DNA from: Pseudomonas sp. Seg1 | GTDB lineage: Bacteria > Pseudomonadota > Gammaproteobacteria > Pseudomonadales > Pseudomonadaceae | Direction: 5' to 3' | Assembly (NCBI RefSeq): GCF_018326005.1 | Contig: NZ_AP021903.1 | Span: 1,180,001 to 1,244,000 of the forward strand | DNA length: 64,000 bases | Shown here: piece by piece, positions 1 through 64,000 of the stretch | Layout: each line of letters begins with the position of its first letter | Numbering within the stretch: the first letter of the stretch is position 1 | Program-made: the position numbers and the translations under genes | Notes under the pieces: generated by a model | Seen by the model: the letters and a program-made list of their open reading frames with translations, nothing else | The model's database searches: none | What the model was told of the DNA's origin: nothing

Positions 1-262
1 ACTGATCGCGACCGAGCACCACGCCCGGACGACCTTCGTTGAACAGTTTGAAATCCAGCGCGGCCCAGAGGTTGGTGCCCAGACGCTTGATCGGGAATTC
101 ATCGTCGTAGTGAGTTTCCACAGCCTTGGTCCAGCGGCCGTTGAGCACCGTCGCATCGGCGTTGGTGCTGAAGCCGAAGAAGCTGCGCACCGACCACAGA
201 CCGAGCACCAGCAGGGTCACCAGGAACAGCGCGATGTAGAAGATGCGTAATGAGCGGGTCAT
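1..262 (-). CDS. algJ: AlgJ, alginate O-acetylation protein (partial, 5' end only)
   Basis: Only the N-terminal 87 codons are inside the window; the rest lies beyond base 1. The protein starts MTRSLRIFYIALF, a basic residue followed by a hydrophobic segment, which fits the uncleaved membrane anchor or signal peptide of AlgJ. AlgJ is a periplasmic SGNH-type acetylesterase-like protein that works with AlgI, AlgF and AlgX in acetylating mannuronate residues. The ATG lies 10 bases after the algI stop, so it is cotranscribed with algI. The identity rests on position (next after algI in the standard alginate order) and the N-terminal sequence; the catalytic motifs are not in view. Confidence 0.9.
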   Translation of the reverse strand, partial: MTRSLRIFYIALFLVTLLVLGLWSVRSFFGFSTNADATVLNGRWTKAVETHYDDEFPIKRLGTNLWAALDFKLFNEGRPGVVLGRDQ

Positions 263-272
263 GTCAGATCCC

Positions 273-1838
273 TCAGAACTGGAAGTAAAGGAACGGCGAG
301 AAGCTTTGCGCCGAGAGTTTGAGAATCGAGGCGATGAACAGCAGCAGGATCAGCCCGCGCATCACGTAGCGTGACCAATCCGCCGTCCAGTAAGCCGGTT
401 GCACCTGGGCTTCGGCGCCGACGGTGTAGCCAGGCTCGTGGATGCTCGCCGGGTTTTCGCCGGGGGCTGCCTTGATCATTCCCGGCGTCGCGGTGGCAGG
501 GCCGTTGGCAACGACGTTGACTTCCGGTTTGGTCTTGGCCGGCGGCTGGTTGGTGTACAGATCACGCAGGCCGAAGAACGCCAGCGTCACGTAAGCCACC
601 ACCAGAGTCGCCACTTGCAGGCCGGTGAGGCTGGCCTGATTGAGTTCCGACAGCGACCAGTCGCCGAAGCTGAACATCGCGCCGTACATGCGACCTGCCA
701 CGTGCAGGTTTTCGGCGCGGAAGATCACCCAGCCCATGACCACGAGCAGGAAGGTCAGCGCCCAGCGGATCGGGTTGAGGCTGCGCGGCGAGGTGTTCAG
801 GCCCAGCGCTTTTTCAATCGCCAGCCACATGCCGTGCCAGGCGCCCCAGACGATGTAGGTGATGTTCGCACCGTGCCACAGACCACCGAGGAGCATGGTC
901 AGGAACAGGTTGCGATAGGTCATCAGCGTGCCTTTACGGTTACCGCCGAGGGTGATGTAGAGATAGTCACGCAGCCAGGTCGACAGGCTGATGTGCCAGC
1001 GACGCCAGAACTCGGTGATCGACTGGCTGATGTACGGCTGTTTGAAGTTTTCCATGAAGCGGAAACCCATCATCAAGCCCAGACCGATGGCCATGTCGCT
1101 GTAACCGGAGAAGTCGAAGTACAGCTGCGCGGTGTAGGCCAGCGCGCCGAGCCAGGCATCGCCGGTGGTCGGGTTTTGCAGGGCGAAGCAATGGTCGGCC
1201 ACAACGGCGAGGGTGTCGGCGATGAAGACCTTCTTGATGAAACCCTGCATGAACCGCGTGCAGCCCTCGGAGAATTTGTCGAGGGTGTGCGTGCGGTTGT
1301 TGAACTGGTCGGCGAGGTCGCGGAAACGCAGAACCGGGCCGGCAATCAGGTGCGGGAAGATCGCCACGAATGCAGCAAAGTCGATCAGGTTGCGCGTGGC
1401 CGGGGTGTCGCCGCGATACACGTCGATGATGTAGCTGATCGACTCGAAGATGTAGAACGAGATCCCGATCGGCAGCAGCACGTGGGTGAGGATGAACGGC
1501 TCAAGACCGACCGACGTCATCATCGCGTTGATGCTGTCGACGCCGAAGTTGGCGTACTTGAAGTAGCCGAGGATGCACAAGTCGACTGCCACACCGAGCA
1601 GCAGCCAGCGCTGCGCCGGTTTGGTGCGCACGCCGGCGGCACCGACTTTGAGGCCGATCCAGTAGTTCCACAGCGTGACGGCGGCGAACAGCGCAAGGAA
1701 GTCCACCCGCCACCAGGCGTAGAACACGTAGCTGGCGATCAGCAGCAGCAGGTTGCGATAGCGTTGCCCGCTCAAGTAGTACAAGCCGAGAAAGATCGGC
1801 AAGAACAGAAACAGGAACACGTTGGATGAAAATACCAT
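273..1838 (-). CDS. algI: AlgI, membrane-bound O-acyltransferase (MBOAT) for alginate acetylation
   Basis: Polytopic inner-membrane protein of 521 residues that passes acetyl groups across the membrane for alginate O-acetylation. The MBOAT signature is clear: FWRRWHISLSTWLRDYLYI followed by GGLWHGANITYIVWGAWHG, which holds the conserved catalytic histidine. The start is placed at MVFSSNVFLFLFLP because it has a GGAGAG ribosome site and matches family starts; an in-frame extension upstream to 1922 has no such support. A Pro/Ala-rich hydrophilic stretch lies before the last transmembrane segment and is probably a variable cytoplasmic or periplasmic loop. It is followed directly by algJ. Confidence 0.96.
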   Translation of the reverse strand: MVFSSNVFLFLFLPIFLGLYYLSGQRYRNLLLLIASYVFYAWWRVDFLALFAAVTLWNYWIGLKVGAAGVRTKPAQRWLLLGVAVDLCILGYFKYANFGVDSINAMMTSVGLEPFILTHVLLPIGISFYIFESISYIIDVYRGDTPATRNLIDFAAFVAIFPHLIAGPVLRFRDLADQFNNRTHTLDKFSEGCTRFMQGFIKKVFIADTLAVVADHCFALQNPTTGDAWLGALAYTAQLYFDFSGYSDMAIGLGLMMGFRFMENFKQPYISQSITEFWRRWHISLSTWLRDYLYITLGGNRKGTLMTYRNLFLTMLLGGLWHGANITYIVWGAWHGMWLAIEKALGLNTSPRSLNPIRWALTFLLVVMGWVIFRAENLHVAGRMYGAMFSFGDWSLSELNQASLTGLQVATLVVAYVTLAFFGLRDLYTNQPPAKTKPEVNVVANGPATATPGMIKAAPGENPASIHEPGYTVGAEAQVQPAYWTADWSRYVMRGLILLLFIASILKLSAQSFSPFLYFQF

Positions 1839-1942
1839 CCCGATCTCTCCATGTTTGAACCAACAGTCAAGGGCCAAAGCCCCCCCAAACCCCCCATGAA
1901 AAGTCCGGGGGATGTATTGCATCCAGATTCACCACAACCCTT

Positions 1943-2030
1943 GTGGGAGCTGGCTTGCCAGCGATAGCGTCGGGTCAGTCGACATCAATGTTGAATGTCG
2001 GAATGCAATCGCTGGCAAGCCAGCTCCCAC
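1943..2030. repeat. REPIN (inverted REP pair, GCTGGCTTGCCAGC core)
   Basis: Two inverted copies of GTGGGAGCTGGCTTGCCAGCGAT flank a loop of about 40 bases, in the space between algL and algI. In the alginate mRNA it would form a long hairpin and could shift the balance between upstream and downstream cistrons. Confidence 0.93.
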
Positions 2031-2048
2031 AGGGTTTTGTGTTCTGCC

Positions 2049-3173
2049 TTACGAGCCTTTGTTGCCCTTCTCATGCGCCGGGTCATAGACCTTGGTCAGA
2101 TCGCCACCGAGGCGGAAGGTCTTGAACGGCTGCATGCCGCGCTTCTTCTCGATCACATCCGCCGGGCAGGTGTAGAGCGTGCAGAACGGTTCGAGCCAGG
2201 CGAATTTCATGTCCTCTTTCAAGTCGGTCATGTCCTGCTCTTTGCCGTTCTTCTTCTCGAATTCTTCCGGGTCTTTCACACCCGACAGCACCCGATCACC
2301 CAGACGCTTCAGCGCGCCATTGTTTTCCTGACGCAAATCCACACCGTTGACCTGGGCAAAACTGGCGATCATCGCCAGCGGTGGCAGGGCGTAGTTGTGA
2401 TAGGCGAGGGCGCGTTGCTGGCGCTTGAGTTCGTTCGGCAGGTAACCGTCGGCGTCTACCTGATTGGCACCGACCTTGTATTCCTTGACCGCCCAATCGA
2501 ACAGGTCGCGGCGGTTGGTTGCGACGGAAGTCGCCATCACCGACCACGCTGCCCAGTACGAGTGGTTGTTGGTTTTTTCCAGCGGCAGGTTGTCCCAGTC
2601 GCTGACCACCTGATAGGCCATCTTGCTGAACCACGCTTCGATCTCCTGCGCTTGCTGCTGATGCTGCGCCAGCGGATGCGAGTCGGAGAATTTCAGGCGA
2701 ATGTACGAAGAGGCCATGCTGCCCAGCGCCCATTTGCGCATCGACTTGCCGGTGTGGTTGAAGTCCTTCGACATCAACGCATCGGCCTTGGCCCACGCGG
2801 TCAGCCAGTTCAGCGTGCAATCAAGCTGCTCCGGGCGACCGTCGCGCATGAACTGCATCACCCGTTTGGCGGTGCCGCGTTCCAGCGTGGTGATGTCTTT
2901 GGTGGTGTCGCGGAAGGCTTTTTCCGACTGCACATTCAGCGTCGAACGGGCCTTGTCCGAGCCTTCGTATTTGCTGCGAAATTGCAGCGGACCGGTGTAC
3001 GGCGCCGGCATCGCATCGCAGCCTTCGCTTTTGTCGCCGGTCTTGAATTTATCCACAGGCGCAAAATAGCCCTGCGGTGGACGTAATGGTGCGGCGGCCT
3101 GAGTGGCCCCGGCGAACATCGCCAGGCTCAGCAGCGTCGGTGCCAACAGATTTTTGAGTTTCGGATTTCGCAT
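2049..3173 (-). CDS. algL: AlgL, periplasmic poly(beta-D-mannuronate) lyase
   Basis: Alginate lyase (PL5, alpha/alpha-toroid) of 374 residues. It clears misguided alginate from the periplasm and is part of the export complex. A signal peptide is visible ([27 protein letters not shown]). The PL5 active-site motif NNHSYW lies at residues 202-207 with the catalytic histidine at 204. I place the start at 3173, where GAGG stands six bases before ATG; an earlier in-frame ATG at 3185 overlaps the algX stop (ATGA) and would add four residues. The gene lies between algX and a REPIN followed by algI. Confidence 0.96.
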
Positions 3174-3181
3174 AGCAGACC

Positions 3182-4633
3182 TCATTGCCCGACCTGAGCG
3201 GTTTGTGGCCCAGCGCCCGGGAATACGTTGCGTTTGCAGATTTTCGCTTCGACTTTCTGTGGCGCGGCGCCGGCTTCAGGGCCCTGGACTTCGACCGCCA
3301 GCAGGTTTTGCGAGGCCCAGTCTTCGTCCGTGCGCAACTCAAAGGCGAAACGACCGTCGGTGTCGGAGGTTTCCGGTTTCTCGATCTTGATGTCCTCGTG
3401 GCGACCGTTCATGTACCAGAGGGTGGCTTGCAGGGTTTTCACCGAGGGATCGGCGAAGCGGATGTCGACCTGATGGCTGCTGTTCTGCAGGTTCAGGTTC
3501 TTGCTGTTGACCAGCAGTTCTTGCTTGGTGCCTGCCTTCAGCGTGGTGCTGGCAGACATTTGCGCGTCTTTGCCTTCGCAGCCGTTATCCAGCAGCGCCA
3601 TCATCTGGCGATAGATGGTTTCCTGGTCGAGGCGGTACAGCGGCGAGAATTCCCAGATGAGAATTTTCGGTGGGGTCTTCTGGAATTCGTCGCTGCCCAG
3701 ATACTGCAACATCGAACCTTCCAGACCACCGCCGGGGAAGGCGACGTTGAGAATATCGGCGCCGATGGCCTCTTCGAGGAAGCCGGCGAAGTTGTAGTTT
3801 TTGCCGCTGTGCGAGGTACCGACCAGGGTGATTTGCGGGTTGCCGGAATCACCGAACAGATCGCCGTCACCGGCCTCGCCCTTAGGCTCGGTGGTGAATT
3901 GATCCATGTACTGGATCGCGTAACTGGTGCCGCACAGTTGCCCGGCCATGTTGTGCAGAGTGCCGGTCTTGCCCATGCGCCCGGAGCGCTTGGTCTCGAA
4001 CTCACGCTTGGGAATGTCGGCGAAGGCCGGGATTTGCTTGACCTTCTCGGCGACGATTTTTGCCGTGCGCTGAGCGCCGTATGGTGTCCAGTGCTGGTCA
4101 CCGCGGAAGTAGAAATCGTGGGCGGGCAGGGTGTCCGGCAGCGATTCGTTGGTCAGCGGCGACAGGTCTGGCACCACGTAGCCCATCTTGGCGAAACGGC
4201 CGAGCATGGTCTTGTAGTTGCCCAGCGCTTTCTCGTAATCGAACGCGGCTTTTTCCTGCGGGTTGAGCTTGTTGCGGTTCACCAGGCCACGGGTCGGCTG
4301 GTAAACGATCACCAGCTCAACGCCCTTGGCCTTGAACGCATCGTGCAGTTGTTGCAGGCGTTTGTAGCCGGCCGGAGTGGTGTTGAACTCGGTGCGCAAA
4401 TCTTCCTGAGTCCGGAACAACCAGTCGCCCTGCGCCTGCACCAACGTAGTGAAGTTCTGCTGATAACGCGTGGTGTAGTTCTTCGCGTCATGGGCTTCCG
4501 GGCACAGGTTGCAGCACGGCTCGGCAGTGAATTTCGGCGCTTGCGTGTCGTCTGCACGCGCCGCATTGCTGGCCGCGAGAATGCCCACGGTCAGGGCCGA
4601 CAGGCTGAGTAATTTGATCAAGTGTGGGTGCAT
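3182..4633 (-). CDS. algX: AlgX, periplasmic alginate O-acetyltransferase
   Basis: Periplasmic SGNH-hydrolase-like acetyltransferase with a C-terminal carbohydrate-binding module, 483 residues. It transfers acetyl groups onto mannuronate and is a scaffold of the export complex. Signal peptide at residues 1-27 (ends NAARA). The catalytic triad is visible as D179 and H181 in [10 protein letters not shown] and S274 in VGTSHSG, each five residues after the numbering known for P. aeruginosa (D174, H176, S269). Cysteines at CCNLC near the mature N terminus are notable. The stop overlaps a possible algL start; algG is 10 bases upstream. Confidence 0.97.
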
Positions 4634-4643
4634 AAAATTATCC

Positions 4644-6215
4644 TCAGTCCTGCATTTCGGTCTGGCGTTCGACAGGGTCGATCAGCACGGCTTTCTGCTG
4701 GCGCACCAGCAAGTCGAGAATTTCATCCTGGCGCTCGCCGAGGATGCCGTTGAAGCTGATGCCGCTGGATTTGGTCGGCGCCAGCATCGACACGCGATAC
4801 AACTCGACACTCAAGGGCGAATCGATCGACAGCGGGCCGCTGCCGTTGGCCGCGAGTTCACCGCCGACGACAATCAGCGACACCTGCGCGTCGAACGGGT
4901 CGAGCTTGATGTCACGGTCGGTGTCGGTGAGGTCCTTGATGTGGCCGTAGACGCCGGTCAGGCCGTTGGCCATGGCGACGTTTTCGTAGAGGCGGATGTT
5001 CACGCTGTTACGAATGCGGATGCCGTGGCGCTTGTTGCTGATGACCTTGTTGCCCCACAGCAGGTTGTCGGCGGACTCGTAGAGGGTGATGCCGTCGGTG
5101 TGGTTCTGGTAGATCTCGTTGTAGGCAATGATGTTGTTGACGCTGTTACGGTCGATCACCAGGCCCGAGAGGTGGTTGTCGAAGCTCTTGTTGTTGAAGA
5201 TGAAGCTGTCGTTGACCTCACGGGAAATAATGATCCCGTGCTTCTTCTTCGTACCGTGGACGGTGTTCTCGGCAATGATCAGGCCGTGGGAACGGTCGTG
5301 CGGGTCGATGCCGTAGACGATGTTGTCTTTGTAGGTGTTGCCCTTGACCACGAAGTCGCGGGTCTCGTAGCAGTAGAAGCCGTACCACATGTCGGAGAAC
5401 TCGGAACCGACGATCCAGCCAGTTGGCTCCGGACGCTTGAGCACCTTGGCCATGTTTGGCGTGTACTGGGAAATACTCACCCCGTACGACTTACTGTTGG
5501 CGTAGCCGAAGCTGGCCATCTTGCTGTTGACGATGTAAGTCTCGGTGCCGCCCCAGGCGAGCAGGAACGGGCGGAATTCCTTCGGCGAACGGAAGGTGGC
5601 CGGGCCGTTGTCCTTCTCGCGCCAGCCAGTGACCTTGGTGTCACGCACGAACAGCTGACCGTCGTTGACCAGGAACGAACCGGCCTCTTGCGACAGGCGC
5701 AGCTCTTGAGTCTGGCCGTCGATTTCGAGGATGCCTTTACGGCCGACGACGATCGGCAACTTCGACAGATACACGCCCGGCGAGGTCTCGCTGAAATACT
5801 GCTTGGGCAGTTTCTGCGCCAGCTCTTTCAGGTTGATATAGCCGTCGTCGACGAAGATCGCCTGCGGGATGCCGTGCTGACGCACCACCCATTCGGCCAT
5901 CTTGTTGTCGCCGCCGATGAAGTCCTTCAGGGCGTCTTCCTGCATCATCCGGCGCACGCTGATCTTGCCCGCTTTACTGCGCACGATTTTTGCGGCAGCG
6001 GCCTCGGCGGTGAAGCCGGACAGGTCAGGCAGTTTTGGCGCGGCCAGGTTCAGCGCATCAGTGGGTGCGCTGCTGACGGTGTAGGTCTTGGCTTGTTGCA
6101 GTTCTTTGGCGGTGGTCACAGGCTTGGCCGGTTCCACCGTGGCGAAGGCACCAGCCGAGGCCAGCAGCATTGCGCCGGCCAACAGGCTGAGCGAGCCTTT
6201 CCTTGCATGGTTCAT
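4644..6215 (-). CDS. algG: AlgG, periplasmic mannuronan C5-epimerase
   Basis: Converts mannuronate to guluronate residues in polymannuronate within the periplasm; also needed to protect nascent polymer. A right-handed beta-helix is suggested by repeated N-x-I/V-x-G-N turns (for example GNTYKDNIVYGIDPHD and NKSFDNHLSGLVIDRN). The DPHD motif that carries the catalytic histidine is at residues 304-307 of the 523-residue form. I chose the ATG at 6215 because GGGAG precedes it by eight bases and a signal peptide follows (HARKGSLSLLAGAMLLASAGAFA). An in-frame ATG at 6242 overlaps the algE stop (TGATG) and is the alternative. Confidence 0.96.
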   Translation of the reverse strand: MNHARKGSLSLLAGAMLLASAGAFATVEPAKPVTTAKELQQAKTYTVSSAPTDALNLAAPKLPDLSGFTAEAAAAKIVRSKAGKISVRRMMQEDALKDFIGGDNKMAEWVVRQHGIPQAIFVDDGYINLKELAQKLPKQYFSETSPGVYLSKLPIVVGRKGILEIDGQTQELRLSQEAGSFLVNDGQLFVRDTKVTGWREKDNGPATFRSPKEFRPFLLAWGGTETYIVNSKMASFGYANSKSYGVSISQYTPNMAKVLKRPEPTGWIVGSEFSDMWYGFYCYETRDFVVKGNTYKDNIVYGIDPHDRSHGLIIAENTVHGTKKKHGIIISREVNDSFIFNNKSFDNHLSGLVIDRNSVNNIIAYNEIYQNHTDGITLYESADNLLWGNKVISNKRHGIRIRNSVNIRLYENVAMANGLTGVYGHIKDLTDTDRDIKLDPFDAQVSLIVVGGELAANGSGPLSIDSPLSVELYRVSMLAPTKSSGISFNGILGERQDEILDLLVRQQKAVLIDPVERQTEMQD

Positions 6216-6241
6216 GTCGGGCACTCCCTTCGCGGTTTGCA

Positions 6242-7729
6242 TCAGAAGCGCCAGATCACGTCGATGAACGCGCGGTGCATGTACGAATCAACCTGGCTGC
6301 CATAAGCGTCGCCCGGCTTGAACACGCCGCCACGGAAACGCACGAGGGCCGAAGGCTCGTCGATCGACTGGCTCAGCGCCGCCGGCAACAGGCCTTGCTT
6401 GAAGTACTTGGTGACAACCAGGTCCATCTCCTGACCGAGATCCTTGTTGCCGTCTTCAAGCGGCAAAGAGGTGCTGGACAGAATCGCGCCAGTGACGTCG
6501 TCGGTGTTGTTTTCCACGGCATTGATGCCGTTGCTGCCCACCGGTTTGTTGCCGTCGACACGCCAGAACTTGTGGTAGATCAGGCTGGCGTCGTATTCGT
6601 CGTTGACCATCCACGAACCGAACAGCGTCGCGGTCTGCATGTTGTTCATTTCGCCACGGAACGCTTCGCCGAAACGGTGCACCCGCGAACGTGTGCCGGT
6701 GTAGTTGGAGCGGTTACTCTCCAGACCGTTCTGCTCGTAATCGGCACTGGCGCGGGCATAGGCGCCGCCGACTTGCCATTGCGGATCGAGGCGCAGGCGC
6801 ACACCGATGTCGGTGGCCCAGCCATTCACATCATCGCTGCGTTTGGCTTGTGCCGGGCGTGTGCCGTCGGCGTTGAGGGCATTGACCGTGTCACGGTCGC
6901 CGCTCATGCCGGTGATGCTGCCCCAGTAATTGACGGTGTTGGTGTTGCGCCAGTTGTAGGCGTCGCTGTCGGCGGTGAGGCCGAGCCAGCTGATGTCGCC
7001 GTTCTCTTTCTTGTCCAGCGAGTCACCGGCCACGCCCGGTTCCGGATAATCGAGTTTGCCGTCGTCGTGGGTGTGGTGGCCGCGAATGCCGACCCAGTTG
7101 CCCGGTGTCCACTGGTAAGCGGCATCGGCGTAGGCGTGCAGGCGATCCTTGTCTTTCGGCGCCAGCTCTTTGAGGTCGGTGCGGTATTCGCTGAAGCGTT
7201 CGGCGACACCGGCGTTGGCGCGCAACAGGGTGGTGTCGAAGGTCCAGTTCAGTGCTTCGATGTTGGTGTCGCGCCATTGGCCGTCGTCATTGCGCAGGCG
7301 CTGGCGACCAAACTTGAGCATCTCGCCCGGGTACGGAGTGAGGCCGCTGTAGCCGACCCAGAATTCACGCATCGCCAGGTAGTTTTTCTTGGTCTTGCGA
7401 TCACCGTTGTCGGTGGTCTGCGTGCCGTCGCTGTCGGACTGCTGCAGGGTGTCGGTCTCGATAATGTCGGTCGAGGTCACGGCCTGACCCATCGCATAGG
7501 CGCTCCACGCGCCGCTTTCGCCGTAGACCCATGGACGCAGGTCGAGGCCGACGCCGTTGACGTCGCCGCCGCTGGCGGTGCCGAGGTCGCGGTCGTCTTC
7601 GGACTGGCCGGTGATTTTCACTTCGAGGCCGAAGTTTTTGCTTTCAGTCATCGCAGCCAGTGTCGGGCAAGACCAGATCAGTGCGAAGGTGAGGCCAATA
7701 CCGGCCTTCACGAATGGATTGAGCTTCAT
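6242..7729 (-). CDS. algE: AlgE, outer-membrane alginate export porin
   Basis: Monomeric beta-barrel of 495 residues through which alginate leaves the cell. It has a signal peptide ([26 protein letters not shown]), long runs of alternating polar and aromatic residues typical of barrel strands, and the C-terminal signature VIWRF with a terminal phenylalanine for BAM recognition. The start ATG overlaps the algK stop by four bases (ATGA), showing translational coupling with AlgK, the lipoprotein that guides AlgE into place. Confidence 0.97.
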
Positions 7730-9237
7730 AGTTTTTCCTCGCCGTCTTCTTCTTGCAGGGCGTGCAGTTGCAGCGTGTTCTGATTCAGGGCGCCACGGCT
7801 GGCCTGTTCCTGTTGCAGCAGGCGCTGGGCTTCGGCCAGACGCTCGGGCGGCAATTGCGCGGCAAGGGTGGTCGCCAGTTCATCGGCTTGCGGGGTGTTT
7901 TGCGCCTTGGCCAATTGACTGAACACGTAGGCGTTGAGCGGATCGGGCTTGGTGCCCTTGCCTTGGGAAAACAGCTGGGCGATGGCGAAGTCGGCGCTGT
8001 TCTGGCCGTTGCGCGCAGCGGTCAGCAGGTGGTCGAGGGCCTTTTGCGGATAGACCTTGCCGAGGTAACCACGGCGATAGATCTGGCCGAGGTAGTAGTC
8101 GGCGGCGACTTCGCGGCCAACGGCTTTCTGGAAATGTTCTTCGGCGACTTTCGCGTCGGCCGGGACCATTTTGCCTTCGTAGTAGAGCTTGCCCAGCAAC
8201 AGCTCGGCGCGCGGCTGGTCGGCGGCGCGGCCGTTGTCGAGGTACTTCATCATTTGGTCGACGTCGCCCAGTTCCGGGTAGTCGTAAAGCAGTTGCGCGA
8301 GGGTCACCCACGACGCCGGGTAGCCCGGGGCAATCGGTTCAAGCAACGATTGCGCGGTTTTCTCGTCGGTCTTGCCCAGGGTCGAATCGGCCAGTACACG
8401 GGCCACGGAATCGACGCGCTGAGCGGTGACGGTGCCTCGGCTGTAACCGGCCTGCATCTGCTTGATCAGCTCGGCTTGTTGCTCGGGCTGAGCACGTTTC
8501 TGATAGACCGTGGCCAGCTCGACGTAGCAAATGTCGGTAGTGTTGAGCGCGGCTTTGCAGATTTTTTCCACGTCATCCAGGTGCTGGTCGTAGGTGCCTT
8601 GGGTGCGATACAGCAGCACCTGCGCCAGACCCGCTTCCGGGTAACCGGATTTGCGCCACTGATCGATCTGCTGCTGCGCGTTGATATTCGGGAAGCTGTG
8701 CGGGTATTGCAGGTACAGCATCGCCAGCGGGATCAACGTGTTGCCTTCGCCATTGGCGGCGGCTTTTTTCAGCAGGCTTTCAGCTTCCTGATGCTCGGCT
8801 TCGGTGGAGCCTGGCTTGGCCACCAGCAAGCGACCGAGACGCGCCTGCGCGCGGGGCGAAACGCTGGCCGCTGCGCGATAGGTCGCTTCGGCCTGTTTCA
8901 TTTGTTCGGGGTCACGGCTGTCGACCTGGATATCGGCGAGTCCGACTTGCGCCTCGCTGTAACCCAGATCGGCCAGTTGCTGATAGTTCTGCGCAGCGGT
9001 GGCGGTGTCGCCGCGCTTGAGCGCTTCGTTGGCCAGACGCTGATCGGGCAGGCCGGCGCAACCGGCCAGACTGACTGCCAATGCCAGCGAGCACACCACA
9101 TGAATTCTGTGGGAGCTGGCTTGCCAGCGATTCAGGCGACTCGGTATTCCAGTAAAACCACTTTGATCCAATCGCTGGCAAGCCAGCTCCCACAGGGATC
9201 GCGGTGTTTTCAGGATGGGTGGAGTAGTCACAGGCAT
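7726..9237 (-). CDS. algK: AlgK, outer-membrane TPR lipoprotein of alginate export, with REPIN inside its signal region
   Basis: Periplasmic TPR/Sel1-like lipoprotein that localises AlgE and connects the export complex. Sel1-type helical repeats run through most of the 503 residues ([33 protein letters not shown] and similar). The lipobox SLAGC ends at C60. This is late: residues 15-43 are encoded by a REPIN (9109-9193) that inserted in frame. Removing 87 bases (9108-9194) would restore an ordinary leader, [19 protein letters not shown].., with Cys at position 31. No stop or frameshift is present, so the gene looks intact but with an unusually long N region. The ATG at 9237 has GAGG close upstream; in-frame GTG codons after the REPIN are possible alternative starts but would give a leader with almost no positive charge. 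Confidence 0.95.
9109..9193. repeat. REPIN inserted in frame within the algK coding sequence
   Basis: Inverted pair of GTGGGAGCTGGCTTGCCAGCGAT with an intervening loop, 85 bases. Unlike every other REPIN in the window it lies inside a gene, between codons for Ser14 and the hydrophobic core of the AlgK lipoprotein leader. With one flanking base each side the inserted length is 87, a multiple of three, so the frame is kept. The transcript would carry a strong hairpin starting 44 bases after the ATG. Confidence 0.95.
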
Positions 9238-9246
9238 GTCCTCGAC

Positions 9247-10416
9247 TTAAAGACCGGCAGCCATGGCTTTGTCGATCAGCCAGTTCAGGTTCGGGCCACG
9301 GTCGCTGTTCACTTCCACCGGGCGGCCGGCGAGGCTGCTGTCGAGCGGCTCGTCTGGCTGGATCTGCACGCGGATGTCGGAGGACAGGTCGGCGCTTTTC
9401 AGGCTGGTGCTGCTGACGATCTTGCCGGTGCGGGTCTTGTCTTCACCGGCGATCTGGAAACTCACCGGTGTTCCCGGGCGCACATCGCTGAACTGGCGAT
9501 AGGAGAAACGCGCATCCACGGTGGCCTGGGTGTTGCGCGGTACCAGGGTGAAGATCACGTCGCCCTTGCTCGCGTACTGACCGTCAGCCACCAGTTGCTG
9601 GGCCACGGTGCAATCGCACGGCGAAGTCAGGGTGCCGGTCATTTGCTTGCCGAACAGTTCTTCAACCTTGGCCGGTGCCAGTTGATCTTCGTCCAGGTGA
9701 CCCTTGAGCACGTCGAGCATGCTGGTGCTGAAGGTCGCCAGCGGTGCGCCTTTGGCTGCAACGCCGTCGGACTTGATCAGGCTCTGCACGGTGCCGTCGC
9801 GCGGCATGGTGATGTTCATCCCCGGCACGCTGACCAGACCGGCCTGCGCGTGGCTGACGAAGTACATGCCGTACACCGATTTGAAGATGAAACCCGCCGC
9901 GACCAGACCGACAGCAAAAATGCCTGCACTGAAGGTCACGGCTTTCAGGCGACCGAACGGGGTCATGCCGCTGCCGCCGTCCTTGACCTTGCGCGCCTTG
10001 GTGAAGTTGTCGCGCTGCAGGGTTGCCAGTACTTCGCCGATGCTGACGATGTCGCCGGCCAGGTGGGAGGTGATCAAGTGGCGCAGGGTGGAAATGTCCT
10101 GCTGCTCGAGGTTCTGAAACTGGCAGCCGACGCGACCGGTCTGGCGGTCGTAGGAGCGCACTTGCAGCTCAACGTCCATGGCCAGGCCGAGGTTGTCGAT
10201 GACGAATTGCAGACGCGCCTTGTACACCTCGCCGAGGGTCAGCGGCATTTGCCCGGCGTTGAACGCCAGACCACCGGCAGACAAGTCGAGGACACGCGCT
10301 TCGACCGGGGTCCGGTCGGGGCCGAAGAAACGCAGTTTGGCCGGGATTTTCACGCGGGCGTGTTGGCGCTGGGCTTCGGATTCATGCACTACGTTGGCGT
10401 TGACGGCGGTATTCAT
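9247..10416 (-). CDS. alg44: Alg44, c-di-GMP-binding alginate polymerase subunit
   Basis: Inner-membrane protein of 389 residues that activates the Alg8 polymerase when it binds c-di-GMP. The N-terminal PilZ domain shows the complete ligand signature: R17 and R21 (RQHAR) and D44-LSAGG. A single transmembrane helix follows near residues 160-185 (AVTFSAGIFAVGLVAAGFIF), then a periplasmic HlyD/MFP-like domain that probably contacts the export complex. The intact PilZ motif means alginate production should respond to c-di-GMP here. It is 35 bases after alg8 and nine before algK. Confidence 0.97.
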   Translation of the reverse strand: MNTAVNANVVHESEAQRQHARVKIPAKLRFFGPDRTPVEARVLDLSAGGLAFNAGQMPLTLGEVYKARLQFVIDNLGLAMDVELQVRSYDRQTGRVGCQFQNLEQQDISTLRHLITSHLAGDIVSIGEVLATLQRDNFTKARKVKDGGSGMTPFGRLKAVTFSAGIFAVGLVAAGFIFKSVYGMYFVSHAQAGLVSVPGMNITMPRDGTVQSLIKSDGVAAKGAPLATFSTSMLDVLKGHLDEDQLAPAKVEELFGKQMTGTLTSPCDCTVAQQLVADGQYASKGDVIFTLVPRNTQATVDARFSYRQFSDVRPGTPVSFQIAGEDKTRTGKIVSSTSLKSADLSSDIRVQIQPDEPLDSSLAGRPVEVNSDRGPNLNWLIDKAMAAGL

Positions 10417-10451
10417 AGGGGCGATTTCCTTGTTAATTCAATAGGGGCGGG

Positions 10452-11933
10452 TCAGACCATCATCAGCAGCACGGCGACGAAAATGCTGCCGGCGGAGAAG
10501 GTCATGGTCCGAGACGACCAGGTGTTGAACCAACGTTGAAAGCTGGCGAGATCACGGGTCAGGGATGTGGGTTGGCGAGTCCAGGATTGTTGGTCGAGGC
10601 GGAAGAACACGTAGATCTTCACCAGCGCGCCGACGATCTGGTTGTAATAGAGAATCACCGGGTAAGCCGGGCCGATGCGGTGACCGGAACACGACAACAG
10701 CAACGTCAGGATCAGGCGGGTGATGCCGATCCATAGCAGGTAAACCAGGATGAACGCGGTGCCGTACTTGAAGCTGGCTATGATCGCTACGGTCAGGCCG
10801 AGCAAGGACGTCCACATCGATACGCGCTGGTCGAACAGCACCACCGAGGTGAAGGCGCCGAGGCGTTTCACACCCAGGCCCAGTGCGCGCGAGTTCTGGC
10901 GCAGGTTGTTGCCGTACCAGCGGAACATCAGTTTGCGGCTGGCCTTGATGAAGCTCTTTTCCGGCGGGTGTTCAACGGTGTTGATCGCTGCGTCCGGCAC
11001 GTAAAAGGTGTCGTAACCCAGGCGCATCAGACTGAACCAGCTCGACTTGTCGTCGCCGGTCAAGAACTTGAAGCGGCCCAGACGCCAGTGTTGCAGCGAG
11101 TCGCTTTCAACGTCGGCGATGAATTCCGGGTTGGTCACCACGGTGGCGCGGAACACCGACATACGACCGGTCATGGTCAGCACGCGTTTGGACAGAGCCA
11201 TCGAGCACATGTTGATGTGGCGCTGGGCGAAACGCAGCTTGTGCCATTCGCTCATGATGTAGCCGCCGCGCACTTCGCAGAATTCGTTGGTGGTCAGGCC
11301 GCCGACGTTGCCGAACAGCTGGAACCACGGCACGGTCTTGCGCACGGTGCCTTCACCGAGCACGGTGTCGCCATCGATCACGGCCACCACGGCGCGGTCG
11401 TCCGGCAGGTGGCGGGAGATTGCGCGGAAGCCGTAAGCCAGGCCATCACGTTTGCCGGTGCCGGGAATGCGCACGAAGTCGAGCTTCACGCGGTCTGGCG
11501 GATTCATCCGCGCCCACAGCGCCTTGACCAGCAGTTCATCGGACATTTCCACGATCGAGCAGACCACGGTGGTCGGCAGTTCGCAGTCGATGGCTTCGCG
11601 GATCACCGAGCTGTAGACCTGCGCGGTGGTCAACGCGTCGATACGGAAACTGGTGACCATCAGAAACACATGCGACGGGTCCGCCGCTTTACCCAGCTTG
11701 CGCACTTTACGGCGCAGGTGCGGGTAAACGATGTAGAGGAAAATCATGCCGCGCACAAAGTGCGTTGCACCCATCGAGTAGCGCCAGATACCGACGGCGC
11801 CAATCAGGAAAATGAAGTCCTTCGACTCGGAGTCGAATGTGGACGTGGGCAGCATCAAGGCCAGGCCCATCAGCAGACTGAGATAAAAAAGCCAGCCGGC
11901 TGATTGCAGAAAAAAATGTTTGAGCTTGGTCAT
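10452..11933 (-). CDS. alg8: Alg8, alginate polymerase (family 2 glycosyltransferase)
   Basis: Catalytic subunit that polymerises GDP-mannuronate and translocates the chain. Two N-terminal transmembrane segments ([30 protein letters not shown]) precede a GT2 domain with DGD ([11 protein letters not shown]) and GDDKSSW motifs and an [11 protein letters not shown] stretch near the acceptor site; more membrane helices follow at the C terminus. I use the ATG at 11933 ([13 protein letters not shown] eight bases upstream); the ATG at 11942 adds MTL and cannot be excluded. A 77-base spacer with a hairpin separates it from algD. Confidence 0.96.
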
Positions 11934-11971
11934 CAGCGTCATCCGAAGGTATTAGAGGCTTCGAGCTGCAA

Positions 11972-12000
11972 GCCTCGAGCTGCAAGCTGCAACTCGAGGC
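11972..12000 (-). repeat. Short direct and inverted repeat between algD and alg8
   Basis: The motif TCGAGCTGCAAGC appears in overlapping copies, and GCCTCGAG / CTCGAGGC forms a perfect 8-bp stem over a 13-base loop. This type of CTGCAAGC-rich repeat is common between genes in fluorescent pseudomonads. Sitting just after the algD stop, it could attenuate or process the operon transcript. Confidence 0.6.
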
Positions 12001-12018
12001 TTGTCGCTTGGGGCTGCT

Positions 12019-13335
12019 TTACCAGCAAATACCTTCGGTGCGCGTACCGGCGTCGGTGGCCTTGGCCATGAAGCCCACCAGGTCGATGACCTGTTTGCCG
12101 TGCGGCGCTTGCTGCGCCAGCGCGCGGAACTTCTCGTCGCGGTTGCCGAGGATGATCACGTCGGAGTTGTTGATCACCGAATCGAAGTCTGCGTTGAGCA
12201 GGGACGACACGTGCGGGATTTTCGACTCGATGTAATCCTTGTTCGCGCCGTGAACACGGGCGTACTCGACGTTGCTGTCGTAGATGCTCAGGTCGTAACC
12301 CTTGCCGATCAGCATTTCGGCCAGTTCCACCAGCGGGCTTTCGCGCAGGTCGTCGGTGCCAGCCTTGAAGCTCAGACCGAGCAGGGCGACTTTGCGTTTG
12401 TCGTGGCTTTCAACGATGTCAAAGGCGTTCTGCACTTGCGATTCGTTACTGCGCATCAGCGAGTTGAGCAGCGGTGCTTCGACGTCCAGCGAACCGGCGC
12501 GGTAGGTCAGGGCGCGGACGTCTTTTGGCAGGCACGAGCCGCCGAACGCGAAGCCCGGACGCATGTAGTACTGGGACAGGTTGAGGGTCTTGTCCTGGCA
12601 GACCACTTCCATCACTTCGCGACCATCGACGCCGACCGCTTTGGCGATGTTGCCGATCTCGTTGGCGAAGGTCACTTTGGTCGCGTGCCAGACGTTGCAG
12701 GTGTACTTGATCATCTCGGCGACAGCGATGTCCTTGCGGATGATCGGTGCGTCGAGTTCTTCGTACAGCGATTGCAGAACGTCTCCCGAAGCCTTGTCGA
12801 ACTCGCCGATGACGGTCATCGGTGGCAGGTCGTAGTCGGCGATGGCGGTGGATTCACGCAGGAACTCAGGGTTAACTGCGACGCCGAAATCAACGCCAGC
12901 CTTTTTGCCGGAGCAATCTTCGAGGATCGGGATGACCACATTGGCGACGGTGCCCGGCAGCACGGTGCTGCGCACGACGATGGTGTGGCGGGTGGTTTTT
13001 TCACGCAGGACAAAACCGATCTCGCGGCATACCGCTTCGATGTAGTTGAGTTCGAGGTCGCCATTCTTCTTGCTCGGCGTGCCGACGCAGATCATCGACA
13101 GGTCAGTGTCACGAATCGCTTCGGCGAAGTTGGTCGTGCCACGCAGACGACCGGTTTGAATACCCTGTTGCAGAAGTTCGCCCAGGCCCGGTTCAACAAT
13201 GGGAGATTTGCCAGCGTTGATCATGTCGATCTTGTCTTTGGCAACATCGACGCCAACCACGTCATGGCCCCGTGCAGACAGGCAACCGGCACATACTGCG
13301 CCAACGTAACCCAAACCAAATATGCTGATGCGCAT
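12019..13335 (-). CDS. algD: AlgD, GDP-mannose 6-dehydrogenase
   Basis: Cytoplasmic NAD-dependent enzyme that oxidises GDP-mannose to GDP-mannuronate in two steps, the committed step of alginate synthesis. The N-terminal Rossmann motif is GLGYVGAVCAG (residues 7-17). The catalytic cysteine C268 lies in FAFGGSCLPKDV, the same number as in P. aeruginosa. Length 438 residues agrees with the family. It is the first gene of the operon and is preceded by a long untranslated leader with an AlgU-type promoter. Confidence 0.98.
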   Translation of the reverse strand: MRISIFGLGYVGAVCAGCLSARGHDVVGVDVAKDKIDMINAGKSPIVEPGLGELLQQGIQTGRLRGTTNFAEAIRDTDLSMICVGTPSKKNGDLELNYIEAVCREIGFVLREKTTRHTIVVRSTVLPGTVANVVIPILEDCSGKKAGVDFGVAVNPEFLRESTAIADYDLPPMTVIGEFDKASGDVLQSLYEELDAPIIRKDIAVAEMIKYTCNVWHATKVTFANEIGNIAKAVGVDGREVMEVVCQDKTLNLSQYYMRPGFAFGGSCLPKDVRALTYRAGSLDVEAPLLNSLMRSNESQVQNAFDIVESHDKRKVALLGLSFKAGTDDLRESPLVELAEMLIGKGYDLSIYDSNVEYARVHGANKDYIESKIPHVSSLLNADFDSVINNSDVIILGNRDEKFRALAQQAPHGKQVIDLVGFMAKATDAGTRTEGICW

Positions 13336-13806
13336 CGCAATTACCTCTGTATATATCAGGCCTTAGAAGGCCGGAGTTAATGGTGTTCAGCGGTCACTAG
13401 TGCACTCGGAAGTGCGGCTTGGAGACGCCGCAATACCGTGTGCAGGCATAAAAAGTTCCGAGTGTCTAAATAAGTGCACTCAAGATGTGCGCAACTAGGC
13501 CTTGTAGTTGTGACGTGCCCTGTTATGCAGCCGATCTTCCGTTCGGAAGACGCTTGTGCAATCGTCTAATGCGCTCGATGTCAGGCGTAAAGCCCGTGGA
13601 TCAAGCGGTCTGGTGCTCAGGCAAGCACGTTTATAGGGGCGCGGCCTTGGCCTTGTAGGGGATATTAATGGTGCGTATCTCCTGTCCTTCAGTATGTTTT
13701 CAGACTAGTTAGTCATCTAGGCAAGTTGCTGTGACAACTTGGTTACATGGCTTTTTGTCCTACGTAAGTTATCTCGTACAAATTCGGCGAGAATCGTTAC
13801 CGGTGG
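13336..13806 (-). promoter_or_regulatory. Long untranslated leader and control region of algD
   Basis: About 470 bases between the proposed transcription start and the algD ATG hold no convincing gene on either strand. An inverted repeat CTTCCG/CGGAAG is visible around 13537-13550 and overlaps a CCGTTCGG sequence that resembles the core of an AlgR box (CCGTTCGTC), although the last bases differ. GGAACTTTTT around 13452-13461 on the minus strand looks like a second AlgU -35 but lacks a matching -10. Long algD leaders are known in other pseudomonads. Confidence 0.55.
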
Positions 13807-13833
13807 TATGAGCTATGCATTTGGATGAAGTTC
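13807..13833 (-). promoter_or_regulatory. AlgU (sigma-22)-type promoter of the alginate operon
   Basis: On the minus strand GAACTT (13833-13828) is followed after exactly 16 bases by TCATA (13811-13807). This matches the AlgU/RpoE pattern GAACTT-N16/17-TCnnA. Transcription would start near 13800, about 465 bases before algD. It implies envelope-stress control of alginate through MucA/AlgU, whose genes are not in this window. Confidence 0.72.
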
Positions 13834-13958
13834 CTGTCCGCTCATCGCGAAATCTGAAATTTCTTGAAATATTGTCGAAGATGGCACTGGTCTCAATTTG
13901 ATAGCACTTTCGTTTTCGCCCTTTATATGTAGGCGAATAATCGCGGTAGATAGTTTTG

Positions 13959-13994
13959 TGCCACTACTGCGAAAAAATTTACGTGCCACTACTG
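13959..13994. promoter_or_regulatory. Two direct 12-bp repeats upstream of the algD promoter
   Basis: GTGCCACTACTG occurs at 13959-13970 and again at 13983-13994, 24 bases apart, each followed by an A-rich run. They lie 126-160 bases upstream of the proposed -35. Two identical sites on nearly the same DNA face suggest binding of an activator or of AmrZ-like protein, but I cannot name the factor. The surrounding 13834-14103 is AT-rich and without a gene. Confidence 0.5.
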
Positions 13995-14103
13995 AAAAAA
14001 ATGATCAGTGTCGAGTGAAACTAATATTAGAAAGGACAGGTGAGGTTTTTTGGCGCCATTAAAATGGCGAAAACAGGCGAGGGATTTTTGACATCGTGCG
14101 AGC

Positions 14104-14133
14104 TGCACGACTCTTTAAACAAAGAGTCGTGCA
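14104..14133. terminator. Strong hairpin after yaaA
   Basis: TGCACGACTCTTT and its exact complement make a 13-bp stem closed by a four-base loop, just downstream of the yaaA stop. No clear U-run follows on either strand, so it may be a stabilising 3' end rather than a classical terminator. Confidence 0.55.
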
Positions 14134-14144
14134 ATGGGCATGCT

Positions 14145-14924
14145 TTATTCCGGGGCGTGGTCACGCAGAAACACCAGGTTGTCCGATTTCGATTGTTCGG
14201 CGCTGTAGCGATAACCTTGCACATCGAACTGCTTGAGCTGGGCGGGATCGTTGATTTTTTCCTGGATCACGAAGCGGCTCATCAGGCCACGGGCTTTCTT
14301 CGCGTAGAAGCTGATGATCTTGTACTGACCATTCTTCAGATCCTTGAAGTCGGCATTGATGATCCGCGCGTTCAGGGCAGTGCGTTTGACCGCCGAAAAG
14401 TATTCGTTGGACGCCAGGTTGAGCAGCACATCATCGCCCTGATCGGCCAGTGCTTCGTTCAGCCATTCACTGATGCGCGTGCCCCAGAAGGCATACAAGT
14501 CCTTGCCACGGGCATTGGCCAGTTTGGTGCCCATTTCCAGGCGATACGGTTGCATCAAATCCAGCGGACGCAGCAGGCCATAGAGGCCGGAGAGCATGCG
14601 CAGGTGTTTTTGCGCGTAATCGAAGTTCGCTTCGCTGAAGGATTGCGCGTCGAGACCGGTGTAGACATCACCCTTGAATGCGAGCAGCGCCTGCTTGGCG
14701 TTTTCCGGGGTGAACGCCGGGGTCCAGCTGCCGAACCGTGCGGCGTTGAGCCCGCCGATCTTGTCGGAGACGTGCATCAGCTCGCTGATTTGCGCCGGCG
14801 TCAGGTCGCGCAATTGCTGGATCAATTCCTGCGAATGGTCGAGGTATTGCGGCTGGGTAAAGCGCTGGGTCGCCGGCGGCGTTTCGTAATCGAGGGTCTT
14901 GGCGGGGGAAATCACCATCAGCAT
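14145..14924 (-). CDS. yaaA: YaaA family peroxide-stress protein (DUF328)
   Basis: A 259-residue cytoplasmic protein of the YaaA/DUF328 family, which in E. coli lowers free intracellular iron during hydrogen peroxide stress and binds DNA. It begins [14 protein letters not shown], the typical family start, and carries [21 protein letters not shown] and [10 protein letters not shown], both characteristic. The start at 14924 has GGAG eight bases upstream; the longer open frame to 15068 runs into the repeat upstream and is rejected. It stands alone, with hairpins on both sides. Confidence 0.93.
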
Positions 14925-15015
14925 GAAGTCGTCTCCTTTAATCGTGGGGGCGATTCTAGGGGGTTGTCCTTGATGACTCCAGCTATCAAGCCCATAGGTG
15001 ATCGACGGCTTGGCG

Positions 15016-15129
15016 ATGATCGTTCCCACGCTCTGCGTGGGAATGCCGCCTGTGACGCTCCACGTCACCGTCGAGCTGGACGCGGAGCGTCCGGGAAGGC
15101 GTTAACACGCAGAGCGTGGGAACGATCAT
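15016..15129. repeat. Long inverted repeat of the TTCCCACGCTCTGCGTGGGAA class
   Basis: A 23-base arm beginning ATGATCGTTCCCACGC is repeated exactly in inverse at 15107-15129, and each arm is itself a small palindrome (CCCACGC..GCGTGGG). This is a second REP family, unrelated to the GTGGGAGC type. It fills most of the space between yaaA and the deacetylase gene. Confidence 0.9.
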
Positions 15130-15183
15130 CCGTGGCTAAGGGGAATGGGGCAGGATCAGCTATAGTGCCGCGCGGGTTTTGTT

Positions 15184-16323
15184 ATGGAGACATCCCTTTT
15201 GCGCATTGTTCTTTTATTCACCGCGTGGCTGTTGAGCTTCGGTGCCGTGGCGGCGCCGGGCGATGTGGCGACGCTGGATCGCAGTACCTGGCCGGAGCAA
15301 CTGACCAGCCCGACGCTGTTCGACGTCGCTTCCCGGGCAGAAATCCTCATGTTCGCCCGAGGCCTGCTCGGTACCGAGTCGATGGACGAGGCCGCTTTGG
15401 CCCAGCGTCTGGGGCTGCGCACGATCAATATCGACGCGATCAACAGCCTGCGCCAACGCCTCTGGCAGCGCCTGCTGGCCAACTACAACTTCGCCCAGCA
15501 GAGTTGCGATCAGGACGCATCGTTCTGCTTCCTCGTCGAAGACCTGCCGACCCTGCGCGAGCAGGCCGCCAAGTTCGTGGTCAGCGACGACAGTTATTAC
15601 ACCAAGTGGGCCGAGCCGAGCCGGATCTTCCATTTGCAGTACCTCGACGAACTGCTGCGCAAGGCGGCGCTGTTCCCGCAGACCAGCAGTGAAATCGATC
15701 GTTTCGGCGACTATGAGCGCAACGGCGACGAGATGCATGACCGACTGTTTGTGCTGACATTCGACAGCGCTGCCAACGCGCAACCGGACAACGCCGACTG
15801 GCTCACTGAGTATCTGCGCAAGTCGAACATGAGCGGCACTTTCTTCATGTTGGGCAAGGATATCCAGGCACGTCTGGCCGACCGTTCGGCAAGCAGCCTG
15901 CAAGCGGCGTTCTCGCAACAATGCGTGGGTGTGCAGGGTTGGGAGTTCCGCTCCCACAGCCACTGGCAGGACTGGCAGGATTCGGTGCGGCGCAGCGCTG
16001 ATCTGGTGAAGAACAAACTGCCGGAGAACTACGTACCACTGTTTCGTCCGCCGGATGGCCAGCGTCGTAGCGATGCGCAAGGTTTCTTCAACACCCAGGG
16101 CCTGCAAGTGGCGTTGTGGGACATTGATGCCCAGGACGGCGCCGGCAAGCTCAAGGGGCCCCAGAGCGGGCAACGGGTGCTGACCCTGATGCTGTTGTGG
16201 CGTCACGGGGTGATCAATTTCAACATGAAACAGGATGCAGTGAAGACGGCGATGCCGTGGCTGATCACGCAAACCGCGCAAAGCGGGATCGGTTGGGAAG
16301 ACTGTCAGGACGCGTTTCGCTGA
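15184..16323 (+). CDS. Divergent polysaccharide deacetylase-like exported protein
   Basis: A 379-residue protein with a signal peptide (ends SFGAVAA) and a C-terminal NodB-like fold. Three family landmarks can be placed: [11 protein letters not shown] (motif 1), [13 protein letters not shown] (motif 2) and [10 protein letters not shown] (motif 3). Motif 1 has TFDS in place of TFDD, and the HxxxH metal pair of motif 2 is altered, so a normal metal-dependent deacetylase site is doubtful. The N-terminal 190 residues are not a recognised domain. It probably acts in the periplasm on a polysaccharide or peptidoglycan, possibly only as a binding protein. It is monocistronic. Confidence 0.75.
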
Positions 16324-16660
16324 GAAACGCAGAAAGCCCGGAAACATTGGGCTTGGGGCGATTTTGTCAGGGAATTCGATGCAGGCGGACTTCCGACTCT
16401 AACGGGGGCAGGGCGGTCCGCCAAGGGCTTTTCGTCACTTTGCAAAATAAACTTAAAAAAACCGTCAAAGTGCTTTTTTATGTCATGGGTTTTGGAGTAT
16501 TACGAAGACAGACCGCCGAAACCTGCAACACAGGTGGCGTCTCCCAAGACCCATTTGTTTGCAGTCACTTGAATCTCCGCAGGTGAGATTTCGGCAGTCA
16601 CTTCGAGGCGCAGCACCGCTCAGGTATTGCGTCTACTGGCTCTGACAAAGGTGACCGAGT
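16324..16660. other. Intergenic region before the PhoH-like gene
   Basis: 337 bases without a convincing gene. A weak hairpin (AAGCCCGG..) follows the deacetylase stop. GCAGTCACTT occurs twice (near 16561 and 16592), which might be a pair of operator half-sites, but I recognise no known box. Confidence 0.4.
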
Positions 16661-18055
16661 ATGGATGATCACGGACGTAGCCCTTCTTCCAACCAGCCAA
16701 TCCTTTATGTACTCGATACCAACGTATTGATTCACGATCCAAACGCCCTGCTGAATTTCGAAGAACACCACGTCGCGATCCCGATGACCGTGCTTGAGGA
16801 GCTGGACAAGCTCAAGAGCGGGCATCACAGCGTGGCCGCCGAATGCCGTCAGGCCATCCGGCTGATCGACAAGACCTTGGGCGATGCTTCCCCGGAAGAC
16901 GTCGAACTGGGTGTGCCGATTCAGCGCGGCAAGGGCGGGCCGAAGGGCTTGCTGTCAATTCTGATGAGCAAGCAGGCCGAATCGAACCTGATTCTGCCCG
17001 AGCATCTGAACGACAACAAAATCATCAACCAACTGATCGACCTGCACACCCGCGAACCGAAAAAACCGGTGGTGCTGGTCACCAAAGACATCAACATGCG
17101 CCTCAAGGCGCGCGCCTGCGGCATCGATGCCGAGGATTACAGCACCGACCAACTGGTCGATGACGTGTCCCTGTTGCCCAACGGCTATCACAACATGACC
17201 GGCTCTTTCTGGGACCGTGTGAGCAAGGTCGAAACTCGTCAGGACCACGGCCGCACTTGGCACCAGGTGCAATTGATCGACAACCTGCCAGCGGTGCACA
17301 TCAATGAATTCATCATTGATGAACAGGGCTTCGTGGGCTGGATCAAGGAGATTGAAGAAGACCGCTTGCTGATCCTCGACCTGCATCAGGAACCGCTGCT
17401 GCATCAGGAAGCATGGGGGCTCAAGCCGCGCGACATCTATCAGAGCCTGGCGCTGTATGCGTTGCTCGATCCGGACATTCACCTGGTCAACCTGTCGGGT
17501 GCCGCAGGCTCCGGTAAAACCATTCTGGCGCTGGCCGCTGCCATCGAGCAGACCATGGTCAGCAAGCGTTATCGCCGCATCATCGCCACCCGCAGCGTGC
17601 AGGGCCTCGACCAAGAGATCGGCTTCCTGCCCGGCACCGAAGCGGAAAAAATGGAGCCTTGGCTGGGCGCCATCACCGACAACCTCGAAGCCTTGCACAT
17701 GGATGACGAAAACACCCATGGCAGCGTCGACTACATCCTCAGCAAAGTGCCGCTGCAGTTCAAATCGCTCAACTACATTCGCGGGCGCAGCTTCCAGCAG
17801 AGCCTGATCCTGATCGACGAATGTCAGAACCTCACGCCGCACCAGATGAAAACCATCATCACCCGTGCCGGTGCCGGTTCCAAAGTGGTGTGCCTGGGCA
17901 ACCTGGCGCAGATCGACACCCCTTATCTGTCCGCGACCAGTTCCGGGCTGACCTACCTGACTGAACGCTTCAAGGATTTCCCCAACGGTGTGCACATCAC
18001 CCTGCAAGGGGTGCCTCGCTCGATCCTGGCCGAATACGCCGAATCGCATTTGTAA
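16661..18055 (+). CDS. PIN-PhoH family ATPase/ribonuclease (PhoH2 type)
   Basis: A 464-residue cytoplasmic protein with an N-terminal PIN nuclease domain (YVLDTNVLIHDP, with conserved acidic residues further on, TKDINMRLKA) and a C-terminal PhoH P-loop ATPase (SGAAGSGKT near residues 279-287, Walker B LILIDECQNLTP). PhoH2 proteins are reported to unwind and cut RNA. The order PhoH2 then moaC is also what I recall from P. aeruginosa. A rho-independent terminator follows, so it is separate from moaC. Confidence 0.92.
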   Translation: MDDHGRSPSSNQPILYVLDTNVLIHDPNALLNFEEHHVAIPMTVLEELDKLKSGHHSVAAECRQAIRLIDKTLGDASPEDVELGVPIQRGKGGPKGLLSILMSKQAESNLILPEHLNDNKIINQLIDLHTREPKKPVVLVTKDINMRLKARACGIDAEDYSTDQLVDDVSLLPNGYHNMTGSFWDRVSKVETRQDHGRTWHQVQLIDNLPAVHINEFIIDEQGFVGWIKEIEEDRLLILDLHQEPLLHQEAWGLKPRDIYQSLALYALLDPDIHLVNLSGAAGSGKTILALAAAIEQTMVSKRYRRIIATRSVQGLDQEIGFLPGTEAEKMEPWLGAITDNLEALHMDDENTHGSVDYILSKVPLQFKSLNYIRGRSFQQSLILIDECQNLTPHQMKTIITRAGAGSKVVCLGNLAQIDTPYLSATSSGLTYLTERFKDFPNGVHITLQGVPRSILAEYAESHL

Positions 18056-18067
18056 CAGCTCCATCCA

Positions 18068-18101
18068 AACCGGGCGGCCTTCACAGGTCGCCCGGTTTTT
18101 T
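18068..18101 (+). terminator. Rho-independent terminator of the PhoH-like gene
   Basis: AACCGGGCG..CGCCCGGTT stem followed by a run of six T, just after the stop codon. Confidence 0.9.
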
Positions 18102-18120
18102 ATGGATGAGTGCAAACCCT

Positions 18121-18207
18121 GTGGGAGCGTGGCTTGCCCGCGATGCAGACACCGCGGTGCTTCAGACATAACGCGTTGATCCTATCGCGGGCAAGCCACG
18201 CTCCCAC
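18121..18207. repeat. REPIN (GCGTGGCTTGCCCGC core)
   Basis: Inverted pair of GTGGGAGCGTGGCTTGCCCG cores between the PhoH-like gene and moaC. Confidence 0.93.
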
Positions 18208-18291
18208 AGGGTTCAATGTGATCTTGCAATCAAACGTGCGGAAATTTGACCCGCAGGTTTACAATCCCCGCTCCTGATCAGGAGTAATCCC

Positions 18292-18765
18292 GTGCTGACT
18301 CATCTCGATTCCCAAGGTCGCGCCAACATGGTCGACGTCACCGAAAAAGCCGTGACGTTCCGTGAAGCGACGGCCCAAGCGCTGGTGCGCATGCTCCCCG
18401 AAACGCTGCAGATGATCGTCAGCGGCGGCCATCCCAAGGGCGATGTGTTCGCCGTGGCGCGTATTGCCGGCATTCAAGCGGCGAAGAAAACCAGCGATCT
18501 GATTCCTCTGTGTCACCCACTGATGCTCACCGGGGTCAAAGTCGAACTCAGCGCGGACGGCGACGACACCGTGCGCATCGTCGCCCGCTGCAAATTGTCC
18601 GGGCAGACCGGCGTCGAGATGGAGGCGCTGACCGCCGCCAGCGTCGCCGCCCTGACTATCTACGACATGTGCAAAGCCGTGGATCGCGGCATGACCATCG
18701 AAAGTGTGCGCCTGCTGGAGAAGGTTGGCGGCAAGAGCGGGCACTTTCAGGCGGAGCAGCCATGA
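18292..18765 (+). CDS. moaC: MoaC, cyclic pyranopterin monophosphate synthase
   Basis: Forms cyclic pyranopterin monophosphate from the MoaA product in molybdenum cofactor synthesis. All 157 residues match the family: [14 protein letters not shown] near the N terminus, [15 protein letters not shown], and [24 protein letters not shown]. The start is GTG with CAGGAG nine bases upstream. The stop overlaps the moaD start by four bases (ATGA), so moaC, moaD and moaE form one operon. Confidence 0.97.
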
Positions 18766-19004
18766 ACCTGACGGTAAAGTTTTTCGCCCGTTACCGTGAA
18801 GCGCTGGGCGTGGACTCGGTTGCGGTGGAAGGCGATTTCGCCACCGTCGACGATGTGCGTGCGCTGCTGGCGCAACGCGATGGCGCCGAGGTATTGAGCG
18901 AGCAGAACCTGATGTGCGCACGCAACGAAGACCTTTGTCAGCTCGACGAACCGGTGGTCGATGGCGACGAAGTGGCGTTTTTCCCTACCGTGACCGGAGG
19001 CTGA
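18762..19004 (+). CDS. moaD: MoaD, molybdopterin synthase sulfur-carrier subunit
   Basis: An 80-residue ubiquitin-like sulfur carrier. It ends in the required Gly-Gly (TVTGG), which is adenylated and thiocarboxylated by Moe[17 protein letters not shown] is a typical start. It overlaps moaC and is three bases before moaE, its partner subunit. Confidence 0.96.
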
Positions 19005-19007
19005 GCC

Positions 19008-19460
19008 ATGGCGATTCGTGTGCAGGCCACGTCGTTCGATCCGGGCGCTGAAGTCAACGCGATGCACGCGGCCAATGTCGGCGTCGGCGCGGTGGTGAGT
19101 TTTGTCGGCTACGTGCGCGACTTCAATGACGGGCTGGATGTCGCGGGGATGTTCCTCGAACACTATCCGGGCATGACCGAGAAAGCGCTGGGCAAGATTG
19201 CCGTGGAGGCCGAACAGCGCTGGCCATTGTTGAAGCTGGAAGTGCTGCACCGCATCGGCGCGTTAGAACCGGGCGAGCCGATCGTGTTCGTCGGCGCCGC
19301 CAGCGCCCATCGCCAGGCTGCGTTCGACGCCTGCGCCTTCGTCATGGATTACCTGAAAACCCGTGCGCCATTCTGGAAAAAAGAAAACACCAGCGATGGG
19401 CCGCGTTGGGTCGAAGGGCGGGACAGTGATCATGCCGCTGCGGATCGCTGGAACAAATAA
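19008..19460 (+). CDS. moaE: MoaE, molybdopterin synthase catalytic subunit
   Basis: Transfers sulfur from MoaD thiocarboxylate to cyclic pyranopterin to make molybdopterin. The 150-residue protein shows GAVVSFVGYVRD, LEHYPGMTEKAL, the RxxGxLxxGE segment (HRIGALEPGEPIVFVGAASAHR) and the catalytic-lysine motif KTRAPFWKKE. Last gene of the moaCDE operon; a REP pair follows. Confidence 0.97.
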   Translation: MAIRVQATSFDPGAEVNAMHAANVGVGAVVSFVGYVRDFNDGLDVAGMFLEHYPGMTEKALGKIAVEAEQRWPLLKLEVLHRIGALEPGEPIVFVGAASAHRQAAFDACAFVMDYLKTRAPFWKKENTSDGPRWVEGRDSDHAAADRWNK

Positions 19461-19486
19461 AGTCCTGTAGCGCCCTCAAGTCAGCC

Positions 19487-19577
19487 ATCGCTGGCAAGCC
19501 AGCTCCCACAGTGTTCTGCGTCGAGCACAAATTCTGTGTGCACCACCGAACCCTGTGGGAGCTGGCTTGCCAGCGAT
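19487..19577. repeat. REP pair in reversed orientation (heads outward)
   Basis: Copies of the GTGGGAGCTGGCTTGCCAGCGAT core arranged as complement first, then forward, the opposite of the usual REPIN. It follows moaE. The remaining 19578-19762 is AT-rich and must carry the promoter of the next gene; no box is clear to me. Confidence 0.9.
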
Positions 19578-19762
19578 GAGGCCTTCTGCAACACATGAAA
19601 CCTCGCAGACACTCTCTTCTCACTAATTGACGACTTGTACCTATAAGTCCAATATGGATTTCCAAGTACAAAAAAAGCTTCAGTCCTGCCGCTCGTAGCT
19701 CACCGCTCGCAGCTGCTCTTCTTCATCTTGCCAAACCAACAACAACCCGCGAGAGAACGAAC

Positions 19763-20539
19763 ATGAAGAAACTTCCCCTCATCACCGGTCTGGCCCTCAG
19801 CCTGTTGGCATCCGCCAGCGTGTTCGCCGCCGAGCAAACCCTGCGCATCGGCATCGAAGCTGCCTATCCACCCTTCGCCTCGAAAACCGACAAAGGTGAA
19901 ATCGTCGGTTTCGACTACGACATCGGCAATGCCCTGTGCGCGCAGATGAAGGTCAAGTGTGTGTGGGTTGAAGGTGAGTTTGATGGCCTGATTCCTTCGC
20001 TGAAAGTGAAGAAAATCGACATGGCGCTGTCGTCGATGACCATCAACGAAGATCGCAAGAAGTCGGTGGATTTCACCCACAAGTACTACTTCACCTCCTC
20101 GCGACTGGTGATGAAGGAAGGCGCCACGGTCGATGACCAGTACGCCAGCCTCAAGGGCAAGAACGTCGGTGTGCAGCGTGCGACCACCACCGATCGATAC
20201 GCTACCGAGGTGTTTGAACCCAAGGGCATCAACGTCAAGCGCTACAGCAACAACGAAGAAATCTACATGGATCTGGCGGCGGGGCGGCTTGATGCGATTT
20301 TCGCCGATACCATTCCGCTGAATGATTTCCTGTCGATGCCGCGTGGCAAGGGTTACGCGTTTGTCGGGCCTGAGTTGAAGGATCCGAAGTACGTGGGCGA
20401 GGGCGCGGGGATCGCGGTGCGCAAGGGCAATGCCGAGCTGGTCAGCCAGTTGAATGGCGCGATCGATGGCATTCGCGCGAGTGGCGAATATCAGAAGATT
20501 TCCGAGAAGTATTTCAAGTCCGACATTTACGGCGACTGA
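19763..20539 (+). CDS. Periplasmic cationic amino-acid-binding protein (SBP_bac_3)
   Basis: Type II periplasmic binding protein of 258 residues, signal peptide [46 protein letters not shown] and the [18 protein letters not shown] stretch are typical of lysine/arginine/ornithine-binding proteins of the ArgT/HisJ type. No permease or ATPase gene is adjacent, so it must share a transporter made elsewhere. Its place beside dauBAR, as I recall also from P. aeruginosa, suggests it brings D- or L-arginine to the cell; that link is inference. Confidence 0.88.
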
Positions 20540-20548
20540 TAGTCCGCT

Positions 20549-20637
20549 ATCGCTGGCAAGCCAGCTCCCACATTGATCGATTCGTACACAGCGTTTGTGT
20601 ACACCGCTAAACCTGTGGGAGCTGGCTTGCCAGCGAT
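20549..20637. repeat. REP pair in reversed orientation
   Basis: ATCGCTGGCAAGCCAGCTCCCAC is followed by the forward copy. It lies between the convergent binding-protein gene and dauR, where it may act as a shared transcript end. Confidence 0.9.
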
Positions 20638-20663
20638 GGGGCCGGTTCAATCACCGCAAATCT

Positions 20664-21290
20664 TCAGCCCTTCAATTCCTTCAAATGTTTGTACACCGTC
20701 GCCCGCCCCATATTCAGCACATTGGCCACATAGTTCGAGGCGCTTTTGCCCTTGAACGCGCCTTCGGCGTGCAGCGCCAGCACCAGTTCGCGTTTGTGAT
20801 CGCGGGTCAGCAGGTTCAGGCTCAGTTGCCGCTCGCGCAGCCAGGCGTGCAGGAACGTGTTGATGCGCTCCTGCCAGTCATCGCGAAACAGTGAATCCGG
20901 CTGCGGGATCAGTTTGCTCGGCGAGAGAAACAGATCCAGCGCAGCCTTGGCATTTTCGAACAGCGAAATATTCAGATTGATGCACAACACCGCCAGCGGC
21001 AGACCTTCGCGGTCGCGCAACACGGTGCTCAGGCTGCGGATTTTCTGACCGTCCCAGTTGAGCTTTTCGTACGGGCCGATGTTCCTGTCGCTGACATCCT
21101 CGCTGAGCATGTCCTCCAGTGATGACTCGTCGCCGATCTCGCGCTTGGACAGGTTGTTGGCAATGTAATCGACCTTCTGCGTGCGCAGGTCATGCAGCAC
21201 CACTTCGGCGTGGGGGAAAAACAGTGTGGCGATGGCATCGGCGATGGCGCGGAAGTTATCCAGGGCCGGGTCGAATTCGGGGGCGGTCAT
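20664..21290 (-). CDS. dauR: DauR-type regulator (YheO-like PAS plus HTH)
   Basis: A 208-residue regulator with an N-terminal YheO-like PAS domain (FFPHAEVVLHDL, ending around residue 120) and a C-terminal helix-turn-helix (NVLNMGRATVYKHLKELKG). In P. aeruginosa DauR represses the dauBAR operon and is relieved by D-arginine. The start at 21290 (MTAPEFDPALDNF) has GGAG upstream; a longer frame to 21371 is unlikely. It is the last gene of dauB-dauA-dauR here. Confidence 0.88.
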   Translation of the reverse strand: MTAPEFDPALDNFRAIADAIATLFFPHAEVVLHDLRTQKVDYIANNLSKREIGDESSLEDMLSEDVSDRNIGPYEKLNWDGQKIRSLSTVLRDREGLPLAVLCINLNISLFENAKAALDLFLSPSKLIPQPDSLFRDDWQERINTFLHAWLRERQLSLNLLTRDHKRELVLALHAEGAFKGKSASNYVANVLNMGRATVYKHLKELKG

Positions 21291-21383
21291 GACAGTGGAG
21301 CTCCAGGCAGCGTCAACGCCCCCATGAAAAGGGGGCGCTGCGAGTTTGCCGCAATCCGTTGGGCGCGTCATCCGGATGGACGA

Positions 21384-23601
<2,218 letters not shown>

Positions 23602-23685
23602 GGCAGGCTCCGAAGACAAAATCTAAACTAATTTGTCTATTATGGACTTTTAGTTTTCTCTCGCAAGCACCTGTTGAAACGCCGG

Positions 23686-23722
23686 GCGAAAAAAAAGCGC
23701 AGTCCGTTGCCGGCTGCGCTTT
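23686..23722 (-). terminator. Rho-independent terminator of rhlB
   Basis: Minus-strand AAAGCGCAG..CTGCGCTTT stem followed by eight T, right after the rhlB stop and before the dauB promoter. Confidence 0.92.
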
Positions 23723-23738
23723 CTCTTTATAGCGTCGC

Positions 23739-25229
23739 TTACTGCGGACGCTTGCGCTCAACCGCTCGCAGCAGATGCGTCGGCGGCGTTTCACAGCTGA
23801 TCTTGCGACCGAGCTTCTCTTCGATGGACGGCAACTGGTAGGAGTCGTCTTCACCGGCGAAGCTGATCGATACACCATCGGCGCCAGCACGACCGGTACG
23901 GCCGATGCGGTGCACGTAGTCGTCCGGGACTTCCGGCAGGGTGAAGTTGATCACATGGCTGATGCCGTCGATGTGGATGCCGCGACCGGCAACATCGGTG
24001 GCCACCAGCACGCGAATCTTGCCTTCGCGGAAGCCTTCCAGGGTCTTGATGCGCTTGTGCTGCGGAACATCGCCGGACAGTTGCGCGGCGTTGATGCCAT
24101 CGCGCACCAGACGTTCTTCGATACGGCGCACTTCGTCCTTGCGGTTGGCAAACACGATCACCCGCTCCCAGCCGTTATCGTTGACCAGGTTGTAGAGCAG
24201 TTTGTATTTGTCGGCGCCGGCCACCGCGTAGATGTGCTGCTCGACGTTTTCGTTGGCGACGTTCTGCGACTCGATCTCGACGATCGACGGGTCGGTGGTC
24301 CATTGCTTGGCGAGGTTCATCACGTCTTCGGTGAAGGTCGCCGAGAACAGCAGGGTCTGGCGCTCGGACTTCGGCGGGGTCTGACGAATGATCTGACGTA
24401 CTTGCGGGATGAAACCCATGTCGAGCATGCGGTCGGCTTCGTCCAGCACCATCACTTCGACCATGTCCAGGTGCACATCGCCGCGCTGGTTGAAGTCGAG
24501 CAGACGGCCCGGGGTCGCGACGAGGATGTCGCAGTGGCGTGCTTCGAGGTGCTTGAGCTGCTTGTCGAAGTCCATGCCGCCCACAAACGTCATGACGTTG
24601 AGGCCGGTGTACTTGGTCAGGTCGGCGGCGTCCTTGGCGATCTGCACCACCAGCTCACGGGTCGGCGCGATGATCAGCGCACGGGGTTCACCCATGTAGC
24701 GCTCTTTCGGCGGCGGCGTTTGCAGCAGTTGGGTGATGATCGAGATCAGGAACGCGGCGGTCTTGCCGGTGCCGGTCTGCGCGCGGCCGATGGCGTCTTT
24801 GCCGGCGAGGGTGAAACCCAGCACCTGCGCCTGGATCGGCGTGCAATACGGGAAACCCAGGTCCTGGATGGCGTGCATCAGTTCCGGGGAGAGCTTGAAA
24901 TCGTGGAAGCGGGTTTTGCCTTCCTGAGGCTCGACGACGAAGTCTTCGAGTTTCCACGGGATAACCGCAGCCTTGGGCTTGGGTTCGCGGCGTGGTCTGG
25001 CCGGTTTCGGTGCTTCGCTGCTGGCGCTTTCGGCGACTGGAGCAGCCGCTGGAGTGGCGACGGCGGCCGGTTTTGCCTCTTGTTTCGGAGCCGCTACGGT
25101 AGCGGGGCGGTCGGCCTGGCGGGCATCGCTGCGATGGCCGGGGGCGTGCGACGGCGCACTGGGAACTGGCGCGAGCTGCTCAGCCTCGCTTTTACCGAAC
25201 ATCTTCTTGAGTGCTTTGAGCACGGTCAT
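23739..25229 (-). CDS. rhlB: RhlB-type DEAD-box ATP-dependent RNA helicase
   Basis: RNA helicase of 496 residues, probably part of RNA degradosome-like complexes. The Q motif region ([10 protein letters not shown]), Walker [26 protein letters not shown] ([10 protein letters not shown]), SAT and [10 protein letters not shown] are all intact. The N-terminal 95 residues are an Ala/Pro/Lys-rich disordered extension, common in pseudomonad RhlB and likely to bind RNA or partner proteins. A rho-independent terminator separates it from the dau operon. Confidence 0.93.
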
Positions 25230-25338
25230 CTCATCAATTGATTAAGGAATGTACGCCGGCCAGTGTAATGCAAGAATCGGGCGCGGCGTAGTGGGAGGGA
25301 TCAAAGGCTGTTGCCGTGGCTGAAAACAGCCGGCGCGA

Positions 25339-26022
<684 letters not shown>

Positions 26023-26150
26023 TCATTAAGTGCGTGATTGGAGTGCGCGCCCGGTTGATCCGTTAAGAAGATGTCGCAAGGGTACAAGTTTTGCTATTGA
26101 CCTGTCGCCCGATCAGTTCGGCGCCCAGTGTGGTACGGGCTTTGCTATGG

Positions 26151-26289
26151 AGGACTTTGTACGAAGCGTCCTACGCGTGGCGGTAACACTATCAGTGTAC
26201 GACTCGCGACGGGATAGCAACGAATCCGGTGATGGATGTTCGCCAATGGCCGCTACGGGCTTAGCGAACGTGACAGGGCTACAGCCCGT
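26151..26289 (+). ncRNA. Hairpin-rich region upstream of aapJ (candidate leader RNA)
   Basis: The 468 bases between the esterase and aapJ carry no credible gene. Consecutive stems are visible: AGGAC..GTCCT (26151-26172), ACACTATCAGTGT (26186-26198), GTTCGC..GCGAAC (26238-26269) and GGGC..GCCC (26276-26287). ACGGGCT (26255-26261) can instead pair with AGCCCGT (26283-26289), which would break the last two stems. This looks like a regulated leader or a separate small RNA. No known class is recognised and no promoter is identified. Confidence 0.4.
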
Positions 26290-26463
26290 TCGGCCGATTG
26301 GTGAGAAGTGAGTTGTCCATGATGTGGATTTTCTCCTACTAGACTCATAGCGAAGGTCTTACGTCGGTTGACCCCAAAAAAAGCCAACACGGGTCAACAA
26401 CGCCTCAAAAGGGTGCGACTGGACTCAAGCTCCGACACAACAAGAGCAAAACTGGAGGTTTGA

Positions 26464-27495
26464 ATGAAGATGTTGAAATCCACTCTGGCAGTCGTGACTG
26501 CGGCAGCAGTACTCGGCGTCAGCGGGTTCGCTCAGGCGGGTGCAACCCTGGATGCCGTACAGAAGAAAGGTTTCGTGCAGTGTGGCGTGAGCGACGGTCT
26601 GCCGGGCTTCTCGGTTCCGGACGCTACCGGCAAGATCCTCGGCATCGACGCTGACGTCTGCCGCGCTGTGGCCGCTGCCGTATTCGGCGACGCGACCAAG
26701 GTCAAGTTCAGTCAGTTGAACGCCAAGGAGCGCTTCACCGCGCTGCAATCCGGCGAGATCGACATTCTGTCGCGCAACACCACCATGACCAGCTCCCGTG
26801 ACGCGGGCATGGGCCTGAAATTCCCGGGCTTCATTACCTACTATGACGGCATCGGCTTCCTGGTAAACAACAAGCTGGGCGTGAAGAGTGCCAAAGAGCT
26901 GGACGGTGCAACCATCTGCATCCAGGCCGGTACCACCACCGAACTGAACGTTTCCGACTACTTCCGCGGCAACGGTCTGAAATACACCCCGATCACTTTC
27001 GACACCTCCGATGAAAGCGCCAAGTCGCTGGAATCCGGTCGTTGCGACGTGCTGACCTCCGACAAATCGCAACTGTTCGCCCAGCGCAGCAAGCTGGCTT
27101 CGCCGAAGGACTACGTGGTTCTGCCGGAAACCATTTCCAAAGAACCACTGGGCCCGGTCGTACGTAACGGCGACGACGAGTGGCTGGCCATCGTCCGTTG
27201 GGTCGGCTACGCGCTGCTCAACACCGAGGAAGCCGGCATCACCTCGAAGAACGTCGAAGCTGAAGCCAAGTCGACCAAGAACCCGGACGTCGCCCGTATG
27301 CTCGGTGCTGACGGCGAGTACGGCAAGGACCTGAAACTGCCGAAGGACTGGGTCGTGCAGATCGTCAAACAAGTCGGCAACTACGGCGAAATCTTCGAGA
27401 AAAACCTCGGCAAGAGCACTCCGCTGGAAATCGACCGTGGCCTGAACGCCCTGTGGAACAACGGCGGCATTCAGTACGCACCACCAGTGCGCTAA
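26464..27495 (+). CDS. aapJ: AapJ, general L-amino-acid ABC transporter binding protein
   Basis: Periplasmic binding protein of 343 residues with signal peptide ending GFAQA. GFVQCGVSDGLPGFSVPDATG and the long C-terminal part are typical of AapJ/BztA, which bind many L-amino acids and are larger than ArgT-type proteins. A good ribosome site (GGAGG) precedes the ATG. First gene of aapJQMP. Confidence 0.94.
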   Translation: MKMLKSTLAVVTAAAVLGVSGFAQAGATLDAVQKKGFVQCGVSDGLPGFSVPDATGKILGIDADVCRAVAAAVFGDATKVKFSQLNAKERFTALQSGEIDILSRNTTMTSSRDAGMGLKFPGFITYYDGIGFLVNNKLGVKSAKELDGATICIQAGTTTELNVSDYFRGNGLKYTPITFDTSDESAKSLESGRCDVLTSDKSQLFAQRSKLASPKDYVVLPETISKEPLGPVVRNGDDEWLAIVRWVGYALLNTEEAGITSKNVEAEAKSTKNPDVARMLGADGEYGKDLKLPKDWVVQIVKQVGNYGEIFEKNLGKSTPLEIDRGLNALWNNGGIQYAPPVR

Positions 27496-27560
27496 TGGTT
27501 CTATCACCCGGCGGGCCAACCGCCGGGTGATGTTCTGTTCCATTTCTTGCGGGGCACTTC

Positions 27561-28742
27561 ATGCAAAATTCAATCGGCGCACCAAAGCAGAGGCTCAGCC
27601 TCAGCGATCCACGAGTGCGTGCGTGGCTATTCCAGATCATCACCGTTGTGGCGGTGGTCTCGCTGGGCTGGTACTTGTTCGACAACACGCAAACCAACCT
27701 TCAGCACCGGGGCATTACCTCCGGTTTCGGCTTTCTGGAGCGCAGTGCCGGGTTCGGCATCGCTCAACACCTGATCGACTACACGGAAGCGGACAGCTAT
27801 GCCCGCGTCTTTGTCATCGGTCTGCTCAACACCCTGTTGGTGACAGTGATCGGCGTGATTCTGGCGACGATCCTCGGTTTCATCATCGGTGTGGCGCGGC
27901 TGTCGCAGAACTGGATCATCAGCAAACTGGCGACGGTGTACGTGGAAGTTTTCCGCAACATTCCGCCGCTGCTGCAAATCCTGTTCTGGTACTTCGCGGT
28001 GTTCCTGACCATGCCGGGGCCGCGCAACAGCCATAACTTCGGCGACACCTTCTTCGTCAGCAGCCGTGGCCTGAACATGCCGGCAGCGTTGGCGGCTGAT
28101 GGCTTCTGGGCTTTTTTCGGCAGCGTCGTGGTGGCGATCATCGCGACCGTGCTGATGTGCCGTTGGGCCAACAAGCGCTTTGAAGAAACCGGCGTACCGT
28201 TCCATAAGTTCTGGACGGGGCTGGCGATCATGTTGCTGATCCCGACCTTGTGCGCACTGATCTTCGGCGCACCGCTGCACTGGGAAATGCCCAAGTTGCA
28301 GGGCTTCAACTTCGTCGGTGGCTGGGTACTGATCCCTGAACTGCTCGCGTTGACCCTGGCCTTGACTGTTTACACGGCAGCGTTTATCGCCGAGATCGTC
28401 CGTTCGGGGATCAAGTCGGTCAGCCACGGCCAGACCGAAGCGGCCCGTTCGCTCGGCCTGCGCAACGGCCCGACCCTGCGCAAGGTGATCATCCCGCAAG
28501 CCCTGCGCGTGATCATTCCGCCGCTGACCAGCCAATACCTGAACCTTGCGAAAAACTCCTCGCTGGCGGCCGGTATCGGTTACCCGGAAATGGTCTCGCT
28601 GTTCGCCGGCACGGTACTCAACCAGACCGGTCAGGCGATCGAGGTGATTGCGATCACCATGAGCGTGTACCTGGCGATCAGTATCAGCATTTCCCTGCTG
28701 ATGAACTGGTACAACAAGCGCATTGCGCTGATCGAGCGGTAA
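27561..28742 (+). CDS. aapQ: AapQ, general L-amino-acid ABC permease
   Basis: Inner-membrane permease of 393 residues. The HisMQ-type coupling motif EAARSLGLRNGPTLRKVIIPQALR is visible in its centre (EAARSLGL..IIPQALR), and several hydrophobic segments surround it. AapQ pairs with AapM to form the channel. It ends 10 bases before aapM. Confidence 0.95.
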   Translation: MQNSIGAPKQRLSLSDPRVRAWLFQIITVVAVVSLGWYLFDNTQTNLQHRGITSGFGFLERSAGFGIAQHLIDYTEADSYARVFVIGLLNTLLVTVIGVILATILGFIIGVARLSQNWIISKLATVYVEVFRNIPPLLQILFWYFAVFLTMPGPRNSHNFGDTFFVSSRGLNMPAALAADGFWAFFGSVVVAIIATVLMCRWANKRFEETGVPFHKFWTGLAIMLLIPTLCALIFGAPLHWEMPKLQGFNFVGGWVLIPELLALTLALTVYTAAFIAEIVRSGIKSVSHGQTEAARSLGLRNGPTLRKVIIPQALRVIIPPLTSQYLNLAKNSSLAAGIGYPEMVSLFAGTVLNQTGQAIEVIAITMSVYLAISISISLLMNWYNKRIALIER

Positions 28743-28752
28743 GGAAAAGCGC

Positions 28753-29847
28753 ATGAGTACTCATACTTTCAAACCCGACATGCCCCCACCGAACAGCAGC
28801 ATCGGCGTGGTGGCGTGGATGCGCGCGAACATGTTCTCCAGCTGGCTCAACACCCTGTTGACCCTGTTTGCGTTCTACCTGATCTATCTCGTGGTGCCAC
28901 CGATCCTCAGCTGGGCGATTGTCGATGCCAACTGGGTCGGCACCACCCGCGCCGACTGCACCAAGGAAGGCGCCTGCTGGGTATTCATTCAGCAGCGATT
29001 CGGCCAGTTCATGTACGGCTACTATCCGCCGGAACTGCGCTGGCGCGTGGACCTGACCGTGTGGCTGGCGGTCATCGGCGCGGCGCCTTTGTTTATCTCG
29101 CGTGTGCCGCGTAAAGCGATATACGGGCTGAGTTTCCTGGTGCTGTACCCGATCATTGCTTTCATCCTGCTGCACGGCGGCTTCGGCCTGACCAACGTGG
29201 CGACCAGCCAATGGGGCGGCCTGATGCTGACCCTGGTGATCGCCACGGTTGGTATCGCCGGCGCCCTGCCGCTGGGGATTGTGCTGGCGCTGGGACGACG
29301 CTCGAACATGCCGGCGATTCGTGTGGTCTGCGTGACCTTCATTGAGTTCTGGCGCGGTGTGCCGTTGATCACGGTGCTGTTCATGTCCTCGGTGATGCTG
29401 CCGCTGTTCCTGCCCGAAGGCATGAACTTCGACAAGCTGCTGCGGGCGCTGATCGGCGTGATCCTGTTCCAGTCGGCCTATGTGGCCGAAGTGGTGCGCG
29501 GCGGTCTGCAAGCGATCCCCAAGGGTCAGTACGAAGCGGCTGCAGCGATGGGCCTCGGTTACTGGCGTTCGATGGGCCTGGTGATCCTGCCACAAGCCCT
29601 GAAGCTGGTGATCCCCGGCATCGTCAACACGTTCATTGCGCTGTTCAAGGACACCAGTCTGGTGATCATCATCGGCCTCTTTGACCTGCTCAACAGCGTC
29701 AAGCAAGCCGCTGCCGATCCGAAATGGCTGGGCATGGCCACCGAAGGCTATGTGTTCGCCGCCCTGGTGTTCTGGATTTTCTGTTTTGGTATGTCGCGCT
29801 ATTCCATGCATCTGGAACGCAAGCTCGACACTGGCCACAAGCGTTAG
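28753..29847 (+). CDS. aapM: AapM, general L-amino-acid ABC permease
   Basis: Second permease subunit, 364 residues, with the coupling motif EAAAAMGLGYW..VILPQALK and the family stretch FIEFWRGVPLITVLFM. About eight membrane helices can be traced. It follows aapQ by 10 bases and precedes aapP by 13. Confidence 0.95.
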   Translation: MSTHTFKPDMPPPNSSIGVVAWMRANMFSSWLNTLLTLFAFYLIYLVVPPILSWAIVDANWVGTTRADCTKEGACWVFIQQRFGQFMYGYYPPELRWRVDLTVWLAVIGAAPLFISRVPRKAIYGLSFLVLYPIIAFILLHGGFGLTNVATSQWGGLMLTLVIATVGIAGALPLGIVLALGRRSNMPAIRVVCVTFIEFWRGVPLITVLFMSSVMLPLFLPEGMNFDKLLRALIGVILFQSAYVAEVVRGGLQAIPKGQYEAAAAMGLGYWRSMGLVILPQALKLVIPGIVNTFIALFKDTSLVIIIGLFDLLNSVKQAAADPKWLGMATEGYVFAALVFWIFCFGMSRYSMHLERKLDTGHKR

Positions 29848-29860
29848 GAGTTCTCTGTAA

Positions 29861-30625
29861 ATGAGCGAAGCAAGCAAAAAGCCAGTGGGCCCTGAAGGCA
29901 TTATTCAGATGCAGGGCGTCAACAAGTGGTACGGCCAGTTCCACGTGCTGAAAGACATCAACCTCAACGTCAAACAGGGCGAGCGTATCGTCCTGTGCGG
30001 CCCGTCGGGTTCCGGCAAGTCGACCACCATTCGTTGCCTCAATCGTCTGGAGGAACACCAGCAGGGCCGCATTGTGGTCGATGGTGTGGAACTGACCAAC
30101 GACCTCAAGCAGATCGAAGCGATCCGCCGCGAAGTCGGCATGGTGTTCCAGCACTTCAACCTGTTCCCGCACCTGACCATTTTGCAGAACTGCACCCTGG
30201 CGCCGATGTGGGTACGCAAGATGCCCAAACGCAAGGCCGAGGAAATCGCCATGCATTATCTGGAACGCGTACGCATTCCGGAGCAGGCGCATAAATTCCC
30301 GGGGCAACTGTCCGGCGGTCAGCAGCAGCGTGTGGCGATCGCCCGCGCACTGTGCATGAAACCGAAAATCATGCTGTTCGATGAACCGACTTCAGCGCTC
30401 GATCCGGAGATGGTGAAAGAGGTTCTGGACACCATGATCGGTCTGGCCGAAGACGGCATGACCATGCTCTGTGTGACTCACGAAATGGGCTTTGCCCGCA
30501 CCGTGGCGAACCGCGTGATCTTCATGGACAAGGGCGAAATCGTTGAGCAGGCGGCGCCGAATGACTTCTTCGACAATCCGCAGAATGAGCGGACGAAGTT
30601 GTTCTTGAGTCAGATTTTGCATTGA
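29861..30625 (+). CDS. aapP: AapP, general L-amino-acid ABC transporter ATPase
   Basis: ATPase of 254 residues that powers the AapQM permease. Walker [11 protein letters not shown]-loop [10 protein letters not shown], signature LSGGQQQR, Walker [13 protein letters not shown] and the H-loop VTHEMGF are all intact. A strong terminator closes the operon. Confidence 0.97.
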
Positions 30626-30643
30626 TGGTTGGTCGTTAAAAAC

Positions 30644-30669
30644 AAACCCGGCCTTGTGCCGGGTTTTTT
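30644..30669 (+). terminator. Rho-independent terminator of aapJQMP
   Basis: AAACCCGGC..GCCGGGTTT stem with a four-base loop and a T run. It lies only a few bases from the end of the convergent mqsA gene. Confidence 0.93.
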
Positions 30670-30680
30670 ACCTTTGCTGT

Positions 30681-31163
30681 TCAGGACATGGTCAGCGTTT
30701 CGTGTTCTTTGTGAACTGTATCCTTGAATCCTCGCAAATCTGCTCCTTCGCCCAAAGCGCGCGCATCGGTGAGGAGGTGTGGGTGACGATCAAGCAGGCG
30801 CATCAGCACTATCAGGGCTTTCGGTGGGAGCGAGTCGCCGCGTTCATATCGTGAAAACGCATTGTGCCCGCCACCTGACAACAACAGCACCGCTTCCTTC
30901 TGTGACAGATGCAGCTTGCGGCGGATGCGCTTCATCTCGTTACCGATCATCTGTCGGCCGGCAATGACGAGTTCGTCACTCGCATTCGAGTAGCGTAATG
31001 CGCTATCGGGGTCGAATATGACTTCCCCGCATGCCTGACACTCCCATCCAGACAAATCATCAAGACGACGCTCCATGCCTTTTACGCTCATGGTTTCAGC
31101 ACGACATTCAAAGTGCCGCATTCCTTCAGGTGCTCCGCAACTGAAGCATTGTTTCGTGTTCAT
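30681..31163 (-). CDS. mqsA: MqsA-family antitoxin and repressor
   Basis: A 160-residue two-domain antitoxin. The N-terminal zinc-binding domain shows paired cysteines (CFSCGAPEGM and CQACGEVIF); the C-terminal part is an Xre-type helix-turn-helix (LHLSQKEAVLLLSGGGHNAFSRYERG). MqsA neutralises MqsR and represses its own operon and other genes. It is longer than E. coli MqsA by about 29 residues at the C terminus. The start overlaps the mqsR stop by four bases (ATGA), toxin first, as in E. coli. Confidence 0.9.
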   Translation of the reverse strand: MNTKQCFSCGAPEGMRHFECRAETMSVKGMERRLDDLSGWECQACGEVIFDPDSALRYSNASDELVIAGRQMIGNEMKRIRRKLHLSQKEAVLLLSGGGHNAFSRYERGDSLPPKALIVLMRLLDRHPHLLTDARALGEGADLRGFKDTVHKEHETLTMS

Positions 31164-31471
31164 GGGTTTTTCTCCTTGAAGGAGATCACCGGAGGTTCAC
31201 CGCCTGAGCAATAAGTGACCTTGATGTAAATCTCCAGATCATGCGAAGTGATGTGATACACGTCTTGCCAAACCCGATGGTCGCCATAGGTCGTCATCGA
31301 TTTGTACAGCATCCTGTTTTGCAGTTCGAAAACGACGTCCTGCATTTCCTTGAGGCTCAGGCCCATGTCTCGACCGCTTTTGCGTGCAGTCCTGGTAAAT
31401 GCGTTTATTCCGAGCCTTCTGACATCCTCCTTGATCACCGCCAAGTTGTAGTGGGGTGTATTTTTCTCCAT
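31160..31471 (-). CDS. mqsR: MqsR-family mRNA interferase toxin
   Basis: RelE-fold ribonuclease of 103 residues that in E. coli cuts mRNA at GCU. The identity is clear from MEKNTPHYNL at the start, YKSMTTYGDHRVWQDVY in the middle and VISFKEK near the end, all nearly as in E. coli MqsR. The catalytic lysine and tyrosine region is intact, so the toxin is probably active. Base composition is lower in GC than the neighbours, in keeping with horizontal gain. Confidence 0.94.
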   Translation of the reverse strand: MEKNTPHYNLAVIKEDVRRLGINAFTRTARKSGRDMGLSLKEMQDVVFELQNRMLYKSMTTYGDHRVWQDVYHITSHDLEIYIKVTYCSGGEPPVISFKEKNP

Positions 31472-31493
31472 AAAAAATCTTGAACCTTTCCCT

Positions 31494-31518
31494 AAAATTA
31501 CCCTTAAAGGGTAATTTT
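31494..31518. promoter_or_regulatory. Perfect 25-bp palindrome, candidate MqsA operator
   Basis: AAAATTACCC-TTAAA-GGGTAATTTT is fully symmetric. Its centre, ACCCT-N3-AGGGT, closely resembles the E. coli MqsA box AACCT-N3-AGGTT. It lies 22 bases upstream of the mqsR start and would overlap the mqsRA promoter. Confidence 0.82.
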
Positions 31519-31604
31519 GACCAATCGAAAATCCCGCTCCATGTTTCTCCGATTGACCCTAGGAGGTTGCCGTCCTACGTGGGTCTGACTAACATGTCGG
31601 AAAA

Positions 31605-31625
31605 TTCATCCTATGATTGGATGAA
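31605..31625. promoter_or_regulatory. Inverted repeat before the GntR gene, candidate autoregulatory operator
   Basis: TTCATCC-N7-GGATGAA, 7-bp perfect arms, ends 12 bases before the GntR start codon. Position and symmetry suit binding by the encoded regulator. Confidence 0.6.
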
Positions 31626-31637
31626 AGGGCGAATCCT

Positions 31638-32297
31638 ATGTCAGACATTTCTCCACTCATCAAACGATCTCTGGTCGATCAGGCCTTGGACCAGCTCCGT
31701 CAGCGCATCAACAGCGGTGCCTGGCAGGTTGGCGAGCGGTTGCCGACCGAGCCCGAGCTGTGCGCCGAGCTGGGCATCAGCCGTAACACCGTGCGTGAAG
31801 CCATGCGCGTATTGGCGTTTTCCGGATTGATCGACATCCGTCAGGGCGACGGCAGTTACTTGCGCGCAGTCGTCGATCCCATGGACACGCTCAAGGCGCT
31901 GTCCAGGTGTTCGCTGGATCAGGCGCGGGAAACCCGGCACATCCTCGAAGTCGAGGCCATTGGCCTGGCGGCATTGCGCCGCACCGATGAGGACCTCGCC
32001 GCATTGCGTGAGGCGCTTGGCACCAGCGGCAGCCACTATCACGGCGATCTCGACACTTACATCGCTTGCGATCTGGTGTTCCACCGCCGCTTGGTCGATG
32101 CCGCGCACAACCCGACCCTCAGCGAGCTCTATCGCTATTTCTCCAGCATCGTCGGCGCGCAATTGCGCCAAACCCTGAACATCGTCCCGCGCCGTCAGGA
32201 AGTGTTCGACCTGCACATCGAGTTGCTCGATGCGGTCGAACAACGTGACCCGGAACGGGCCAAAGCTTTATCCAGGCAGTTGATCAATGAACCTTGA
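31638..32297 (+). CDS. GntR-family (FadR/FCD subfamily) regulator
   Basis: A 219-residue regulator with an N-terminal winged helix-turn-helix (GERLPTEPELCAELGISRNT) and a C-terminal FCD ligand domain whose metal-site pattern is visible as CDLVFHRRLVDAAHNPTL. The ATG at 31638 is preferred over an in-frame TTG at 31617. Its stop overlaps the start of the MFS gene by 11 bases, so it probably controls that transporter in response to an unknown small acid. Confidence 0.88.
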   Translation: MSDISPLIKRSLVDQALDQLRQRINSGAWQVGERLPTEPELCAELGISRNTVREAMRVLAFSGLIDIRQGDGSYLRAVVDPMDTLKALSRCSLDQARETRHILEVEAIGLAALRRTDEDLAALREALGTSGSHYHGDLDTYIACDLVFHRRLVDAAHNPTLSELYRYFSSIVGAQLRQTLNIVPRRQEVFDLHIELLDAVEQRDPERAKALSRQLINEP

Positions 32298-33579
32298 AAC
32301 CGAGAAGTCCATGTCCCGCAGTGAGATATCCACAACCCCGAAGCTTGAAGAGCTGCTGATCGATGCCGAGGCCGATGACGAGGAGGTGCAGCAAAGCCAT
32401 CCGTTGGTGCGGCGCCCGTGGTTGCTGCTGTTGGGGCTGATTCTGGTGGCACTGAACCTGCGTCCGGCGCTGTCGAGCATGGCGCCGCTGCTCAGTGACG
32501 TCTCGAAAAGTCTCGGTCTGTCCGCCGCTCAGGCCGGTTTGCTGACCACGCTGCCGGTACTGTGCCTGGGGCTGTTCGCCCCGCTGGCGCCGATTCTGGC
32601 GCGGCGCTTCGGTGCCGAGCGCGTAGTGTTGGGTATTCTGCTGACACTCGCGGGCGGCATTATCCTGCGCAGCAACTTCGGTGAAATCGGTCTGTTTGCC
32701 GGCAGCGTGCTGGGCGGCGCGAGCATTGGCATCATCGGCGTGTTGCTGCCGGGCATCGTCAAACGCGACTTCGCCAAACACGCCGGCACCATGACCGGGG
32801 TCTACACCATGGCCTTGTGTCTGGGTGCGGCTATGGCGGCGGGTTCGAGCGTGCCGCTGAGCGAACATTTCGATCACAGCTGGGCCATGGGGCTCGGTTT
32901 CTGGGTGATTCCAGCGCTGGTGGCGGCGGTGTTCTGGCTGCCGCAAGTCGGGCAGAAACACGGTGCACATAACGTCGCCTATCGCGTGCGCGGTCTGCTG
33001 CGTGATCCGCTGGCCTGGCAGGTGACCTTGTACATGGGCCTGCAATCGTCGCTGGCCTACATCGTGTTCGGCTGGTTGCCGTCGATCCTCATCGGTCGTG
33101 GCCTGACGCCGACTCAAGCGGGTCTGGTGCTGTCCGGCTCGGTCATTATTCAGTTAGCCAGTTCGCTGGCGGCACCGTGGCTGGCGACTCGCGGCAAGGA
33201 TCAGCGTCTGGCGATCGTCGTGGTGATGGCGCTGACCCTCGGTGGCCTGTTCGGTTGCCTGTACGCGCCAATCGAAGGCCTGTGGGGCTGGGCGATTCTG
33301 CTGGGTCTGGGGCAAGGCGGTACGTTCAGCCTGGCGCTGACTCTGATCGTGCTGCGCTCTCGGGATTCTCACGTCGCGGCGAACCTGTCGAGCATGTCCC
33401 AAGGCTTTGGCTACACCCTGGCGTCGATGGGGCCGTTTGCGGTCGGCATCGTGCATGACTGGACTGGCGGCTGGAATGCGGTGGGCTGGATCTTCGGCAT
33501 TATTGGTACCGGTGCGATCATTGCCGGCCTCGGCGCCGGTCGTGCGCTGTACGTGCAGGTGCAAAGCGAGAAGATTTAA
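32287..33579 (+). CDS. MFS transporter of the CynX/NimT family
   Basis: A 430-residue membrane protein with about 12 transmembrane segments. ALNLRPALSSMAPLLSDV at the first helix and LTLIVLRSRDSHVAANLSSMSQGFGYTLAS near the end are typical of the CynX/NimT (cyanate, 2-nitroimidazole) group. The N-terminal 40 residues are acidic and cytoplasmic. It overlaps the GntR gene. The substrate cannot be told; efflux is as likely as uptake. Confidence 0.88.
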   Translation: MNLETEKSMSRSEISTTPKLEELLIDAEADDEEVQQSHPLVRRPWLLLLGLILVALNLRPALSSMAPLLSDVSKSLGLSAAQAGLLTTLPVLCLGLFAPLAPILARRFGAERVVLGILLTLAGGIILRSNFGEIGLFAGSVLGGASIGIIGVLLPGIVKRDFAKHAGTMTGVYTMALCLGAAMAAGSSVPLSEHFDHSWAMGLGFWVIPALVAAVFWLPQVGQKHGAHNVAYRVRGLLRDPLAWQVTLYMGLQSSLAYIVFGWLPSILIGRGLTPTQAGLVLSGSVIIQLASSLAAPWLATRGKDQRLAIVVVMALTLGGLFGCLYAPIEGLWGWAILLGLGQGGTFSLALTLIVLRSRDSHVAANLSSMSQGFGYTLASMGPFAVGIVHDWTGGWNAVGWIFGIIGTGAIIAGLGAGRALYVQVQSEKI

Positions 33580-33594
33580 ACACCGCTTACCAGT

Positions 33595-33682
33595 GTGGGA
33601 GCGAGCCTGCTCGCGAAGGCAATTGAGCATTCAACATCTGTGTTGACTGACACACCGCTTTCGCGAGCAGGCTCGCTCCCAC
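33595..33682. repeat. REPIN (GCGAGCCTGCTCGC core)
   Basis: Inverted pair of GTGGGAGCGAGCCTGCTCGCGA after the MFS gene. This core is another variant of the same REP family. Confidence 0.93.
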
Positions 33683-33786
33683 ACCGGATGTGTGCACTCC
33701 GGGTATTCGCTGCGCGAATGCCGATAGTGTTTCGGGACGTTGCAGATTATCGTGATGGCCATCTGTACATTTCCTGGAGATTGCCC

Positions 33787-34257
33787 ATGAGTGAAGCCCA
33801 CGCCGCGTTGATCACCCGTTTCTACCAGGCCTTCCAGCGCCTCGATGCCGAAGGCATGGCCGCGTGCTACACCGATGACGTGGTCTTCAGCGATCCGGCC
33901 TTCGGCCAGTTGCGCGGGCGCGATGCCGGCGACATGTGGCGCATGCTCACCACTCGGGCAAAAGACTTCTCGCTGACCTTCGACAACGTCCGCGCCGACG
34001 AGCGCAGCGGCGGCGCCCATTGGGTGGCAACTTATCTGTTCAGTCAGACCGGCAACGTCGTGATCAACGATATCCAGGCGCGCTTCGTCTTCCGTGACGG
34101 CAAGATCTGCGAACACCATGACCACTTCGATCTGTGGCGCTGGTCGCGTCAGGCCCTGGGTTTCAAAGGCCTGCTGCTGGGCTGGACGCCACTGGTGCGC
34201 AACGCCGTCCGTGCCCAGGCACTGAAGGGACTGAAGGCATTTCAGGCCGGTCGCTGA
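33787..34257 (+). CDS. SnoaL-like/NTF2-fold small protein
   Basis: A 156-residue soluble protein. FYQAFQRLDAEGMAACYTDDVVFSDP and FRDGKICEHHDHFDLWRW are typical of the SnoaL/NTF2-like family of small ligand-binding or isomerase domains. The ATG follows GGAG at suitable distance. There is no functional partner next to it, and the role is unknown. Confidence 0.85.
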   Translation: MSEAHAALITRFYQAFQRLDAEGMAACYTDDVVFSDPAFGQLRGRDAGDMWRMLTTRAKDFSLTFDNVRADERSGGAHWVATYLFSQTGNVVINDIQARFVFRDGKICEHHDHFDLWRWSRQALGFKGLLLGWTPLVRNAVRAQALKGLKAFQAGR

Positions 34258-34296
34258 TAAGATCGCGGCCTGTTTCCTACACGCCTTGATCCCGAA

Positions 34297-34599
34297 GTGA
34301 CCAGCCTTAGCGAAAAATCTGTCGATGTTGCCGAACCGGTGAGCAAGTCCTGGTTCGTCTACCTCGTTCGTGCGGCCAACGGCTCGTTGTATTGCGGGAT
34401 CAGTGACGACCCGGTGCGTCGTTTCGCCAAGCATCAGAGCGGCAAAGGTGCACGGTTCTTCCTCTCCAGCCCGGCCATGGCGCTGGTCTACACCGAGCTG
34501 TGCCGAGACAAGAGCGACGCGCTGCGCCAGGAACGGCTGATCAAAAAACTGCGCAAGAGCGCCAAGGAATGTCTGGTCGCGTCTTATCAATCTGACTGA
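34297..34599 (+). CDS. GIY-YIG domain protein (YhbQ type)
   Basis: A 100-residue single-domain protein. The motif appears as [18 protein letters not shown] (V-Y..Y-C-G-I), followed by R-x-x-x-H (RRFAKHQSG) and RQERLIKKL with the metal glutamate. YhbQ-type proteins have been linked to DNA repair nicking but are poorly known. The start is GTG. It stands between SnoaL-like and GST-like genes. Confidence 0.88.
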
Positions 34600-34683
34600 T
34601 TGGTTCCCATCAGCCAGATCTGTAGGCTGCTAAGTAAATGCGCGCTAAGCTGCCGACTCACTATCTGAGCGGCGGAGCCGAGC

Positions 34684-35619
34684 ATGTCCGAGTTGATTCT
34701 GCACCACTACCCGACCTCCCCATTTGCCGAAAAGGCCCGCCTGCTGTTGGGTTTCAAAGGCTTGTCCTGGCGTTCGGTGCATATCTCGCCGGTGATGCCG
34801 AAGCCGGATCTGACGGCCCTGACCGGCGGTTATCGCAAGACCCCGGTGCTGCAGATCGGTGCCGACATCTACTGCGACACATCGTTGATCGCCCGTCGTC
34901 TGGAGCAGGAAAAAGCCCTGCCGGCGTTTTTCCCCGAAGGTCAGGAAATGACCAGCGCCAGTTTCGCGGCGTGGGCCGATTCGGTGGTGTTCCAGCATGC
35001 GGTCAGCCTGGTGTTTCAGCCTGAGTCAGTGGCGGTCCGTTTCGGCAAGCTGCCGCCGGAAGCGATCAAGGCGTTCATTGCCGACCGTGCCGGTCTGTTC
35101 AGTGGCGGCAGTGCCACCCGGCTGTCGGCTGAACAGGCCAAGCATCAATGGCCAACGATCATGGCGCGCCTGGAGCAGCAGTTGCAGCGCGAGCAGGGCG
35201 ACTTCCTGTTTGGTGAGCCGTCGATTGCTGACTTCGCGCTGGCGCATCCATTGTGGTTCCTCAAAGCGACTCACGTGACCGCGCCGCTGGTGGATGAGTA
35301 TCCGGCTGTTTCGGCCTGGTTGGGTCGTGTGCTGGGTTTTGGCCACGGTGCGGCGAGCGAGATGACCTCGGAAGAGGCGTTGGAGGTTGCGCATAATGCG
35401 ACACCGGCGGCGTTGCCGGATGAGCAGTTCGTCGATCCGAACGTCTTCAAGGCTGGGCAGCAAGTGGCGATTGCCGCGACGGATTACGGGGTTGATCCGG
35501 TGGTGGGTGAGTTGCTGTTTGCCGGCCGTGAAGAGCTGATCCTGCGCCGTGAAGACGAGCGTGGCGGTGTGGTGCATGTGCACTTCCCGCGCTTCGGCTT
35601 CCGTATCGAAGCACGCTGA
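34684..35619 (+). CDS. Glutathione S-transferase family protein
   Basis: A 311-residue protein. The N-terminal thioredoxin-fold GST domain (ILHHYPTSPFAEKARLLLGFKG, then YRKTPVLQIG with the cis-proline) is followed by an all-helical domain and a C-terminal extension of about 70 residues not found in short GSTs. Substrate unknown. It begins MSELILHHY with GGAG upstream. Confidence 0.87.
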   Translation: MSELILHHYPTSPFAEKARLLLGFKGLSWRSVHISPVMPKPDLTALTGGYRKTPVLQIGADIYCDTSLIARRLEQEKALPAFFPEGQEMTSASFAAWADSVVFQHAVSLVFQPESVAVRFGKLPPEAIKAFIADRAGLFSGGSATRLSAEQAKHQWPTIMARLEQQLQREQGDFLFGEPSIADFALAHPLWFLKATHVTAPLVDEYPAVSAWLGRVLGFGHGAASEMTSEEALEVAHNATPAALPDEQFVDPNVFKAGQQVAIAATDYGVDPVVGELLFAGREELILRREDERGGVVHVHFPRFGFRIEAR

Positions 35620-35658
35620 TCAGCAAGTCGAATCTGACCTGGTGGTGAGAGGAGCAAT

Positions 35659-35778
35659 TGTGGCGAGGGTATTTATCCCCGATCGGCTGCGCAGCAGGCG
35701 CTAATCCTGTCAATGCGCATTGCGGCTGAAAAGCTGGGGCCGCTTTGCTGCCCATCGGGGATAAATCCCCTCGCCACA
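35659..35778. repeat. Inverted repeat of the TGTGGCGAGGGGATTTATCCCC class
   Basis: TGTGGCGAGGGTATTTATCC and its near-complement at the other end enclose about 75 bases. This is a third intergenic repeat family in the window, between the convergent GST-like and glutaredoxin genes. Confidence 0.85.
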
Positions 35779-35788
35779 GGGGAGTGCG

Positions 35789-36139
35789 TTATTTCAGGGC
35801 GGCGAGGATTTCGTCCGGGTCAAACCCGCGAATCAACGTGCCGTTCACGTCGATGAGCGGAATCCCGCGCCCGCCCAATGCCTCATACGCCTTGCGCGCT
35901 TCAGCATCCTTCTCGATATCGAACTCCTTGAAAGGAATCCCCTTGCTGTCAAGAAAGCGCTTGGTCTGCTTGCAGTAGCCACACCAGTCGGTGGCATAGA
36001 GCACAACATTGGCTTGAGCCCGCGTCTGCTCCGCGACCATCTGCGACGGATTAAACACCCGCTCGATCTTGCCCCAGTTCTGATAAACCACGACCACCAG
36101 CAGAACCAGCGCGACCTTCTTCAGCACATTGCCCAGCAT
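35789..36139 (-). CDS. Membrane-anchored glutaredoxin-like protein
   Basis: 116 residues: an N-terminal hydrophobic helix (VALVLLVVVVYQNW) followed by a glutaredoxin domain with active site WCGYC and the cis-proline segment GGRGIPLIDV. It probably acts on the periplasmic or cytoplasmic face of the inner membrane in thiol exchange; orientation is not certain. Its start overlaps the ndpA stop by one base (TGATG), so the two are cotranscribed. Confidence 0.88.
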   Translation of the reverse strand: MLGNVLKKVALVLLVVVVYQNWGKIERVFNPSQMVAEQTRAQANVVLYATDWCGYCKQTKRFLDSKGIPFKEFDIEKDAEARKAYEALGGRGIPLIDVNGTLIRGFDPDEILAALK

Positions 36140-37143
36140 CAGTTGCGGCGCTTCAGCTGATCGGTGAGCGACGTCGGCAGGCCTTTGATCACCAGCGTGC
36201 CAGCCTCTTCGTCGTACTCGATCTTCGAGCCCAGCAGGTGCGCTTCAAAGCTGATCGACAGGCCTTCGGCGCGGCCGGTGAAGCGACGGAACTGGTTGAG
36301 GGTGCGCTTATCCGCCGGGATCTCTGGCGACAGGCCGTAGTCCTTGTTGCGGATGTGATCGTAGAAGGCTTTCGGGCGCTCTTCGTCGATCAGCTCCGAC
36401 AGCTCTTCCAGGCCCATCGGCTCGCCGAGCTTGGCCTGGCTGCTGGCGTAATCCACCAGAGTCTTGGTTTTCTCGCGGGCGGAGTCTTCCGGCAGGTCTT
36501 CGCTTTCGACGAAGTCGCTGAAAGCCTTGAGCAGGGTGCGGGTCTCGCCCGGGCCGTCGACACCTTCCTGGCAGCCGATGAAATCGCGGAAGTATTCCGA
36601 AACCTTTTTACCGTTCTTGCCCTTGATAAACGAAATGTATTGCTTGGACTGCTTGTTGTTCTGCCATTCGGAGACATTGATCCGCGCCGCCAGGTGCAAC
36701 TGACCGAGGTCGAGGTGGCGCGACGGGGTCACGTCCAGCTCGTCGGTCACCGCCACACCTTCGCTGTGGTGCAGCAGGGCGATCGCCAGGTAATCGGTCA
36801 TGCCTTGCTGGTAGTGGGCGAACAGCACGTGGCCACCGACCGACAGGTTCGATTCTTCCATCAGCTTCTGCAGGTGCTCGACGGCGACTTTGCTGAACGC
36901 GGTGAAGTCGCGGCCGCCCTCCATGTACTCCTTCAGCCAGCCGCTGAACGGGAACGCACCGGATTCCGGATGGAACAGGCCCCAGGCTTTGCCCTGTTTG
37001 GCGTTATAGCTCTCGTTGAGGTCGGCGAGCATGTTCTCGATGGCTGCAGACTCGGCCAGTTCCGTGTCACGGGCGTGCAGAACTGCGGGCGTGCCGTCGG
37101 GTTTTTTGTCGATCAGGTGGACGATGCAATGACGGATCGGCAT
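36139..37143 (-). CDS. ndpA: NdpA/YejK nucleoid-associated protein
   Basis: A 334-residue member of the NdpA (YejK, 37-kDa nucleoid) family. [17 protein letters not shown] is the usual start, and [18 protein letters not shown] near the C terminus is characteristic. The ATG at 37143 is chosen; the frame extends further upstream without a good site. It shares an operon with the glutaredoxin gene. The opposite strand carries an HU gene, so two nucleoid proteins share this intergenic region. Confidence 0.92.
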
Positions 37144-37538
37144 GGGCTTCTCGGCTGTTGGAAGGGAGGAGGGCAGGCTCCCCCGAAAAAGCGCCCAGTG
37201 TACCGCAACCACTGGTTTTGGCGCGGGGTGAAGGGAAAATCCGGGGCGGGTAGCGGCCCTTATGCAGTTTTTTACCGATTTAGAGCAATAAACCTGACCA
37301 AATGGGTAGCTAGAGGCGGATATTTCCCCGTCTCTGTGCTAGTTTTGCCCGGTCTTACGCGAAGTCACTGCGTTAAGCGTGCAATCAGCATTTGTCAGGT
37401 CGAACCAAACCCTGATTTCGGTATCTATAACCCGACTCGTCGTGGTTATCGCCGAGGGTGCCAGATCCAGAAGATCGGGCTCGATGGCTGACACTGCACT
37501 CTGCAATCCATATGAATTTGATAGGGAAGGAACACTAC
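37144..37538. other. Divergent control region between ndpA and the HU gene
   Basis: 395 bases with no credible gene. It must contain promoters for both directions. TATCTATAAC near 37422 may be part of a -10, but no well-spaced -35 is seen. Confidence 0.4.
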
Positions 37539-37820
37539 ATGGCTCTTACTAAAGACCAACTGATCGCCGACATCGCTGAAGCTATCGACGCGCCGAAAAC
37601 CACCGCGCGTAACGCTCTGGACCAACTGGGCCAAATCGTTGCCGATCAGCTGGAAAACGGCGGCGAAATCACCTTGCCAGGTATCGGCAAGCTGAAAGTG
37701 ACCGAGCGTCCTGCCCGCACTGGCCGTAACCCTTCGACTGGCGCTGCCATCGAAATCCCTGCAAAGAAAGTGATCAAGCTGGTTGTGGCCAAAGGCCTGA
37801 CCGACGCTGTGAACAAGTAA
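37539..37820 (+). CDS. HU-family DNA-binding protein
   Basis: A 93-residue histone-like protein. MALTKDQLIADIAEA starts the dimerisation helices and GIGKLKVTERPARTGRNPSTG is the DNA-wrapping arm with the intercalating proline (RNPSTG). A strong ribosome site (GGAAGGA) and a strong terminator point to high expression. Confidence 0.96.
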   Translation: MALTKDQLIADIAEAIDAPKTTARNALDQLGQIVADQLENGGEITLPGIGKLKVTERPARTGRNPSTGAAIEIPAKKVIKLVVAKGLTDAVNK

Positions 37821-37837
37821 GACGCAGCGATAAAAAA

Positions 37838-37872
37838 ACCGTGCTCCGGAGCGATCCGGGCACGGTTTTTTT
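37838..37872 (+). terminator. Rho-independent terminator of the HU gene
   Basis: ACCGTGC..GCACGGT stem with an inner TCCGG/CCGG extension and seven T. Confidence 0.94.
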
Positions 37873-37905
37873 GTGTCTGCGATTTGGCGATGCACGCTCA
37901 ACCTT

Positions 37906-37995
37906 TGTAGGAGCGAGCATGCTCGCGAAAGCGGTGGGTCAGTCACCTTGAATGTCGACTGATATATCGCTATTGCGAGCAGGCTCGCTCCTACA
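37906..37995. repeat. REPIN variant (GTAGGAGC, GCGAGC core)
   Basis: Inverted pair starting TGTAGGAGCGAGCATGCTCGCG. GTAGGAGC replaces GTGGGAGC on both arms, showing a compensated change that keeps the hairpin. Confidence 0.9.
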
Positions 37996-38010
37996 GGGGG
38001 CTGCGCTGCG

Positions 38011-39030
38011 TTAGCGGGTCCAGCGCTCGCGACGCCAGATCTGCTGTTCGGACTTGGTCTGGAAGGTCCAGGCGACGAAGCGGCTCTGTTTCTGTCCTTG
38101 AGACATCTCAACAACCTGACTTTCCAGTACACCGGCCTTTTTCAGCGCCGTTTCGATGGCTGGCAGGTTCGAGGCTTTCGACACCAGGGTGCTGAACCAC
38201 AGCACTTTGTGCTGGAAGTTCGCGCTCTCGGCGATCAGTTGCGTCACGAAACGCGCTTCGCCCCCTTCACACCACAACTCGGCCGACTGCCCACCAAAGT
38301 TCAGTACCGGCAGTTTGCGTTTCGGGTCAGCCTTGCCCAGTGCGCGCCATTTACGCTCGCTGCCCTTGGTCGCCTCGTCCATCGAAGCGTGGAACGGCGG
38401 GTTGCACATGGTCAGGTCAAAACGCTCGCCCGGTTCCAGCAGACCAATCAGGATGTGCTTGCGGTTCTCCTGTTGGCGCAGCTTGATGACCTTGTTCAGG
38501 TCGTTGGACTGGACGATGGCCGTGGCAGCGGCAACGGCTGTCGGGTCGATTTCCGAGCCAAGGAAGTGCCAGCGGTATTCGCTGTTACCGATCAGCGGAT
38601 AAACGCAGTTGGCGCCCATGCCGATGTCCAGCACGTTGACGATCGCGCCGCGCGGGACCTTGCCGTCGTTCATGCTGGCCAGCAGGTCGGCGAGGAAGTG
38701 CACGTAATCGGCACGGCCCGGCACTGGCGGGCAGAGGTAATCGGCCGGGATGTCCCAATGCTGAATGCCATAGAACGACTTGAGCAGCGCCCGGTTGAAC
38801 ACCCGTACCGCGTCCGGACTGGCGAAGTCGATGCTTTCCTTGCCATACGGATTGATGATCACGAATTTCGCCAGTTCTGGCGTGGTCTTGATCAGCGCCG
38901 GGAAGTCGTAACGACCCTGATGGCGATTGCGCGGGTGCAGGCTGGCCTTTTCACGCGGTTCAACGGCTTTGGCCGGGGTCGCGGAGTCAGGTTTCTTGCG
39001 CGCAGGTTTGGGTGTGCGGGGGGCGGTCAT
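38011..39030 (-). CDS. rlmF: RlmF, 23S rRNA adenine-1618 N6-methyltransferase
   Basis: A 339-residue S-adenosylmethionine-dependent methyltransferase. [16 protein letters not shown] is the SAM motif I region and MCNPPFHAS the NPPF catalytic motif of N6-adenine enzymes; [13 protein letters not shown] is typical of RlmF. The N-terminal 35 residues are Lys/Pro-rich. The start at 39030 is favoured over in-frame codons further upstream. Confidence 0.92.
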
Positions 39031-39121
39031 GGGCGTGGTCGATTCGGGTATGGCTGAAAGTGGCGGGTATTGTCCCACATCCAGCCGCTGTGAACGTAAT
39101 GCAAAGAACACCGAGGAGCCT

Positions 39122-39209
39122 GTGGGAGCCGGCTTGCCCGCGATGGCGGTGTATCAGTCAACATAAATGTCGCCTGACCCGACGCTATCGCGGGCAAGCC
39201 CCCTCCCAC
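39122..39209. repeat. REPIN upstream of rlmF
   Basis: Inverted pair; left arm GTGGGAGCCGGCTTGCCCGCGAT, right arm ends CAAGCCCCCTCCCAC, so the arms are not exactly complementary in the middle. Confidence 0.88.
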
Positions 39210-39242
39210 AGGGTTCTTCGGTGGCTGTGAAATTGCAGAAAC

Positions 39243-39275
39243 AAAAAAAGGAGGCCAATGTGGCCTCCCTTTTTC
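39243..39275 (-). terminator. Rho-independent terminator of valS
   Basis: GGAGGCCA-CAT-TGGCCTCC stem, seven T on the minus strand and five on the plus strand. Confidence 0.93.
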
Positions 39276-39289
39276 ATCGCGGCTTGCCC

Positions 39290-42136
39290 TTACAGGCTGG
39301 AAATCCGCGCGTGCTGCTCGGCCAGTTTTCCCAAGGCCTGTTCAGCCTCGGCCAGTTTGGCGCGTTCCTTCTCGATGACTTCGGCCGGGGCCTTGTCAAC
39401 GAAACCGGCGTTGGACAGTTTGCCGCCAACACGCTGGACTTCGCCCTGCAGACGCAGGATTTCCTTGTCCAGACGCGCAAGCTCAGCGCCCTTGTCGATC
39501 AGACCGGCCATTGGCACCAGAACTTCCATCTCGCCCACCAGAGCGGTAGCGGACAGTGGCGCTTCTTCGCCAGCAGCAAGAACGGTGATCGATTCCAGAC
39601 GCGCCAGCTTCTTCAGCAGCGCTTCGTTCTCGGTCAGGCGACGCTGGTCTTCAGCGCTGACGTTTTTCAGGTAGATCGGCAGCGGTTTGCCCGGGCCGAT
39701 GTTCATTTCACCACGGATATTACGCGTGCCGAGCATCAGTTCCTTGAGCCATTCGATGTCGTTTTCGGCGGCCGGATCGATGCGCTCTTCGTTGGCCACT
39801 GGCCAAGGTTGCAGCATGATCGTCTTGCCCTGAATGCCGGCCAGCGGCGCGATGCGCTGCCAGATTTCTTCAGTGATGAACGGCATGAACGGATGCGCCA
39901 GACGTAGCGCCACTTCCAGTACGCGAACCAACGTACGGCGGGTGCCGCGCTGACGTTCAACCGGAGCGTTTTCGTCCCACAGCACAGGCTTGGACAATTC
40001 CAGGTACCAGTCGCAGTACTGGTTCCAGATGAACTCGTACAGCGCTTGCGCGGCGAGGTCGAAACGGAACTGATCGAGTTGACGGGTCACTTCGGCTTCA
40101 GTGCGTTGCAGTTGCGAGATGATCCAGCGATCCGCCAGCGACAGCTCGTAGGCTTCGCCGTTCTGGCCGCAGTCTTCGCCCTTGTCCAGAACATAACGCG
40201 CGGCGTTCCAGATCTTGTTGCAGAAGTTGCGATAGCCTTCGACGCGGCCCATGTCGAACTTGATGTCGCGACCGGTCGACGCCAGCGAGCAGAAGGTGAA
40301 ACGCAGGGCGTCGGTGCCGTAGCTGGCAATGCCGTCGGCGAATTCGTCGCGGGTCTGCTTCTCGATCTTCTTCGCCATTTTCGGCTGCATCATGCCCGAG
40401 GTGCGTTTTTGCACCAGCGCTTCAAGCTCGATACCGTCGATGATGTCCAGCGGGTCAAGGACGTTGCCCTTGGACTTGGACATCTTCTGGCCTTGGCCAT
40501 CACGCACCAGACCGTGTACATAAACGGTCTTGAACGGCACCTGCGGCGTGCCGTCCTCGTTCTTGATCAGGTGCATCGTCAGCATGATCATCCGGGCAAC
40601 CCAGAAGAAAATGATGTCGAAACCGGTGACCAGCACGTCGGTGGAGTGGAATTTCTTCAGGAACTCGGTCTTTTCCGGCCAGCCGAGGGTGGAGAAGGTC
40701 CACAGGCCCGCGCTGAACCAGGTGTCGAGCACGTCGTTGTCCTGTTGCAGCGCAACGTCCGGGCCGAGGTTGTGCTTGGCACGCACTTCGGCTTCGTCGC
40801 GGCCGACGTAGACCTTGCCCGACTCGTCGTACCAGGCCGGAATCCGGTGGCCCCACCACAACTGACGGCTGATGCACCAGTCCTGGATGTCGCGCATCCA
40901 CGAGAAGTACATGTTTTCGTACTGCTTCGGCACGAACTGGATACGGCCGTCTTCAACGGCAGCAATCGCCGGCTCAGCCAACGGCTTGGTCGACACGTAC
41001 CACTGGTCGGTCAGCCACGGCTCGATGACGGTGCCGGAGCGATCGCCCTTCGGCACTTTCAGGTTGTGATCGTCGACGCTGACCAGCAGGCCGGCGGCGT
41101 CGAACGCAGCGACGATCTGCTTGCGCGCTTCGAAGCGCTCGAGACCTGCATATTCAGCCGGGATCTTGCCGTCGATGCTGTCGTTCAGCGTGCCGTCGAG
41201 GTTGAACACCTGCGCCGCAGGCAGCACGTTGGCGTTCTTGTCGAAGATGTTCAGCAACGGCAGGTTGTGGCGTTTGCCGACTTCGTAGTCGTTGAAATCA
41301 TGGGCCGGGGTGATTTTCACGCAACCGGTGCCGAATTCAGGATCGCAGTAGTCGTCGGCAATGATCGGGATGCGGCGGCCAACCAGTGGCAGCTCGACAA
41401 ACTTGCCGATCAGGGCTTTGTAGCGCTCGTCGTTCGGGTTAACGGCCACGGCGGAGTCGCCGAGCATGGTTTCCGGACGAGTGGTCGCGACGATCAGGTA
41501 ATCGTTGCCTTCAGCGGTTTTCGCGCCGTCGGCCAGCGGGTACTTCAGATTCCACAGGAAACCTTTCTCGTCGTGGTTTTCCACTTCGAGATCGGAAATC
41601 GCCGTGTGCAATTTGGTGTCCCAGTTGACCAGGCGCTTGCCGCGATAGATCAGGCCGTCTTCGTGCAGGCGCACGAAAGCTTCTTTAACCGCTTCCGAGA
41701 GGCCGTCGTCCATGGTGAAGCGCTCGCGGCTCCAGTCTACGGACGAGCCGAGGCGACGGATCTGCCGGCTGATGTTGCCGCCCGACTGATCCTTCCACTC
41801 CCAGACTTTCTCGAGGAATTTCTCGCGGCCCAGGTCATGACGGTTCTGGCCGGTGGCTTCCAGTTGACGCTCCACCAGCATCTGCGTGGCGATACCGGCG
41901 TGGTCGGTGCCCGGCTGCCACAGGGTGTTGCGACCCTGCATGCGGCGGAAACGGATCAGGGCGTCCATGATCGCGTTGTTGAAACCGTGACCCATGTGCA
42001 GGCTGCCGGTGACGTTCGGCGGCGGGATCATGATGGTGTAGGAATCGCCCGCGCCTTGCGGTGCGAAATAGTTCTCGGACTCCCAGGTGTTGTACCAGGA
42101 AGTTTCAATGGCGTGCGGCTGGTAGGTCTTATCCAT
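39290..42136 (-). CDS. valS: Valyl-tRNA synthetase
   Basis: Class I aminoacyl-tRNA synthetase of 948 residues that charges tRNA-Val. The HIGH motif appears as HMGH at residues 47-50 ([14 protein letters not shown]), the KMSKS motif near residue 554 ([11 protein letters not shown]), and the editing CP1 domain lies between ([10 protein letters not shown]). The C-terminal coiled coil (about the last 65 residues) is complete. Expressed separately from holC. Confidence 0.98.
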
Positions 42137-42237
42137 GCGCGGCGGGACCCTATTGGCATTTATTCAGGAAAAGCCGGGAAGTATAGCGGGGCATGGGGCC
42201 GAGGGCGAGCGGGGGAGGGGCGGGTGGAGGCTTAAAT

Positions 42238-42322
42238 GTGGGAGCTGGCTTGCCAGCGATGCAGGCGCCGCGGTTTTTCAGGAAAACCGCAGTGATGCTA
42301 TCGCTGGCAAGCCAGCTCCCAC
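42238..42322. repeat. REPIN between valS and the small gene upstream
   Basis: Inverted pair of GTGGGAGCTGGCTTGCCAGCGAT. It separates valS from the holC transcript. Confidence 0.93.
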
Positions 42323-42338
42323 AGGGGCGATCGAGGAA

Positions 42339-42734
42339 TTATTCGTACTGGCTGAGCAGCCGCTCCATCCGCGCGTCGAGGCGGCGTTTGATTTCGGTTT
42401 CGATGTGCGGGGCGAAGTCGTCGATCACGTCTTGCATGATCAATTGCGCAGCGGCGCGCAATTCGCTGTCCAGGTGGAGCAGGGCGTCCGGGCCTTTGTC
42501 GACGGTTGCGGCAGGTTGCGCGGCGGGTGTCGGGGTTGGCGCGGGAGGCGGTTCGACGGCGGGTGGCTCATTGCCAACCGAGTCGAACAGCATCGGAATC
42601 TGTTCCTGTTCACCCTCATCGACCGTATCGGTCAGCAGGGGCGGTTGCAGGTTGTCGTCGCCGAGCAACTGACGGATCGATTCGAGATCGTCCAACAGGT
42701 GTGCGGACTTTTGCTGCGGTTTCGGAGTGTCCAT
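42339..42734 (-). CDS. Conserved small acidic protein next to holC, unknown function
   Basis: 131 residues. An acidic N-terminal half (LLDDLESIRQLLGDD, then LLTDTVDEGEQEQIPMLFD), a Pro/Ala linker (PPPAPTPTPAAQPA), and an amphipathic C-terminal helix rich in charge (FAPHIETEIKRRLDARMERLL). No known domain is recognised. It begins eight bases after the holC stop, so it is cotranscribed; a replisome-related role is only a guess. Confidence 0.8.
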   Translation of the reverse strand: MDTPKPQQKSAHLLDDLESIRQLLGDDNLQPPLLTDTVDEGEQEQIPMLFDSVGNEPPAVEPPPAPTPTPAAQPAATVDKGPDALLHLDSELRAAAQLIMQDVIDDFAPHIETEIKRRLDARMERLLSQYE

Positions 42735-42742
42735 TGGAGTGC

Positions 42743-43171
42743 TCAGAGTCGCTGTAAACGGTGATCTTGCAGAGGATAGCCCTGTTCGCGGTAGAAACGA
42801 AAACTCTCCCGCGCTGCGGCTCGAATGGTCGGGTCTTCCACCACCACTTCCGCCACCCGGGCGAACTTGTTGGCAAAGGCCGGGACTTTCAGGTCGAGAT
42901 TGACCAGCAAATCCTGATGCTCGCCGCAGTCATCGCCCAAACCCAACACAATCAAACCGTCCGGTTCGCTGTCGGCAGGGCCGTGGGGCACGAAGCTTTC
43001 GCCTTTGAACGCCCACAGGCGCGCATCGAGATCTTCGCGCTGAGCGGCATCGCTGCAGTGCAGGTAGATGCGGTGGCCCATGCGCCAGGCTTTCTCGGTG
43101 AGCTTGCAGGCAAAATCCAGGCGTGCCGACGGATCGGCGCTGGGCAGGATATAGAAGTCGACTTTGGTCAT
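42743..43171 (-). CDS. holC: HolC, DNA polymerase III chi subunit
   Basis: A 142-residue clamp-loader accessory subunit that binds SSB. MTKVDFYILP and the segment ACKLTEKAWRMGHRIYLHC are typical; LWAFKGESFVPHG and NKFARVAEVV also fit. It follows pepA and precedes the small acidic gene, the pepA-holC-(small gene)-valS order known in pseudomonads. Confidence 0.95.
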   Translation of the reverse strand: MTKVDFYILPSADPSARLDFACKLTEKAWRMGHRIYLHCSDAAQREDLDARLWAFKGESFVPHGPADSEPDGLIVLGLGDDCGEHQDLLVNLDLKVPAFANKFARVAEVVVEDPTIRAAARESFRFYREQGYPLQDHRLQRL

Positions 43172-43231
43172 TGCGGTTCCTGAGCCTTGAGCAGCGTCAC
43201 TGCAAAGTGACGCCGCCCAGGTTCATCGGTT

Positions 43232-45030
<1,799 letters not shown>

Positions 45031-46152
45031 TTGATCGTCTTCCGTTATCTGTCCCGCGAAGTCCTGTTGACCCTCAGCGCCGTGAGTGCGGTGTTGCTGG
45101 TCATCATCATGAGCGGTCGCTTCATCAAATACCTCGCTCAGGCCGCCGCCGGCCAGCTCGATCCGGGTTCGCTGTTCCTGATCATGGGCTTTCGTCTGCC
45201 GGGCTTCCTGCAACTGATTCTGCCGCTGGGCCTGTTCCTCGGGATCCTGCTGGCCTACGGTCGCCTGTACCTGGAAAGCGAGATGACCGTGCTCTCGGCC
45301 ACGGGCATGAGCCAGCAACGCTTGCTGCGCATGACCCTGTTTCCGGCGACGCTGGTGGCCCTGGTCGTGGCATGGTTGAGCCTGGGGCTGGCCCCGCAAG
45401 GCGCCAATCAGTTCCAGCTGCTGCTGAACAAGCAGGACGCCCTGACCGAATTCGACACCCTTGAGCCAGGTCGCTTCCAGGCCCTGCGTGACGGTACCCG
45501 GGTGACCTACACCGAGACCCTGAGCGACGATCGCGTCAATCTCGGCAGTGTGTTCATCTCGCAGAAGAACCTCGGCGCCGATCAGAAGGACCGCGGGATT
45601 TCCGTGCTGGTGGCCGAAAAGGGCCGTCAGGAAGTCCGCCCTGACGGCAACCGCTACCTGATTCTCGACAACGGCTACCGCTACGACGGCAGCCCGGGAC
45701 AGGCCGACTATCGCGCCATCCATTACGAAACCTACGGTGTGCTGCTGCCCAAACCGGACGTCAGCGAAGAGGTCACTGACCGTGACGCCATGCCGACCTC
45801 GGCTCTGCTGGGCAGTGATGACATTCGCTCGAAAACCGAACTGCAATGGCGTCTGTCCCTGCCACTGCTGGTGTTCATCGTGACCCTGATGGCGGTGCCG
45901 CTGTCGCGAGTCAATCCGCGCCAAGGGCGTTTCCTCAAGCTGCTGCCGGCGATTCTTCTTTATATGGCTTACCTGACCATCCTGATTGCCGCCCGCGGCG
46001 CCCTTGAAAAAGGCAAGATCCCGCCAGCGCTCGGCTTGTGGTGGGTGCACGCAATCTTCCTGTTCATCGGCCTCGGCCTGCTGTACTGGGAGCCTCTGCG
46101 TCTGAAGATGGCCAGCCGTCGCGCCGCTGCGCTGGAGGTGGCCCGTGGTTAA
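45031..46152 (+). CDS. lptF: LptF, LPS export ABC permease subunit
   Basis: Inner-membrane subunit of LptB2FGC, which extracts LPS for transport to the outer membrane. The 373-residue protein has six membrane helices around a periplasmic beta-jellyroll. MIVFRYLSREVLLTLSAVS is the usual start; it uses TTG at 45031 with GGAG eight bases before. A GTG nine bases earlier overlaps that ribosome site and is less likely. The stop overlaps the lptG start by eight bases. Confidence 0.95.
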   Translation: MIVFRYLSREVLLTLSAVSAVLLVIIMSGRFIKYLAQAAAGQLDPGSLFLIMGFRLPGFLQLILPLGLFLGILLAYGRLYLESEMTVLSATGMSQQRLLRMTLFPATLVALVVAWLSLGLAPQGANQFQLLLNKQDALTEFDTLEPGRFQALRDGTRVTYTETLSDDRVNLGSVFISQKNLGADQKDRGISVLVAEKGRQEVRPDGNRYLILDNGYRYDGSPGQADYRAIHYETYGVLLPKPDVSEEVTDRDAMPTSALLGSDDIRSKTELQWRLSLPLLVFIVTLMAVPLSRVNPRQGRFLKLLPAILLYMAYLTILIAARGALEKGKIPPALGLWWVHAIFLFIGLGLLYWEPLRLKMASRRAAALEVARG

Positions 46153-47206
46153 ACTCGACCGCTACATCGGCAGCAGCGTGTTCATGGCGATCATCGCCGT
46201 GTTGGCAATCATTCTCGGTCTGGCGACGTTGTTCGCTTTCATCGATGAAATGGGCGACGTCAGCGATACCTATACGCTGGTTGATGTCCTGAGTTTTGTC
46301 TTGCTGACCGCGCCGCGCCGGCTCTATGAAATGCTGCCGATGGCGGCGTTGATTGGCTGCCTGATCGGCCTCGGCAGTCTGGCCAGCAGCAGTGAACTGA
46401 CAGTGATGCGCGCCGCTGGCGTGTCCATCGGCCGTATCGTCTGGGCGGTGATGAAACCGATGCTGGTGCTGATGCTGGCGGGCGTGCTGATCGGCGAATA
46501 CGTTGCTCCGGCGACCGAAAGCATGGCCCAGGCCAATCGCTCGCTGGCCCAGGGCAGCGGCGACGCGCAAAGCGCCAAGCACGGTATGTGGCACCGTCAG
46601 GGTGAGGAGTTCATCCACATCAACGCCGTGCAACCTAACGGCTTGTTGTATGGCGTGACCCGCTATCACTTCGACAAGGAACGCCATCTGCTGAGTTCAA
46701 GTTTCGCCAAGAAGGCGGAGTTCGACGGCACCAAATGGCAGCTTACCGACGTTGCCACCACGAAGTTTCATGAGCGCAGCACTGAAGTCGTCAATACCCC
46801 GAACGAGCAGTGGGACGTGGCGTTGAGCCCGCAACTGCTCAGCACCGTGGTGATGGCCCCGGAATCGCTGTCGATCAGTGGTCTGTGGGGTTACATCCAC
46901 TATCTCTCCGAGCAGGGCTTGAGCAACGGCCGTTACTGGCTGGCATTTTGGGTCAAGGTGTTGCAGCCGTTGGTGACCGCGGCGCTGGTGCTGATGGCCA
47001 TCTCGTTCATCTTCGGTCCGCTGCGTTCGGTGACCCTCGGCCAGCGTGTGTTCACCGGTGTACTGGTGGGCTTCACCTTCCGTATCGTCCAGGATTTGCT
47101 CGGCCCGTCGAGCCTGGTGTTCGGGTTCTCGCCGCTGTTTGCGGTGCTGGTGCCGGCCGGTGTCTGCGCGCTGGCAGGTGTCTGGCTGCTTAGACGAGCG
47201 GGTTGA
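46145..47206 (+). CDS. lptG: LptG, LPS export ABC permease subunit
   Basis: Partner of LptF, 353 residues, starting VKLDRYIGSSVFMAI from GTG. The coupling segment RRLYEMLPMAALIGCLIGLGSLASSSELTVMRAAG begins with the RLYEMLP typical of the family and is followed by the periplasmic domain and three C-terminal helices. A terminator closes the lptFG operon. Confidence 0.96.
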   Translation: MVKLDRYIGSSVFMAIIAVLAIILGLATLFAFIDEMGDVSDTYTLVDVLSFVLLTAPRRLYEMLPMAALIGCLIGLGSLASSSELTVMRAAGVSIGRIVWAVMKPMLVLMLAGVLIGEYVAPATESMAQANRSLAQGSGDAQSAKHGMWHRQGEEFIHINAVQPNGLLYGVTRYHFDKERHLLSSSFAKKAEFDGTKWQLTDVATTKFHERSTEVVNTPNEQWDVALSPQLLSTVVMAPESLSISGLWGYIHYLSEQGLSNGRYWLAFWVKVLQPLVTAALVLMAISFIFGPLRSVTLGQRVFTGVLVGFTFRIVQDLLGPSSLVFGFSPLFAVLVPAGVCALAGVWLLRRAG

Positions 47207-47237
47207 TGAACAAGCTTTCATCCGCTGCGTAACCCTG

Positions 47238-47270
47238 AAAACGCCTCGATCGACAGATCGGGGCGTTTTT
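47238..47270 (+). terminator. Rho-independent terminator of lptFG
   Basis: AACGCC-T-CGATC / GATCG-G-GGCGTT stem over a four-base loop followed by five T. Confidence 0.93.
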
Positions 47271-47378
47271 GCATGCAATCCGGGTGACAGGCGAACGTGA
47301 CGCTTGCGCCGTGTATCAGGTACAATTCCCGGCTATTTTTCGGCGGGCCATGCCTGCAGCCTTTTTGAGTGTTGATCC

Positions 47379-49175
47379 GTGAGTGATTTGAGTCATATCC
47401 GCAATTTCTCCATCATCGCCCACATTGACCATGGCAAGTCGACGCTGGCCGATCGCTTCATCCAGATGTGCGGCGGCCTGGCCGAGCGTGAAATGGAAGC
47501 CCAGGTACTGGATTCCATGGATCTGGAGCGTGAACGCGGGATCACCATCAAGGCCCACAGCGTTACTCTCTATTACAAAGCCAAAGATGGCGTCACCTAC
47601 CAGCTGAACTTCATTGACACCCCGGGCCACGTCGACTTCACCTATGAAGTCAGCCGTTCCCTGGCCGCGTGTGAAGGTGCCTTGCTGGTAGTCGATGCCG
47701 GTCAGGGCGTTGAAGCCCAGTCCGTGGCCAACTGCTACACCGCGATCGAGCAGGGCCTTGAGGTCATGCCGGTACTCAACAAGATCGACCTGCCGCAGGC
47801 TGATCCTGATCGCGTCAAAGACGAAATCGAAAAGATCATTGGCATCGACGCCACCGACGCCGTCACCTGCAGCGCCAAGACTGGCCTGGGTGTCGACGAA
47901 GTGCTCGAGCGTCTGGTGACGACCATTCCTGCGCCGACCGGCAACATCGAAGATCCGCTGCAAGCGTTGATCATCGACTCCTGGTTCGACAACTACCTGG
48001 GTGTTGTCTCCCTGGTACGCGTGCGTCATGGCCGCGTGAAGAAGGGCGACAAGATCCTGGTGAAATCCACCGGCAAGGTGCACCTGGTCGACAGCGTCGG
48101 TGTTTTCAACCCGAAACACACCGCCACCGCTGACCTGAAAGCCGGCGAAGTGGGCTTCATCATCGCCAGCATCAAGGACATCCACGGTGCCCCGGTCGGT
48201 GACACCCTGACTCTGAGCTCGACGCCAGACGTTCCGGTATTGCCGGGCTTCAAACGCATCCAGCCACAGGTTTACGCCGGTCTGTTCCCGGTCAGCTCCG
48301 ATGACTTCGAGGATTTCCGCGAAGCGCTGCAGAAGCTGACCCTCAACGACTCGTCGCTGCAGTACACCCCGGAAAGCTCCGACGCACTGGGCTTCGGCTT
48401 CCGTTGCGGCTTCCTCGGCATGCTGCACATGGAAATCATCCAGGAGCGCCTCGAGCGCGAGTACGACCTGGACCTGATCACCACGGCGCCGACGGTAATC
48501 TTCGAACTGGTGCTGAAAACCGGTGAAACGATTTACGTCGACAACCCGTCCAAGCTGCCAGACGTCTCGGCCGTCGAAGACATGCGCGAGCCGATCGTGC
48601 GCGCCAACATCCTCGTGCCGCAAGAACACTTGGGCAACGTCATCACCCTGTGCATCGAGAAGCGTGGCGTTCAAGTCGACATGCTGTTCCTCGGCAATCA
48701 GGTGCAAGTCACCTATGACCTGCCGATGAACGAAGTGGTGCTCGACTTCTTCGACCGTCTCAAATCCACCAGCCGCGGCTATGCTTCGCTGGACTACCAT
48801 TTCGATCGTTACCAATCGGCTAATCTGGTGAAACTGGACGTGCTGATCAACGGTGACAAGGTCGATGCTCTGGCGTTGATTGTGCACCGTGACAACTCGC
48901 ACTTCAAAGGTCGCCAGTTGACCGAGAAGATGAAAGAACTGATTCCGCGGCAGATGTTCGACGTGGCTATCCAGGCCGCCATTGGCGGTCAGATCGTTGC
49001 CCGGACAACCGTCAAGGCACTCAGAAAGAACGTATTGGCCAAATGCTACGGCGGTGACGTCAGCCGTAAGAAGAAACTGCTCGAGAAGCAAAAGGCCGGT
49101 AAGAAACGCATGAAGCAGGTCGGCAACGTGGAAATTCCACAAGAAGCCTTCCTTGCCGTGCTCAGGTTGGAATAG
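47379..49175 (+). CDS. lepA: LepA (elongation factor 4)
   Basis: Ribosomal GTPase of 598 residues that helps initiation or back-translocation. G1 [10 protein letters not shown]3 DTPGHVDF and G4 NKIDLP are intact, and the C-terminal LepA-specific domain ([17 protein letters not shown]) is complete. The start is GTG. First gene of lepA-lepB-rnc-era-recO-pdxJ. Confidence 0.98.
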
Positions 49176-49184
49176 TCAGGTCCT

Positions 49185-50039
49185 ATGTCACTAAATTTCC
49201 CGCTGTTGCTGGTCATCGCCGTGTTCGTCTGCGGCCTGTTGGCGTTGCTTGATCTGCTGATTCTGGCACCGCGTCGGCGGGCTGCCATTGCCTCTTATCA
49301 AGGCAGTGTCAGCCAGCCCGATATCGTGGTGGTCGAGAAACTGAACAAAGAGCCGCTGCTGGTTGAATACGGCAAGTCGTTCTTCCCGGTGTTGTTCATC
49401 GTGCTGGTGCTGCGTTCGTTCCTCGTGGAACCGTTCCAGATCCCGTCCGGCTCGATGAAACCGACCCTGGACGTCGGCGACTTCATTCTGGTGAACAAGT
49501 TTTCTTACGGGATCCGCCTGCCGGTGATCGACAAGAAAATCATCGAAGTCGGTGATCCGCAGCGCGGCGATGTGATGGTGTTTCGCTACCCGAGTGACCC
49601 GAACGTCAACTACATCAAGCGTGTAGTCGGCCTGCCGGGCGACACCGTGCGGTACACCGCTGACAAGCGTCTGTTCGTCAATGGCGAATCGGTTGCCGAA
49701 CAATTGGCCGGTTCGGAGCCGGGCATGCTCGGCACTGCCGAGTTGTACAAAGAGAAACTCGGCGCCGCCGAACACCTGATCCGCAAGGAAATGAATCGCA
49801 ATCGCGCCATTCCTGACCATACCTGGACCGTGCCTGCCGGGCACTACTTCATGATGGGCGACAACCGCGACAACTCGAACGACAGTCGTTTCTGGGATGA
49901 TCCGAACATTCCCAAGGATCTGCTGGGCATGGTTCCCGACCAGAATATCGTCGGCAAGGCCTTCGCGGTCTGGATGAGCTGGCCGGATCCGAAATTCAGC
50001 CACCTGCCGAATTTCTCGCGGGTTGGCCTGATCAAGTAA
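49185..50039 (+). CDS. lepB: LepB, signal peptidase I
   Basis: Inner-membrane serine protease of 284 residues that removes Sec signal peptides. Two N-terminal membrane segments are followed by the catalytic serine in PSGSMKPTL and the catalytic lysine in YIKRVVGLPGD; box E GDNRDNSNDSR is intact. It follows lepA by nine bases. Confidence 0.97.
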   Translation: MSLNFPLLLVIAVFVCGLLALLDLLILAPRRRAAIASYQGSVSQPDIVVVEKLNKEPLLVEYGKSFFPVLFIVLVLRSFLVEPFQIPSGSMKPTLDVGDFILVNKFSYGIRLPVIDKKIIEVGDPQRGDVMVFRYPSDPNVNYIKRVVGLPGDTVRYTADKRLFVNGESVAEQLAGSEPGMLGTAELYKEKLGAAEHLIRKEMNRNRAIPDHTWTVPAGHYFMMGDNRDNSNDSRFWDDPNIPKDLLGMVPDQNIVGKAFAVWMSWPDPKFSHLPNFSRVGLIK

Positions 50040-50208
50040 TCACACACGGCGCTGTTGACCACAGCGCCGAATGCATTTCTGGAGCCGGCACAATCGGCTT
50101 CGCTACAGCCAGGATTTAATTTTTGAACACAGCGTTAATTGTCCCAGGCCTGCGCCGTACCCCGGCGATGGCGGTGGAATCCAGCTTTGATCTCAGCGTG
50201 GGTAAACC
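50040..50208 (+). other. lepB-rnc spacer where a small gene is expected
   Basis: 169 bases. P. aeruginosa has a small membrane-protein gene (DUF4845 type) at this place. Here there is room only for a 28-codon frame from TTG at about 50122, ending [10 protein letters not shown], whose stop overlaps the rnc start. I cannot assign it to that family. A deletion remnant is possible. Confidence 0.4.
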
Positions 50209-50898
50209 GTGAGCGCCTCATTAAGCCGTCTCGAGCGTCAGCTCGGTTACACCTTCAAGGACCAGGAGCTGATGCTGCTGGCCCTCACGCACCGCAGTTT
50301 TGCCGGGCGCAACAATGAGCGTCTGGAGTTTCTCGGCGATGCCATCCTCAACTTCGTTGCCGGTGAGGCGCTTTTCGACCGTTTCCCGCTGGCCCGCGAA
50401 GGCCAGTTGTCGCGTTTGCGCGCACGCCTGGTAAAAGGTGAGACGCTGGCCGTACTGGCGCGCGGTTTCGACCTTGGCGATTACCTGCGTCTGGGCTCCG
50501 GTGAACTGAAAAGCGGCGGTTTCCGTCGCGAGTCGATTCTGGCCGATGCCCTCGAAGCGTTGATCGGCGCCATCTACCTCGACGCGGGCATGGATGTCGC
50601 TCGCGAGCGCGTACTGGCCTGGCTGGCCGGCGAGTTCGAAGGGCTGACGCTGGTCGACACCAACAAGGATCCCAAGACCCGTCTGCAGGAACACCTGCAA
50701 TCGCGCGGTTGCGAACTGCCTCGTTACGAAGTGGTGGACATCCAGGGTGAACCGCACTGCCGAACCTTCTTCGTCGAGTGCGAAGTTGTCTTACTGAATG
50801 AAAAAAGCCGAGGTCAGGGTGTGAGCCGTCGTATTGCCGAACAGGTAGCGGCCGCCGCAGCACTGATTGCCCTGGGCGTGGAGAATGGCAATGACTGA
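50209..50898 (+). CDS. rnc: Ribonuclease III
   Basis: Double-strand-specific endoribonuclease of 229 residues. The signature [13 protein letters not shown] and the second acidic cluster ([16 protein letters not shown]) form the active site; a C-terminal dsRNA-binding domain follows ([10 protein letters not shown]..). The start is GTG. It overlaps era by eight bases. Confidence 0.97.
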
Positions 50899-51793
50899 TA
50901 CAAACGCAACTCGCTGTGGCTACGTTGCCATCGTCGGCCGTCCCAACGTCGGCAAGTCGACGCTGCTGAACCACATCCTCGGCCAGAAGCTCGCGATCAC
51001 TTCGCGCAAGCCGCAGACCACTCGGCACAACATGCTCGGGATCAAGACCGAGGGTGACGTGCAGGCAATCTACGTCGACACCCCCGGCATGCACAAGGGT
51101 GGCGAAAAGGCCCTGAACCGCTACATGAACAAGACCGCTTCGGCGGCGTTGAAAGACGTCGACGTGGTGATCTTCGTCGTTGACCGCACCAAGTGGACCG
51201 ACGAAGACCAGATGGTGCTGGAGCGCGTGCAATACGTGACCGGCCCGCTGATCGTCGCGCTGAACAAGACTGACCGCATCGAAGACAAGGCCGAGCTGAT
51301 GCCGCACCTGTCGTGGTTGCAGGAACAGCTGCCGAACGCGCAGATCATTCCGATTTCCGCGCAGCACGGGCACAACCTCGAAGCGCTGGAAAAGGTCATC
51401 GCCGATCATCTGCCGGAGAACGATCACTTCTTCCCGGAAGACCAGATCACCGACCGCAGCAGCCGCTTCCTCGCCGCTGAACTGGTGCGCGAAAAGATCA
51501 TGCGCCAGATGGGCGCCGAGCTGCCGTACCAGATCACCGTCGAAATCGAAGAGTTCAAGCAGCAGGGCAAGACCTTGCATATCCACGCGCTGATCCTCGT
51601 CGAGCGTGACGGCCAGAAGAAGATCATCATTGGCGACAAGGGCGAGCGCATCAAACGCATCGGCACCGAAGCGCGCAAGGACATGGAGCTGCTGTTCGAC
51701 TCCAAAATCATGCTCAACCTGTGGGTCAAGGTGAAGGGCGGCTGGTCCGACGACGAGCGCGCGCTGCGTTCGCTGGGTTACGGCGATCTGTAA
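50891..51793 (+). CDS. era: Era GTPase
   Basis: 300-residue GTPase for 16S rRNA maturation. G1 [10 protein letters not shown]3 DTPGMHKG and G4 NKTDRI are present, followed by a C-terminal KH domain ([22 protein letters not shown]). The ATG at 50891 overlaps the rnc end and is chosen over an earlier in-frame GTG. Confidence 0.97.
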
Positions 51794-51827
51794 AAAAATA
51801 TCGGTTCCTGTTTAACCAGAGAACCCT

Positions 51828-51915
51828 GTGGGAGCGGGCTTGCCCGCGATGAGGATGTAATGTTCAGCAGAGATGTTGAATGTGCATCCGCCATCGCGGG
51901 CAAGCCCGCTCCCAC
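51828..51915. repeat. REPIN between era and recO
   Basis: Inverted pair of GTGGGAGCGGGCTTGCCCGCGAT. It splits the rnc-era part of the conserved cluster from recO. Confidence 0.93.
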
Positions 51916-51963
51916 ATTTGGTTTATGTTGATCTCAAGACTGCGTTTCTTCATCGAGAACTCA

Positions 51964-52653
51964 ATGTCGCAAAGCCCACCCCCCGCCCAACCTGCCTACG
52001 TTCTGCATTCGCGCGCCTATCGTGAAACCAGCGCGTTGGTGGACTTCCTCACGCCGCAAGGTCGGCTGCGGGCGGTGTTGCGCAGTGCGCGGGGCAAGGC
52101 CGGGACACTGGCGCGGCCGTTCGTGCCGCTGGAAGTGGAGTTTCGCGGCAAGGGTGAGCTGAAGAATGTCGGGCGCATGGAAAGTGCCGGTAACGCGACC
52201 TGGATGGTCGGCGAGGCGCTGTTCAGCGGCCTCTACCTCAATGAATTACTGATCCGTTTGCTCCCTGCTGAAGATCCGCACCCGGCGGTGTTTGATCACT
52301 ATGCCGCTACCTTGCTGGCGCTGGCTGAAGGCCGGCCGTTGGAACCTTTATTGCGCTCCTTCGAATGGCGTCTACTGGACGATCTCGGCTACGGTTTTTC
52401 CATGAACACTGACATCCACGGCGAACCTGTCGCGCCGGACGGCCTCTATCGTCTGCAAGTGGATGCTGGCCTTGAGCGTGTCTACCTGCTGCAGCCGGGT
52501 CTGTTCAACGGCGTTGAATTACTGGCCATGGCCGAAGCCGACTGGACAGCGCCCGGCGCACTGTCCGCCGCCAAACGCCTGATGCGTCAGGCACTGGCTG
52601 TTCACCTGGGCGGTCGTCCCCTCGTTAGCCGGGAGCTGTTTCGCAAGCCCTGA
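51964..52653 (+). CDS. recO: RecO, recombination mediator
   Basis: 229-residue DNA repair protein that loads RecA with RecR. N-terminal OB fold ([21 protein letters not shown]) and helical C-terminal part are recognisable. I place the start at 51964; an ATG at 51928 would add 12 residues. The REPIN just upstream means it may need its own promoter or read-through. Confidence 0.94.
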
Positions 52654-52702
52654 TCTCACCGTATGCTGTGCGCCGAATCTTTTTCTTCAGGAGCGCGCAT
52701 CC

Positions 52703-53449
52703 GTGACCACCAGCAATCGCATTCTTCTTGGCGTGAACATCGACCACGTCGCCACCCTGCGTCAGGCCCGTGGTACGCGCTACCCGGATCCGGTCAAGGC
52801 TGCGCTCGACGCGGAAGAGGCGGGCGCCGACGGCATCACCGTGCACCTGCGTGAAGACCGCCGGCATATTCAGGAACGCGACGTACTGTTGCTCAAGGAT
52901 GTGCTGCAAACCCGCATGAACTTCGAAATGGGCGTCACCGAAGAAATGATGGCGTTCGCTGAGCGTATCCGCCCGGCGCACATTTGCCTGGTGCCGGAAA
53001 CCCGCCAGGAACTGACCACTGAAGGCGGTCTGGATGTGGCGGGGCAGGAAGAGCGCATCAGGGCAGCGGTCGAGCGTCTGTCGAAAATCGGCAGCGAAGT
53101 GTCGCTGTTCATCGATGCCGATGAGCGCCAGATTGCTGCGTCGAAACGTGTAGGCGCACCGGCGATCGAACTGCACACCGGGCGTTATGCCGATGCCGAG
53201 ACCCCGACCGAAGTGGCGGAAGAATTGAAGCGTGTGGCGGACGGCGTGGCGTTTGGTCTGGCGCAGGGGCTGATCGTCAATGCCGGCCATGGCCTGCACT
53301 ACCACAACGTTGAAGCGGTGGCGGCGATCAAGGGCATCAATGAACTGAACATCGGCCATGCGCTGGTGGCGCATGCATTGTTCGTGGGTTTCAAATCCGC
53401 TGTCTCTGAAATGAAATCGCTGATTCTGGCTGCTGCGCTCAAAGGCTGA
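52703..53449 (+). CDS. pdxJ: PdxJ, pyridoxine 5'-phosphate synthase
   Basis: Final ring-closing enzyme of vitamin B6 synthesis, 248 residues, TIM barrel. [25 protein letters not shown] and [11 protein letters not shown] are family signatures. The start is GTG with AGGAG upstream. It closes the cluster. Confidence 0.97.
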
Positions 53450-53465
53450 AGTCGGCGGCGCTGCC

Positions 53466-53530
53466 ATCGCGGGCAAGCCACGCTCCCACAGGTTCGTGGA
53501 TCTCCTGTGGGAGCGTGGCTTGCCCGCGAT
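53466..53530. repeat. Compact reversed REP pair
   Basis: ATCGCGGGCAAGCCACGC..CCCAC followed closely by GTGGGAGCGTGGCTTGCCCG, spacing only 17 bases. It lies between the convergent pdxJ and mltF genes and can serve as terminator for both. Confidence 0.9.
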
Positions 53531-53554
53531 GGCGTCATCAAAGACAACGAAAAT

Positions 53555-55081
<1,527 letters not shown>

Positions 55082-55300
55082 TCACAAAATCGAGCGAAAC
55101 CCCGCAGGAATGGGGCCGAAGGGCATTTTGTTACCGTAAAAATAAGCCTTCGTCGTATGCCGGATAAATTTGACTCTCAAGGCAGAAACACAGATTGATA
55201 TCCGAGTGCAACCGTGCGTAGCGTTTCGGGTGATGTTGAGGGCGGTTTAGGCTAGAATGCACGGCCTCAAAGCACACCCCTTCCCGAGGCTGTCCCGAAG

Positions 55301-58300
55301 ATGTTGATCCTGCGCGGCGCTCCTGCCCTTTCTGCCTTTCGCCACAGCAAACTCCTTGAGCAACTGAGCCAGAAGGTTCCAGCTGTCAGTGGCCTGTATG
55401 CTGAATTCGCTCACTTCGCCGAAGTCACCGGCGTCCTGACCGGCGACGAACAGCAGGTGCTTGCGCGCCTTCTGAAGTACGGTCCAAGCGTTCCGGTACA
55501 AGAGCCGACCGGTCGTCTGTTCCTGGTGTTGCCACGTTTCGGCACCATCTCGCCATGGTCGAGCAAGGCCAGCGACATCGCTCGCAACTGCGGCCTGAGC
55601 AAGATCCAGCGTCTGGAGCGCGGAATCGCGTTCTACGTAGCCGGCCAGTTCAGCGAAGCCGAAGCCCAGCAGATTGCCGATGTCCTGCATGACCGCATGA
55701 CCCAGATCGTTCTGGCCAACCTCGAGCAGGCCGCCGGTCTGTTCAGCCACGCCGAGCCGAAGCCGCTGACCGCGATCGACATCCTCGGCGGCGGTCGCGC
55801 CGCGCTGGAAAAGGCCAACACCGAGCTGGGCCTGGCCCTGGCCGAAGACGAGATCGACTATCTGGTCAACGCCTTCAACGGTCTCAAGCGCAACCCGCAC
55901 GACATCGAACTGATGATGTTCGCCCAGGCCAACTCCGAGCACTGCCGCCACAAGATCTTCAACGCCAGTTGGGATATTGATGGTGAGAACCAGGAAAAAA
56001 GCCTGTTCGGCATGATCAAGAACACCTACGTGATGCACAGCGAAGGCGTTCTGTCGGCTTATAAGGACAACGCCTCGGTAATCGTCGGCAACGTTGCCGG
56101 CCGTTTCTTCCCGAACCCTGAGACCCGCCAGTACGGTGCGGTGCAGGAGCCGGTGCACATCCTGATGAAGGTTGAAACGCACAACCACCCGACCGCGATT
56201 GCCCCGTTCCCGGGCGCATCTACCGGTTCCGGTGGCGAGATCCGCGACGAAGGTGCTACCGGCCGTGGCGCCAAGCCAAAGGCTGGCCTGACCGGTTTCA
56301 CCGTATCCAACCTGCAAATCCCGGGCTTCGAACAGCCATGGGAAGTGCCGTACGGCAAGCCTGAGCGCATCGTTACCGCGCTGGACATCATGATCGAAGG
56401 TCCGCTGGGCGGCGCCGCGTTCAACAACGAATTCGGTCGTCCGGCCCTGACTGGCTACTTCCGTACCTTCGAACAATCGATCACCACCCCGCACGGTGAC
56501 GAAGTTCGTGGTTACCACAAGCCGATCATGCTGGCTGGCGGCATGGGCAACATCCGCGAAGAGCACGTCAAGAAAGGCGAAATCGTCGTCGGCTCCAAGC
56601 TGATCGTGCTCGGCGGTCCGGCGATGCTCATCGGTCTGGGCGGCGGTGCCGCTTCCTCGATGGCCACCGGTACCAGCTCGGCGGACCTGGACTTCGCTTC
56701 CGTACAGCGTGAAAACCCTGAAATGGAGCGTCGTTGCCAGGAAGTCATCGACCGTTGCTGGCAGCTGGGCGACAAGAACCCGATCAGCTTCATCCACGAC
56801 GTGGGCGCGGGCGGTCTGTCCAACGCCTTCCCGGAACTGGTCAACGACGGCGACCGCGGTGGCCGTTTCGAACTGCGCAACATTCCAAACGACGAGCCGG
56901 GCATGGCCCCGCACGAAATCTGGTCCAACGAATCCCAGGAACGTTACGTTCTGGCGGTTGGCCCGGAAGACTTCGAGCGCTTCCAGGCGATCTGCGAACG
57001 CGAGCGTTGCCCGTTTGCCGTTGTCGGTGAGGCCACCGCCGAACCGCAGCTTACTGTCACGGATAGCCACTTCGGCAACAACCCGGTGGACATGCCACTG
57101 GAAGTGTTGCTGGGCAAGGCGCCACGCATGCACCGTTCGGTGGTGCGTGAAGCCGAACTGGGCGATGACTTCGATCCGTCGAACCTCGACATCACCGAGT
57201 CCATCGAGCGCGTTCTGCATCACCCGGCCGTGGCGAGCAAGAGTTTCCTGATCACCATCGGTGACCGCACCATCACCGGCCTCGTGGCCCGTGACCAAAT
57301 GGTTGGCCCGTGGCAGGTTCCAGTGGCCGACGTTGCTGTCACCGCCACCAGCTTCGACGTCTACACCGGTGAAGCCATGGCAATGGGCGAGCGCACTCCG
57401 CTGGCGCTGCTGGACGCCCCGGCGTCGGGCCGCATGGCCATCGGCGAAACCCTGACCAACATTGCCGCTTCGCGCATCAACAAGATCTCCGACATCAAAC
57501 TGTCGGCGAACTGGATGTCGGCTGCCGGCCACCCGGGCGAAGACGCACGTCTGTACGACACCGTGAAAGCGGTCGGCATGGAACTGTGCCCTGAGCTGGG
57601 TATCACCATTCCGGTGGGCAAGGACTCGATGTCCATGGCCACTCGCTGGAACGACAACGGCGAAGAAAAAACCGTGACCTCGCCGATGTCGCTGATCGTG
57701 ACCGGTTTCGCGCCAGTGGCTGACATCCGTCAGACCCTGACCCCGGAACTGCGCATGGACAAGGGCACCACCGACCTGATCCTGATCGACCTCGGTCGCG
57801 GTCAGAACCGGATGGGCGCCTCGATCCTCGCTCAGGTTCACGGCAAACTCGGCAAGCACGCGCCGGACGTCGATGACGCCGAAGACCTGAAAGCCTTCTT
57901 TGCGGTCATTCAAGGCCTCAACGCCGACGGTCACCTGCTGGCTTACCACGACCGTTCCGACGGTGGTCTGCTGACGTCTGTAGTGGAAATGGCTTTCGCC
58001 GGCCACTGCGGTCTGAGCCTGAACCTGGACAGCGTTGCCGAATCCTCGGCGGAAATCGCCGCGATCCTGTTCAACGAAGAGCTGGGTGCGGTGATTCAGG
58101 TTCGTCAGGACGCCACGCCAGATATCCTCGCGCAATTCAGCGCGGCCGGTCTGGGCGACTGCGTGTCGGTGATCGGTCAGCCGATCAACAATGGCCAGAT
58201 CAACATCACCTTCAACGGTGACACCGTGTTCGAAGGCCAGCGTCGTCTGCTGCAACGTCAGTGGGCCGAGACCAGCTACCAGATCCAGCGTCTGCGCGAC

Positions 58301-59197
58301 AACGCCGACTGCGCCGAGCAAGAGTTCGACGTGTTGCTGGAAGAAGACAATCCGGGCCTGAGCGTCAAGCTGAGCTACGACGTCAACCAGGACATCGCCG
58401 CGCCTTACATCAAGAAAGGCATCCGCCCACAAGTTGCCGTGCTGCGTGAGCAGGGCGTCAACGGTCAGGTGGAGATGGCAGCCGCGTTCGACCGCGCCGG
58501 TTTCAACGCGATCGACGTGCACATGAGCGACATTCTCGCTGGCCGCGTCGACCTGAACGAGTTCAAAGGTCTGGTGGCGTGCGGTGGTTTCTCCTACGGC
58601 GACGTTCTCGGCGCCGGTGAAGGCTGGGCCAAGTCGGCGCTGTTCAACAGCCGCGCCCGCGATGCGTTCCAGGGCTTCTTCGAGCGTAACGACAGCTTCA
58701 CCCTCGGCGTGTGTAACGGTTGCCAGATGATGTCCAACCTGCACGAGCTGATCCCGGGCAGCGAGTTCTGGCCGCACTTCGTGCGTAACCGCTCCGAGCA
58801 GTTCGAAGCGCGCGTGGCGATGGTGCAGATCCAGGAATCGAACTCGATCTTTCTGCAGGGCATGGCCGGTTCGCGTATGCCGATCGCCATTGCTCACGGT
58901 GAAGGTCATGCCGAGTTCTCCAGCGAAGAAGCACTGCTGGAAGCGGATCTGTCGGGTTGCGTGGCGATGCGTTTCGTCGACAACCATGGCAAGGTCACCG
59001 AGCGTTATCCGGCCAACCCGAACGGTTCGCCGCGCGGGATCACTGGTCTCACCAGCCGTGATGGCCGTGTGACGATCATGATGCCGCACCCGGAGCGTGT
59101 GTTCCGTGCGGTGCAGAACTCGTGGCGTTCGGAAGACTGGAACGAGGACGCTCCTTGGATGCGTATGTTCCGTAACGCTCGCGTCTGGGTTAACTAA
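55301..59197 (+). CDS. purL: PurL, phosphoribosylformylglycinamidine synthase
   Basis: Large single-chain FGAM synthase (1298 residues) of purine synthesis. It has the N-terminal PurS-like domain, two AIRS-type synthase halves ([22 protein letters not shown]) and a C-terminal glutaminase with nucleophile cysteine in [10 protein letters not shown]. The start is the ATG at 55301, with a good match to [14 protein letters not shown]. The length and all domains are complete. Confidence 0.98.
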
Positions 59198-59202
59198 GCG
59201 TC

Positions 59203-59514
59203 GTGTACAAGCTGGCGTTTTTTGTTCCTGACAGTCATGTCGAGGTGGTCAAAGGCGCTGTGTTCGCTGCGGGTGGTGGGCGGATCGGTGACTATGACCA
59301 CTGTGCTTGGCAGGTGCTTGGCTTGGGCCAGTTTCGACCGTTGGACGGGAGTCAGCCGTTTATTGGGGAGGCGGGGCAGGTTGAGCGGGTTGAGGAATTG
59401 AAGGTTGAGCTTGTTGTTGCGGATGAGTTGATTGTTGCTGTTGTGGCGGCTTTGAAGCTTAGTCATCCGTACGAGACGCCGGCTTATGAGGTGTGGCGGC
59501 TGGAAGATTTCTGA
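59203..59514 (+). CDS. NIF3/YqfO-like single-domain protein
   Basis: 103 residues resembling the insert domain of NIF3/YqfO proteins (CutA/PII-like fold). YKLAFFVPDSHVEVVKGAVFAAGGGRIGDYDHC and LKLSHPYETPAYEV are the family landmarks; parts of them are seen at both ends. The start is GTG, six bases after purL, so it is cotranscribed. It probably binds a metal or nucleotide; the exact role is unknown. Confidence 0.88.
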   Translation: MYKLAFFVPDSHVEVVKGAVFAAGGGRIGDYDHCAWQVLGLGQFRPLDGSQPFIGEAGQVERVEELKVELVVADELIVAVVAALKLSHPYETPAYEVWRLEDF

Positions 59515-59536
59515 TCTTTCTTGCTGCTTAAACAGG

Positions 59537-59571
59537 AAACCCGCAGATGAGTGATTGTCTGCGGGTTTTTT
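59537..59571 (+). terminator. Rho-independent terminator of purL operon
   Basis: AAACCCGCAGA..TCTGCGGGTTTTTT, 11-bp stem. Confidence 0.94.
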
Positions 59572-59606
59572 GTTGTCTGCGATTTGAAGGGCGACTTCAT
59601 TCCACT

Positions 59607-59629
59607 GTGGGAGCTGGCTTGCCAGCGAT
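59607..59629 (+). repeat. Single REP (no partner)
   Basis: GTGGGAGCTGGCTTGCCAGC core without an inverted copy nearby. It opens the repeat-rich region. Confidence 0.85.
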
Positions 59630-59692
59630 GGCGCCCTTATAGGCGACCATGCTCTGGCTGACTGGGTGAATATCCGTTTCTTCGGTTGCTGC

Positions 59693-59915
59693 GGCTGGCG
59701 GTTTCGCCCTTACGGCGACTCACTTTTTTTACAAACGCCTAAAAAAAGTAAGCAAAAAAACGCTTGCCCCAACGTTCGGCCCACTCGCTAAAGCTCGGGG
59801 TTCCTTCGCTCCGGGTTTCATCCGGGGCATCGCCTCCGGTTTGCTTCGCTGCACCTCCTCTCGATGTCCTCCCCGGATGAATCCCTCCACTCAGCCTGCC
59901 GACGGGGCCTGTGGA
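59693..59915. repeat. Repeated intergenic element with A-rich core, no gene
   Basis: CTCACTTTTTTTACAAACGC followed by AAAAAAAGTAAGCAAAAAAA (mirror pattern of T-run and A-run) and a stretch of short GC-rich repeats (CTCCGGG, TTCGCT). I recall such sequence as a common dispersed intergenic element of fluorescent pseudomonads; it carries no credible coding region. Confidence 0.5.
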
Positions 59916-60002
59916 TCAAGATCAAGAGCTGCAGCCGAGCTAACGCTCATCCTGTTGAGTGGTGAGAAGCAGGAGCGAGTAAGTGGCGCTGCTTTGCTTT
60001 TC

Positions 60003-60401
60003 TGTGGGAGCTGGCTTGCCAGCGATGGCGGCCTGACAGCCGACCAGTCTCTATCTGGATGCACACAATCCAATTGTGGGAGTGAGCCTGCTCGCGATAG
60101 CGACCTCACAACCAACCAATCACCCGCAGATGTACCTCAATCCCTGTGGGAGCTGGCTTGCCAGCGATGGCGGCCTGACAGCCGACCAGTCTCTATCTGG
60201 ATGCACACAATCCAATTGTGGGAGTGAGCCTGCTCGCGATAGCGACCTCACAACCAACCAATCACCCGCAGATGTACCTCAATCCCTGTGGGAGCTGGCT
60301 TGCCAGCGATGGCGGCCTGACAGACGACCAGTCTCTATCTGGATGCACGCAATCCAACTGTGGGAGCCAGCCTGCTGGCGATGAGGCCGCCCAGCCACCC
60401 C
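60003..60401 (+). repeat. 142-bp tandem array combining two REP types
   Basis: Units begin at 60003, 60145 and 60287. The first two are identical over 142 bases; the third is partial and diverged (several changes after about 80 bases). Each unit holds one GTGGGAGCTGGCTTGCCAGCGAT and one GTGGGAGTGAGCCTGCTCGCGAT REP core in the same orientation, so this is not a normal REPIN. Open frames across it are repeat artefacts. Confidence 0.92.
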
Positions 60402-60439
60402 ATCACCCAAGGCTGTTTAAAAATGCATCAAATCACCAG

Positions 60440-60742
60440 AACCTTCCCACAAGGTTTTCAGGTTGTCCGTCGGACGTCCGGTCTCTAGTCTTTGGTTGTC
60501 ACCGCAAATCGGTGATCGGGTGTGAGAACCCGGTAAGAGGTTTTAATCAAACGTCAGTAGCACCATAATCGCCGCCAGCTCATTTGCTGCCGGTAATGTT
60601 CTATGGCGGCTGTGTGCGGGCGGACTTCGGTTCGGCCGGGTTGATCTCTTACCGGTTTCTCACTCCGTACATAGCTGCCACCTCTTCGTCGCGTGAGAAA
60701 CGACCAGTGATGGCTTCAATCATTTGATTAGAGATCATTGCA
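60440..60742 (+). ncRNA. Structured leader RNA before the DUF6124 gene, with alternative pairings
   Basis: About 300 bases with strong structure and no gene. Stems: AACCTT/AAGGTT (60440-60456), GTCC-GTC-GGAC (60465-60475), TCACCG/CGGTGA (60499-60515), and a long-range helix joining GTGAGAACCCGGTAAGAG (60522-60539) with CTCTTACCGGTTTCTCAC (60646-60663), 17 of 18 pairs. Inside it GCCGCCA / TGGCGGC form a further stem. TGATCTCT (60642-60649) is also the exact complement of AGAGATCA (60730-60737), the likely ribosome-binding region of the next gene, so two exclusive folds exist. No named RNA class is recognised. Confidence 0.6.
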
Positions 60743-61102
60743 ATGACCAAGCCCGTCCCCGACCCACCCGAAACCACCACCCCACTCGAAGAAGCCCTCC
60801 GCGCCGAAGAGCAAGCCCGAAACCGCGAAGCCATCAAACGCGCCCTCGACTTCTACCTGTGCCCCGAGCCCGCAAAGCCCCGCCGACCGAGCACCATGTT
60901 CATGGTCTGCCCCCAAGTCGACACCGAAAGCCTGCTCGCCCACGCCTGCGAATCGTTAGCCTCGGCAAGCACCGCCGCCAGCAACTTCGCCAATGAGCTA
61001 AGCGGTTCTCAGCGCAGCACGGTATTAGGCATCCAGCAAATCGTCATGCTCGCCGAACTGGCGGTAAACCGTGCGCTGGATCGGGTAGACCCACAAACCT
61101 GA
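60743..61102 (+). CDS. DUF6124-like small protein of pseudomonads
   Basis: 119 residues, starting MTKPVPDPPETTTPLEEAL. LDFYLCPEP, TESLLAHACESLASASTAASNFANELSG and a C-terminal NRALDRV are the pattern I recall for the DUF6124 family, small helical proteins of unknown role found in many copies in Pseudomonas. There is no signal peptide or membrane segment. Its weak ribosome site (AGAG, nine bases before ATG) may be controlled by the structured leader. Confidence 0.75.
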   Translation: MTKPVPDPPETTTPLEEALRAEEQARNREAIKRALDFYLCPEPAKPRRPSTMFMVCPQVDTESLLAHACESLASASTAASNFANELSGSQRSTVLGIQQIVMLAELAVNRALDRVDPQT

Positions 61103-61123
61103 TCCATTGGGGGTATCGAAAAC

Positions 61124-61153
61124 AGGCTCGCCCCATTTGAATAGGGCGAGCCT
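61124..61153 (+). terminator. Hairpin after the DUF6124 gene
   Basis: AGGCTCGCCC and its exact complement form a 10-bp stem 21 bases after the stop. There is no T run, so termination is uncertain. The following 61154-61327 carries a further CTGTCAG-type inverted repeat and then the ribosome site of the next gene. Confidence 0.6.
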
Positions 61154-61327
61154 GCTCAAGCGCACGACTTTGGAAAACTGTCGCTCGCGGCTCAATCGCA
61201 GCTTCAGATGTGACGTTGACCGTTCATCGGAAACACTCGCTGACCTGTAATTTCTGACAGTGGTGCGATTCCGCCAACTCCTGTCTGATAAGCCTTCCAT
61301 CCAAAACTGGTAAGAAGGAACTTAGCT

Positions 61328-61627
61328 ATGTCTGTTGATAAAAATGCTGTGCCTGCAATTACTTCTGTGAAAGACGATCAAGGCTCAGAGATTCCCAACG
61401 GTGGCACCACTACGGCAACTACTGTGCATCTGAGCGGGTCGGCAGTTGCTGGAGAGAATGTTCAAATTTTGGACAGTGTTGTTGTGAAGGGACAAGTAGT
61501 TGCGACTGCTGCCGGACACTGGGCTCTGAGCCTGACGGGTTTGACGCGAGCTCTTCATTCGATTACCGCGAGAGGAGAGGCTGGTTTTTCACCTGCTCGT
61601 ACATTTACTGTTATTGCAGGGAAGTAA
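61328..61627 (+). CDS. Small stand-alone Ig-like domain protein
   Basis: 99 residues. The pattern TTTATTVHLSGSAVAGENVQI..GHWALSLTGLTRALHSITAR..ARTFTVIAGK is that of a single bacterial Ig-like repeat, usually found many times over in large adhesins. Here it stands alone, without signal peptide or anchor. AGAAGGA precedes the ATG at a good distance. GC content is lower than that of the neighbours, which suggests recent gain or a fragment of a larger gene. Its function is unknown. Confidence 0.7.
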   Translation: MSVDKNAVPAITSVKDDQGSEIPNGGTTTATTVHLSGSAVAGENVQILDSVVVKGQVVATAAGHWALSLTGLTRALHSITARGEAGFSPARTFTVIAGK

Positions 61628-61637
61628 CCGATAAAAA

Positions 61638-61663
61638 GCCGCTGTGCCTCATAGCGCAGCGGC
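61638..61663 (-). terminator. Rho-independent terminator of nagE
   Basis: Minus-strand GCCGCTG..CAGCGGC stem followed by five T. It also lies right after the convergent Ig-like gene. Confidence 0.88.
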
Positions 61664-61701
61664 CTTCATTGATCAGTGATTCCGTTGGATTTTGCTGCGG
61701 T

Positions 61702-63417
61702 TTAAACCTTGGCACTGACCTCACTGCGATTGACTAACGCCTCCAGCTCTCCACTCAAACTCGCCGCCTTGTCCCCCACCAGCAAATGCCAGACCCCACC
61801 CTCCAACTGGCTGACACCCTGACAACCCAGCTCTTTCAACTGGGCCTCAGACAAGGCCTTGGCATCTGCCAGCAACAAGCGAATCCGGCTCATCGCAATG
61901 CAGTCCAGTTGCAGCACATTGTCGCTACCACCCAGCGCTTTCAGCCATTGCTGAGCTTCCGACCCCGAGACCACAACCGCCTTCGCTTCTTCGACAACCA
62001 CTACAGGTGCAGCCACAAGCGCCCGGCCCAATGCCGGCATCGCCAGGCGAATCTCATCAGCAATGCTGTCAGCCATCGGTCCGACGACAACCTGCAGACT
62101 GCCGCCCTTGCCCGGGCGTACAACCGCCATCGCACCCAGCGCTTTCAGATCAGCATCCGATGCCTTGTTGCGATCAACCATCTCCAGGCGCAACCGCGTG
62201 GTGCACGCACCGACAGTCACCAGGTTCTCGGCACCGCCCAAGGCTTTGATGTACGCAGCGGCGCGCTCGTTTTCTGTCAGCACAGATTTCTCGGCTGCGG
62301 CCACGTCTTCACGGCCCGGCGTTTTCAGATTGAAACGGCGGATACAGAAGTCGAACACCGCGTAATAGATGACCGCATAAGCCAGCCCCACCGGAATCAC
62401 CAACCAGCCATTGGTCGAGCGGCCCCAGCCCAGGACCATGTCGATAAAACCGCCGGAGAAGGTGAAGCCGAGGTGAATGTTCAGCGCATTGGTAATCGCC
62501 ATCGACAACCCGGTCAGCAGCGCATGCAGCAAATACAACAGCGGCGCCAGAAACATGAAGGCGAATTCGATCGGCTCGGTCACCCCGGTCAAAAACGAAG
62601 TCAAAGCCATCGACAGGAAAATCCCGCCCATCACTTTGCGGCGTTCCGGCAGGGCGTTGCGGTACATCGCCAGACACGCCGCCGGCAGGCCGAAGATCAT
62701 CATCGGGAACATACCGGTCATGAACTGGCCGCCCTTCGGATCGCCAGCGAAGTAGCGCGACAGGTCACCAGTGACCAGTGCGCCGGTGGTTGGATCAGTG
62801 AAGTTGCCGAACACGAACCACGCCATGTTGTTGAGGATGTGGTGCAGGCCAGTGACGATCAGCAAGCGGTTGAACACGCCAAACACGAACGCACCAATGC
62901 TGCCGCTTTCCATCATCAAGGCGCCGAAGCTGTTGATGCCGTGCTGGATCGGCGGCCAGATGTAGCCGAACACCACGCCCAACCCGACCGCAGCGAACCC
63001 GGTGACAATCGGTACAAACCGTCGGCCACCAAAGAACGCCAGGTACTCCGGCAGCTTGATGTCCTTGAAGCGGTTGTACAGCGCGCCGGCCATCAAGCCG
63101 CTGACGATCCCGGCGAGCATGCCCATGTTGATGCTCGCGTCGAGCACCTTGAGGGTGGAGATCATCACCAGATAACCGATCACCCCGGCCAGGCCTGCGG
63201 TGCCGTTGTTGTCCTTGGCGAAACCGACGGCGATGCCGATGGCGAAGATCATTGCCAGGTTGGCGAAGATCACTTGGCCGGCATCGTGGATGATCGCGAT
63301 GTTCAGCAGGTCGGTGTCGCCCAGACGCAGTAGCAGGCCGGCGATCGGCAGGATCGCGATCGGCAGCATCAGCGCACGGCCGAGGCGTTGCAGGCCTTCG
63401 ATGAAGAGTTGGTACAT
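61702..63417 (-). CDS. nagE: NagE, N-acetylglucosamine PTS transporter (EIIC-EIIB plus degenerate EIIB)
   Basis: 571 residues. EIIC membrane domain from residue 1 to about 365 (PIAILPIAGLLLRLGD; GVTEPIEFAFMFLAPLLY), then an EIIB domain with phospho-cysteine in GACTTRLRL near residue 403. A second EIIB-like domain follows (SEAQQWLKALGGSDNVLQLDCIAMSRIRLLL); the position equal to the phospho-cysteine is not Cys in this alignment, so it is probably inactive. It imports and phosphorylates GlcNAc with phosphate from the upstream multidomain PTS protein. Confidence 0.93.
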   Translation of the reverse strand: MYQLFIEGLQRLGRALMLPIAILPIAGLLLRLGDTDLLNIAIIHDAGQVIFANLAMIFAIGIAVGFAKDNNGTAGLAGVIGYLVMISTLKVLDASINMGMLAGIVSGLMAGALYNRFKDIKLPEYLAFFGGRRFVPIVTGFAAVGLGVVFGYIWPPIQHGINSFGALMMESGSIGAFVFGVFNRLLIVTGLHHILNNMAWFVFGNFTDPTTGALVTGDLSRYFAGDPKGGQFMTGMFPMMIFGLPAACLAMYRNALPERRKVMGGIFLSMALTSFLTGVTEPIEFAFMFLAPLLYLLHALLTGLSMAITNALNIHLGFTFSGGFIDMVLGWGRSTNGWLVIPVGLAYAVIYYAVFDFCIRRFNLKTPGREDVAAAEKSVLTENERAAAYIKALGGAENLVTVGACTTRLRLEMVDRNKASDADLKALGAMAVVRPGKGGSLQVVVGPMADSIADEIRLAMPALGRALVAAPVVVVEEAKAVVVSGSEAQQWLKALGGSDNVLQLDCIAMSRIRLLLADAKALSEAQLKELGCQGVSQLEGGVWHLLVGDKAASLSGELEALVNRSEVSAKV

Positions 63418-63453
63418 GGTGGTTCTCCCTGCTCTTTTATAGAGAGCTTTTTG

Positions 63454-64000
63454 TTAGCGCAGAGGCCAATGTTGGTGGCAGGCATGACGCACCGCTGCGG
63501 CGCTGCTCAGCTTGAGCAGGTCGCGGGCGAGGCGTTGGCATTCGGTTTCGTGCAACTGGCGCACGCGATCCTTGATTTCACCGATCTGCACCGGGCTCAC
63601 CGACAGTTCAGTGACGCCGAGGCCGATCAACACCGGCGTCGCCAGCGGATCCGAGGCGAGGGCGCCGCAGACGCCGACCCAACGCTTGTGCACCGCCGCG
63701 CCTTCACAGGTCATGGCGATCAAACGCAGCAGAGCAGGGTGCAGGGCGTCGACGCGGGCGGCCAGACCGGCGTGATCGCGGTCCATGGCCAGGGTGTATT
63801 GCGACAGATCGTTGGTGCCGATGGAGAGGAAGTCGGCATGTTCGGCCAATTGCTCGGCTTGCAGCGCGGCGGCGGGGACTTCGATCATGACGCCGATTTC
63901 CGGGCGTTGACTGATGTTCAGCTCCAGGCATAACGCCTCGACGCGCTGACGGATGTGCAGCAGTTCGTCGACTTCAGTGACCATCGGTAACAGGATGCGG
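63454..64000 (-). CDS. ptsP: Multidomain PTS phosphotransferase, C-terminal part of the enzyme I domain (partial)
   Basis: The last 182 codons only; the gene continues beyond base 64000. The enzyme I C-terminal TIM-barrel is clear: RILLPMVTEVDELLH at the edge, GVMIEVPAAAL, FLSIGTNDLSQYTLAMDRD and the active cysteine region VGVCGALASDP. Next to nagE, it is most likely the EIIA-HPr-EI fusion that feeds NagE in pseudomonads, but the N-terminal domains are outside the window. Confidence 0.88.
   Translation of the reverse strand, partial: RILLPMVTEVDELLHIRQRVEALCLELNISQRPEIGVMIEVPAAALQAEQLAEHADFLSIGTNDLSQYTLAMDRDHAGLAARVDALHPALLRLIAMTCEGAAVHKRWVGVCGALASDPLATPVLIGLGVTELSVSPVQIGEIKDRVRQLHETECQRLARDLLKLSSAAAVRHACHQHWPLR

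Follow-up and report, generated by a model that had tools for sequence, protein, structure and literature searches.

The C4 RNA of phage P1 acts in trans and is cut from its precursor by RNase P to ∼77 nt. It is a repressor, according to the P1 annotation and the literature. The P1 GenBank record gives the order promoter, a1, b1, C4 (77 nt), a2, b2 and icd, with a2 starting 4 nt and icd 51 nt after C4. Both C4 and the c4-a1b1 element already figure in Weinberg 2010 (PMC2864571). In Salmonella, the Gifsy-1 IsrK-orf45-anrP leader is described similarly (PMC4825925): an upstream element pairs ∼30 nt downstream, the leader switches between two exclusive folds, an ∼80-nt RNA is processed from its downstream part, and IsrK activates translation in trans. 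That system is a single prophage locus driving an antirepressor (PMC4825925), whereas the one described here is multi-copy. Equating the IsrK leader with C4 is a suggestion of our own analysis; the terms 'C4 antisense' and 'C4 RNA' are absent from the accessible part of that paper. Acinetobacter baumannii carries Group 1 C4-like sRNAs, 21 in one genome and 15 of them full-length, with a variable loop and RNA-seq coverage consistent with processing; the accessible text reports no cognate adjacent targets, whereas in our case the gene that follows serves as target and cassettes were compared pairwise for their code (PMC5320573). Searches of the literature on C4 antisense RNA, RF01695, DUF6124 and DUF3077, mostly at a level short of full texts, found no link between C4 and DUF6124 and no multi-copy C4 code in Pseudomonas.

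Here we describe a Pseudomonas leader that is very probably a C4-type antisense cassette, made up of an upstream target, C4 and a DUF6124 reading frame, in which C4 would silence the gene and the upstream target would compete. What is new is the scale: a single genome has a nearly orthogonal multi-copy C4 set, and the codes vary from one species to another.

Results

The leader is a member of the C4 family

All Rfam models were searched against the window, by which we mean the whole 64-kb stretch of DNA analyzed. Two matches exceeded their cut-offs, C4 (RF01695) and c4-a1b1 (RF03163), and both lie in the leader of a DUF6124 gene. The C4 match, at 60599–60685 on the + strand, scores 70.1 bits (cut-off 45) and covers the whole model, positions 1–87. 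That of c4-a1b1, the upstream target of C4, occupies 60485–60536 on the same strand (50.3 bits, cut-off 46.7). By computation, this individual locus belongs to an RNA family already described, C4. An earlier sequence-only reading of this DNA had recognized no described RNA class in the leader; the class is RF01695 together with its target, RF03163. The Rfam isrK model (RF01394) aligns to the same stems and scores 26.7 bits against a cut-off of 50, so we do not file the leader as isrK.

Folded alone, 60605–60682 adopts the canonical P1/P2/P3 architecture as its MFE structure (−40.1 kcal/mol), with a long stem P1 enclosing P2, which has a UUCG-type loop, and P3, which has an open loop. This segment (+ strand, 78 nt) is the predicted mature C4, starting with GGC and ending, like the C4 of phage P1, with GCCACC. 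Its ends are placed by analogy with P1 and with the GGW/GGC starts seen in Acinetobacter RNA-seq (PMC5320573); as regards processing, the match to P1 consists of the GG start and the GCCACC end alone.

Three pairings, all between + strand elements, connect C4 with the rest of the leader. The loop of stem P3 (60635–60639 with 60652–60656), termed b′, spans 60640–60651, and within it TGATCTCT (60642–60649) is the exact 8-bp complement of AGAGATCA (60730–60737), the ribosome-site arm b2, which ends 5 nt before the ATG. A second C4 segment, a′ (GTTTCTCAC, 60655–60663), forms 9 bp, 8 of which were scored, with a2 (GTGAGAAAC, 60693–60701), the first target arm directly 3′ of C4. Upstream, the b1/a1 arm at 60522–60539 pairs with C4 nucleotides 60646–60663 at 17 of 18 positions, ungapped, at −26.8 kcal/mol. 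The long helix and the ribosome-site complement had both been proposed from the sequence, together with the idea that they exclude each other. Both hold, as the upstream target paired with C4 and as the P3 loop on b2, and mutually exclusive pairings bearing on the ribosome site are indeed present; the a′–a2 helix had been missed. The leader is also, as claimed, a structured RNA: the predicted fold of 60440–60760 is more stable than that of every one of 100 dinucleotide shuffles (z −4.08).

The likeness to the immI operon of phages P1 and P7 extends to the fold, the order a1-b1-C4-a2-b2-gene, similar spacing, the pairing arms (the same, by eye, in the P1 sequence), the relative places of a2 and b2 in the P1 annotation, and the position of b′ on the ribosome site. 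From the Rfam end of C4 to the ATG is 57 nt at this locus, and 45–57 nt in the 37 cassettes of this genome with a start codon. The genes differ. In the phages icd-ant lies behind C4, whereas the cassette in the window has DUF6124 and no antirepressor; a 99-aa ORF follows, and then a PTS gene on the opposite strand. A further difference is that about 37 mostly separate codes coexist here in one chromosome.

A promoter-like element lies at 60463–60491 (+ strand), with TTGTCC (60463–60468) and TAGTCT (60486–60491) separated by a 17-nt spacer. The pattern TTGNNN-16..18-TANNNT occurs 170 to 40 nt 5′ of C4 in 28 of 38 cassettes of the genome, compared with a mean of 2.0 and a maximum of 6 in mononucleotide shuffles (n = 200). 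A generic sigma-70 scan of the leader region returned no promoter. Judging from this pair of boxes, the RNA likely starts near 60498, upstream of the long helix at 60522, as the sequence-only reading requires, and the upstream target and C4 would then share one transcript. Three further hairpins had been assigned to the leader. One (60498–60516) falls within the predicted RNA, whereas the other two probably belong to promoter DNA, given the likely start. The first bases of the c4-a1b1 match overlap the −10-like box: the CUAguCU at the 5′ end of the RF03163 consensus coincides with it at this locus, and for that reason the model may include promoter DNA. Directly 5′ of the cassette, at 60002–60382, a 142-bp unit is repeated in tandem (2.7 copies, 97% matches); by eye the array looks REP-like.

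C4 and DUF6124 are both multi-copy

A covariance search of the genome gave 38 C4 matches, all over cut-off, and a Pfam search gave 37 DUF6124 matches, 36 of them over cut-off, which bears out the earlier assignment of the gene to a multi-copy Pseudomonas family. The 14 control genomes had neither C4 nor DUF6124. For 31 of the 38 C4s, a DUF6124 domain lies 161–229 nt downstream. The other seven have different neighbors: four small proteins without a Pfam match (L032, L059, L067 and L068), DUF3077 (L033), a protein resembling a Bro-N antirepressor (L036) and an apparent C-terminal DUF6124 remnant that has no start codon (L040). C4 is also retained beside a frameshifted DUF6124 (L058), whose syntenic counterpart in the close relative G019 (L151) reads as DUF6124 from its start. 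The antisense region of L040 scores highest against the leader of L050. At L074/L057, a second DUF6124 gene stands in tandem behind a C4-led one.

DUF6124 also occurs apart from C4. Locus L069 (771–823) has an open DUF6124 frame with a c4-a1b1 match upstream and no C4 match, the antisense seemingly lost. Since other DUF6124 genes, too, are found without C4 or target, C4 is not obligatory for retention of the gene. A C4-less DUF6124 gene at L070 (1257–1404) also matches DUF3077 and adjoins a PrrF sRNA match of 158.3 bits. DUF3077 and DUF6124 are probably related, because one protein scores over cut-off for both.

Might the C4 RNA itself be the working product, for example as immunity against phages with C4-type antirepressor operons, with DUF6124 a passenger? 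The seven of 38 C4s with no DUF6124 match behind them, the Bro-N and DUF3077 cases included, would fit, as would the persistence of C4 beside the remnant in L040 and the frameshifted gene in L058. At the one cassette compared with three relatives (L038), however, the repeated homologous unit, ∼690 bp, covers C4 and gene together; no clean empty site was found in the same comparison. The pairing and substitution data below bear on this possibility further.

Beyond this genome, 119 genomes of the genus (this one included) were searched, with at most 33 C4 candidates scored per genome: C4 occurs in 110 and DUF6124 in 95. With stricter filters than in the genus search, C4 was found in 62 of 398 genomes of the phylum.

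Predicted pairing of C4 is largely specific for its own leader

To gauge specificity, we took every combination of b′ loop and ribosome-site region among 37 cassettes and scored its best helix; L040 was dropped for want of a start codon. Own pairs averaged 8.6 bp and foreign pairs 5.0 bp, and none of 10,000 partner permutations reached the own mean. With b′ alone, the own site was best or tied in 31/37 cassettes and uniquely best in 28/37; with a′ alone, these counts were 29/37 and 12/37. When a′ and b′ were summed, the own pair was uniquely best for 36 of 37, only 1 of 1332 foreign pairs scored as high, and again no permutation (0/10,000) did so. At the window locus taken singly, the ribosome-site match is weak: when the leader tail (57 bases) was shuffled 2000 times with dinucleotides preserved, 69 shuffles reached it. 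Because own pairs across the family beat 10,000 of 10,000 permutations, we regard it as no chance match.

The upstream target follows the same rule. In 38 cassettes, the duplex of upstream target and C4 averaged −32.4 kcal/mol for own and −22.8 kcal/mol for foreign pairs; the own pair was best in 28 of 38, and 0 of 10,000 permutations equaled this. All three sites thus pair own-specifically by computation. Duplex energies of whole regions were less clear, placing the own target first in only 11 of 38 cases; we dropped this measure, as it took in GC-rich stems, and used loop-only helices instead.

G019 has 42 C4s, 41 over cut-off, and 40 were scored after removal of L117 and L118, which lack a start codon. 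For a′ and b′ together, the own pair was uniquely best in 33/40 and best or tied in 37/40, with 7 of 1560 foreign pairs scoring as high and 0 of 10,000 permutations. These data argue against C4 as a product independent of its gene, since for 36 of 37 C4s the best two-arm partner is their own leader. With codes largely separate, each cassette should control mainly itself. Our preferred reading is that the C4 circuits are numerous and self-specific, and that each prevents the translation of a small helical protein.

The code differs between many orthologous cassettes

By flank match and collinearity, 21 cassettes are syntenic between this genome and G019, and 17 C4s here and 21 in G019 have no syntenic partner. 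The b′ loop is the same in 7 of the 21 pairs, among them the window locus (L048/L140), where the ribosome-site arm is identical as well, and different in the other 14. Among these 14, own pairing with the ribosome site exceeded cross pairing in both directions in 11, with means of 8.5 bp (own) and 6.1 bp (cross); L051, L053 and L065 failed, and the G019 partner of the last (L159) is a broken gene whose start is probably mis-set. For b′ with the upstream target, 9 of the 14 pairs passed the both-directions test and 5 failed. Most of these orthologous loci thus carry different codes with the pairing kept. The sequence-only reading had named the retention of both pairings in homologues as one of its checks, and in most homologues examined they are kept, with differing letters; exceptions exist.

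For L046, L059, L064, L067 and L068, the syntenic partner is the closest copy in leader and also, with a margin of at least 7 percentage points, in protein, which indicates that the code changed within a kept cassette; all five passed on the ribosome site and four of five on the upstream target. In L033, L035, L053, L061 and L063 the leader is closer to another copy than to the syntenic partner, and in L041 it is equally close, so in these six leader exchange or replacement is possible. In the leader alignments inspected, the differences are concentrated in the upstream target, b′ and the ribosome site, and L067/L160 is the clearest case.

The proteins, in turn, show low dN/dS: computable values were 0.07–0.38 in 19 of the 21 syntenic pairs, 14 of them DUF6124, as point values with no significance attached. 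This speaks against DUF6124 as a passenger, and we consider it unlikely that the C4 RNA is the sole working product. That the cassette is a decaying, functionless prophage remnant is less likely still. The P1-type origin would suit such a remnant, and broken copies do exist (L040, L058, L072 and L073 here; L139 and L159 in G019). Yet the promoter-like element persists in 28 of the 38 cassettes, and the window locus retains the b′ loop and ribosome-site arm of its syntenic partner along with a DUF6124 protein that is 92% identical (dN/dS 0.12).

Folding balance and a model for control

In 22 of 37 cassettes, the one in the window included, the best fold of the full leader has the C4 arms paired chiefly with the upstream target. 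When the upstream part was shuffled, in five runs, this was so in 0–1 of 37. In the remaining 15 leaders the best fold does not favor the upstream target. Holding C4 in its canonical fold within the full leader costs a median of 2.5 kcal/mol. The 22/37 folds and this small median difference suggest that the RNA is poised between two nearly equal states, one with C4 folded and free to act and one with C4 bound up by the upstream target. Switching between two such folds has a precedent in the IsrK leader of Gifsy-1.

Exclusive pairings close in energy would also be expected of a riboswitch or protein-controlled leader, in which a ligand or protein chooses between the two, and the sequence-only reading had favored this. 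We give that alternative scarcely any weight. The leader contains an antisense RNA, and it is the loop of this RNA that pairs with the ribosome site. Moreover, the variable part, which differs between cassettes and species, is this loop and its targets, a pattern that a pairing code would produce and a ligand pocket would not. In a search confined to described aptamers, no riboswitch family in Rfam reaches its cut-off in the 64-kb window, and both parts of the leader match C4 antisense families; the riboswitch reading was rejected on these grounds.

For the C4-type cassette, we propose the following model. A single transcript from near 60498 would carry the upstream target b1/a1, C4 and the DUF6124 frame. 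C4 would be cut from this precursor, as by RNase P in P1, and would bind in trans, at two places, its own mRNA and sister mRNAs of equal specificity. There, a′ would grip a2 and the b′ loop would cover the ribosome site b2, leaving DUF6124 untranslated. Pairing of the upstream target with C4 would break the C4 fold and remove the antisense arms, and the ribosome site would be freed. In this scheme, silencing would fall to C4 and release to the upstream target. Processing by RNase P, action in trans and repression are inferred here, as is the releasing role of the upstream target. A further guess is that resident C4 captures the upstream target of new transcripts so that more C4 is freed, which could make the silent state self-sustaining and cassette-specific.

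The DUF6124 protein

The earlier identification of the controlled gene as DUF6124 is confirmed: the protein encoded at 60743–61102 (+ strand; 119 aa) matches PF19619 with 88.4 bits. An AlphaFold2 model has a helix at residues 14–39 and a helical hairpin (61–85 and 88–113), with mean pLDDT 82 and pTM 0.49; structure comparisons with this model were uninformative. Our literature search found no paper that mentions the family. The 99-aa ORF 3′ of the gene, at 61328–61627, has no Pfam match and resembles one Ig-like repeat by eye.

Multi-copy type I toxin–antitoxin families such as Ibs/Sib likewise comprise many small genes per genome, each held off by its own RNA. There the RNA lies opposite the gene, whereas C4 shares both strand and leader with its gene. 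DUF6124, at 119 aa, also differs from them in being without hydrophobic-peptide character by eye. Our guess is that DUF6124 acts as an effector that is usually kept silent, may harm either the cell or invading phages, and came from prophage accessory genes.

Taken more broadly, and tentatively, the genome may hold ∼37 parallel, nearly orthogonal C4 switches, with the code written thrice per cassette (upstream target, C4 loop and ribosome site) and rewritten at the same loci from one species to another through matched changes, with the proteins conserved. This would be a self-recognition system derived from phage immunity, in which latent DUF6124 effectors, toxin-like or anti-phage, stay silent and each is released on its own. 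If so, dozens of antisense/ribosome-site pairs could operate together in the same cell, largely free of cross-talk, and would form a natural library. The matched differences between species would show which bases carry the code, and the many natural variants would serve study of the upstream target's role. The finding ties DUF6124 to a known control RNA. It also suggests that a phage immunity device has been multiplied into a bacterial regulatory family present in most of the same-genus genomes sampled.

Cassettes in other bacteria and in viral contigs

From the phylum-wide C4 search we examined 29 loci, 23 of them outside the genus, leaving out L001 from the present genome. Three were cut by contig ends and placed by motif, one of them (L175) probably wrongly, and at three no reading frame was picked up. 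The b′ loop forms at least 8 bp with the leader tail at 23/29 loci, and at 18/23 outside the genus, as raw counts. The products of the genes at these loci include, by eye, short proteins of basic character, some that are antirepressor-like, and a Ner-like helix-turn-helix protein.

IMG/VR contains 65 viral contigs with genes for DUF6124 relatives, and among those of at least 20 kb (n = 49) the gene lies at least 5 kb inside in 19. We searched 17 of the 65 viral loci (15 of those 19, plus L213 and L224), and C4 was found at all 17. It lies on the same strand and at most 700 nt upstream in 16 of 17; L204 has it on the other strand.

The neighborhood of the viral cassettes contains defence genes, which we take as a lead, not as an enrichment. 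Upstream ORFs of at least 160 aa at 21 loci were compared with PADLOC and Pfam families (46 of the 48 found, two at locus starts being left out). Among the matches listed (25 of 86 PADLOC families) are restriction enzymes, a methylase, Abi_C, two SLATT proteins, four FitA-like antitoxin domains and others, with one or two members in most families. Three loci were examined in detail. At L244, DUF6124 lies between a restriction-enzyme-like gene and tail genes. L198 begins with a Dsr1-like gene, after which come a single C4, a pair of DUF6124-like frames and what by eye are tail genes, and at L216, Dsr2-like and Mrr-like genes precede DUF6124 and head genes come after it.
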